Positions 1 to 36,160 of a stretch of DNA of 36,160 nucleotides are shown in pieces. The notes beneath the pieces are model-generated. The model saw only the letters and a program-made list of their open reading frames with translations. It was not told where the DNA came from and made no database searches. The DNA is taken from positions 1 through 36,160 of the forward strand of contig CAMBZU010000032.1 in NCBI GenBank assembly GCA_945872355.1, given 5' to 3'. The DNA comes from Chitinophaga pinensis. Its GTDB lineage: Bacteria > Bacteroidota > Bacteroidia > UBA4408. Positions within the stretch are counted from its first letter, which is position 1, and each line of letters opens with the position of its first letter. The position numbers and the translations under genes were made by a program.

Positions 1-454
1 AATAATAACCCATTGAAACATTGGGAAGTGTATAGTAATTATCGCAATTAATTTTTTCATGTTTTCTGTAAAACCATCTTATATTGACAGCATTGAGTTT
101 AATACTTGTTGTTGAGATACGTGGCGATGCTCCTTCACCGTCGTAATTCACAGATAGACCTTGTCCACAGTAAAAACCCTTGCCAATTTTATAGCTTCCG
201 CTTATAAATGCGTGGTTGTTAATTGGATTCGGCCTAACACCAAAAAAAATAGTTTGACTGTAAATTCCTCCTTCCACGCCCCTTAAAATACCGATGTGTG
301 AAGGATGAAAAAATGTTTTGTTGTTTAATGGTGTTTGAAAATTGGCATCCTGCGCAAAACATTCACTAATTGAAATTAGCATACCAAAATTGGCAATAAA
401 CAAAAGCGCTATGAACCTTAACGAAAGGTTGGTTTTAATAATTCTGGAATTCAA
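1..454 (-). CDS. Secreted or outer-membrane protein, N-terminal part (PorP/SprF-like?), runs off left edge
   Basis: An open frame of 151 codons runs from position 454 to the left edge without a stop. The only start that keeps a whole signal peptide is TTG at 454; an in-frame TAA lies three codons upstream and the next ATG falls inside the signal peptide. The N-terminus is basic, followed by a hydrophobic stretch and a cleavage-like CFAQ, so the protein is exported. The mature start (QDANFQTPLNNKTFFHPSHIG) loosely resembles PorP/SprF membrane proteins linked to type IX secretion and gliding, which begin with Q-D-x-x-F and an N-P-A/G turn before beta strands. The rest alternates aromatic and polar residues, as beta-barrel strands do. 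The PorP/SprF assignment is inference and the C-terminus lies outside the window. Confidence 0.5.
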   Translation of the reverse strand, partial: MNSRIIKTNLSLRFIALLFIANFGMLISISECFAQDANFQTPLNNKTFFHPSHIGILRGVEGGIYSQTIFFGVRPNPINNHAFISGSYKIGKGFYCGQGLSVNYDGEGASPRISTTSIKLNAVNIRWFYRKHEKINCDNYYTLPNVSMGYY

Positions 455-796
455 TTTAAGTTAGCGTATTATGGATGCTATAGTTGATTAAATGTTTCTT
501 AGTCTAACATTTGTTTTATTTCTCCATTTATTGAAGAAATTGTTAACTGTTATTGCAACATTTAAAACAATTTAGTGAACAAATGTAACATTTTATATCA
601 GAATTTAAGCAAATATTGTGTAAATTGCTTATTTAGATTGAATAAATGCATGCATGTGTAACTTAAAATCGATGCATAAATAATAAATCATGTTTCAAAA
701 GTTTGCGAAATTTCTTTTTTTAGTTGAAATCTTAAATTGAGTATGTCATTATACCCATTAAGAATTCCGTTCTTAATTTTAATACCTAAGCCTCGT

Positions 797-940
797 TAAA
801 ATCGAAGCTTTGCTTCGGTTTATTTTAATTTAGCAAGTTATACTTGCGTGGAATTGGTTTGAAAGCTATTTGTGAAAATCGTAAGCTGAATTATTTGCCT
901 CAAAATAAATATTGCAGTTGTTTTTAAATTGACCTAGAAT
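797..940 (+). repeat. Two-hairpin dispersed repeat, copy 1
   Basis: The unit opens with a short hairpin (CGAAGCT/AGCTTCG type, imperfect in this copy) followed by a second, GCAAGT-TAT-ACTTGC. It continues through GAAAATCGTA and a stretch ending in GTTTTTAAA. Copies occur at 2524-2612 and 2614-2760, with a decayed piece at 6513-6560. The length and paired hairpins resemble REP/BIME elements. It has no coding frame. Confidence 0.7.
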
Positions 941-960
941 AAACTGTTAACATCAATACT

Positions 961-1022
961 ATGCAGCCGAGCTCTAATAATTAATAAACACGGAGTGCAA
1001 CTTCACGTTTGCAGAAGGTTTA
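961..1022 (+). repeat. Dispersed repeat with GCCGAGC...GTGCAACTT core, copy 1
   Basis: The stretch ATGCAGCCGAGC, then AATTAATAAACACGGAGTGC, then AACTTCACGTTTGC recurs with small changes at about 6588-6650. A shorter trace (GCAGTGCAACTTCGTGTATACG) lies at about 6795. It is non-coding and always occurs beside other repeats of the same kind. Confidence 0.6.
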
Positions 1023-1063
1023 CAAAAGCAAAATTGGTCTTTAAAAAAGCTAAACTTCCACTT

Positions 1064-1873
1064 TTATTTCCATGACACCTCTAAAAATATAGGCACATGG
1101 TCAGATATTTTTCTTGCTTCTTTTAAATCTGAAAACGACTTATAAAACGCAATAATACCGGCTCTTAATACATTGTACCTGTCTTTTTTAAAATAAAAAT
1201 TATCATACTCCGAAGCCAAGCATTGATCACCAACACATTTTTGTTTTAACGAAGTTTTTTGTCCAACCATAGCAGAAGCATAACCCATGCTCTTCAGAGG
1301 ACTAAAAACCGAGTGCGATTGCGGACAATTAAAATCGCCACAAAAAATTAGGTTCAAAGTAGGGTATTCGGCAGGCAAAAATTTAAAATATTTAATCTCT
1401 GTTTCGGGCTGTTTATTTTTTGGTAATGCGTGAAATGCGCAAACAGTAAATTGTTTTTTTTCATTTTCGAGCGTTATAAAATAGGGCTCTCTAGCTATTT
1501 CTGAACTGTATTTTTTTTCAAGCCAAGCGTCTCCAATTTTTTTCAATTTACTCGTCTTCCAAATAAATGCATAGCGTTCTATTTCATATTTATTTGCGCT
1601 GCTTGTAGGGTTACTGATACTGTAATCCCACTTTGCCCCTTTTCGGTTTAATGCATCTACCAATGCTGCAACAGCTTGTGCACCGCCATTGCCAGCAACT
1701 ACTTCCACTACCGCAATCACATCATAATTTTTTAATGTGTTGGCAACAAATTCAATTGTACTGGCTGATTTAGATTTTCCAAAATTTTCTAGATTCCAGC
1801 TGCAAATGCTTAGTGCATAACAAGGATAAACTAGCACAATAAATACAAAAATAATTACAAAACGTTTTAGCAT
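1064..1873 (-). CDS. Secreted endonuclease/exonuclease/phosphatase (EEP) family protein
   Basis: This 269-residue protein has an N-terminal signal peptide (about residues 1-20, hydrophobic and ending PCYA) and one DNase I-like EEP domain. Family motifs visible are WNLENFG (Asn27), a metal-binding Glu in VVEVV (Glu57), His148 in FHALPK, GDFN (Asp180, Asn182) and a terminal SDH (Asp258, His259). Together these form a complete EEP active site, so a metal-dependent phosphodiesterase acting outside the cytoplasm is likely. The substrate cannot be read from the sequence; secreted relatives include nucleases. The gene stands alone between repeat-rich spacers. The start is the ATG giving the complete signal peptide. 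Confidence 0.88.
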   Translation of the reverse strand: MLKRFVIIFVFIVLVYPCYALSICSWNLENFGKSKSASTIEFVANTLKNYDVIAVVEVVAGNGGAQAVAALVDALNRKGAKWDYSISNPTSSANKYEIERYAFIWKTSKLKKIGDAWLEKKYSSEIAREPYFITLENEKKQFTVCAFHALPKNKQPETEIKYFKFLPAEYPTLNLIFCGDFNCPQSHSVFSPLKSMGYASAMVGQKTSLKQKCVGDQCLASEYDNFYFKKDRYNVLRAGIIAFYKSFSDLKEARKISDHVPIFLEVSWK

Positions 1874-2185
1874 AATAAAGTCTATTTATTTTAAATTTAT
1901 ATCAATTTCAGCTGCAATTTTAATGGCTAAAAAACAAAGCTGTTTATTCATTAGCATCAAGTTCAACATCCTACAACAAGCCAAACAGGCACACCTATAA
2001 ATCAAACACATTTTAATCAACAATATAAAGAATTAAGGGCTATGAATTTTTAGTTTAATTGCCTTTAAAAGTCAAACTCAAAGATAGTTTTTTTACTATA
2101 TGAAGGTAATACTTATATAGTTCTTTTTTGCACTCGCTCGCGTCCCGCGTGGAAAACAATTAAATAATATACTCATTATAGAACA

Positions 2186-2383
2186 GCGCCTGATTTATTA
2201 TTGCAACTCATCATCAAAAAAAGATTCCTCCTGAAAGACAAAAAAACGGTGTCATTCAGGAGGAAACCATTTAAAAGGAAGCGAATAAGTTAGTATTTAA
2301 GATGCAAAGGTTTAAGCTTGCATAAAATCAGCGCCTAATTTATTATTGTAGCTCATCATCAAAAAAAGTTTCCTCCTGAATGA
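2186..2383 (+). repeat. 145-bp hairpin repeat, about 1.4 tandem copies (locus A)
   Basis: The unit starts GCGCCTGATTTATTATTG and restarts at 2331, a period of 145 bases. Each full unit carries the inverted repeat TTCCTCCTGAA ... TTCAGGAGGAA around an A-rich loop (2225-2265). The second unit breaks off just after the left arm. The same unit occurs at 8936-9192. Confidence 0.8.
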
Positions 2384-2523
2384 CAACTAGGGTAGTGCTT
2401 CCTGAAGGGGCCGAAATCATCCGATTAAACACAAATTATAAAAAGCATTATGGATGATGGCGGGGCATGCCCGCCATGACGCCAATTGGAACTGTAATTT
2501 GCTAAAAAAACCCTTAGCCTCCC

Positions 2524-2760
2524 AGTAAAATCGAAGCTGAGCTTCGGTTTATTTTAATTTAGCAAGTTATACTTGCGTGGATATGTTTTGAAAGCTATTT
2601 TTGAAAATCGACACCCCAGTAAAATCGAAGCTGAGCTTCGGTTTATTTTAATTTAGCAAGTTACACTTGTGTGGAATTGGTTTAAAAGCTATTTGAAAAT
2701 CGTATGATGAACTTATTGCATCAAAATTAATATTGTAGTAGTTTTTAAAGGCATTCGTGG
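2524..2760 (+). repeat. Two-hairpin dispersed repeat, copies 2 and 3 in tandem
   Basis: Two head-to-tail copies begin at 2524 and 2614. Both contain CGAAGCT-G-AGCTTCG and a GCAAGT/ACTTG(C/T) hairpin. The second copy extends through GAAAATCGTA and TTTTTAAAGG and matches the layout of the copy at 797-940. Confidence 0.75.
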
Positions 2761-2804
2761 AATGATGTTAAGGGCACGAGTATGAAGACTCGCGCCAGAT
2801 AAAA
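2745..2804 (+). repeat. GGCATTCGTGGAATG / GGCACGAGT-ACTCGCGCC repeat, copy 1
   Basis: This module holds two small hairpins, CATTC-GTG-GAATG and GGCACGAGT-ATGAAG-ACTCGCGCC. It ends exactly where the stop codon of the membrane protein on the minus strand begins. A near-identical copy lies at 6652-6717. It may act as a transcription end signal for the minus-strand operon, but it has no U-tract. Confidence 0.65.
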
Positions 2805-3146
2805 TTAGCTGTATCGTGTGAAAAATTTACCAAAGAGCAAGCAGGTTAACTGAAAAGAAAACAGTGTGAGGATAAGCAATAAGGGAGCATTGTCTTTAAT
2901 TGTATTTTCAAGAAAAAAACCAGCCAAAATCTGAGCTAATCCCAAAAAGGGAAGTAAGAAACCAAACCCAATTTTAAACCCATCTTTCTGTTGGGAGTTC
3001 ATCAATAAAAACAATAAAAGAACATTTAAGCATATGATGATATCAATGGCAATCCAGTTGAATTGATTGTATGATGACAGGGTAAGGCCTGCAATACTAT
3101 TTAAAACTAAAAGCACGAGGCCCGAGTAAACGACAATATTTTTCAT
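2805..3146 (-). CDS. Small four-helix membrane protein
   Basis: The 113-residue product is almost wholly hydrophobic, with four likely membrane helices at about residues 4-24, 30-50, 60-80 and 88-108. I recognise no family motif. It is the last gene of a three-gene operon: its ATG lies 10 bases after the SPFH gene stop. The context suggests a role in the inner membrane alongside the SPFH protein. The function is unknown. Confidence 0.6.
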   Translation of the reverse strand: MKNIVVYSGLVLLVLNSIAGLTLSSYNQFNWIAIDIIICLNVLLLFLLMNSQQKDGFKIGFGFLLPFLGLAQILAGFFLENTIKDNAPLLLILTLFSFQLTCLLFGKFFTRYS

Positions 3147-3156
3147 AACTTAATTG

Positions 3157-4284
3157 TTAAATGGCATTTGGTGGTGGTGGTGGTGGCGCAGCTCCGAACA
3201 AACTTCTTAAATCGTCTTGATCGGTTAACTTACCCCATTGTGCCATGCCCTCTTTCCAAACCAATGTATCACGGTTTATTTGATTTTGACTTACCATGAG
3301 GCGGATAGCGTCTATGCTATGTGGGCCATTCTGTTGATTATTGATTAACACAAAATATTGTGTTTGAACCGGTGGTGGTGGAGGTGTTGATATACCTTGT
3401 GACGATTGCAGACCTATATTCATGTTGCCAGTTAAATTACCCATTTGATTACCCATTCCAAACCCAAGTCCTAAACCAAGTCCTGCACCCATAGTGCCGC
3501 CTAATGTGCCCTGATTTTGTGCGGCATTGTTTAATACATCATAGCTTCTGTCTGCATGATAAATATCCTTTCCTGCTATATTCACTCGTGCTGCCAAATC
3601 TTTTGCATCTTTTAATTTGACAACACTTGGATCCTTTTCGGGCACATTGATGGACATAATGTAAAAATTGACTACATCTATACCATATTTTGCAAATTCT
3701 TCTTTTATTACCAATTCGCAATACTTCGATAGATCTTCTAACAAGACCAACATTTGTAGAATAGGGATTTTTTCTTGAATAATTTTTTTTGCAATTGCAG
3801 TAGTAATAGTTGTAATAATTTTTCCCGTAAAGTATTCAACTATCTTTTCAGCTGAATAAATATTCACTGTCCCAACTAAAGTATCAAGAAAAAGTTTTGG
3901 TTCAGAAATTTTCAAGCCAAATTGACCGAATGCTCTAACTGGTACAACTATGCCATACATAGGATCTTCTAATTGTAATGGTGTTACTGTACCCCATTTG
4001 TTGTCAAGTTTAGTAATTAAATTTACAAACCAAACTTCGGCCTGAAAAGGACTTTCACCGCCAAATGGGATGTTAATAAGACGATGAAGAATAGGGATAT
4101 TGCTTGAATGTAAAGTATATGTTCCACTTTCAAATGGGTCTAAAACTTTACCACCTTTCACAAAAAATGCAATTTGAGCTTGCTTGACAACTAATTGGGA
4201 GCCAAGTCTTAAATTATCAGATGGGAATTTCCAAACGAATTCTTTATCATTGCCATCGTACTTTACAACATCTATTATAGCCAT
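3157..4284 (-). CDS. SPFH-domain (virion-core/YdjI-like) protein with C-terminal GYF_2 domain
   Basis: This 375-residue protein has the layout of the SPFH 'virion core' family (B. subtilis YdjI-like): an opening strand region with VKYDGNDKEFVWKFP, then GTYTLHSSNIPIL, SPFQAEVWFVN and FGQFGLKI, then a helical region to about residue 240. A glycine/methionine-rich linker (about 255-295) and a proline run follow. The C-terminus (about 307-365) is a GYF_2-type domain with NGPHS and VWKEGMAQW, in place of the zinc ribbon many relatives have. Such proteins are expected to form membrane-associated oligomers and are linked to envelope-stress modules of the PspA/YdjFGHI kind. It lies 10 bases downstream of the zinc-ribbon/CFI-box gene and 10 bases upstream of a small membrane protein gene. 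The family call is firm; the role is inferred. Confidence 0.85.
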   Translation of the reverse strand: MAIIDVVKYDGNDKEFVWKFPSDNLRLGSQLVVKQAQIAFFVKGGKVLDPFESGTYTLHSSNIPILHRLINIPFGGESPFQAEVWFVNLITKLDNKWGTVTPLQLEDPMYGIVVPVRAFGQFGLKISEPKLFLDTLVGTVNIYSAEKIVEYFTGKIITTITTAIAKKIIQEKIPILQMLVLLEDLSKYCELVIKEEFAKYGIDVVNFYIMSINVPEKDPSVVKLKDAKDLAARVNIAGKDIYHADRSYDVLNNAAQNQGTLGGTMGAGLGLGLGFGMGNQMGNLTGNMNIGLQSSQGISTPPPPPVQTQYFVLINNQQNGPHSIDAIRLMVSQNQINRDTLVWKEGMAQWGKLTDQDDLRSLFGAAPPPPPPNAI

Positions 4285-4294
4285 AATATTTTTA

Positions 4295-5287
4295 TCAATG
4301 TTTGATTAATCTTGTAACTATTGTTAATGGTTTTATTAAAAACCATAAACTAATTTTCTTTAACACTGCGCTCCTACTAATATGATTGGCTACTACAGGC
4401 CCATTTTTATTATACCAATCAATAAACTTTACACCCCATGATTTGTTTACCAAGTAATGATCTCTAAAGTGTTGAAGTTCTATAACAATGGGGTGATTGT
4501 AATTACCCATAGTAGCTGTTGCCACAAAACAACCTTTTTTTTGCTGAATTGTAACAGTCATTAATTCAAATGGTTTTATTTGTAATTTGTAAGTTTTATT
4601 TAATTTGTAACGGTTTAAACGTAAAATATTTTTTTGGATAGCGTCCAAATCTTCCCATTCTTTACATGAGATTACAGATTGTATTGTTGGTCCGGATATA
4701 AAATAATCACTAGGATCAAATGTTATTTCTTTTTCTGATTCACCTTCAATGTAACGAAGCACGGGTTGGCCAACATATTCTCCGCCATCACGGCCAACTA
4801 CATTTGTACCTGATGCAGTATTTTCAGCACCCCAACTCACAAAAGATTCAAGTGGTATTGACAATAATGTTGTACCTTGATAAATTACAACACGAAGTGA
4901 GGTAAGTAATGCATAACCTCCAACATTATTTAAATCTATTAATGAAACAAGGGTTTCATTAGGTAAGATTAAAAATGTATCATAAAACATTTTTAAACAA
5001 TCGCTATTTGGCTTAAAACCATAAGTATTCTTGAAATTCTGAATATTGAAATGTTTATATTTTTTAAAACTTGAATAAGGTGCATCAATTGCATCAACTA
5101 AGGCTTGCCAAAATTCACTTTCCTTCAGAATGATTTTAGATTCTATATCTTCAATAGATAAGTTATATGGAAGAACAGCTCCTTCTTCTTCGAAAAATCT
5201 GAGTTCAGTTTTGCAAAAACCACATGCTGAGGAATTCCATTCAACAGGAGCGCCACAAGATGGGCAATCAATCTTTTTTATTTCCAT
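4295..5287 (-). CDS. Zinc-ribbon protein with C-terminal CFI-box domain
   Basis: The 330-residue protein starts with a four-cysteine zinc ribbon (Cys8, Cys11, Cys22, Cys25; CPSCG and CGFC). The middle (about 105-225) is a beta-rich region reminiscent of bacterial PH-like domains. The C-terminus from about residue 253 has the CFI-box signature: CFVATATMGNYNHP, then LQHFRDHYL, KFIDWYNKNGPVVANHI and a final hydrophobic helix. That domain is a recurring Bacteroidota C-terminal module of unknown function. The gene leads the operon with the SPFH gene, so the ribbon is probably supplied in trans to the SPFH protein, which lacks its own. The function is unknown beyond that. Confidence 0.8.
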   Translation of the reverse strand: MEIKKIDCPSCGAPVEWNSSACGFCKTELRFFEEEGAVLPYNLSIEDIESKIILKESEFWQALVDAIDAPYSSFKKYKHFNIQNFKNTYGFKPNSDCLKMFYDTFLILPNETLVSLIDLNNVGGYALLTSLRVVIYQGTTLLSIPLESFVSWGAENTASGTNVVGRDGGEYVGQPVLRYIEGESEKEITFDPSDYFISGPTIQSVISCKEWEDLDAIQKNILRLNRYKLNKTYKLQIKPFELMTVTIQQKKGCFVATATMGNYNHPIVIELQHFRDHYLVNKSWGVKFIDWYNKNGPVVANHISRSAVLKKISLWFLIKPLTIVTRLIKH

Positions 5288-5408
5288 TTTTTTATTTATT
5301 AAAAATTACATTTTTTTATTAATTCCTCAGGTATTTTATCAAAACAAGCTAATGTGCCAAATTTATTAATGGAGATCCCAATTTTGAATGGTATTATATT
5401 GTTTAAAT

Positions 5409-6035
5409 TTAAGGGTTAGAATTATTTCTTTTACTTGAATAATTATCAAGTGAAATATCTTTGTTTATGCGCTTGTCTGCCATAAATAAAATACGGTCTG
5501 AATTGTAAAATGGTATTTCCAACTTTTCGCAAACATTTGTCAAGTCTTTTAGATACTGCAAGTAAAGTTCAATTTGCTCGTTTAAATTCTTGTCATTAGG
5601 ATATTTTTTTAGCTTTAATGTTTTCTTTTTGTAAATAATTCTGTAAACACGCTGGTCAATAATTTGATAAATGTTTTTGTTTCTGAATCTTAAAATTGTC
5701 GAAGCCATGGTGAGCTGAATTCCTTTTTTATTTATCAATCTCTTTAATATTTCCCTTGTCTTTTCGATGTCAAGTTTGGTAGTATTTGGGTCTATGTCGT
5801 TAAGTAAATTTAGTGTGATATTGTCAAGCATAGCATAACGGTTTACTTTCCATAAAACTATTTCATTAATTATTTGCTGGTCAAACGATGCAGTTATCTT
5901 GTCGAGCTTTTCAGTTAAGTTAGTTTGATGTGCAAACTCCTTGTCTGCTTGAGCTATATGAAATTTTTTGTCGAATACTGTTCTGTGTGTAGTCATAAAA
6001 TTGGTGCTAACTAAAAACCCTTTTTCAAAATGCAT
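5409..6035 (-). CDS. Uncharacterised protein, possibly HhH-GPD-like fold
   Basis: This 208-residue protein has no signal peptide or membrane helix and is rich in Lys, Ile and Asn. The stretch at about residues 110-135 (MASTILRFRNKNIYQIIDQR, then VYRIIY) followed by YLQYLKDLTNVCEK and a DRILFMADK helix resembles DNA-glycosylase-like HhH-GPD relatives, where a conserved Asp follows a similar 'ILDVRAL' turn. That comparison is from memory and weak, and no catalytic Lys/Asp pair is certain. An alternative start is Met14. The gene is followed by the zinc-ribbon operon after about 120 bases and preceded by repeats. Function is not established. Confidence 0.55.
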   Translation of the reverse strand: MHFEKGFLVSTNFMTTHRTVFDKKFHIAQADKEFAHQTNLTEKLDKITASFDQQIINEIVLWKVNRYAMLDNITLNLLNDIDPNTTKLDIEKTREILKRLINKKGIQLTMASTILRFRNKNIYQIIDQRVYRIIYKKKTLKLKKYPNDKNLNEQIELYLQYLKDLTNVCEKLEIPFYNSDRILFMADKRINKDISLDNYSSKRNNSNP

Positions 6036-6205
6036 GATTCCTCAGTGTTTCAAAAAAATATTTTTCATTAACATTCTTAAATATTCTCAAACTAGCGAAA
6101 CAAACATTTATTCGTGTGCAAATAAAGTGAATTTATTTGAGAAATACTGCCACATATAAGGAATTAATGCCATATATAAGATAATATTACTACTATAGCG
6201 GACAA

Positions 6206-6543
6206 ATAAAAATTATATACATTAGGGATAACGTAAAAAAATATCGTGAGCAAAAGGTTTTGTCTCGCTTGATCTTGCATCATGAACTGGATATGAGCCT
6301 AGCAGCTGAAGTAAAATAGAAAGTGATGAGGTAGATTTTACCATTTCTAAAGCGGAAAAAATAGCTCAAGTGTTGGGTGTAGATATTTCGCAGCTATTAA
6401 ACCTAGATGCTACTCAAATTTATAATATGTCGGGAAATCGATTTGCAACAAAGCTTGCAGGTGCTAATTCGGAAACTATCAACTTGCATGCCGATGATTA
6501 CAAAAAACCAAGTAAAATCGAAGCTGTGCCTCTGTTGTTTTAA
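6206..6543 (+). pseudogene. Decayed XRE-family helix-turn-helix regulator
   Basis: Two reading frames joined by one frameshift give a typical Bacteroidota XRE protein. Frame one (6206-6319) reads IRDNVKKYREQKVLS, then HHELDMSLAAEVK and a stop. Frame two, from 6310, reads SKIESDEVDFTISKAEKIAQ, VLGVDISQLLN and then a tail to a TAA at 6541. The expected start is ATA, not ATG. The end runs into a dispersed repeat at about 6511. The regulator is therefore dead: it has lost its start, its frame and its native C-terminus. Confidence 0.75.
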
Positions 6544-6717
6544 TTTAGCATTCCGATAGCTTCTATTTAACTACTAACAACAATGTTATGAAGCCGAGCG
6601 CAGCGCTAACAATTAAAAAAAAACACGTAGTGCAACTTTGTGTTTACGAGGGTTTTAAAGGCATTCGTGGAATGATGTTAAAGGCACGAGTCTGAAGACT
6701 CGCGCCAGATAAAAATT
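6513..6717 (+). repeat. Composite of three dispersed repeat modules
   Basis: A decayed two-hairpin repeat (6513-6560, AAAATCGAAGCTGTGCCTC) is followed by the GCCGAGC...GTGCAACTT module (6588-6650) and by the GGCATTCGTGGAATG/GGCACGAGT module (6652-6717). The same modules occur at 797-1022 and 2524-2804. The stacking shows these elements collect at the same places. Confidence 0.65.
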
Positions 6718-6788
6718 AGGTTTAGCAGATTTTATAGCATCAATGAATTAAACTTTCTATGCACTCGCTTGCGTCCCGCGAGTGAGGC
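6712..6788 (+). repeat. Direct repeat left of the AbiEii module (copy of toxin 3' end)
   Basis: These 77 bases match 7956-8032, at an offset of 1244, with about three mismatches. From 6721 on there is a single mismatch in 68 bases. The sequence is the last codons of the AbiEii toxin gene, its stop, and the following CACTCGC/GCGAGTG hairpin. It lies upstream of the antitoxin, so it is a detached toxin tail. Confidence 0.9.
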
Positions 6789-6886
6789 TACCTCGCAGTG
6801 CAACTTCGTGTATACGTTGGATAATTGTTTGGCAAAATTTCAAAAAATAAATAATAAAAAGTAAACAAAAATGTTTATTTTTGTGT

Positions 6887-7345
6887 ATGCTTAATTTATC
6901 ACAAATCAATAAAATTAAAGGGCTGCACCCAGGTTTTTTTTTGGAGCGCGAGCTTAAAAAAAGAAAAATTAAGAAAAGTAAGTTTGCCATTGCTATACAA
7001 GAATTTCCACAAACAATAGGCGCTATAACCAAGGGTAAAAGAAAAATGAATACCCCCTTAGCGCTTAAACTTGAAAGGGCCTTGCAGTTGGAAGAAGGAT
7101 TTTTTATGGTGTTGCAGGCATACTATGAAATTCAAGAAGAGAAGAAAAAAAACAGTCAAAATCATCCAGATTTTTCTAAGCTGAGAAAAGTTTTATTTTG
7201 GGATACCGATATGAAAAAAATAGACTGGCAGATGCAAAAGGAGGCCGTAATTAATCGGGTTTTTGAGCGCGGAAACAAACAAGAAATTAATGAGATTATG
7301 CATTTTTATGGTTTGCAATCAGGTAAAAAAAATGAAGCAACATGA
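6887..7345 (+). CDS. HTH/DUF6922-like antitoxin of an AbiEii-type TA pair
   Basis: The protein is 152 residues if translated from ATG 6887; a TTG at 6881 adds only Met-Cys. Residues up to about 75 form an XRE-type helix-turn-helix of the HigA kind (HPGFFLERELKKR, then KSKFAIAIQEFPQTIGAITK and LALKLERAL). The C-terminal part (LFWDTDMKKIDWQMQKEAVI, then NRVFERG and EINEIMHFYG) matches the DUF6922 pattern of antitoxins paired with AbiEii toxins in Bacteroidota. The two are usually separate, so this is an HTH fusion. The gene overlaps the toxin start by four bases (ATGA), so they are translationally coupled. The HTH probably gives autoregulation. Confidence 0.8.
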   Translation: MLNLSQINKIKGLHPGFFLERELKKRKIKKSKFAIAIQEFPQTIGAITKGKRKMNTPLALKLERALQLEEGFFMVLQAYYEIQEEKKKNSQNHPDFSKLRKVLFWDTDMKKIDWQMQKEAVINRVFERGNKQEINEIMHFYGLQSGKKNEAT

Positions 7346-7995
7346 TCAATAAATTGTATTACAACACAGTAAATCCCTTATTGCTAGAAACGCTTATTAA
7401 GATTATGAGTGCCCAAGAATTTGAACCTTTTCGACTTGTTGGCGGAACAGCACTAAGTCTTCAAATGGGTCATCGTTTATCAGTCGACATAGATCTTTTT
7501 ACGGATAGTGAATATGGCTCAGTTAACTTTACAGCTATTGATCAATTTTTTAAGAATAATTATCCCTATGTTGAAACAAATACCATATCTATCATTGGTA
7601 TTGGGAAATCATATTTTATTGGCTCCCATAAGGACAACTGTATTAAAATAGATTTGTATTATACAGATAAATTTATTGAGCCTTCATTGGTAATTGATGC
7701 AATAAGATTTGCTACGGTTAACGAAATTATTGCAATGAAATTAGATGTTATTTTGCGTGGCGGTAGAAAAAAAGATTTCTGGGATATTCATCAAATAATT
7801 GCCAATTACCGGCCAGATGAAATATTTGCCTTACACAAAAAAAGGTATCCTTTTCAGCATGATAAGGTAGCATTAAGAAAGAAATTTCTTGATTTTGAAT
7901 TCGCAAATCGAGACTTCGATCCAAACTGTTTAAATGGAAAGCACTGGGAACTTATAAAATTAGATTTAGAAGATTTTATAGCATCAATGAATTAA
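7342..7995 (+). CDS. AbiEii/AbiGii-type nucleotidyltransferase toxin
   Basis: This 217-residue protein carries the NTase signature near its N-terminus: LVGGTALSLQ (residues 32-41), then GHRLSVDIDLF with Asp49 and Asp51 as metal ligands, a third acidic position in IKIDLYY (Asp104), and a Lys/Asp motif MKLDVILRGGRKKDFWDIHQ at about 132-151. This is the DUF1814/AbiEii layout. In characterised relatives the enzyme transfers nucleotides, in some cases to tRNA acceptor ends, and stops growth. Its antitoxin is the overlapping upstream gene. The last 40 bases and the downstream hairpin are duplicated upstream of the pair at 6712-6788. Confidence 0.9.
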   Translation: MINKLYYNTVNPLLLETLIKIMSAQEFEPFRLVGGTALSLQMGHRLSVDIDLFTDSEYGSVNFTAIDQFFKNNYPYVETNTISIIGIGKSYFIGSHKDNCIKIDLYYTDKFIEPSLVIDAIRFATVNEIIAMKLDVILRGGRKKDFWDIHQIIANYRPDEIFALHKKRYPFQHDKVALRKKFLDFEFANRDFDPNCLNGKHWELIKLDLEDFIASMN

Positions 7996-8032
7996 ACTTT
8001 CTATGCACTCGCTTGCGTCCCGCGAGTGAGGC
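7956..8032 (+). repeat. Direct repeat right of the AbiEii module
   Basis: This is the intact partner of 6712-6788. It covers the last 40 bases of the toxin gene and the CACTCGC-TTGCGTCCC-GCGAGTG hairpin (8006-8028). The repeats enclose about 1.2 kb holding the complete toxin-antitoxin pair. Confidence 0.9.
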
Positions 8033-8046
8033 CACATAAAGGCCTC
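8006..8046 (+). terminator. Overlapping hairpins downstream of the toxin gene
   Basis: CACTCGC/GCGAGTG (8006-8028) overlaps a second perfect stem GAGGCC-ACATAAA-GGCCTC (8028-8046). Both follow the toxin stop within 35 bases. There is no clear U-tract, so a terminator role is plausible but not shown. The first hairpin recurs at 6762-6784. Confidence 0.4.
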
Positions 8047-8143
8047 TGGCCTGCACAGCAAAGGATTCAATAATTTATAGCCTAATGATATTTCGTTTGC
8101 GAGAGCAAGGTCTTTGGACTTAGTCTTAAAAACTCTTGGTCGT

Positions 8144-8482
8144 TTATTCTTCTTTTAAAACTTCAGAAATTTGTATGTGTAAATCAGGAATTTTGTTTTT
8201 CATTACATCCCAAACAATTGAATAATTAACTCCGAAATAATCATGAATTAATCTGTCTCTCATTCCTGCCATATTTTTCCATTGGATGGTATTATATTCT
8301 ATTTTGATGTCGGCAGGGATTTTCTTTGTAGCTTCTCCAATAATTCCTAAGCTCCTCACAACTGCACGTTTTAAAGTTTCATCTTCTAAGAAATCTTTTA
8401 ACAATAAATTTTCACTCACAGAAACTATGTAAGAGCATTCGTCCAGTATATGTCTTAAATATTCTTTGGGTTCTTTATGCAT
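8144..8482 (-). CDS. hepT: HepT-like HEPN toxin (DUF86)
   Basis: The 112-residue protein has the HEPN motif R-x4-H-x-Y at Arg75-His80-Tyr82 (RDRLIHDYFGV), preceded by RAVVRSLGIIGEATKKIP, which is characteristic of DUF86/HepT. HepT proteins are RNases or growth inhibitors. In the described Shewanella pair, MntA silences HepT by adding AMP to the tyrosine of this motif. The start overlaps the end of the upstream nucleotidyltransferase gene by eight bases. It faces the AbiEii pair tail to tail, about 150 bases away. Confidence in the family is high. Confidence 0.9.
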   Translation of the reverse strand: MHKEPKEYLRHILDECSYIVSVSENLLLKDFLEDETLKRAVVRSLGIIGEATKKIPADIKIEYNTIQWKNMAGMRDRLIHDYFGVNYSIVWDVMKNKIPDLHIQISEVLKEE

Positions 8483-8771
8483 ATTGAACTTCCTTTAAAA
8501 TTTTAGGGCCAATATATGGACTTAAACCATTTTTTGTTACAACTTCTATTTTTTCGTTTTTAAAGATTTTTTCAAACAAATCGTACACTGCCATATAGTT
8601 GTCGAAGTTTTCTTTTTCTGGTTCAAAATCGATGAGTAAATCAATATCACTTTCGCTTGATTGCTCATTACGAATATAAGATCCAAACAAGCCTACATTT
8701 TTAATACCATGCTTTTTAAGCTCCAGCTTATTTGATTGTAGGGTTTTAAATATGATTTCCTTGGATGTCAT
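8475..8771 (-). CDS. mntA: MntA-type minimal nucleotidyltransferase antitoxin
   Basis: From ATG 8771 the protein is 98 residues (MTSKEIIFKTL...). It shows the minimal NTase motif GSYIRNEQSSESDIDLLIDF, with Gly30-Ser31 followed by Asp42-x-Asp44. A longer frame reaches 8912, but its first 47 codons include a TATACCGATGTGAAATA stretch that recurs at 15417 as non-coding repeat, and they have no counterpart in the family. I therefore chose 8771. It precedes hepT in the usual order and overlaps it by eight bases. Confidence 0.87.
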   Translation of the reverse strand: MTSKEIIFKTLQSNKLELKKHGIKNVGLFGSYIRNEQSSESDIDLLIDFEPEKENFDNYMAVYDLFEKIFKNEKIEVVTKNGLSPYIGPKILKEVQYA

Positions 8772-8935
8772 GTTAAACTTTTTTTCAAATATACTAAAGT
8801 TTGACTTTATACCGATGTGAAATATGTAATGGCCCAAATTTGTTTCACGGCATTTGTCCAAACTTTTTTCCGATCGGCATTTAACAATGTAAGATTTATA
8901 AATTATTGGCATAATTTATAAATCACATTGGAATA

Positions 8936-9192
8936 TGGTAGTATTTAAGATGCAAAGGTTTAAGCTTGCATAAAATCAGCGCCTAATTTATTATTGTAGC
9001 TCATCATCAAAAAAAGATTCCTCCTGAAAGACAAAAAAACAGTGTCATTCAGGAGGAAACCTTTTAAAAGGAAGCGAATAAGGTAGTATTTAAGATGCAA
9101 AGGTTTATCAAGCTTGCATAAAATCAACGCCTGATTTATTATTGTAGCTCTTCAACAAAAAAAGATTCCTTCTGAAAGACAAAAAAACGGTG
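8936..9192 (+). repeat. 145-bp hairpin repeat, about 1.7 tandem copies (locus B)
   Basis: Units start at 8979 (GCGCCTAATTTATTATTG) and 9127 (ACGCCTGATTTATTATTG), a period of 148 because of a small insertion. The inverted repeat TTCCTCCTGAA/TTCAGGAGGAA is intact in the first unit (9018-9058). In the second unit the left arm has decayed to TTCCTTCTGAA and the unit stops before the right arm. The same unit is at 2186-2383. Confidence 0.8.
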
Positions 9193-9223
9193 TGCCTACC
9201 AATAGTCCTCAGGCCTGTAAATA

Positions 9224-9532
9224 ATACCAATTGTATTTATTTTTTTGTCCAACTAAAAAATAAATATGCAAGGGTTAATGCCGATACTACTTGAACCCAT
9301 ATTACGCATTAGAAATGCGTAAACGATAAAGAAATTGTAAATCAGATTTTTACAAATCTGATAACATTTTCTATATCGGGATTCACCCAACTAAATCAAG
9401 TAGTTCGATTTTTTAAATCTCCTATTGATTAATTTGGGTTGAAATTATACCAATTGTATTTATTTTGTATAATCGGTATTAGTACAATAAGGTAATGCCC
9501 CAATTGGACTAAATTGAAAGTGTAATAGGTAT
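9224..9532. repeat. MITE-like element with ATACC...GGTAT ends, long copy
   Basis: The element opens ATACCAATTGTATTTA and closes AGTGTAATAGGTAT. The first and last roughly 30 bases are imperfect inverted repeats of each other. Inside are a near-perfect hairpin around CCA (ATTTATTTTTTTGT/ACTAAAAAATAAAT, 9235-9265), TTACGCATT-AGA-AATGCGTAA, and ATCAGATTT-TTAC-AAATCTGAT. An internal copy of the left end lies at 9447. A shorter 127-bp copy is at 15283-15409. It has no coding capacity. Confidence 0.7.
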
Positions 9533-9567
9533 AAAAACCTTAAAGCGCAAGGTACAGTAGCGGCATC

Positions 9568-9709
9568 CTCCCAATGAAATTGGAATTCACACCTTGTTTT
9601 TTTCTCGAAATTAATTTAATTTCATTGGGAGATACAGCGAATGGCCCGACCCTTTCATTTTTTCGCATGAGTCTAAATGGTTACAATAATTTTATAAAAA
9701 TGAAAGGGT
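9568..9709. repeat. Two consecutive 14-bp inverted repeats
   Basis: CTCCCAATGAAATT (9568-9581) pairs perfectly with AATTTCATTGGGAG (9618-9631). Just after it, ACCCTTTCATTTTT (9649-9662) pairs perfectly with AAAAATGAAAGGGT (9696-9709). Both loops are about 35 bases. A TTGCGCCCAAATA motif follows at 9709 and again at 9756, leading into the tandem array. Confidence 0.75.
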
Positions 9710-9787
9710 TGCGCCCAAATAGTCGCATTCGTTTTCATTCTCACGCTGTTATGCGTTGCGCCCAAATAATCACTCTTGTATTCAATT

Positions 9788-10027
9788 TCTTTCTCACGCT
9801 GTTTTATTCGCTCTCGTTCTCATTCCCACACTGCGCAGCACTCTACCTCTTTCTCACGCTGTTTTATTCGCTCTCGTTCTCATTCTCACTCTGCGTAGCA
9901 CTCTACCTCTTTCTCACGCTGTTTTATTCGCTCTCGTTCTCATTCTCACTCTGCGCAGCACTCTACCTCTTTCTCACGCTGTTTTATTCGCTCTCGTTCT
10001 CATTCCCACACTGCGCAGCACTCTACC
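9788..10027. repeat. Tandem array, four 60-bp units
   Basis: Four units of exactly 60 bases follow each other with only a few substitutions (CCCACACTGCGCAGCA versus TCTCACTCTGCGTAGCA). Each contains TCTTTCTCACGCTGTTTTAT and TCGCTCTCGTTCTCATTC. Units 1 and 4 share the CCCACA variant, units 2 and 3 the TCTCACT variant. The last unit runs into the stop codon of the SDR gene on the minus strand. A length divisible by three keeps some frames open, but the products are repetitive and have no start signal. Confidence 0.95.
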
Positions 10028-10847
10028 AGACCGTCCAGCCTCCTTCAACTTTCATGTTGTCGCCAGTTACGTAACTCGAGGCATCGCTCAACAAATAAAT
10101 TAATGCGCCTGCTACTTCGTGGTTGTAACTCAAACGTTGGAGTGGCGAAAAGTTGGCAAAATTCTTTTCAAATTGTTCTTCGTGATTGTTCCAAACACCA
10201 TGTGGCGTAATCATATTTACACGTACGCCCTTTGCTGCCCAATAGCTTGCTAAATATCTTGATAAAGCATCAACACCACCTTTTGAAGCGCTGTACTCTG
10301 CCGGGCAACCTAAACTTGTGCCTTTGTATAAATTCTGGTTTGGGGCCACCACACTATAGGTTGAAGGAATATTAATAATACTGCCTTTGCCTTGCTGCGC
10401 CATGTACGAACCAATAATCTGACAAGTTAAAAAAGTACCTTTCAAATTAATTTCTACAACGGTGTCCCAGTTTTCATCTTTAATTTCCTCGAAGGGAACA
10501 AACTTTAAATGTGTTTTATTTTGATGTCCGTTTACCAAACCATCAATACGATTAAAGGTGCTAAGCACAGTGGTTTTTAGGTTTTCGATATCATTGCGTG
10601 AACTTACATCAATGGCAATGCCCGACATTTTTCTATTGTGACGTTCAGCTAAAGTTTGTGCAAATTTTTCGGGTTCAGCCAAAGCAATATCTGCAACCAC
10701 TACATGTGCGCCATATTGAGCCACTGCCTCGCAAAAGGCACGTCCCACAAGGCCGCAAGCACCTGTTATGATAATAACTTTGTCGGTTAATTCAAATTTC
10801 TTTCTGAAATCTATCTCAAAAGGATCGGTTGTTCTGGTTACTGACAT
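10023..10847 (-). CDS. SDR-family oxidoreductase of a glycan operon
   Basis: This 274-residue short-chain dehydrogenase/reductase has a Rossmann NAD(P) motif TGACGLVG (28-35), a cofactor-discriminating Asp in VVADI, a catalytic Ser (IPSTYS, Ser162) and YSASK (Tyr185, Lys189). The ending VTGDNMKVEGGWTVW is typical of SDRs. It resembles sugar-biosynthesis SDRs such as PtmA of Campylobacter. It is the last gene of the glycan operon, 11 bases after the aminotransferase gene. Its likely job is oxidising or reducing a sugar intermediate that the aminotransferase then uses. Its stop codon lies inside the last unit of the 60-bp tandem array. Confidence 0.88.
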   Translation of the reverse strand: MSVTRTTDPFEIDFRKKFELTDKVIIITGACGLVGRAFCEAVAQYGAHVVVADIALAEPEKFAQTLAERHNRKMSGIAIDVSSRNDIENLKTTVLSTFNRIDGLVNGHQNKTHLKFVPFEEIKDENWDTVVEINLKGTFLTCQIIGSYMAQQGKGSIINIPSTYSVVAPNQNLYKGTSLGCPAEYSASKGGVDALSRYLASYWAAKGVRVNMITPHGVWNNHEEQFEKNFANFSPLQRLSYNHEVAGALIYLLSDASSYVTGDNMKVEGGWTVW

Positions 10848-10858
10848 ACATTTTATGA

Positions 10859-12202
10859 TTAAATAATTTTTCTAAAAACTGGTTTGATAGGTTCGCCCAC
10901 AAGAAACTTTTCATAGCCTTCGTCTAAAGCTTTTTTCATGATGGGTAAACTATCGTTCATGGCTTCTACAATAGCGTTTACGTGCGCTTCTTTATGGCTA
11001 AAATTAGGACAAAATATACCTTGAAACAAAATACCGCGTTTAATTAATTCTTGATGAAATAAGGTACGCAAACCAAAATTATTATTGCCTTCGTTATCAA
11101 AATAACCGATAGATGCATGCCAGTTAAATTGCAAGTTACGTAAGTTATTTTCTAATTTATGTTCGGCAAAAAGGGCTTTTGTTTTATCAATAAACAATTG
11201 CCCCATGGCTTGATTGTGGGCCAACACATTGTGTTTTTCAAATTCATCCATGGTGGCTAATGCCGCACCAATACTGCATGTTTCGCCACCGTGTGTGGTG
11301 CTTACTAAAAATAATTTTTCGGCTCCTTTTTTTCTGATGCCTCCTAATTCCATTACTTCTTTTTTACCCGTTAAGCAGCAAAAAGAAAAACCGTTGGCAA
11401 TACCTTTACCCCAAGTAGCCATGTCGGGCTCTACACCATATTTTTTTAATGAACCAGGGTAAGCAGTTTTATAACCTGTAATCATTTCATCCATGATCCA
11501 CAGCGTGCCGTTTTTATGCGCTAAATCGATGGCATCTTTTAAATAATTATGGGGCAACACATTCATTTTTTCGGGCTCCGAAATAACACAAGCAATTTGA
11601 TTGGGATACTTATCAAACAACTCGCGCAGCGAATCCATATTATCGGAAGTGTACGTTACAGTTAGTGCTTGAATATCGCTTGGAATACCGCTTTTAACAT
11701 CAGTAGAACCAATAAACCAATCGTCATAACTATAAAATGGATGATCAATGGGGCGTGCAATTAATTTTCTACCGGTATAAGCTCTTGCAATTTTAACAGC
11801 CGCTGTAGTAACTACAGAGCCATTTTTAGAGAACTTAATCATATCGTGTATGCCCACTAAATTTAAAAATCTTTCGGCCACTTCCATTTCAATGGTAGCA
11901 GGCCGAGAAAAATTATTGCCTTTGTATAACTCTTGTACCACACGGTCAACCACCGGTTTGTAGGCATGACCTAAACTTACCGATGCCAAACCGCTTAAAC
12001 ATTCAATGTATTTATTGCCATCGGGATCAAAAACAAAACATCCATCACCATGCGTAATAGCAGCAGGGGAGAGGATGGGAAATTGATCGTCTCCTTTCGA
12101 ATAGGTATGCGCTCCACCCGGAATCAAATCATGTATGCGCGCTCTGTATTCATCAGATTTTTTAAAGTTGCTTATCATGTTTTTATGTGCTTGAATTTCC
12201 AT
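10859..12202 (-). CDS. Class III PLP aminotransferase, glutamate-1-semialdehyde aminomutase-like
   Basis: The 447-residue protein follows the glutamate-1-semialdehyde 2,1-aminomutase pattern: LIPGGAHTYSKGDDQFP at the start, GNKYIECLSGLASVSLGHA, SKNGSVVTTAAVKIARAYTG for phosphate binding, IMDEM with the cofactor Asp238, and WGKGIANGF with the Schiff-base Lys266. Tetrapyrrole synthesis is unlikely because it sits between a nucleotidyltransferase and an SDR in a glycan operon. There it probably transfers an amino group to, or moves one within, a keto-sugar. Its start is immediately next to the preceding stop. The exact substrate is unknown. Confidence 0.85.
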   Translation of the reverse strand: MEIQAHKNMISNFKKSDEYRARIHDLIPGGAHTYSKGDDQFPILSPAAITHGDGCFVFDPDGNKYIECLSGLASVSLGHAYKPVVDRVVQELYKGNNFSRPATIEMEVAERFLNLVGIHDMIKFSKNGSVVTTAAVKIARAYTGRKLIARPIDHPFYSYDDWFIGSTDVKSGIPSDIQALTVTYTSDNMDSLRELFDKYPNQIACVISEPEKMNVLPHNYLKDAIDLAHKNGTLWIMDEMITGYKTAYPGSLKKYGVEPDMATWGKGIANGFSFCCLTGKKEVMELGGIRKKGAEKLFLVSTTHGGETCSIGAALATMDEFEKHNVLAHNQAMGQLFIDKTKALFAEHKLENNLRNLQFNWHASIGYFDNEGNNNFGLRTLFHQELIKRGILFQGIFCPNFSHKEAHVNAIVEAMNDSLPIMKKALDEGYEKFLVGEPIKPVFRKII

Positions 12203-12961
12203 TTATTTTACAATTTTATCGTTGGCTATCGTTTTTTGAAAGCCGCTGTTAGCAATGCTTTCTTTGTTTTTATCTAAAATTTCTGGATGTGTTTTTAATA
12301 GTGCAGTTACTTCTTCAATCCCAAAATCTGCTGTGTTTTTTAAGGCTTCAAAAATTGCTGCTACTGCCTCAAAATCTTGAGGAGAGTCAACACTCATTTT
12401 GTAGGTATAATCGGCACAAGATTTTTTCCAACCACAGGTAAATTGTCCACTAAATTTAATGAAAGGCGTTACATGTTCGCGTTCAGAAAGCAGTTTGGCT
12501 TCTTTCCATGCATTGCTTAAACTATCGTAAGTAAATACTTCAACATCAAAACCATCCTCTAAAAAATCGGGTTCGTTATTTGAATTTGAAAAATAATCTT
12601 TGCCCGATTTTAAAAATTCAGCAACCACAAAGTCAACCACTTTGTGCGAGTGTAATGGGCAATCGGATGTTAATCTTACCACTGTTTTTACATCAGTATA
12701 ATTTAAGGTAGCTTGGTAAAAACGATCTAACACATCCCAATCACTTCCTCTGTAACAATGAAATCCTTTGGCTTTGCAAAGTGCTTCAATGGCATCATCT
12801 TCGGGATTGGTGGAGGTAACAACTACAAATTGATCAACTAATTTAGATGGTTTAACACGCTCCATTAAGTTTTCTAAAATACTTTGATGGTTAATGTTTT
12901 TTAAAACTTTACCAGGTAAACGCGTACTGCCCATGCGGGCTTGGATTAAAGCTAAAATCAT
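12203..12961 (-). CDS. SpsF-like cytidylyltransferase family protein
   Basis: The 252-residue protein opens with the sugar-nucleotidyltransferase signature LIQARMGSTRLPGKVL, followed by VVVTSTNPEDDAIEALCKAK, CYRGSDWDVLDRFYQA and VRLTSDCPL. These are the hallmarks of SpsF/CMP-KDO-synthetase-like enzymes. It should activate a sugar as a nucleotide conjugate, probably CMP, for a surface glycan. It shares one base with the GNAT gene upstream and abuts the aminotransferase gene downstream, so the three are co-translated. The sugar is not known. Confidence 0.87.
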   Translation of the reverse strand: MILALIQARMGSTRLPGKVLKNINHQSILENLMERVKPSKLVDQFVVVTSTNPEDDAIEALCKAKGFHCYRGSDWDVLDRFYQATLNYTDVKTVVRLTSDCPLHSHKVVDFVVAEFLKSGKDYFSNSNNEPDFLEDGFDVEVFTYDSLSNAWKEAKLLSEREHVTPFIKFSGQFTCGWKKSCADYTYKMSVDSPQDFEAVAAIFEALKNTADFGIEEVTALLKTHPEILDKNKESIANSGFQKTIANDKIVK

Positions 12962-13497
12962 TATTTGAATTCTGAAGCAAATAAACCCATGTAATGTTTG
13001 TCAATATACGCACCATTGCTCCAAATATGTTGGCGTAAAGTTCCTTCATTTACAAAACCCAATTTTTCGTAAACCTTTATAGCGCCAATATTGTGCGCAT
13101 AAACGGCCAACAAAATTTTACGTATATTTAATTGTTCAAAAGCATATTTAATGGTGAGTTTGCATACTTCAGAGCCAATACCTTTGCCCCAAAAATCTTT
13201 TTCACCAATTAACACACCAAGCTCGCAGGTGCCACTAACCCAATCAAAATTATCTAATTTAATGTTACCTATATGTTTATTACTTTCTTTATCGCAAATG
13301 GCCAACATCACCGTATTTTTATCTGTTGTTTTTTGCTCCACATAATTTTGCAATGAAGCAAGTGTGGTTGGAAAAGTACCAGAAACCAAACCTGTTGTAA
13401 CCTCAGGCTCATTGAGCCATTTTAAATAGTTTTCGTTTACATCACTAAGTTCAATAGCTCTGAGGTAGATTTGATTTCCGTCTAAAAATTTTATCAT
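12961..13497 (-). CDS. GNAT N-acetyltransferase (RimJ/RimL or PseH-like)
   Basis: The 178-residue protein has the GNAT order: YLRAIELSDVNENYLKWLNE near the start, an acceptor-site loop, the strand HIGNIKLDNFDW, LGVLIGEKDFWGKGIGSEV with the acetyl-CoA pyrophosphate loop (WGKGIGSE), and VYEKLGFVNEG. The gene neighbours suggest it acetylates the amino sugar made by the aminotransferase, as PseH does in pseudaminic acid synthesis. It overlaps the GT2 gene by four bases. Confidence 0.86.
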   Translation of the reverse strand: MIKFLDGNQIYLRAIELSDVNENYLKWLNEPEVTTGLVSGTFPTTLASLQNYVEQKTTDKNTVMLAICDKESNKHIGNIKLDNFDWVSGTCELGVLIGEKDFWGKGIGSEVCKLTIKYAFEQLNIRKILLAVYAHNIGAIKVYEKLGFVNEGTLRQHIWSNGAYIDKHYMGLFASEFK

Positions 13498-14138
13498 GAA
13501 TTATGTTTTTCGTTTAACATTTGCGCATGCTTTTCCATCTCATCAGTGTTTTTAGTTAAATTACTATCGTGCATGCGGTAACGATAGAGTGGGAGCGGAA
13601 TATGAAAAATATTGTGTTTCGCTAAAAATCTTTTTCTTAAATCTTCTTCTTCACGTGCTCTAAAAGTTTCATCATACAAGCCAATATCAAACAATAAATC
13701 TTTTCTAAACATAATGCCGCAAGCGATTGGCTTTTCGCTTGAGTTCACCCATTCAATGTGGTCGCCATATTCGTTCACCAAATAATAATCAACAGCAACT
13801 GCATCTAAGCGATTGTTTTCAGTTAAAAATACAGAGAGCACCTTTGTTAAATCAGCTTGTATGTAATCATCGGCATCTAAAAATATCACAAACTGTCCTT
13901 TTGCTTTTTTAATTCCGGCATTCCTTGCGGCAGATAGTCCCGAATTTTTTTCCATTTTAACCATTCTGATTTCATCCTTGTAGTTTTCAAGAATAAAATG
14001 ACTTTCATCTGTCGAGCAATCGTCAACAACAATTACTTCAAAGGTACCTGCAGGCATCGATTGATTTAATGCGCTTCTTATCGCTCTTTCTAAATATCGT
14101 GCATAGTTATAGGAAGTAATGATTACAGATACTAGCAT
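13494..14138 (-). CDS. Glycosyltransferase family 2
   Basis: The 214-residue protein is a GT-A fold glycosyltransferase: VSVIITSYNYARYLERAIRS, VIVVDDCSTDES, SGLSAARNAGIKKAKGQFVI and FLDADDYI, the last holding the DxD metal site. The acceptor end (FRAREEEDLRKRFLA) gives the ED motif of family 2. It is shorter than many relatives and has no membrane helix. It leads the five-gene glycan operon and probably adds a sugar to the surface glycan. A -7-like box TAACTTTG lies just upstream. Confidence 0.9.
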   Translation of the reverse strand: MLVSVIITSYNYARYLERAIRSALNQSMPAGTFEVIVVDDCSTDESHFILENYKDEIRMVKMEKNSGLSAARNAGIKKAKGQFVIFLDADDYIQADLTKVLSVFLTENNRLDAVAVDYYLVNEYGDHIEWVNSSEKPIACGIMFRKDLLFDIGLYDETFRAREEEDLRKRFLAKHNIFHIPLPLYRYRMHDSNLTKNTDEMEKHAQMLNEKHNS

Positions 14139-14152
14139 AGTTAAACTTTTTG

Positions 14153-14160
14153 CAAAGTTA
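14153..14160 (-). promoter_or_regulatory. Candidate -7 box for the glycan operon
   Basis: TAACTTTG on the minus strand fits the Bacteroidota -7 consensus TAnnTTTG, 15 bases before the GT2 start. A TTTTG lies about 25 bases further upstream, a longer spacing than usual, so the -33 element is uncertain. Confidence 0.5.
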
Positions 14161-14365
14161 ATTTATTTTCTTAACCCTAAAAAAACAAAAATAACCAATA
14201 ACACAACAACTTGAAGCGCATTGAAAGGTAAAAATATATGTATGAAATTTAACTTTTAGTGTTTTAAAAGATGAGCAATGAAAGGCATAAAAATGATATT
14301 AATCATGTTTTGATTTTTGAGGCCAAACTTTACTTTACTTTGTTTTGAATCTAAAAATAAATTGT

Positions 14366-15250
14366 ATGCCCAAGTTTGAAATAAAGAACATTTTAACACC
14401 AACCGATTTTTCAGCAACTGCCTTGTTGGCTATTGAGCATAGTGCTTTTATGGCGCGCTTAAGCAAGGCTACTTTACATTTATTGCATGTGATAAAAATA
14501 TCAGAATTTACTTATACAATCAATAACCCAATGGCTATTGGAACTGATATTAAGGAAATTGAAAATTTTGCTGTGCAAAAGTTCAACGAAATAGCTGAGG
14601 AATTAATAGTAAAGTATGGTATTAATATTAGCACTTTAGTCATTAAAGGAAATCCTGCCGAAGAAATTGAAGCTGCTGTAACAAACTATAATATAGATGT
14701 TGTAATTATGGGCACGCATGGTACAAGCGGTTTCAATGAGTTTTTTATTGGAAGTAATGCACATAAAACAATTAAAAAATGTCATTGTCCGGTATTAACA
14801 GTGCAGGTTGATGCTAAAAAAATAGGTTTTCATGATATTGTATTGCCTGTCGAAAATACTTATCATTCATTAGAAAAGGTAAACAAAACTATAGATTTGG
14901 CAAAATTGTATGCCGCAAAAATTCATATTTTGGGCTTGCAGCATCCAGATGATGAACAGAGTATTAAAGCCTTTAATGTTATGCTCGAAAATGTTGAGAA
15001 AGTTATTGCTCATGCTGGTTTAACTTATGATAGAACCATAGTAAAAGCTGATAATTTGGCTGAGCAAACTTTAAAATATGCCAATAAAAATAATGCAGAT
15101 TTGATTGTAGTGCTTACTGATCATGAGTCGGAGTTGAACAATAGTTTGCTTGGCGCCTTGGCCAAACAAATGGTTAATCATTCAAAAGTTCCTGTGTTAA
15201 GTATTAAACCCAAAGCGGGTAACTATACTTCTTTTACTCAATTTAATTAA
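14366..15250 (+). CDS. Tandem universal stress protein (two UspA domains)
   Basis: From ATG 14366 (MPKFEIKNILTPTDFS) the protein is 294 residues; a TTG at 14345 adds only seven residues that no UspA domain needs. Domain one (to about 145) has the opening strand ILTPTDFSATALLAIEHSAF and the ATP-loop pattern VIMGTHGTSGFNEFFIGSNA, ending CPVLTV. Domain two lacks a clear Gly-rich loop (VLTDHESELNNSLLGALAKQ), so it may be regulatory. Such proteins bind nucleotides and act in stress survival. The gene stands alone and converges on the T9SS cargo gene. Confidence 0.88.
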   Translation: MPKFEIKNILTPTDFSATALLAIEHSAFMARLSKATLHLLHVIKISEFTYTINNPMAIGTDIKEIENFAVQKFNEIAEELIVKYGINISTLVIKGNPAEEIEAAVTNYNIDVVIMGTHGTSGFNEFFIGSNAHKTIKKCHCPVLTVQVDAKKIGFHDIVLPVENTYHSLEKVNKTIDLAKLYAAKIHILGLQHPDDEQSIKAFNVMLENVEKVIAHAGLTYDRTIVKADNLAEQTLKYANKNNADLIVVLTDHESELNNSLLGALAKQMVNHSKVPVLSIKPKAGNYTSFTQFN

Positions 15251-15282
15251 ACCCAAATTCGCATTAGAAATCTACTCAAATT

Positions 15283-15409
15283 ATACCAATTGCATTTATT
15301 TTTTAGTCCAACTAAAAAATAAATATGCAATGGTTAATGCCGATAATACTTGAAATTAGTACAATAAGGTAATGCCACAATTGGGCAAAATTGAAAGTGT
15401 AATCGGTAT
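15283..15409. repeat. MITE-like element with ATACC...GGTAT ends, short copy
   Basis: This 127-bp element begins ATACCAATTGCATTTA and ends GTGTAATCGGTAT. It has a perfect 14-bp hairpin around CCA (15294-15307 with 15311-15324). Compared with the 309-bp copy at 9224-9532 it lacks the middle part. A partial further copy (ATACCGATGTGAAATAAGTA, 15416 onward) follows it; a fragment of that piece also lies at 8811. Confidence 0.7.
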
Positions 15410-15515
15410 AATTTTATACCGATGTGAAATAAGTAATGCCGACTATACAAAATAAATAGCCCAATTTTATTGAGTTATATTTTGTTATATCGGCATTATC
15501 CATTGTAAATTTATT

Positions 15516-15543
15516 AAAAAGCCCAATATGAAATTGGGCTTTT
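15516..15543. terminator. Bidirectional terminator between convergent genes
   Basis: AAAAAGCCCAAT-ATGAA-ATTGGGCTTTT is a perfect 7-bp stem flanked by an A-run and a T-run, so it can work on both strands. It lies between the stress protein gene and the T9SS cargo gene, which point at each other. Confidence 0.85.
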
Positions 15544-15548
15544 ACGAT

Positions 15549-15588
15549 AATCACAAATTATGCAATGCTTAATGCGTAATTTGTGATT
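15549..15588. repeat. 12-bp inverted repeat at the 3' end of the T9SS cargo gene
   Basis: AATCACAAATTA (15549-15560) pairs with TAATTTGTGATT (15577-15588) around a GCAATGCTTAATGCG loop. It touches the stop codon of the T9SS cargo gene and resembles the ACGCATTAGAAATGCG piece inside the 9224-9532 element. Confidence 0.6.
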
Positions 15589-16474
15589 AATTCTTAATGA
15601 ACTTTTTACTGATTAAACCTTCGCTGCTGATGATATTAAGTATGTAATTTCCTGCGGCTAAGCTGCTTATATCAATTGATGTATTAGCAGAAAGCGTTAA
15701 CTTATTGAGAGCATAGATTTCTTGGCCTTGTAAATCAAAAATTTTGATTTGCGCTGCAGTGTTTTTTAGGATTGATAAATCGATCATTAAAGTGCTAGAG
15801 CTTGGATTGGGAAACAAACTAATATTTGAGTTGTTATTTAATTTATTTATAGCGGTTACACTGCCTGTAAAAGCCAATTCATCAATCCATAAATAGTCAT
15901 TGTTTGTTGGAGCATTGCCACTGGCCCTCATGCTAATGATGCAACTATCAGGAGCAAATGTTTCTAAATAGGCCAAAGGAATTGAAAAATTGGCCCAGCT
16001 CATTGCCATTCCTGTTAAATCAACATGTCCGTTGGCCACTATTGTTCTTGAGTTAGATGTACTGTTCCATTTGGTAAGTTGCACATCAATATAACCTTGA
16101 CTGCTGCCAAAAATCATGTGTTGCCATTTACCTGTTAAGGCCTGTGGTTGTGCATTAAATGCAAAACCAGATTTAGGTTGTTGGGTTGCTACATCAATTA
16201 ATCCGCTTACAGCAACTCCGGGCACCACGCCAAATGTGCCAGCTGTTTTAGAGGTTAATTTTAAATAATAAGTACCTACATTCCCAGGCGTTCCTTGCTC
16301 GCAAGTAAATATACTAGCCAAATTAGTTAAACTATTTAATTGATCCCAACCATTAGGATTGCTATAAGCCCCCATGTTCGTCCAGTTTTCGAAACCAGCA
16401 TTTGGGATGGTTTGGGCCTTAAGCATTGTGAAATTAGCAATGAATGCAAAAGAAAGTAGTAATGTTTTTTTCAT
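15587..16474 (-). CDS. Secreted protein with type IX secretion C-terminal sorting domain
   Basis: The 295-residue protein has an N-terminal signal peptide (MKKTLLLSFAFIANFTMLKA, cleavage before QT). A beta-rich body (about 22-210) begins NAGFENWTNMGAYSNPNGWD, a carbohydrate-binding-like opening common in Bacteroidota surface proteins. The last roughly 75 residues form a type A T9SS sorting domain: LFPNPSSSTLMIDLS, IKIFDLQGQEIY, ISSLAAGNYILNI and a terminal KKFIKN. It is therefore exported by Sec, then across the outer membrane by T9SS and anchored or released. No catalytic motif is visible, so it is probably an adhesin or binding protein. Confidence 0.88.
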   Translation of the reverse strand: MKKTLLLSFAFIANFTMLKAQTIPNAGFENWTNMGAYSNPNGWDQLNSLTNLASIFTCEQGTPGNVGTYYLKLTSKTAGTFGVVPGVAVSGLIDVATQQPKSGFAFNAQPQALTGKWQHMIFGSSQGYIDVQLTKWNSTSNSRTIVANGHVDLTGMAMSWANFSIPLAYLETFAPDSCIISMRASGNAPTNNDYLWIDELAFTGSVTAINKLNNNSNISLFPNPSSSTLMIDLSILKNTAAQIKIFDLQGQEIYALNKLTLSANTSIDISSLAAGNYILNIISSEGLISKKFIKN

Positions 16475-16695
16475 AGAATTTTAAGATTTGTTATTGGGTA
16501 AAAGTATAAAAAAAACGTCCAAGAAAAGCTTTAATATTTCATATTGATATAGGTTGAAACCCATATTAATCATTGGGAGAAAGCTAAGTAATAAAATAAT
16601 TTATATTAGAAGGCTTTTTCTTTAAGTCAATAAATTGGCGCGTATTCAAGGGTATTTTAGCTGTGGCTATAAACATTAAATAATTTGGGGCTGCA

Positions 16696-17103
16696 TTAAC
16701 CGGGATACTCCACAAAGTTTCGCTCCGTTTCATACAATCGAATGCCAAGGTCAAACTTTGCGTCAATCTTTGTTCTTAAGATATCATAAATTACGCGTGC
16801 AATATTTTCTGCTGTTGGATTCAAAGTTTTAAATTCCTCTGTATCTAAATTTAAATTGCGGTGATCAAATTTTTCTTCAATATGTTCTTTTATCAAATCG
16901 GCCAGTACTTTCATATCCACAACATATCCCGAAATAGGATCTATTTCACCAGTAACTTTCACAATCAACTCATAATTATGACCATGAAAATTTGGTCTGT
17001 TGCATTTGCCAAAAATCATTTCATTTTCTAAATCACTTAAAGCTGGATTGTGCAATCTGTGTGCGCTATTAAAACGCGATTTTCTGTATACTGATGTTTT
17101 CAT
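16696..17103 (-). CDS. 6-pyruvoyl-tetrahydropterin synthase / QueD family protein
   Basis: The 135-residue protein has the family's zinc ligands His15 (FNSAHRL), His40 and His42 (HGHNY), the catalytic Cys34, PTAENIA and a terminal pterin-binding LYETERN. The spacing C-x5-HGH (GKCNRPNFHGHNY) and the EIDPISGYVVDM run resemble eukaryotic PTPS more than typical bacterial QueD, which has C-x3-HGH. It could therefore be a PTPS or a bifunctional enzyme, making either tetrahydropterin or the queuosine precursor. It lies 30 bases after asd in the same direction. Confidence 0.85.
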   Translation of the reverse strand: MKTSVYRKSRFNSAHRLHNPALSDLENEMIFGKCNRPNFHGHNYELIVKVTGEIDPISGYVVDMKVLADLIKEHIEEKFDHRNLNLDTEEFKTLNPTAENIARVIYDILRTKIDAKFDLGIRLYETERNFVEYPG

Positions 17104-17133
17104 GTTTATTTAACAACTATCAAATTACAATGT

Positions 17134-18132
17134 TTAGGAAACTAGAAAACCTTTTTTTAGCATTAATTCAGCTATTTGAACAGCATTTGTGGCCGCGCCT
17201 TTTCGTAAATTATCAGCAACAATCCAAAGGTTTAAACCATTATTGATGCTTTCATCTCTTCTTATTCTACCAACAAATACTTCATCTTTATTATGTGCTA
17301 GCATTGGCATGGGGTAGAGGCGTTCTTGCAAATTATCTTGCACTATTACACCTTCTGTTTTTTTAAGTAAATCTCTTACTTCAGCCACCTCAAAACTTTT
17401 TTCAAACTCAATATTTACACTTTCGCTGTGGCCGCCCATAACAGGTATTCTCACTGCTGTGGCGGTTAATTGAATACGATCATCATGCAATATTTTTTTT
17501 GTTTCTAACACCATTTTCATTTCCTCTTTGGTGTAGTCATTTTCTAAAAAAACATCTATTTGAGGAATTGCATTCAAATCAATTTGATAAGGATAAGCAG
17601 GATCGTTAGAAATAATTCCATTGCGTTCATCCATCAATTGATTTACGGCTTTTGCACCCGTGCCAGTTACAGATTGATAGGTTGAAACAACAACTCTTTT
17701 TATGTTGTAAACTTGATGTAATGGATTTAAAACCATCACCATTTGTATGGTGCTACAATTTGGGTTCGCAATAATTTTATCATGAGCTGTGATTACCTCA
17801 CCATTTACTTCAGGCACCACTAATTTTATATTTTCATGCATTCTCCAAGCCGAAGAATTGTCGATAACAACAGTGCCTTTTGCCGCAAATTTTTCAGCAT
17901 AAGCTAAAGAAACACTTCCACCAGCAGAAAAAATAGCTACATCAGGAGCCAATGCAATGGCTGCATCTATGCCAATTACATCATAATTATTTCCTTTAAA
18001 AGCAACTTGATTTCCAACACTCTTTTCGGAGGCTACTGGAATAAAAGCACTAACAGGAAAATTTCTTTCTTCGAGCACTTTTATCATCATGCTGCCAACT
18101 AATCCTGTGGCACCTACTACAGCAACTTTCAT
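17134..18132 (-). CDS. asd: Aspartate-semialdehyde dehydrogenase
   Basis: The 332-residue enzyme makes aspartate semialdehyde from aspartyl phosphate with NADPH, feeding lysine, diaminopimelate, threonine and methionine synthesis. It shows the NADP motif VGATGLVGSMM at the start, FSAGGSVS, the active-site NPNCSTIQMV (Cys126), a substrate Arg228 and the catalytic His235 in GGHSESV. The length is normal for the family. It starts three bases after the exosortase-family gene and continues the Nfu-led operon. Confidence 0.95.
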   Translation of the reverse strand: MKVAVVGATGLVGSMMIKVLEERNFPVSAFIPVASEKSVGNQVAFKGNNYDVIGIDAAIALAPDVAIFSAGGSVSLAYAEKFAAKGTVVIDNSSAWRMHENIKLVVPEVNGEVITAHDKIIANPNCSTIQMVMVLNPLHQVYNIKRVVVSTYQSVTGTGAKAVNQLMDERNGIISNDPAYPYQIDLNAIPQIDVFLENDYTKEEMKMVLETKKILHDDRIQLTATAVRIPVMGGHSESVNIEFEKSFEVAEVRDLLKKTEGVIVQDNLQERLYPMPMLAHNKDEVFVGRIRRDESINNGLNLWIVADNLRKGAATNAVQIAELMLKKGFLVS

Positions 18133-18135
18133 CGT

Positions 18136-18723
18136 TTATAAATTCGAATTATCTTCTGTTTTTAAACCTGCTTTTCCTTGTATCTCTATATACCTTACCC
18201 ACCAAGTAAACATTAAAAAGATGAATATATAGATGATGGTATTAAAAACATATTTATGATTAAAATCAACCCAATCGTTATTGATGTTTGAAATGATGGC
18301 TAAAATAACAATTCGTAAAATATTAATGGTGTGAATGCCCAATAAACCTAGCGGAATAAACCACAATTTCGATTTTATTGAACCATGATAACTAAGTATC
18401 AATCCAGCAAAACCAAAGAGCAAACCAAAGCCCACACATGCTGGCCCAACTGCTACACCTGCTGATCCTTTTATTAAAATAACTACGTCATATTGAATAA
18501 TGTCATATTGCATCAACCTTAAAAGCCAAGCAGCTACAACAACAATATTATCTCTAACGGTGCCGTGCATAGCCATCCAAATAGTATGAAATGCTGCATT
18601 GTGCATTTGAAACCAATTCAGTAATTCCCATAAAACATAAACCATTCCTGCTTTAAGCATGAATTGCACCATGGGGTTTTTAAAATTTTCTTTAATAAGC
18701 GAAACTTTATTTTCTTTTTCCAT
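18136..18723 (-). CDS. Archaeosortase/exosortase family protein
   Basis: This 195-residue polytopic membrane protein has the three catalytic positions of the family in order: Cys96 in GPACVGFGLLFGF, Arg137 in HTINILRIVILA and His156 in FNHKYVFN. The Cys-Arg-His triad, the small size and the helix pattern fit the Bacteroidota exosortases (XrtF-like). These are transpeptidases thought to process proteins with a PEP-CTERM-like tail. The gene shares one base with the Nfu gene stop and is three bases before asd. No substrate with a sorting tail is visible in this window. Confidence 0.82.
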   Translation of the reverse strand: MEKENKVSLIKENFKNPMVQFMLKAGMVYVLWELLNWFQMHNAAFHTIWMAMHGTVRDNIVVVAAWLLRLMQYDIIQYDVVILIKGSAGVAVGPACVGFGLLFGFAGLILSYHGSIKSKLWFIPLGLLGIHTINILRIVILAIISNINNDWVDFNHKYVFNTIIYIFIFLMFTWWVRYIEIQGKAGLKTEDNSNL

Positions 18724-19337
18724 TAGGCTTGTTCAGCAATTACAGTTTGTACTTCAGGAATTAATCTTTTAAGTAAACCCTCAATGCCGGCTTTTAGTGT
18801 CATGGTGCTCGATGGACATCCGCTGCATGAACCCTGCATTATAACAGTAACAACACCTTCGTTAAAAGATTTTAAACTAATGGCACCACCATCACTTTCA
18901 ACAGCAGGCTTTATATATTCATCTAATACCGCGGCAATTTTAGTTTCAATTTCACTAAAAGGTTTAAGGCTTGCATCAGCATTTACATTTGCTCTGCCAT
19001 CTAAATGCACAACTGGAGGCGTTTCCTTGCTAAAAATAGGTTTATCCATTTCCAAATATGCTTTAATAAAATCACGCAATGGATTCATTATTTCTGTCCA
19101 TTCAACTTGCTCACTTTTTGTAATTGTGATAAAATTAGACGCTAAAAAAACACTTTGTACAAATGGGAAATTAAATAATTCTAAAGCCAAGGGGCAGCTC
19201 TTAGCTACCTTTACATCTGTAAAAACAATAGCAGGAGCTGGGTTAAGCGGTACATTAGCAACAAATTTTATACTTGCAGGATTAGGTGTGCTTTCTGCAT
19301 AAATAATAATTGCCTTTTTTTCTGTTGTAGAGTCCAT
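18723..19337 (-). CDS. Nfu-type iron-sulfur scaffold protein
   Basis: The 204-residue protein combines an Nfu N-terminal domain (ESTPNPASIKFVANVPL, about 14-95) with a C-terminal NifU-like domain (about 128-200) bearing CSGCPSS (Cys171, Cys174), the pair that holds a transferable [4Fe-4S] cluster. It delivers clusters to client enzymes in the cytoplasm. It leads the operon with the exosortase-family gene, asd and PTPS. A good -7 box lies 17 bases upstream. Confidence 0.92.
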   Translation of the reverse strand: MDSTTEKKAIIIYAESTPNPASIKFVANVPLNPAPAIVFTDVKVAKSCPLALELFNFPFVQSVFLASNFITITKSEQVEWTEIMNPLRDFIKAYLEMDKPIFSKETPPVVHLDGRANVNADASLKPFSEIETKIAAVLDEYIKPAVESDGGAISLKSFNEGVVTVIMQGSCSGCPSSTMTLKAGIEGLLKRLIPEVQTVIAEQA

Positions 19338-19353
19338 TTTTGTGTATAAGATG

Positions 19354-19361
19354 CAAAGTTA
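19354..19361 (-). promoter_or_regulatory. Candidate -7 box of the Nfu operon
   Basis: TAACTTTG on the minus strand matches TAnnTTTG and lies 17 bases before the Nfu start, in the 123-base divergent spacer. The -33 part is not clear. Confidence 0.5.
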
Positions 19362-19460
19362 AATAATTATTGAGGAAAACAGTGAAAACACTTTTCATAA
19401 ATTTGGGATAAATGTTTTTTATTTTAAGGTGCTTTAAAACTAAATAAGTATATTCGCAAG

Positions 19461-19907
19461 ATGCTTCATGTAAATCAGAACTTTCTAATCATTGACGCTA
19501 AGGTTACATTAAATTGGGAATACGAAATACCAAAGCATTCAATCCTATTTATTTGGATACCTGAGCGCATTTTTTTTTGGAATAATTTTAAACGAGTTCC
19601 TGCTAAGGGAAGCATTGAGCGCATTGCAAAAGGTAGTTTTTTTAATGCGAAACTAAAAGTCTTATCCTTCAAGGGTTTAAAAACAGTTTGTGTTTTTAAT
19701 AAAACTGTTTACCATGTTAAAGTTAAAAACATGGATAGTGCAATTCAATTGATAAAACATCCAAAAATTAATAATAAACAGCAAGCTCAGAAAGAAATTG
19801 CCAGTTTGTTTTTTAATGTCAAAGGTAGAAGCATGCAAACAAAATATCAAACAATAAACCCGAAAACTAAAAACCCCACCATAAAAAACATTTTACCAAT
19901 CCAATAA
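19461..19907 (+). CDS. Unknown protein, first gene of the DUF4407/OmpA operon
   Basis: The 148-residue product is basic and has no signal peptide or membrane helix. I recognise no family. It starts with MLHVNQNFLIIDAKVTLNWE; its last third is Lys/Asn/Gln-rich and probably disordered. The gene ends 10 bases before the DUF4407 start, so it belongs to the operon. TATATTCG at 19449-19456 is a possible -7 box, but so close to the ATG that the transcript would be nearly leaderless. Confidence 0.55.
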   Translation: MLHVNQNFLIIDAKVTLNWEYEIPKHSILFIWIPERIFFWNNFKRVPAKGSIERIAKGSFFNAKLKVLSFKGLKTVCVFNKTVYHVKVKNMDSAIQLIKHPKINNKQQAQKEIASLFFNVKGRSMQTKYQTINPKTKNPTIKNILPIQ

Positions 19908-19917
19908 ATTAAAAATT

Positions 19918-21204
19918 ATGCAAGAAATCAAAGATTATTTAGTTGAATACAATACAACAAAACCTGTTTCAAAAGCTACTAAATTTTTATGGTGGTGCGC
20001 TGGAGCAGACAGACAAATTTTATTACAATGCCCTATGGCAGACCGCGTAAAATATGCTGGAATTGGTGGCATTGTTTTTTGCACAGGTTTATTAGCAGCA
20101 TTTTCAGGTGGATATGCATTTTATACCATTTTTAGTCCAAAAGGAGATGCTGTAAATCAAGATCCAACAGATCTTCCTAGTTTAATAGGCGCTGCTTTAT
20201 TTGCCATAGTTTGGGGATTAATCATTTTAAACATGGATCGTTTTATTGTATCAAGCACTGGTAAAGGTGATGGTACTGACGCTATCACAGGCAAGGAATT
20301 TGTTCAAGCTTTGCCTCGTATTATTATTGCGATCATTTTAGGTTTCGCAATTTCCTCACCACTGGAGGTAAGAATTCTTAAAACAGAGATAAACGCTGAG
20401 CTTCAAAATAAACAAGATGATTATTTGATGAGTTTAAATATGAAAACGGATTCAATCACTAATCTTCAAATGAAAAATAAAAAAACGGATTTATCAAAAG
20501 TTGAAAATGAGATAAAAGGTATTGAACAAAATTTCGAAAAACAACGCATTGAAATTTTAGATGGTAGAAAACGATTGGAAGATGAGATTGCAGGACGAAT
20601 AGGGTCAGGAAAAGCCGGAGAAGGCCCTGCTGCTAAAGCTCAAAAAGAAAATTTAAACAAACAGGAAGTTGAATTACAAGATAAGAAAAAAGCAAAGGAA
20701 CCAGAAATAATAGCTTTAAGAGATAGGTATACCAGATTAAACACAGAGTTAGATTTATTAGATAAAGGTAGAGATGAAAAGTACAAGAAGAACCAATTAA
20801 TTGCACATCAATTAGATGGTTTGATGGAAAGAATACATATTTCTCATGCTATTGGTGGCGTAGTGCCTTGGCTCATTTTCTTGGTACTTTTATCAATTGA
20901 GGCCGGTCCAATTTTCTTTAAAATGATAATGAATAAAGGCGTTTATGAATATTTGGTAGATAATAATAAAGAACGTTTTAAAGCACACAGTGGGGTGCTT
21001 GTGTCAGATGAATTAGTGCATGGTAAAGATGGCGCTAATCATGCCGAAAAAATATCCTATTTGGAAGTAGAGAAAGAAGTTGAAGCTAAAAAAAGGCAAT
21101 TAGAAAAGCAGTCTGATTTAACTTCTGACATTATTGATAAATGGCATGCTAAGAAAAAGGATGATATTAATGCCAATCCAGAAAGTTACTATACTGAGGG
21201 TTAA
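19918..21204 (+). CDS. DUF4407 membrane/coiled-coil protein
   Basis: The 428-residue protein matches DUF4407: KFLWWCAGADRQILLQCP, then helices at about 45-70, 82-104 (with the conserved NMDRFIVSS just after) and 125-145. A long charged coiled coil (about 155-300) follows, then a fourth helix (about 308-332, GGVVPWLIFLVLLSIEAGPI). The tail is cytoplasmic and charged. The family has no established function. The TM pair plus long coil plus TM, with an OmpA-domain partner two genes on, recalls MotA/MotB-like inner-membrane complexes in outline, but no MotA sequence motif is present. Confidence 0.85.
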   Translation: MQEIKDYLVEYNTTKPVSKATKFLWWCAGADRQILLQCPMADRVKYAGIGGIVFCTGLLAAFSGGYAFYTIFSPKGDAVNQDPTDLPSLIGAALFAIVWGLIILNMDRFIVSSTGKGDGTDAITGKEFVQALPRIIIAIILGFAISSPLEVRILKTEINAELQNKQDDYLMSLNMKTDSITNLQMKNKKTDLSKVENEIKGIEQNFEKQRIEILDGRKRLEDEIAGRIGSGKAGEGPAAKAQKENLNKQEVELQDKKKAKEPEIIALRDRYTRLNTELDLLDKGRDEKYKKNQLIAHQLDGLMERIHISHAIGGVVPWLIFLVLLSIEAGPIFFKMIMNKGVYEYLVDNNKERFKAHSGVLVSDELVHGKDGANHAEKISYLEVEKEVEAKKRQLEKQSDLTSDIIDKWHAKKKDDINANPESYYTEG

Positions 21205-21209
21205 TACAT

Positions 21210-22265
21210 ATGCTAGCCGCCTTACTTTTTGGATTAGAAGAAGCTATCCTAACAGACTGTTCAGCCAAGGAAATCAATCGTTATAAACGCTTGGCTGTAT
21301 TTTTTTTGCTTTTAATTTTGTTAGGCTTTGTTTCATTTTATTATTTTTTCTATCTCCTTACCCAAAATTATGTTGCAGCGTTTTTCGGTTCGCTTGTTTT
21401 AAGCTTTATTTATTTTTGTATCCTTCGCTTTACAATTATTACAATTAACGTTTCCTTGAGTGAGGAAATGACAATGCAACGCATGCTTCGAAATTACGCC
21501 AATGTATACCGCGTTATACTTTTTGCAGCTTTTGTATTTACCATTGTAGTTCCATTGGTTGCGTTAATTAATCACAATGATTTCACACTTAATTTAAAGG
21601 ATTATAAAAGTGCTTTAAATGAAGGCTATAAACAAAACAGAATAAAGGCAAAACAACAACAATTAAATATATTATCCGGCGAAATTGCGCAATTAAAAAA
21701 ACAAAAAGACACCTTCAGTCAAAAATTAGCAAAAGCCAGCAACTCGATGGATAAAGGGTTGACTGAATTTGAAATAAGAAAAATTGATACGCTTATACTT
21801 TTAGCAAGCAATAAATATAGTTTGAAGGATGGTATTTTAACACTCGAAAATGAACAGTTAACCAATCAATATCAATTGCAACTGGCTAATGCTGAGTTGC
21901 CGTTTTATAGATTTCAATTGGCTTTTAAAAATAAAACGGATGTTATTTGTTTGCTTTTTTTGTTCTTTGCTTTCATTTTAATCATTCCATTTTACATTAG
22001 AGCGCTTGTATCTGCTGATTCAAATTATGCCAAGTTATTTAAAGAAAAAATTAAAAATAGAATCGTTAATGAATATGAATTAACCAAAAGAGATTGCAGT
22101 AAAATTTTGAATAAAAAATATGCATTTGCTAAAACTAGTATAAGCTTATACGAGGATAGTCCTTTTAACAATAAGCCTATCAGCTTGCCCTATAAAAAAG
22201 TAACTACTAAAAATTTGTCTGAACATTTTCAAAAAGCAGCAACCACTATTTCAACAAATGAATAA
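21210..22265 (+). CDS. DUF4407-like membrane protein, divergent second copy
   Basis: The 351-residue protein repeats the layout of its neighbour: helices at about 27-48, 50-75 and 98-118, a Gln/Lys-rich coiled coil at about 128-225, and a fourth helix at about 238-262. The conserved DUF4407 opening (WWCAG, NMDRF) is absent, so this is a diverged paralogue or analogue. It starts five bases after the DUF4407 stop and overlaps the OmpA-domain gene by eight bases. The two coil proteins probably assemble together. The function is unknown. Confidence 0.7.
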   Translation: MLAALLFGLEEAILTDCSAKEINRYKRLAVFFLLLILLGFVSFYYFFYLLTQNYVAAFFGSLVLSFIYFCILRFTIITINVSLSEEMTMQRMLRNYANVYRVILFAAFVFTIVVPLVALINHNDFTLNLKDYKSALNEGYKQNRIKAKQQQLNILSGEIAQLKKQKDTFSQKLAKASNSMDKGLTEFEIRKIDTLILLASNKYSLKDGILTLENEQLTNQYQLQLANAELPFYRFQLAFKNKTDVICLLFLFFAFILIIPFYIRALVSADSNYAKLFKEKIKNRIVNEYELTKRDCSKILNKKYAFAKTSISLYEDSPFNNKPISLPYKKVTTKNLSEHFQKAATTISTNE

Positions 22266-23385
22266 TAAATTCATCACAGGTCAATTTAAATCTAGTTTTT
22301 CAACTGCCCTTATTGGTAAGTTTGAAAAGCCAGTTGTTGATTTGAGAGCTATTGAGCTGCGCGGAAGAAAAGTGCTTGATAACGCACATTTTATTTCATC
22401 AGCACCTTCCATTTTAGAAAGTGATTTGAAATTAAAAGATACCTACATTGCTAGTGTTGAGATTTTTCCGAAAGCAGGTTTATTGCCGCCATTAGAGAAA
22501 GCTAAAAAATTAAATCTTTTTCAAGTACGTATTGTTAATCCTGTAATTACACATCAACAAGACATTGATGGTGTAAGGCATGGCGTTATTGAAGGTTTGT
22601 TATTTGCAACTTTATTGGATGAAAAAACTGAAGACGTTATTGCTAAAAAGAATAGTGAAATAAAAACCACAAATACAGTTGTTGATCCTATTGTTGACTC
22701 CAATGTTGATCCTCTTTTATCGCCAATTGCACCTGTATCAAATCCAGGATGTTTACCTGGTGCAGCCTTACTTCAAAAACGTGGTTGTATGCCTGGTGCA
22801 GGCTGTTTCGGCATATTTAGAAATGGTTGTTCAGGAATTTTTCTTTTACTTGTTTTATTAGGATTGCTTTCTACACTTTTTAAAACCTGTTCGAAATACA
22901 CAACGAACCAAAACGATGCAGATCTCATTAAGACCGATGATAAAACAAGCGATGATTTTATTAATGATAAGGAGCGTCGTATTGAAGAAAAAGATACTAC
23001 AGCATTTGTAGATACCAAAACAATTAAAGAAATAAGAACTATTGCCTTGCCCAATGTGCAGTTTTTCACAAACAGTTCAGTTTTAATTCCATCTTCAAAA
23101 AAAGATTTAGAGCAGCTTGCCATATACTTATTAGAAAATCAAGATGTTAAAGCAAAAATTATTGGGCATACCGATAATGTTGGAAATGCCAGTTCAAATT
23201 TGTTATTATCACAAAATAGAGCTGAGTCTGTTAAAACTTATTTGGTGAGTTTAGGAGTAAATTCAAACCGAATTAAAGCAATAGGTAAAGGTTCAACAGC
23301 GCCTAAAGTACCTAATGATACTGAAGAGGGCAGGTTAATGAATCGCCGTGTAGAAGTGGAATTAGAAAATTATAAAAGCATTTAA
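22258..23385 (+). CDS. Inner-membrane anchored OmpA-domain protein
   Basis: The 375-residue protein has an unusual N-terminal domain (about 1-125) without a signal peptide, a Gly/Cys-rich linker, one membrane helix (about 193-209) and a C-terminal OmpA-like peptidoglycan-binding domain (about 265-372). The PG-binding positions are present: Asp306 in IIGHTDNVGN and Arg321 in SQNRAESV. The helix places the N-domain in the cytoplasm and OmpA in the periplasm, as in MotB/ZorB. Nine cysteines around the helix are striking. It is translationally coupled to the preceding coil protein. Confidence 0.85.
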   Translation: MNNKFITGQFKSSFSTALIGKFEKPVVDLRAIELRGRKVLDNAHFISSAPSILESDLKLKDTYIASVEIFPKAGLLPPLEKAKKLNLFQVRIVNPVITHQQDIDGVRHGVIEGLLFATLLDEKTEDVIAKKNSEIKTTNTVVDPIVDSNVDPLLSPIAPVSNPGCLPGAALLQKRGCMPGAGCFGIFRNGCSGIFLLLVLLGLLSTLFKTCSKYTTNQNDADLIKTDDKTSDDFINDKERRIEEKDTTAFVDTKTIKEIRTIALPNVQFFTNSSVLIPSSKKDLEQLAIYLLENQDVKAKIIGHTDNVGNASSNLLLSQNRAESVKTYLVSLGVNSNRIKAIGKGSTAPKVPNDTEEGRLMNRRVEVELENYKSI

Positions 23386-23402
23386 AAATAAGTAAATATC
23401 AA

Positions 23403-25133
23403 TTGAAAGAACAAATTATATATTTAAAAGGAACTGCCAGTGGATTTTATAAATCCATTTCAATAAATCATTCTGGCCATTTTACTTTTAATGCTTTTGA
23501 TTTTCAAACCATTGATATTAGAAATTCTGAAGTTGTTGAAGCATTTAATACAAATGAACTTAAAATTGGTTTGTATCATGAGTTTATAAGTCCAGTAAAA
23601 GATGTTCGCGTATTTATCAATGAAACTGATTTTATTCAAGAGCAAATTGATGAACTTTTATTTACGGATATTAAAATAGCTGAAATGCTTTACATCAATA
23701 GTGAAGCACATCAAAGTTATACAGCAAACGTTTTTTACAAAATAAAGAAAAAAGTAGTTGAAACAGCCATCACTCCGGCACCCATTATTCCTGTTTTTAA
23801 TATTTTTAAAAATAAGGCTACCAATAAATTTAATGTACCCGTTGAAGATACAAATGCAACAATAAAAAATGCAACGAATATTAGTAGTAATTCCAATACG
23901 AACAATCAAAGTTTTTTAAATTTATTGCTTAGTGCAATTATTCTGTCGTTTGGTGTTTTCTTAGGTTTATTTATTTTGTTTGGACTAAGACCAATTACCT
24001 GGTTGCTGCCCATTTTCTTTTTTGTAAGTGTACTTTTGGATGGATTAAAAATAAGATTTCAGGGAACTACAAATCCGCTTCAACCAAGGCTGCCTTTTAT
24101 AAATATAATTGGTTGGCTACTGCTTTTTTATGCGTGCTATCATTTACTAAGCAATGGCTTTTCATTTAAAACAGCCATACTTGCACTTTTAGGTTTAGGT
24201 TTTATTTTATTATCAAGAGCAGGGCGCAGCTTAAAAATTATTGGTGGCATTATATCCTTAATTGCATTTATTGCGCTGCTTTCTTTATTTAATATTTTCA
24301 ATCTAAAAAAGGGAACTAAGCAAGGCGCAAAAGATGACCTTATTGAATATGATAATAACAATGAAGATAAATGGGATTATAAGCCAGAAGAAACAACAGA
24401 TACAATATATTCAAAAGACAATGACACAGTTGCTGTTACTTATTTAAAGCATCATTTAAAATGGAACGATAACAATCAAAATCCACACCAAGCATTATTA
24501 ATGATAAGGAAAGATTATTTTAATATCGCAACCATCAAACGCAACCAATTAGAAGTAAACAATTCCGACTTTAGAAATTATTACCATCAAATTTATAGCA
24601 ACTTAATTAATCAAAATAAAACCTATTTAGATGCTGTAATACAAGAATACTGCCGGATTGGTAAAACTGAAAATTTAAACCGTAAGCAATTTGCCGATAT
24701 GGTAGTTACTTCAATTCAAAACATACCCTATTATTTAGTGCATGATTTAACACACCGTGAGGCCGATTTAAAATATGGAGGGTTTGTGCGTGAATACCAT
24801 CAAACAGGCAAGCCTTGTTTAGATCAAATAAAATTTGGTGTGCAGGCGCCAGCTGAATTTATGGGTAACTTTAAAGGTGATTGTGATACAAGAAGTTTGT
24901 TTTTATTTCATGTGCTTTCTAAATTTGGATACCATGTTGTGATGTTGGGTTCAGAACAATATTCACATTGCATCATTGGCATATCAGGTAATTACAGTGG
25001 CGACTTTGTGAATTATAATGGATTAAAATATTACGTTTGGGAAACCACAGCCACCAAGTTCACACCCGGAAACATATCGCCCGAATGCGGTAATATGAGG
25101 TATTGGGTGGTAGCATTAGCAAATAAAAATTAA
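23403..25133 (+). CDS. Polytopic membrane protein with C-terminal transglutaminase-like domain
   Basis: The 576-residue protein starts at TTG 23403; no ATG or GTG lies in frame after the previous stop. Residues 1-165 are a soluble, Asn/Lys-rich region, then about five membrane helices (172-297) and a C-terminal domain with a transglutaminase/papain-like triad: Cys494 (GDCDTRS), His522 (SHCIIGI) and Glu547 (WETTA), where Asp is more usual. The domain may cut or crosslink peptides, and its location inside or outside depends on an odd helix count. It follows the OmpA-domain gene by 17 bases. Confidence 0.75.
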   Translation: MKEQIIYLKGTASGFYKSISINHSGHFTFNAFDFQTIDIRNSEVVEAFNTNELKIGLYHEFISPVKDVRVFINETDFIQEQIDELLFTDIKIAEMLYINSEAHQSYTANVFYKIKKKVVETAITPAPIIPVFNIFKNKATNKFNVPVEDTNATIKNATNISSNSNTNNQSFLNLLLSAIILSFGVFLGLFILFGLRPITWLLPIFFFVSVLLDGLKIRFQGTTNPLQPRLPFINIIGWLLLFYACYHLLSNGFSFKTAILALLGLGFILLSRAGRSLKIIGGIISLIAFIALLSLFNIFNLKKGTKQGAKDDLIEYDNNNEDKWDYKPEETTDTIYSKDNDTVAVTYLKHHLKWNDNNQNPHQALLMIRKDYFNIATIKRNQLEVNNSDFRNYYHQIYSNLINQNKTYLDAVIQEYCRIGKTENLNRKQFADMVVTSIQNIPYYLVHDLTHREADLKYGGFVREYHQTGKPCLDQIKFGVQAPAEFMGNFKGDCDTRSLFLFHVLSKFGYHVVMLGSEQYSHCIIGISGNYSGDFVNYNGLKYYVWETTATKFTPGNISPECGNMRYWVVALANKN

Positions 25134-25151
25134 TAATATAAATTATAAACA

Positions 25152-25676
25152 ATGAAAACAGAAATCAACATTGCCTTAATAGAATTAGTCATTTCATTGG
25201 CTATAGGCATATTAACCGTTTATTTAACCAAATCAGTTTTAATGAGGTTTTATCTCAAAAAAACGAATGAACAAAACCCATATCAAAATTTGTCGTTTAT
25301 GATATTTTTAAGTGGAACCATCTTTTCCATTTCATACATTGTTTTTGGCATCATGGAGCCCTTGTCATCAACTATCAAATTGCTTTCAACAAATAATACA
25401 TCGTTATTCATATTATGGCTAGGTATTTTTAAATATTTAGGAATGTTTTTAGTATTAGGTTATGGCTTTGGCGCAACCATTGTGTACACAGCTTACCATC
25501 TATTTTCTAAATTAACCAGAAACTTAGATGAGTATGATGAAATTACAAAAAACAATGTGGGTGTAGCATTGCTAATTGCAGTATTAACTATTGTAATTGC
25601 CTTATTTACAAAAGATCCATTTATCATATTTGTTGAGTCTTTTATACCTTACCCAGATGTGCCAAATATTATGTAA
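25152..25676 (+). CDS. DUF350-like four-helix membrane protein
   Basis: The 174-residue protein has four membrane helices at about 8-28, 48-66, 83-108 and 133-152. The signature LDEYDEITKNNVGVALLIAVL before the last helix resembles DUF350/YjfL proteins, which usually read 'DEI..GNVAVA'. DUF350 genes commonly travel with SPFH, PspA and polyamine-related envelope-stress genes. It ends the operon, 18 bases after the transglutaminase gene. The family call is by motif memory and moderate. Confidence 0.6.
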   Translation: MKTEINIALIELVISLAIGILTVYLTKSVLMRFYLKKTNEQNPYQNLSFMIFLSGTIFSISYIVFGIMEPLSSTIKLLSTNNTSLFILWLGIFKYLGMFLVLGYGFGATIVYTAYHLFSKLTRNLDEYDEITKNNVGVALLIAVLTIVIALFTKDPFIIFVESFIPYPDVPNIM

Positions 25677-25808
25677 TTGATAGGTAAAAATACCTTTCTA
25701 TGGTTTGGCTTTTAGAGAGAGCGTAAAATGTTTTTGGGATGCTGATTGCTTTTAAGCAACTTTGGCTTTAATGTGATTGAGACTGGCGTCAGCAAAAGTT
25801 TTTATGGT

Positions 25809-26459
25809 TTATTGATTTAAATAACTATGTAATGCAATCGCTTCTTTTATATTTGGATAGGTGGTAAAACCATTGTGTAGGTTTTGGGTTATAACTTCAA
25901 ATAAACTTTCACCAGTTGGCAAGGCAATCATTTTTGCTTTTTCATATGTACTCAGTCTTTTAATGTTTATTTCTCTTCTAAAGGCTATGGCCTCCTCTGC
26001 GTTAGATTGTGTTAACGAACAATATAATTGCTCAAGTTGGTAGTGATATAGTAATTTCCCAAAAGTGCATTCAAAATAATGTTGAACAGTATTTTTATTA
26101 GGAGTAACTTTTAAAAGTGATAAGTTGTCTTCGCTGTCCTCATTTTCTAAAAACACACTATAATGACTCACCAAATATAATAACTCGGCAAAAGAAGATT
26201 GGTTTACTTGCGATACATAACTAGAAAATCTATTCTTAGGCAAGGCTGTAATGCTGTCTAAATAACTTAAATAAAAAACTATTGGTTGGTCATCTTGGAT
26301 ACCATATACCAAATAAACCCATTCAAATTTATTTGTATCTACTTTGTAAGCTTTTTGGTATTGATCTAAAGTTTTGGCGCAAATATGTTGCGTATCTTTT
26401 GCGCTTATTATTTCTTCATTAAATTGTTTTGAAATCATAGCAGTGTAAATGAATTGCAA
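25809..26459 (-). CDS. Uncharacterised cytoplasmic protein
   Basis: The 216-residue protein has no signal peptide or membrane helix and mixes alpha and beta patterns (FEWVYLVYGIQDDQPIVFYL and a hydrophobic YLVSHYSVFLEN helix). I recognise no family. Met8 is an equally good start. It stands alone between the DUF350-like gene, with which it converges, and the WYL regulator, which reads toward it. It may be real because the frame is long and amino-acid composition is balanced. Confidence 0.5.
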   Translation of the reverse strand: MQFIYTAMISKQFNEEIISAKDTQHICAKTLDQYQKAYKVDTNKFEWVYLVYGIQDDQPIVFYLSYLDSITALPKNRFSSYVSQVNQSSFAELLYLVSHYSVFLENEDSEDNLSLLKVTPNKNTVQHYFECTFGKLLYHYQLEQLYCSLTQSNAEEAIAFRREINIKRLSTYEKAKMIALPTGESLFEVITQNLHNGFTTYPNIKEAIALHSYLNQ

Positions 26460-26634
26460 TATTAGGATTTATTGTAGTCAAAACCTGTCAAAGTATTGGA
26501 ATTAGATTTAAAATAAATTTTAAAACTCATGAATAAAAAAATGCAAAGCCCTTTTTAACTTGAGTTTAAAACCCTGATTGCTATGTTTGAATTTTTGAAA
26601 TTGATTTTCGGAGAATAGTAAACAAAACGAACTG

Positions 26635-27633
26635 CTAATTTAACCTTTCGCATTTATTCCCATACCTTCCTAAAAAATAATCTATTTCTGGATTATCCCA
26701 AATTGTAATTTCAATAATTAAGTTTTCAGGAGTATCTTCAATTACTTTTTGCGAAGAATGTATTTTTTTATTCTTTACAATTCCCATAGCCCATTCAGTA
26801 AATTTCAACCGAAAGGTTTTAAGTTTGTTTTCTTGCCAATCATACCAAATGCCTAAACTATATTTTAATAATTCATCAAGTTTTGTGGATTTATACAAAG
26901 CATCATAATTAAAATAAAGGTATTTCGGTTCTAATGTGTTTTCATCACTTTCATCTACTGCTGGATTTACTTTTTTTTCAACAAACATATCTAGGCAGAA
27001 GGTTTGAAGCAGGTTGGTTGGTTGATCGGTTTTTTCATCAATCTTACTGGCCAACATGTAATATCGATTGTCATAATAGCGAATTTGCAATGGAGCTACT
27101 TGTTTAAATTCAGTCACTCCTTTTTTCTGATAATTAAATAGGATAGCTTGACCTTTTTTAATGTATTCAATTATTTGGCCTGCCAACAATAACAATTCGT
27201 CCTTGTGATTTAAACTGGGGTTTACATGTACAAAATAAGGATAGCTTTTTAAATCATTTTTAGTATAATCAAATTCTTCCATTAAAGCCGATTTAAGCCA
27301 TTCAACAGCACTCATTGTGTGCTCTGTGTCTAGCAATCCTAAAAGCAATGGGAAAGTGAGCATCTCGTCTTCATTTAGTGCACTGTTTTCAGGTATTCCT
27401 TCCAGTACAAAATAGTTTTGGCCATTGAATTTTCGAGAGTTAATTTGATAACCATTCTCCAATAAACTGTCTTTTGCTCTATCAAAGGTCCGTCTGGAAA
27501 TAGGTTCAATACCGTATTCATTTTTTAAAATATCGTTCAATGAAATCATAAGTTCCTTCACAGAAAGTCTCTTTTCACGCAGGAGTTTCACAATACATTT
27601 TTTGTACAATCGCTTTTTACTGAAGTCTTCCAT
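26635..27633 (-). CDS. WYL-domain transcriptional regulator
   Basis: The 332-residue protein has an N-terminal winged helix (RLYKKCIVKLLREKRLSVKE, then ISRRTFDRAKDSLLENGYQI) and a WYL-type domain (about 150-270) with ILFNYQKKGVTEFKQVAPLQ and YYDNRYYMLASKID. A C-terminal WCX-like part ends IWDNPEIDYFLGRYG. WYL regulators bind nucleic-acid ligands and often control defence genes; it lies at the left edge of the defence-like region. A well-formed promoter precedes it. Confidence 0.85.
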   Translation of the reverse strand: MEDFSKKRLYKKCIVKLLREKRLSVKELMISLNDILKNEYGIEPISRRTFDRAKDSLLENGYQINSRKFNGQNYFVLEGIPENSALNEDEMLTFPLLLGLLDTEHTMSAVEWLKSALMEEFDYTKNDLKSYPYFVHVNPSLNHKDELLLLAGQIIEYIKKGQAILFNYQKKGVTEFKQVAPLQIRYYDNRYYMLASKIDEKTDQPTNLLQTFCLDMFVEKKVNPAVDESDENTLEPKYLYFNYDALYKSTKLDELLKYSLGIWYDWQENKLKTFRLKFTEWAMGIVKNKKIHSSQKVIEDTPENLIIEITIWDNPEIDYFLGRYGNKCERLN

Positions 27634-27650
27634 GAATTTGCTTTAAAAGC

Positions 27651-27682
27651 CAAAGGTATTGAACTTTGACACAATTTGCCAA
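27651..27682 (-). promoter_or_regulatory. Candidate promoter of the WYL regulator
   Basis: TACCTTTG at 27651-27658 (minus strand) fits TAnnTTTG. A TTG at 27680-27682 lies 21 bases further upstream, as expected of the Bacteroidota -33 box. The start codon is at 27633. Confidence 0.55.
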
Positions 27683-28249
27683 GTGCATGTCTATTTTTGC
27701 ATTATTAAATTCAAACATTAATTTTTACCTCCTACTAAAATAACTATACAATATAAATATAACATCAATATGCACCGTCAATCAATTTTGATTATCATGG
27801 AAAAGATAAACTTCAGATGTAGTTTAGATATTTCCAATTCTAAAAAGACGGATTAGCCATTGAGTTAAATAAAAATTAAATAAATAATTAGAATTATTAA
27901 ATTAATTTATATATATTAAAGTTCTTTCAATTAACAAATTAGCATTTATCTTAAATAATGGGCTTCTAAACTACCTCTATTTATTTACATCTCCATCAAT
28001 GGAGGGATTCTAGGGCTTACTGTTTTTTAAAAAATCAAAATGAATTTAATAACCCTATATATAAGGGCACTATTTTTCTAAACAACATATTAATTTTTTT
28101 TATGCAATATAAATTTTCAAATTTCAACTTCAGGCAATACCAATTTTAGGTCATTGAGTTCCTAGTGTTTTTTATGCAATTAAGGATATCCACAAGGGTG
28201 TTATATAGCGTGTTTAATTATTTAATTTTAAATCTAAAAACTAAAAAAA
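27683..28249. other. AT-rich intergenic region, no gene supported
   Basis: I see only short features: CTCCAT-CA-ATGGAG and a CCCTATATATAAGGG near-palindrome near 28055. One 28-codon frame beginning at 27770 is too short to support. The area separates the WYL gene from two plus-strand unknown genes and probably holds their promoter. Confidence 0.5.
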
Positions 28250-28648
28250 ATGAAAAAAACAGAAAAAACAATTATCAAAACAGTTTTGGGTAGCAAAATG
28301 GAATTAAGTTTTAGTTTGAAATTAGTTAAAAAGAAAATAGGTGAAAAAAATGTTGAGCATGAGTTAAATCATGCTAAGTTAAAAGCAGATTATGTTGATA
28401 TCACGAGGTTATTACCAAGAGCTGGAGGAATAATAATAATTGAAGGAGTAGGCGCTAATAAAGAAAGTAAACTTGTGGAGGTTTTAACTTCAAATTTTGA
28501 CTTAAAGGAAGATTTTAAAAGCAAAACATTTAAAGTTGGTGAGGTGGAAAATATCAGTCGCCTCAATTGGATAGCACAAAATTTTCAAAACAAAACGTTC
28601 AAAAAACTAATATTTCACAGAGGATATCAAACTAAAACAGTTTCATAA
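28250..28648 (+). CDS. Unknown small basic protein
   Basis: The 132-residue product is Lys-rich with no signal peptide or membrane helix. It alternates beta-like stretches (IIIIEGVGANKESKLVEVLT) with charged segments. I recognise no family. The start ATG lies in an A-rich stretch without a clear Shine-Dalgarno, as is common in Bacteroidota. It is followed by a strong stem-loop and the next unknown gene. Confidence 0.5.
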   Translation: MKKTEKTIIKTVLGSKMELSFSLKLVKKKIGEKNVEHELNHAKLKADYVDITRLLPRAGGIIIIEGVGANKESKLVEVLTSNFDLKEDFKSKTFKVGEVENISRLNWIAQNFQNKTFKKLIFHRGYQTKTVS

Positions 28649-28660
28649 GCCTTTAAAACG

Positions 28661-28700
28661 TGTGATAGAAAGTAAAGACAAAATTTTATTTTCTATCACA
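28661..28700 (+). terminator. Stem-loop after the small unknown gene
   Basis: TGTGATAGAAA (28661-28671) pairs perfectly with TTTCTATCACA (28690-28700), around an 18-base loop. It follows the stop by about 12 bases. No T-run follows the stem, so termination or mRNA end protection are both possible. Confidence 0.45.
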
Positions 28701-28801
28701 AATTAGGATTTCTATTTGATTAAAAGAAGAAATAAATATTCGCTTGGTAGTTACTAAGCGTAAATCTAAATGTTATGTACAAACAATAAATTTATAATAC
28801 T

Positions 28802-29503
28802 ATGATAAATACATTTAATGCATTCAAAATGAACTTCGAAAGAAGGTTTAATTTACAATCGATACTTGACTTGGGCGAAGATTCAGTTAGGTATGACTTT
28901 TTTATTGCTTTGATGAATAGCAATAATTTGCAACCCCATCATATTCAAGTTGAAGCGCCAATTCATACCAATTCATTTGTATCCAATCTTAATCCAAATT
29001 CCAAACGACAAGAAAATCCGCAAATTGACTTATTTTGCTCGCACCCTAATACAGTAATGACTGCGGAATTTGCTTTATTCAAGAGGAATAGTAATCCTAA
29101 TGGTTCAGTAAATGCTACCGAAAAAGTCTTTAAAATGCTCAATGATATGCTTAGGCTATCATTGAACCAAATTTACAATCCAAATGAATCATTTTTCATT
29201 TGTGTTGCTGATAGTAAAACTTTAGGGGCGCAAATGCGAAGTAACTTGTTTGCTGCTTTTCCAGCTGTTGGATACTCCTTTAATTATATGGATATAAATA
29301 CGTGGATAAGAGATTTAAAAAGTGCTGATGCAATCTTTGATAAGCGATTTGTAGAAAAGGCGAATACCTTGCAACTATCTATTACTGCTGAATTAATATT
29401 TAATGAAATAATTCAAAACCCAGGGCAACCACTTTTAGCTACAAACAATTTAGAAACAAGAGCATTGGTTTACAAAATAAATGGGAGGAAATCAAAAGAA
29501 TGA
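28802..29503 (+). CDS. Unknown protein, possible PD-(D/E)XK nuclease fold
   Basis: The 233-residue protein has a pattern suggestive of a restriction-endonuclease fold: Glu53 in HIQVEAPIHTN, Asp77 in NPQIDLFCSH, and MTAEFALFKRN with Glu90 and Lys95. The order E..D..E-x4-K resembles the PD-(D/E)XK core, but the spacing is not perfect. Helices follow (KVFKMLNDMLRLSLNQ, ITAELIFNEII). I do not recognise a family. It sits just before the DUF2779 fragment and the STAND gene. Confidence 0.5.
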   Translation: MINTFNAFKMNFERRFNLQSILDLGEDSVRYDFFIALMNSNNLQPHHIQVEAPIHTNSFVSNLNPNSKRQENPQIDLFCSHPNTVMTAEFALFKRNSNPNGSVNATEKVFKMLNDMLRLSLNQIYNPNESFFICVADSKTLGAQMRSNLFAAFPAVGYSFNYMDINTWIRDLKSADAIFDKRFVEKANTLQLSITAELIFNEIIQNPGQPLLATNNLETRALVYKINGRKSKE

Positions 29504-29640
29504 ACATAAAATCTTGCAAGCGCAAACCCACGATAAGATAGCTTCCACGCAAAAGTTGTTGTTAATTTTTGTTCAACTGTTTTAGAAAAGCCCAAAGTAT
29601 TATCATCATAAATAATTATTAAACTAATAAATATATACAA

Positions 29641-29811
29641 ATGAAACTACTATCCAAATCACGCTTTAAATTAGGATTGGAATGTCCTAATAAATTATTC
29701 TTTACTGGAAAAAAAGAATACGCAAATAAAAAGTCAGAAGATACATTTATGATGGCGCTTGCGCAGGGCGGGTTTCGGAGCGCAAAACTGTCAATACACC
29801 ACAAAAGTTGA
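29641..29811 (+). pseudogene. 5' fragment of a DUF2779 gene
   Basis: A 56-codon frame starts MKLLSKSRFKLGLECPNKLF and continues FTGKKEYANKKSEDTFMMAL, AQGGF. This matches, as I remember it, the N-terminus of Bacteroidota DUF2779 proteins up to about codon 45 (29775). The frame then runs into an unrelated GC-rich sequence and stops at 29811. The start region looks intact. The rest of such a gene is missing here. A DUF2779 gene on the opposite strand enters at the right edge. Confidence 0.7.
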
Positions 29812-29880
29812 TGCGAGGTAGAATGTTCAATTAACCACGTCACCCGCCATTGAGCCAAACGCCTGTTAAAGCCAGGTTTT
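29755..29880. repeat. GC-rich intergenic dyad at the DUF2779 breakpoint
   Basis: This segment is visibly richer in G and C than its surroundings. It contains GGCGGGT (29767-29773) and ACCCGCC (29842-29848) as inverted arms, and ends near GCCAAACGCCTGTTAAAG. It begins where the DUF2779 homology ends and stops before the STAND gene. It resembles a recombination site or a structured insertion, but I cannot name it. Confidence 0.35.
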
Positions 29881-29882
29881 CT

Positions 29883-32800
29883 TTATTCTATACTTTTTAC
29901 CTTTTCGCCAAACTCTTGTTCTGTCATTTTTCCTTTGGAAACTTTTTTAGCCCACACAAGGACCTCTTCTTTATCATCCTCATCGGATATTTCGTGCAAC
30001 CACTCTGTTAGGTTGGTTGATGAACGCGCTAATATTGCTTCCTTAAAAAAGTCATTTTTCCAATTAACAAAATGCTTAAACCCATAAAATTTATTTTCTA
30101 AAACAGAACCGGATTGGGGTTGGGATCCACCACTTAAAAATATTTTATAAACAACATGATTAATTAAAATAATTTCAATTAAATCAGTGAAGCTATATGA
30201 CAAATTAAGTAACTGAAAAACAAAAAGCTCACTGTAATTATCTAATTCAACTGATTCAATTATTCCATATAAAAAGTGTTTTTTTGATTCATCATTAGTT
30301 ATAAATAAAAGCAAAGAATCAATATTAACAGTTTTATTTAGTTTGTAATACGCCTTCCCAAACTCAAAAAATGTTTTTGTAAGCGTGCTTGACCTTTTAA
30401 TATATTTTGATATTTTGAGAGCTAATTCATATTGATTAGTTTCAAAATAAAAAATTGCTATCCTCATAAAACAACCATTTTGGTCGGTGAGATAACCATC
30501 TGATTCAGCATCCTTCAGTATGCTGATTACCTCAATGGATTGCTCATGCATCCCTTGACGTGCATATTCTAAAGATAAAGCACTAACCATTGTGGATTTT
30601 GGTGTTAGTATTCCGATACTTTCTCTATATCTTTCAAGGTATTTTAAAGCATTTATTTCATCATTATCTTTCCAAAATAATTGTGCTGCTGATAAATAAC
30701 ATATATTTTCTCTCGAACAAATTTCATCGATTCTATTGTTTAAATAAAAAGCTTCCGAAAGTTCAAACCATTTCCATCCACCATATTTTCTTCCTTTTAA
30801 TATCTCATCTAAAATTTCTGAACTTTTATTATAATTAACTTGATTATAATAATAGACTGATAATTTTGACTGAATATCAATTTCTCTGCTACTGTCAAAA
30901 CTGAAATTTTTTAAAATGATATTTAAGTAGTCTATTTTACCTTGGCTAATAAGCTCTTGAGCAAAATCCTCTAAAACATATCCGTCTAAAGATTCAAGTT
31001 TAGGGATAATTAATTTATAACAATATTCTAAAATTTCATTCGTTTCAATCATCCTATTCTTAATAAATGAATGTCTTGAAAGATTTATTAAAATTTCGAT
31101 TTTTTTATTATCCGATTTCTTCTCTATTAAACCTAAAATGTCTTCAAACCTAATTTTGCCTAATAATGAGATTAAAATTTTGATCTCCCAATCCATTCTT
31201 TCAGTATTGGTAGTAATCCCAGTGCAATCACTCAAGGCTGATGACAATACTGAACCAGCGTGATGATCATTCTGCAAACATTGGCTTATTTTATACTTTA
31301 TATTTAAAGGAAATAAAATATTATTATGTAATAAATTGGATGTAGATAAGGAGTATAATAAAACCTGATACACATTGGAAATGTCAGGCTTTTCAATTAA
31401 TAAATCGCAAATATTTTTTATGGCAAGTGATTTATAGCTAGATGTCGTCATTGATTTAATCAATTCAGAGGCACCTTCTATATTTCGGTTTAAAAGTAAT
31501 TGAAAGCAGATATCCTTTTTGTATCTATCCCTTAACTTAATATGGCTTACTTCATTTATAACAGATAATAGGTATTTTATTATTTTATTACTTTCATTTA
31601 AAATATTCAGTTTTTGATATTGTTTAGAAATTTTAATTAATGATTCGATACTGAATAGCTTGTCATCAATTTTATTTAATAAGTTTTTTGCTTTTTCAAT
31701 TAAAATTAAAGAATAATCATTTAAAGCGTTTTCTATAGCAAAATCTGTAAGGTCAATTATACAATTAATATCTTCTTTTGTGTTGCTCAAAATTTCCAAA
31801 TATTTTTCAAAAGATTCTTTGCTTTTCAAGATATTTAAGTCTACTTTTAAGGAGCTTGATGAAATTTCCTCAGACATTGCACCTGGATAAAATATTACGT
31901 GTTTTTGAATTTCCTCTGCTTGTTGCATCAGCCCATTATTGGAAAGAATTTTGATTAATGACATAAAAGTATTAGATCTTTTATAATTTAAATTCATTTT
32001 TAATCCAAATTCAATAGCATCATTTACATTGTTTTGACTGCATAGGTTTAATGATATTTTAGATAATATTGTATCTCTATTATAAGGTTCATTAATTAAA
32101 TGCAAAAACTTTTCAATTAAAATAAAATCTTCAATATTTAATTTTTTTTCAGTTTCAAGCCAGTCAGAACTCCAGTTAGCGGTTCGCTTATAGAGTATGC
32201 TATAATCTATATTCATTTTATTTATCTGAGTCGTCAATTTAAATATTAAATAACTTGATATGAAATCATTCCAATTAAGTATTGAATGATCTACCGGCAA
32301 ATGTTCATCCAAATGTTTTAACAACTTTTCAATTCCTTCTTTTCGAAATTGGTTTTCTTTGCTGTCAAGAAGGATAAGCTCAATCAAGCACAGTATATAC
32401 AAAATGAACTTGCGTTGCAAACCCTCTTTGTCATTACCTCCAAAACTTTCAATGCGTTTCAAGGCCAGATCAAGATCTTCCGATTTTCCAGTTGCTATTA
32501 AAGCCACTACCTGCGGAGCATCATTTGCTTCTTCGTATTTTAAATCTACTAAGCAAAGTGCAGCTTCCAACTGAGCATCGTAATGTTGTAATTCACTTGC
32601 TTTTTTCAAACTCAACTGATACAAGTCTTTGGTGGCATCGAATTGTTTCAATACCTGCTTTTGGGTAGTAGTGTATGCATTGTTTTTAAATAGGTTGAGT
32701 AATTCGGTGTGCCGGGCTTCTTTTTTGCTTTCGCTCAGATGCAGAGCATAATGTTCCAGCGCATAGCGTTGTTCCCAACTGCCCTCCAATTCTTTCCAGT

Positions 32801-34589
32801 TTGCGCAAAAATCAAGAATGCGATCGCTAGCATCTCTTACTTCTTTGGCTTTTTCTTTTACTAAATACTCCCGAAAACTTTCGTGAAACAACTGATAATC
32901 GAGCACTTCCTCGGTAAGCGGATTTTCATAGAGTACTTCTTTTAAGGTGCTGCCTATGCGTTGCATGGTGGCATTTCCCAATTTATTAATAATACCAAGA
33001 TGAGACATGGTTAAGTAATCTTTTGCTGAAGCAAAGGTGAAGAGTCCGGCAAGTAAGGCATCACCATCAACCGCATCTTGCGCATAGCGTTGCAGAATGG
33101 CTTTATAGTATTCGTCAATTTTTTCAGGAAGGGCGTTTACATCATTAATAGCAATACTACCATATTCAATGGCATCGCAAAGTAATTTCAAATACAGCGG
33201 ATTTCCTTGCGAACGTTTTTGTACCGCATCAATCCATACACTTTCGCGCTCTACTTCGTATTTGTTTGCTACTTCATAAATGAGCGCGCGAATGTCTTCC
33301 TTGCCCAAGCCAGAAAGCTCGAGTTTAGTATGCGTTAAAACTGGCAATTGGTTCCATAAATCATCAATGCTTTTGTGTCCGCCAGGCCGAGAACCATAAA
33401 TAATTAAGATGTTTTCAAAATTTTCGCGAGGCAGGTAAGTCACCACATTATTTTCAACTCCTTCATCCAAGCCGTCAATTAAAAAAAGTAAGTGTTGGCC
33501 TTTTGCTTGTTCGCCCCACAAGCGCCATTTTGTAAAGAGTTGATTTTGCAGATCAAACACCATCTTGCCTTCGGCTCGAATTTCTTTGCCGGCTGAAAAT
33601 AGTTCATCGGTTCGGCGGATAAGATAATTAAACATATATTCCACCTGGGCCTGTTGGGTACCACGGCGAATAAAATACTCTACAACATGTAGCTTCTTTA
33701 ATTCAGAATGTGCACGTAGGTCTTTAAAAAACTGAGCAATCAGCGCTGACTTGCCAATGCCCGGATTCCCTTGAATGGAAAAATAACCTTTGTGATTATT
33801 AAGCACAAACTGCAACAATTTTTCGCGTTCAATAGTTCTGCCTTTAAAGGTTTCTGTGAGTTCCTCAATGCGTTGGTAGAATTCATTATTGCCAACTTTT
33901 TTCCATTCGTTAAGCGGGAGGTGCTCGTGAAATTCGGTATAAAAATCTTTTTCTTTATAGTGCTTACTTAAAGGGTAATTGAGTAAACCAATTTTATCGT
34001 TTTTTAAGTCATTGAAAAATGCAAATGAAGCATCAGAGGCTTCCTTGCGAAAAAGAAACATTGGATGAAGACTGAGCGTTCCATTTGAAGTTGCAATCAA
34101 AACTTTTCCATCCTGAACCTCCATCGATGATTGCGCCAACCATTTCGATTCCATTAGTTGTTTTAAAAAAGAATCAAATTTTTTAATATCAGCTTCACAT
34201 TGCGCATCGCTAGGAGTAGCTCCGTGGGCATAGCCGTTTCGAAATGCAACGACATTTGTTTTATCTATGTTCAGTGCTTTATCGAGAAAAATAAACTCGT
34301 TTGCAAAATCATTTAATATCCACTCATAATTGTCTTTTTGCAATTCTTCAAACAGCACTCTGCTAAACAATTGCCATGAACCTAATGAAGGGGTGCGCAA
34401 CCCTTGAGCGAGTAAACCCTTTGCGGAATCACTCAGCTTGTTGTGTTGTACATATGCAGAAACGATAATCACCGTATGTGTTTTGATGATGCTCTCAAAA
34501 AGGTCGATCATGCGGTGTACTTTCCGGAATGGCTGTGTTTCGGAGAGGTAAAGCTGGTGTAGTATGGTTAGATGAGTATGTTTTATCAT
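29883..34589 (-). CDS. HEPN-like/STAND NTPase/solenoid protein, NLR-like defence candidate
   Basis: The 1568-residue protein has three parts. Residues 1-150 carry an R-x4-H motif in RNGYAHGAT (Arg117, His122) within a helical region, as in HEPN RNases. The STAND NTPase core has Walker A GNPGIGKSAL (274-283), Walker B LLFLIDGLDEG (367-377), YGSRPGG (about 399-405) and a winged-helix region with FHESFREYLVKE. The remainder (about 600-1568) is a long helical repeat array, TPR-like but degenerate. This is the layout of bacterial NLR-like antiphage proteins, in which the solenoid senses a phage component and ATP-driven assembly releases the N-terminal effector. The base composition changes sharply within the gene near 32280. 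Confidence 0.85.
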   Translation of the reverse strand: MIKHTHLTILHQLYLSETQPFRKVHRMIDLFESIIKTHTVIIVSAYVQHNKLSDSAKGLLAQGLRTPSLGSWQLFSRVLFEELQKDNYEWILNDFANEFIFLDKALNIDKTNVVAFRNGYAHGATPSDAQCEADIKKFDSFLKQLMESKWLAQSSMEVQDGKVLIATSNGTLSLHPMFLFRKEASDASFAFFNDLKNDKIGLLNYPLSKHYKEKDFYTEFHEHLPLNEWKKVGNNEFYQRIEELTETFKGRTIEREKLLQFVLNNHKGYFSIQGNPGIGKSALIAQFFKDLRAHSELKKLHVVEYFIRRGTQQAQVEYMFNYLIRRTDELFSAGKEIRAEGKMVFDLQNQLFTKWRLWGEQAKGQHLLFLIDGLDEGVENNVVTYLPRENFENILIIYGSRPGGHKSIDDLWNQLPVLTHTKLELSGLGKEDIRALIYEVANKYEVERESVWIDAVQKRSQGNPLYLKLLCDAIEYGSIAINDVNALPEKIDEYYKAILQRYAQDAVDGDALLAGLFTFASAKDYLTMSHLGIINKLGNATMQRIGSTLKEVLYENPLTEEVLDYQLFHESFREYLVKEKAKEVRDASDRILDFCANWKELEGSWEQRYALEHYALHLSESKKEARHTELLNLFKNNAYTTTQKQVLKQFDATKDLYQLSLKKASELQHYDAQLEAALCLVDLKYEEANDAPQVVALIATGKSEDLDLALKRIESFGGNDKEGLQRKFILYILCLIELILLDSKENQFRKEGIEKLLKHLDEHLPVDHSILNWNDFISSYLIFKLTTQINKMNIDYSILYKRTANWSSDWLETEKKLNIEDFILIEKFLHLINEPYNRDTILSKISLNLCSQNNVNDAIEFGLKMNLNYKRSNTFMSLIKILSNNGLMQQAEEIQKHVIFYPGAMSEEISSSSLKVDLNILKSKESFEKYLEILSNTKEDINCIIDLTDFAIENALNDYSLILIEKAKNLLNKIDDKLFSIESLIKISKQYQKLNILNESNKIIKYLLSVINEVSHIKLRDRYKKDICFQLLLNRNIEGASELIKSMTTSSYKSLAIKNICDLLIEKPDISNVYQVLLYSLSTSNLLHNNILFPLNIKYKISQCLQNDHHAGSVLSSALSDCTGITTNTERMDWEIKILISLLGKIRFEDILGLIEKKSDNKKIEILINLSRHSFIKNRMIETNEILEYCYKLIIPKLESLDGYVLEDFAQELISQGKIDYLNIILKNFSFDSSREIDIQSKLSVYYYNQVNYNKSSEILDEILKGRKYGGWKWFELSEAFYLNNRIDEICSRENICYLSAAQLFWKDNDEINALKYLERYRESIGILTPKSTMVSALSLEYARQGMHEQSIEVISILKDAESDGYLTDQNGCFMRIAIFYFETNQYELALKISKYIKRSSTLTKTFFEFGKAYYKLNKTVNIDSLLLFITNDESKKHFLYGIIESVELDNYSELFVFQLLNLSYSFTDLIEIILINHVVYKIFLSGGSQPQSGSVLENKFYGFKHFVNWKNDFFKEAILARSSTNLTEWLHEISDEDDKEEVLVWAKKVSKGKMTEQEFGEKVKSIE

Positions 34590-34691
34590 AATTGGAATTT
34601 AAAATTGCTAATACTAATATATAGGGGATTTTAATAATTAAGTTCTGAAAATAAAATGATTTTTTTCTATACTAAGGTACTTTTTATTTTC

Positions 34692-36160
34692 TTACTTTCT
34701 CAATAACTGCATCCAGTGTTCCCAAATAATTACCATGGCTAGGGTATCTAATCGGCAATAATCTAATAATGCCTGTTTGTATTTATTTTTTACTTCATTA
34801 TTATCTCTGTTTAATCCATAAACCATGTCTTGGTATGCTAGCATTGGGCCTGAACCGTCTTTTACTATTATTTTTTGTCCTTTGTATTCAATCGAGATTT
34901 CAGGTAAAATATCATACGGATTGATTGTATTACCATCGCTATCTTTTTTAAATAAACCAATATCATCTAATAATTCTTCTATTTGAGTTGATTTATTAGA
35001 TTTTAAAACAGCAGGCAACACCAGCTTAATAGATTTATAACCTCCCCTTTCGGTTTGAAAGTAAAATTCTTTAGCCCAATCATTCATATCAATCATCCTT
35101 TTAAACGAATCATTTTGATCTTGAATTATTAAACCCTCTATCCATTTTTTTAATGTTAAATCAAAATCCGGTATTTCTAACATAGAAGTGAAAATAGACT
35201 GCAATTGCTTAATCTGATATTCACTCCAAATCATCACACTGCCGACGTTGCCGATACAATTTCTTAATTGATTGGCAAATTCCAAATTTGGATACAAGGT
35301 ATCAGTATTAATCCATTCGTAATATTTTGGTTTGGTGTTAGGCGCATCTATAGTATGGCAACTCCATTGAAAAATAACCTTTTCGCAGCAACGCATATTT
35401 TTATGATAAGGAAAAGCCATTTGTGATGTTTCAAAAGCAATAAAGTGCAGTGGGTACTTCACATTGCTGTTTTGTATTTCCTCTAATAATTCTTCTAATA
35501 AAAACTCTTGTTTTTTTATTAAGGGATTATAGGTAGAAGAATAAATCTCATATGATTTAGTAATTTCATCTATAGGCCCTTCCTCTACTTCTTTTTTCCC
35601 TTGTGCAATAAAGTAATTGATAAAATTATCTTTTTGGTTTATGTTACCTAATTTTACTAAATCTAAAATAAATGGATTTTCTCTTAGCGCTAATTCCCCC
35701 CAACATTCTAAAAAGCCATTTTTTTTTACATTCGCCTGCACTTTAAACTCGCAATGCCTGCATTTAGAAATTGGAGGTGAATGAATTTTTTTATTACTAA
35801 TAATACTTTCAATATAAGATTCAGCTTTCGCATTCAACTTTGGCAACCATTTGTCAATAATATTATCAACGGGAATGAGCGCTAATAATTGATTTTCTTT
35901 ATTTCTTAAGTCTTTTAAATTTTGGTCATTCCCAATAAATTCAACTTCTTTTTTTTGGTAGGTGGTATCTGGTTTTGGCACAGTTTTAACTAATTTAAAC
36001 CATGTCAATATAGCATCTAGAGGAGAAAGAAATATTTTATCAGGCATTAACATAAAAGCTGAAACATTTGATAATGGATATTTTTCTTGAACCACCATTT
36101 TTTGAAAAGCAACATCTTCTAAATATTTTTTATATTCCTTATTATCTAAAGATTTTTTTT
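34692..36160 (-). CDS. DUF2779 domain protein, C-terminal part (runs off right edge)
   Basis: The frame stays open from the right edge to the stop at 34692, giving 489 codons. The first visible residues (KKSLDNKEYKKYLEDVAFQK, then MVVQEKYPLSNV and MLMPDK) match the middle of DUF2779 proteins, whose N-terminal part is a PD-(D/E)XK-like domain. A cysteine cluster CRHC...CWGE (about 135-155) is present, as are HFIAFETSQMAFPYH, a DnaQ-like DEDD exonuclease opening with Glu for the usual Asp, and a closing LLDYCRLDTLAMVIIWEHW. Family function is unproven. The N-terminus is outside the window. An ATG at 36098 is internal. Confidence 0.8.
   Translation of the reverse strand, partial: KKSLDNKEYKKYLEDVAFQKMVVQEKYPLSNVSAFMLMPDKIFLSPLDAILTWFKLVKTVPKPDTTYQKKEVEFIGNDQNLKDLRNKENQLLALIPVDNIIDKWLPKLNAKAESYIESIISNKKIHSPPISKCRHCEFKVQANVKKNGFLECWGELALRENPFILDLVKLGNINQKDNFINYFIAQGKKEVEEGPIDEITKSYEIYSSTYNPLIKKQEFLLEELLEEIQNSNVKYPLHFIAFETSQMAFPYHKNMRCCEKVIFQWSCHTIDAPNTKPKYYEWINTDTLYPNLEFANQLRNCIGNVGSVMIWSEYQIKQLQSIFTSMLEIPDFDLTLKKWIEGLIIQDQNDSFKRMIDMNDWAKEFYFQTERGGYKSIKLVLPAVLKSNKSTQIEELLDDIGLFKKDSDGNTINPYDILPEISIEYKGQKIIVKDGSGPMLAYQDMVYGLNRDNNEVKNKYKQALLDYCRLDTLAMVIIWEHWMQLLRK

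What the first reader, a model, noticed from the sequence alone, without database searches (positions are those of the whole stretch)
19461..25676. Six-gene membrane operon: DUF4407, coil paralogue, OmpA-domain, transglutaminase-like, DUF350-like
The genes are spaced by -8 to 18 bases and read one way. They combine two TM/coiled-coil proteins with an inner-membrane protein whose periplasmic OmpA domain can hold peptidoglycan. To these are added a membrane transglutaminase-like enzyme and a DUF350-like protein. In outline this recalls ZorAB or MotAB-type assemblies plus an enzymatic effector, but none of the known Zorya or motor sequence motifs is seen. The predicted outcome is an envelope-sensing complex, perhaps for stress or phage.
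Basis: partly seen in the sequence, partly recalled or inferred. Interest (0 to 1): 0.75.

Follow-up and report, generated by a model that had tools for sequence, protein, structure and literature searches.

The report
Conserved envelope-spanning operon in defence islands
A strictly ordered block of six membrane-protein genes, including a wall-binding protein and a protein-cutting-type enzyme, recurs in scattered Bacteroidota, often among anti-phage genes, and looks like an undescribed machine that watches the cell envelope; what it does has not been tested.

Summary
The six genes are real, co-directional and spaced -8 to +18 bp. The same order (g1, DUF4407, DUF4407 paralogue, [wall-binding protein], transglutaminase-like enzyme, DUF350) was kept in all 35 related loci with three or more recognised members, from many Bacteroidota genera. 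Distribution is patchy (2 of 8 family genomes); a congener has the homologous left flank without the operon and a divergent copy elsewhere. Flanking genes include Hachiman, type I R-M and Avs-like genes; the best PADLOC match is 8e-245, versus 5e-24 in random regions of the same genomes and 5e-32 beside a related 'LuxE-TG-DUF350' dyad. The enzyme folds as a transglutaminase-like thiol protease, with its Cys-His-Glu triad kept in 80/80 relatives and predicted to lie in the periplasm. The fourth gene's product has PG-binding OmpA and shares a cytoplasmic beta-domain with the enzyme. A motor is not supported: the wall protein's membrane helix lacks the ZorB/MotB aspartate and no MotA/ExbB/ZorA homologue was found. 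My reading: a wall-anchored inner-membrane complex that senses envelope damage, probably phage attack, and activates a periplasmic protease. The module is solid; the defence role is inferred from context; trigger and target are unknown.

The parts
19461..19907 (+). g1, 148 aa, small protein without predicted TM, no known family, fast-evolving
   Evidence: positional homologue directly upstream of g2 in 29 loci
19918..21204 (+). g2, 428 aa, DUF4407 (system type): 4 TM helices and a ~70+60 residue helical hairpin
   Evidence: PF14362 1.5e-58; AF2 pLDDT 77; invariant E328, E150, D107, R134, K335
20380..20808 (+). g2 residues 155-297: helical hairpin predicted in the periplasm, conserved G-P at its tip (residues 236-237)
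   Evidence: side by positive-inside reasoning (inference)
21210..22265 (+). g3, 351 aa, divergent DUF4407 paralogue, conserved C-terminal D-P-P-F-N motif
   Evidence: PF14362 1.3e-11; hhalign to g2 1.6e-22; alignment
22258..23385 (+). g4, 375 aa: beta-domain (predicted cytoplasmic), Cys/Gly-rich linker, one TM, periplasmic OmpA domain
   Evidence: PF00691 1.8e-19; N-domain homologous to that of g5; TM without acid
23062..23343 (+). g4 OmpA-type peptidoglycan-binding domain (residues 269-362), D306 and R321 nearly invariant
   Evidence: OmpA+LysM+SH3 in L090
23403..25133 (+). g5, 576 aa (TTG start): beta-domain, 5 TM, transglutaminase-like thiol protease domain
   Evidence: AF2 pLDDT 84; VIA-align 3kd4 Z 9.3, LapG Z 8.9, PNGase Z 8.2
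23403..23756 (+). g5 N-terminal all-beta domain (residues 1-118), shared with g4
24387..25121 (+). g5 catalytic domain, triad C494 (24882-24884), H522 (24966-24968), E547 (25041-25043)
   Evidence: conserved in 37/37 class A and 43/43 class B relatives
25152..25676 (+). g6, 174 aa, DUF350 (YjfL-type) 4-TM protein
   Evidence: PF03994 7e-10; next to g5 in 35 class A and 40 class B loci

Best explanation
The operon encodes an inner-membrane complex tied to the cell wall. The two DUF4407 proteins form a membrane core whose long helical hairpins reach into the periplasm. g4 grips peptidoglycan with its OmpA domain. g4 and g5 carry the same small beta-domain in the cytoplasm, which probably brings them together. 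g5 places a transglutaminase-like thiol protease in the periplasm, and g6 (DUF350) is its membrane partner. Disturbance of wall or membrane, most likely during phage entry or another envelope attack, is relayed through the DUF4407 core and releases the protease, which cuts an envelope protein and so triggers killing or repair. Shown: gene content, fixed order, homologies, fold, triad conservation, patchy distribution, association with defence genes. Inferred: complex formation, sidedness, trigger, substrate, outcome, defence role.
For: Fixed order in 35/35 loci with near-zero spacing. Correlated divergence of the members (g2/g5 rho 0.71, g2/g3 0.66, g4/g5 0.63, none of 500 permutations as high; shared ancestry contributes). 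Shared N-domain of g4 and g5. The wall-binding module varies but stays wall-directed: OmpA, or OmpA+LysM+SH3. Transglutaminase-like fold and intact triad. J-domain fused to the N-terminus of g5 in L128 and L143, which points to a cytoplasmic N-terminus; odd number of TMs (1, 3 or 5) in about 27 of 30 homologues after discarding calls inside the beta-domain, so the protease should face the periplasm. Patchiness: 15 of 295 class genomes with any g5 match, about 10 of them strong; 2 of 8 family genomes; homologous nifU flank without the operon in a congener. Defence neighbours: complete Hachiman in L128, type I REase in L147, RADAR RdrB in the L025 region, Dpd-type helicase in L126 against weaker and fewer hits in two controls.
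Against: No experiment. Some loci show no recognised defence gene among those tested. The flank comparison counts PADLOC families, not proteins or independent loci. The TG-DUF350 pair also occurs beside LuxE-like genes in housekeeping surroundings (class B), so its basic activity need not be defence. g4 is missing or replaced in about half of the loci, so wall anchoring by g4 is not universal. The window's own right flank has only a WYL regulator and a STAND-type ATPase with modest PADLOC matches. Complex formation was not modelled.
Confidence: 0.42

Rival explanations
1. A LapG-like surface-control system: the periplasmic thiol protease trims or releases a surface adhesin or lipoprotein in response to wall or membrane cues, as LapD/LapG does with LapA. 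Not defence; it lies in islands because surface traits are also exchanged there.
For: LapG is among the best fold matches (Z 8.9); predicted periplasmic side; Bacteroidota have many surface proteins (general knowledge).
Against: No LapD-type receptor and no recurrent adhesin gene in the operon; no Peptidase_C93 hit; families recognised next to the operon include restriction and other defence genes rather than a recurrent surface protein.
Confidence: 0.2
2. A general envelope-stress maintenance module of the PSP/DUF350 type that repairs or crosslinks wall or membrane proteins, perhaps with a transglutaminase-type reaction using polyamines.
For: DUF350 (YjfL) genes belong to PspA and polyamine-linked operons (PMC11237479); a lone DUF4407 gene is common in Flavobacteriia; a TG-DUF350 pair sits in housekeeping surroundings (class B).
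Against: No PspA, CesT/Tir or polyamine gene recognised in the operon; patchy distribution and variable position fit an accessory defence role better than maintenance.
Confidence: 0.25
3. A Zorya/MotAB-like ion-driven motor with an enzymatic effector.
For: Outline: multi-TM coil proteins plus a one-TM protein with an OmpA-type domain; PADLOC ZorB models hit g4 (2.6e-11), mainly through the OmpA part.
Against: No acidic residue in the g4 TM core in 19 homologues; no MotA/ExbB/ZorA hit; no ZorC/D/E-like gene in the operon; an ion-driven role would have to rest on g2's invariant E328.
Confidence: 0.05

Closest known systems
Zorya (ZorAB)
   Same: Inner-membrane complex with a one-TM subunit carrying an OmpA/MotB-type wall-binding domain; defence-island setting
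   Different: No MotA/ExbB-type subunit found, no TM aspartate, no ZorC/D/E; contains a thiol protease and DUF350
PSP-associated DUF350 (YjfL) operons (PMC11237479)
   Same: DUF350 membrane protein in an operon proposed to act at the envelope
   Different: No PspA, CesT/Tir or polyamine enzymes; DUF4407 pair and wall-binding protein instead
LapG (bacterial transglutaminase-like Cys proteinase)
   Same: Transglutaminase-like fold, predicted periplasmic side
   Different: Membrane-tethered with its own cytoplasmic beta-domain; no LapD; sequence not recognisable as Peptidase_C93
Lone DUF4407 genes of Flavobacteriia and other Bacteroidota
   Same: Homologous membrane protein
   Different: Not in this operon; distinct group (1e-87 to 1e-108 to the Pfam model versus about 1e-57 to 1e-79 for the operon type)
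LuxE-TG-DUF350 dyad of marine Flavobacteriaceae (class B, this work)
   Same: Same protease domain with intact triad next to DUF350
   Different: Lacks the beta-domain, the DUF4407 pair and the wall-binding protein; housekeeping surroundings

Membership tests
Zorya | ZorA, a MotA/ExbB-type subunit | tested here: not met
   no PADLOC ZorA or Pfam MotA_ExbB hit to g2/g3 at E up to 1
Zorya | ZorB with C-terminal OmpA/MotB-type domain | tested here: met
   PADLOC ZorB 2.6e-11, mainly through the OmpA domain
Zorya | conserved Asp in the ZorB TM (PMC11890865) | tested here: not met
   no acid in the hydrophobic TM core of 19 homologues; D/E seen only at the edge in 6
Zorya | ZorC/ZorD or ZorE | tested here: not met
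   none among operon genes
Zorya | 5:2 stator assembly | not testable with these tools
   no complex prediction available
PSP/DUF350 operons | DUF350 protein | tested here: met
   PF03994 7e-10
PSP/DUF350 operons | PspA, CesT/Tir or polyamine enzyme in the operon | tested here: not met
Transglutaminase-like thiol protease superfamily | fold | tested here: met
   3kd4 Z 9.3 (139 aligned, 2.8 A), LapG Z 8.9, PNGase, TGases; most of the top 25 rows are this superfamily
Transglutaminase-like thiol protease superfamily | Cys-His-acid triad | tested here: met
   C494, H522, E547 in 80/80
Transglutaminase-like thiol protease superfamily | enzyme activity | not tested
   needs biochemistry
LapG (Peptidase_C93) | Pfam Peptidase_C93 match and a LapD partner | tested here: not met
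   no Peptidase_C93 hit in 30 members; no such gene in the operon
DUF4407 | PF14362 above curated cut-off | tested here: met
   g2 198.9 and g3 44.8 bits, cut-off 31.3
Known defence systems in PADLOC 2.0 | any specific model hitting g1, g2, g3, g5 or g6 | tested here: not met

The most novel reading that the evidence does not exclude
An undescribed class of Bacteroidota immune system in which a wall-anchored DUF4407 membrane complex senses envelope breach during phage entry and triggers a periplasmic transglutaminase-like protease: defence carried out in the envelope without any nuclease.
Probability: 0.33. Interest if true: 0.85.

Novelty: categorically new. Interest (0 to 1): 0.62.

Why it matters
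It gives a defined, widespread operon to two domains of unknown function (DUF4407, DUF350) and to a protease family that Pfam barely detects, and proposes that phage or envelope attack can be sensed and answered in the periplasm. It is directly testable: six genes, one catalytic cysteine.

Tried and rejected
Motor/stator reading: rejected on family searches and the TM aspartate test. g1 as a third copy of the g4/g5 N-domain: rejected (hhalign 0.1-0.2%). Carriage by phages or plasmids: no g5 relative in viral contigs or plasmids; Lak megaphages carry only a lone DUF4407. Direct PDB profile searches with g2, g5 and g6 gave only coiled-coil, membrane or weak noise. Foldseek alone on g5 was inconclusive (best 0.24, PNGase) until realigned; on g2 it returned ABC-exporter helix bundles with meaningless superpositions, and absence of a motor there is not proof. 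Literature: DUF4407 is named in 3 held papers, in gene lists only in the two that I opened; no held paper links DUF350 with a transglutaminase-like system of this kind. The library lacks preprints and most subscription papers, so prior description elsewhere cannot be excluded.

Full report
Six ORFs on the + strand lie at the stated coordinates with gaps of 10, 5, -8, 17 and 18 bp. g2 is DUF4407, g3 a weaker DUF4407, g4 ends in an OmpA domain, g6 is DUF350; g1 and g5 have no Pfam family. g2 and g3 are the only DUF4407 matches in the genome.

The module is conserved. A first search with g5 found 15 of 295 genomes of the class with any match, about ten of them strong. Fetching the surroundings showed the same neighbours in the same order. 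A profile search of one genome per species found 186 relatives; the best 80 loci were kept. They fall into two classes. Class A, 37 loci, is the operon: g1, g2, g3, optional g4 or a substitute, g5, g6. In all 35 loci with at least three recognised members the order is strict, with gaps mostly between -20 and +15 bp. Class B, 43 loci, has the protease, in 40 cases next to DUF350, typically after a LuxE-like gene in what looks like conserved chromosomal surroundings of marine Flavobacteriaceae. Members of class A diverge in step. Nearly all records are Bacteroidota; two (L121, L160) bear other names and may be misbinned.

What the proteins are. g5 was predicted with good confidence (mean pLDDT 84): an all-beta domain (1-118), five membrane helices (169-302) and a catalytic domain (329-573). 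Realignment against the PDB gives transglutaminase-like thiol proteases: 3kd4 Z 9.3, LapG Z 8.9, TglA Z 8.3, PNGase Z 8.2, human transglutaminases 7-8. Cys494, His522 and Glu547 are kept in all 37 class A and 43 class B proteins (the Cys was part of the search pattern, the His and Glu were not). The beta-domain of g5 is homologous to the N-terminal domain of g4 (95.4%, 1.9e-8). g4 continues with a Cys/Gly-rich linker, one membrane helix and an OmpA domain whose D306 and R321 are nearly invariant; from general knowledge these are the peptidoglycan-binding positions of the family. In L090 the same protein carries OmpA, LysM and SH3 domains, all usually wall-binding. In L098 and L106 the C-terminal part is different, and in about half of class A g4 is absent. 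g2 is the best-conserved member (mean column identity 45%); its model (pLDDT 77) has four membrane helices and a long helical hairpin, and E328 within the fourth helix, E150 and D107 are invariant. g3 is its divergent paralogue with a conserved D-P-P-F-N motif. g1 is the most variable member (17% mean column identity).

Sidedness is inferred. In two class A loci (L128, L143) a DnaJ J-domain is fused to the N-terminus of g5, and L064 appears by eye to have one too; DnaK is cytoplasmic, so the N-terminus should be inside. The number of membrane helices before the protease domain is odd in about 27 of 30 homologues after discarding calls inside the beta-domain, so the protease should face the periplasm, as does the OmpA domain.

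Distribution and surroundings. In the family of this genome 2 of 8 genomes have a g5. Congener G168 carries the homologous nifU-asd-queD flank (74% nucleotide identity over 2.6 kb) but no operon beside nifU, and a divergent operon (34% g5 identity) on another contig. I scanned 145 proteins flanking class A operons with PADLOC: 276 families matched at 1e-5, the best 8e-245, at least a dozen below 1e-100. The same scan of 145 proteins flanking class B gave 15 families, best 5e-32; 108 proteins from random regions of class A genomes gave 26, best 5e-24. Individually: a complete Hachiman pair just downstream in L128, a type I restriction enzyme in L147, an Avs-like ATPase in L108, a Dpd-type helicase in L126, RADAR RdrB about 6 kb from the L025 operon. 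The count of families exaggerates the contrast because one protein can hit many models and loci are not independent; the direction is clear. In the window the right flank has a WYL regulator and a 1568-aa STAND-type ATPase with modest PADLOC matches.

The motor idea fails its tests. Zorya and MotAB need a MotA/ExbB-type subunit and an aspartate in the ZorB/MotB helix (PMC11890865). g2/g3 match no such family and none of 19 g4 homologues has an acid in the hydrophobic core of the helix.

Interpretation. The most economical reading is an inner-membrane complex anchored to the wall that turns an envelope disturbance into activation of a periplasmic protease. The defence role rests on neighbourhood and patchiness only. 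A LapG-like surface-control system and a PSP/DUF350-type maintenance module remain open; the class B dyad shows that the protease-DUF350 pair has a wider use.

Novelty. No PADLOC 2.0 model hits g1, g2, g3, g5 or g6, and no held paper describes such an operon. Preprints and most subscription papers were not searchable. I call it categorically new as a gene system, with unproven function.

Noticed in passing
MK250020.1 26618-27502 (L194 6971-8227) and 14 other Lak phage records: All 15 matching Prevotella Lak megaphage records encode a lone DUF4407 protein (29% identity to g2, about 1e-26), without the other operon genes beside it in the one record checked; role unknown.
   Followed up: partly
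L116, L100 and about 35 other class B loci: A separate conserved unit: LuxE-like acyl-protein synthetase, 3-TM transglutaminase-like protein with intact triad, DUF350, mostly in marine Flavobacteriaceae; no description found.
   Followed up: partly
window 29883-34589 (-): 1568-aa STAND-type ATPase (PADLOC STAND_TPR 1.8e-7), near a WYL regulator at 26635-27633 and a DUF2779 protein at 34692-36098: a possible defence stretch.
   Followed up: partly
L128 8792-10744, L143 8774-10747, L064 6327-8237 (-): DnaJ J-domain fused to the N-terminus of the g5 protease (Pfam for L128 and L143, by eye for L064), suggesting recruitment of DnaK.
   Followed up: partly
window 22732-22875 and homologues (alignment A5): g4 has a conserved Gly-Cys-rich stretch just before its membrane helix (several GC motifs, C191 invariant); function unexplained.
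   Followed up: no
L025 85-2690 (-): RADAR RdrB-like protein (3e-34) about 6 kb from a class A operon.
   Followed up: no
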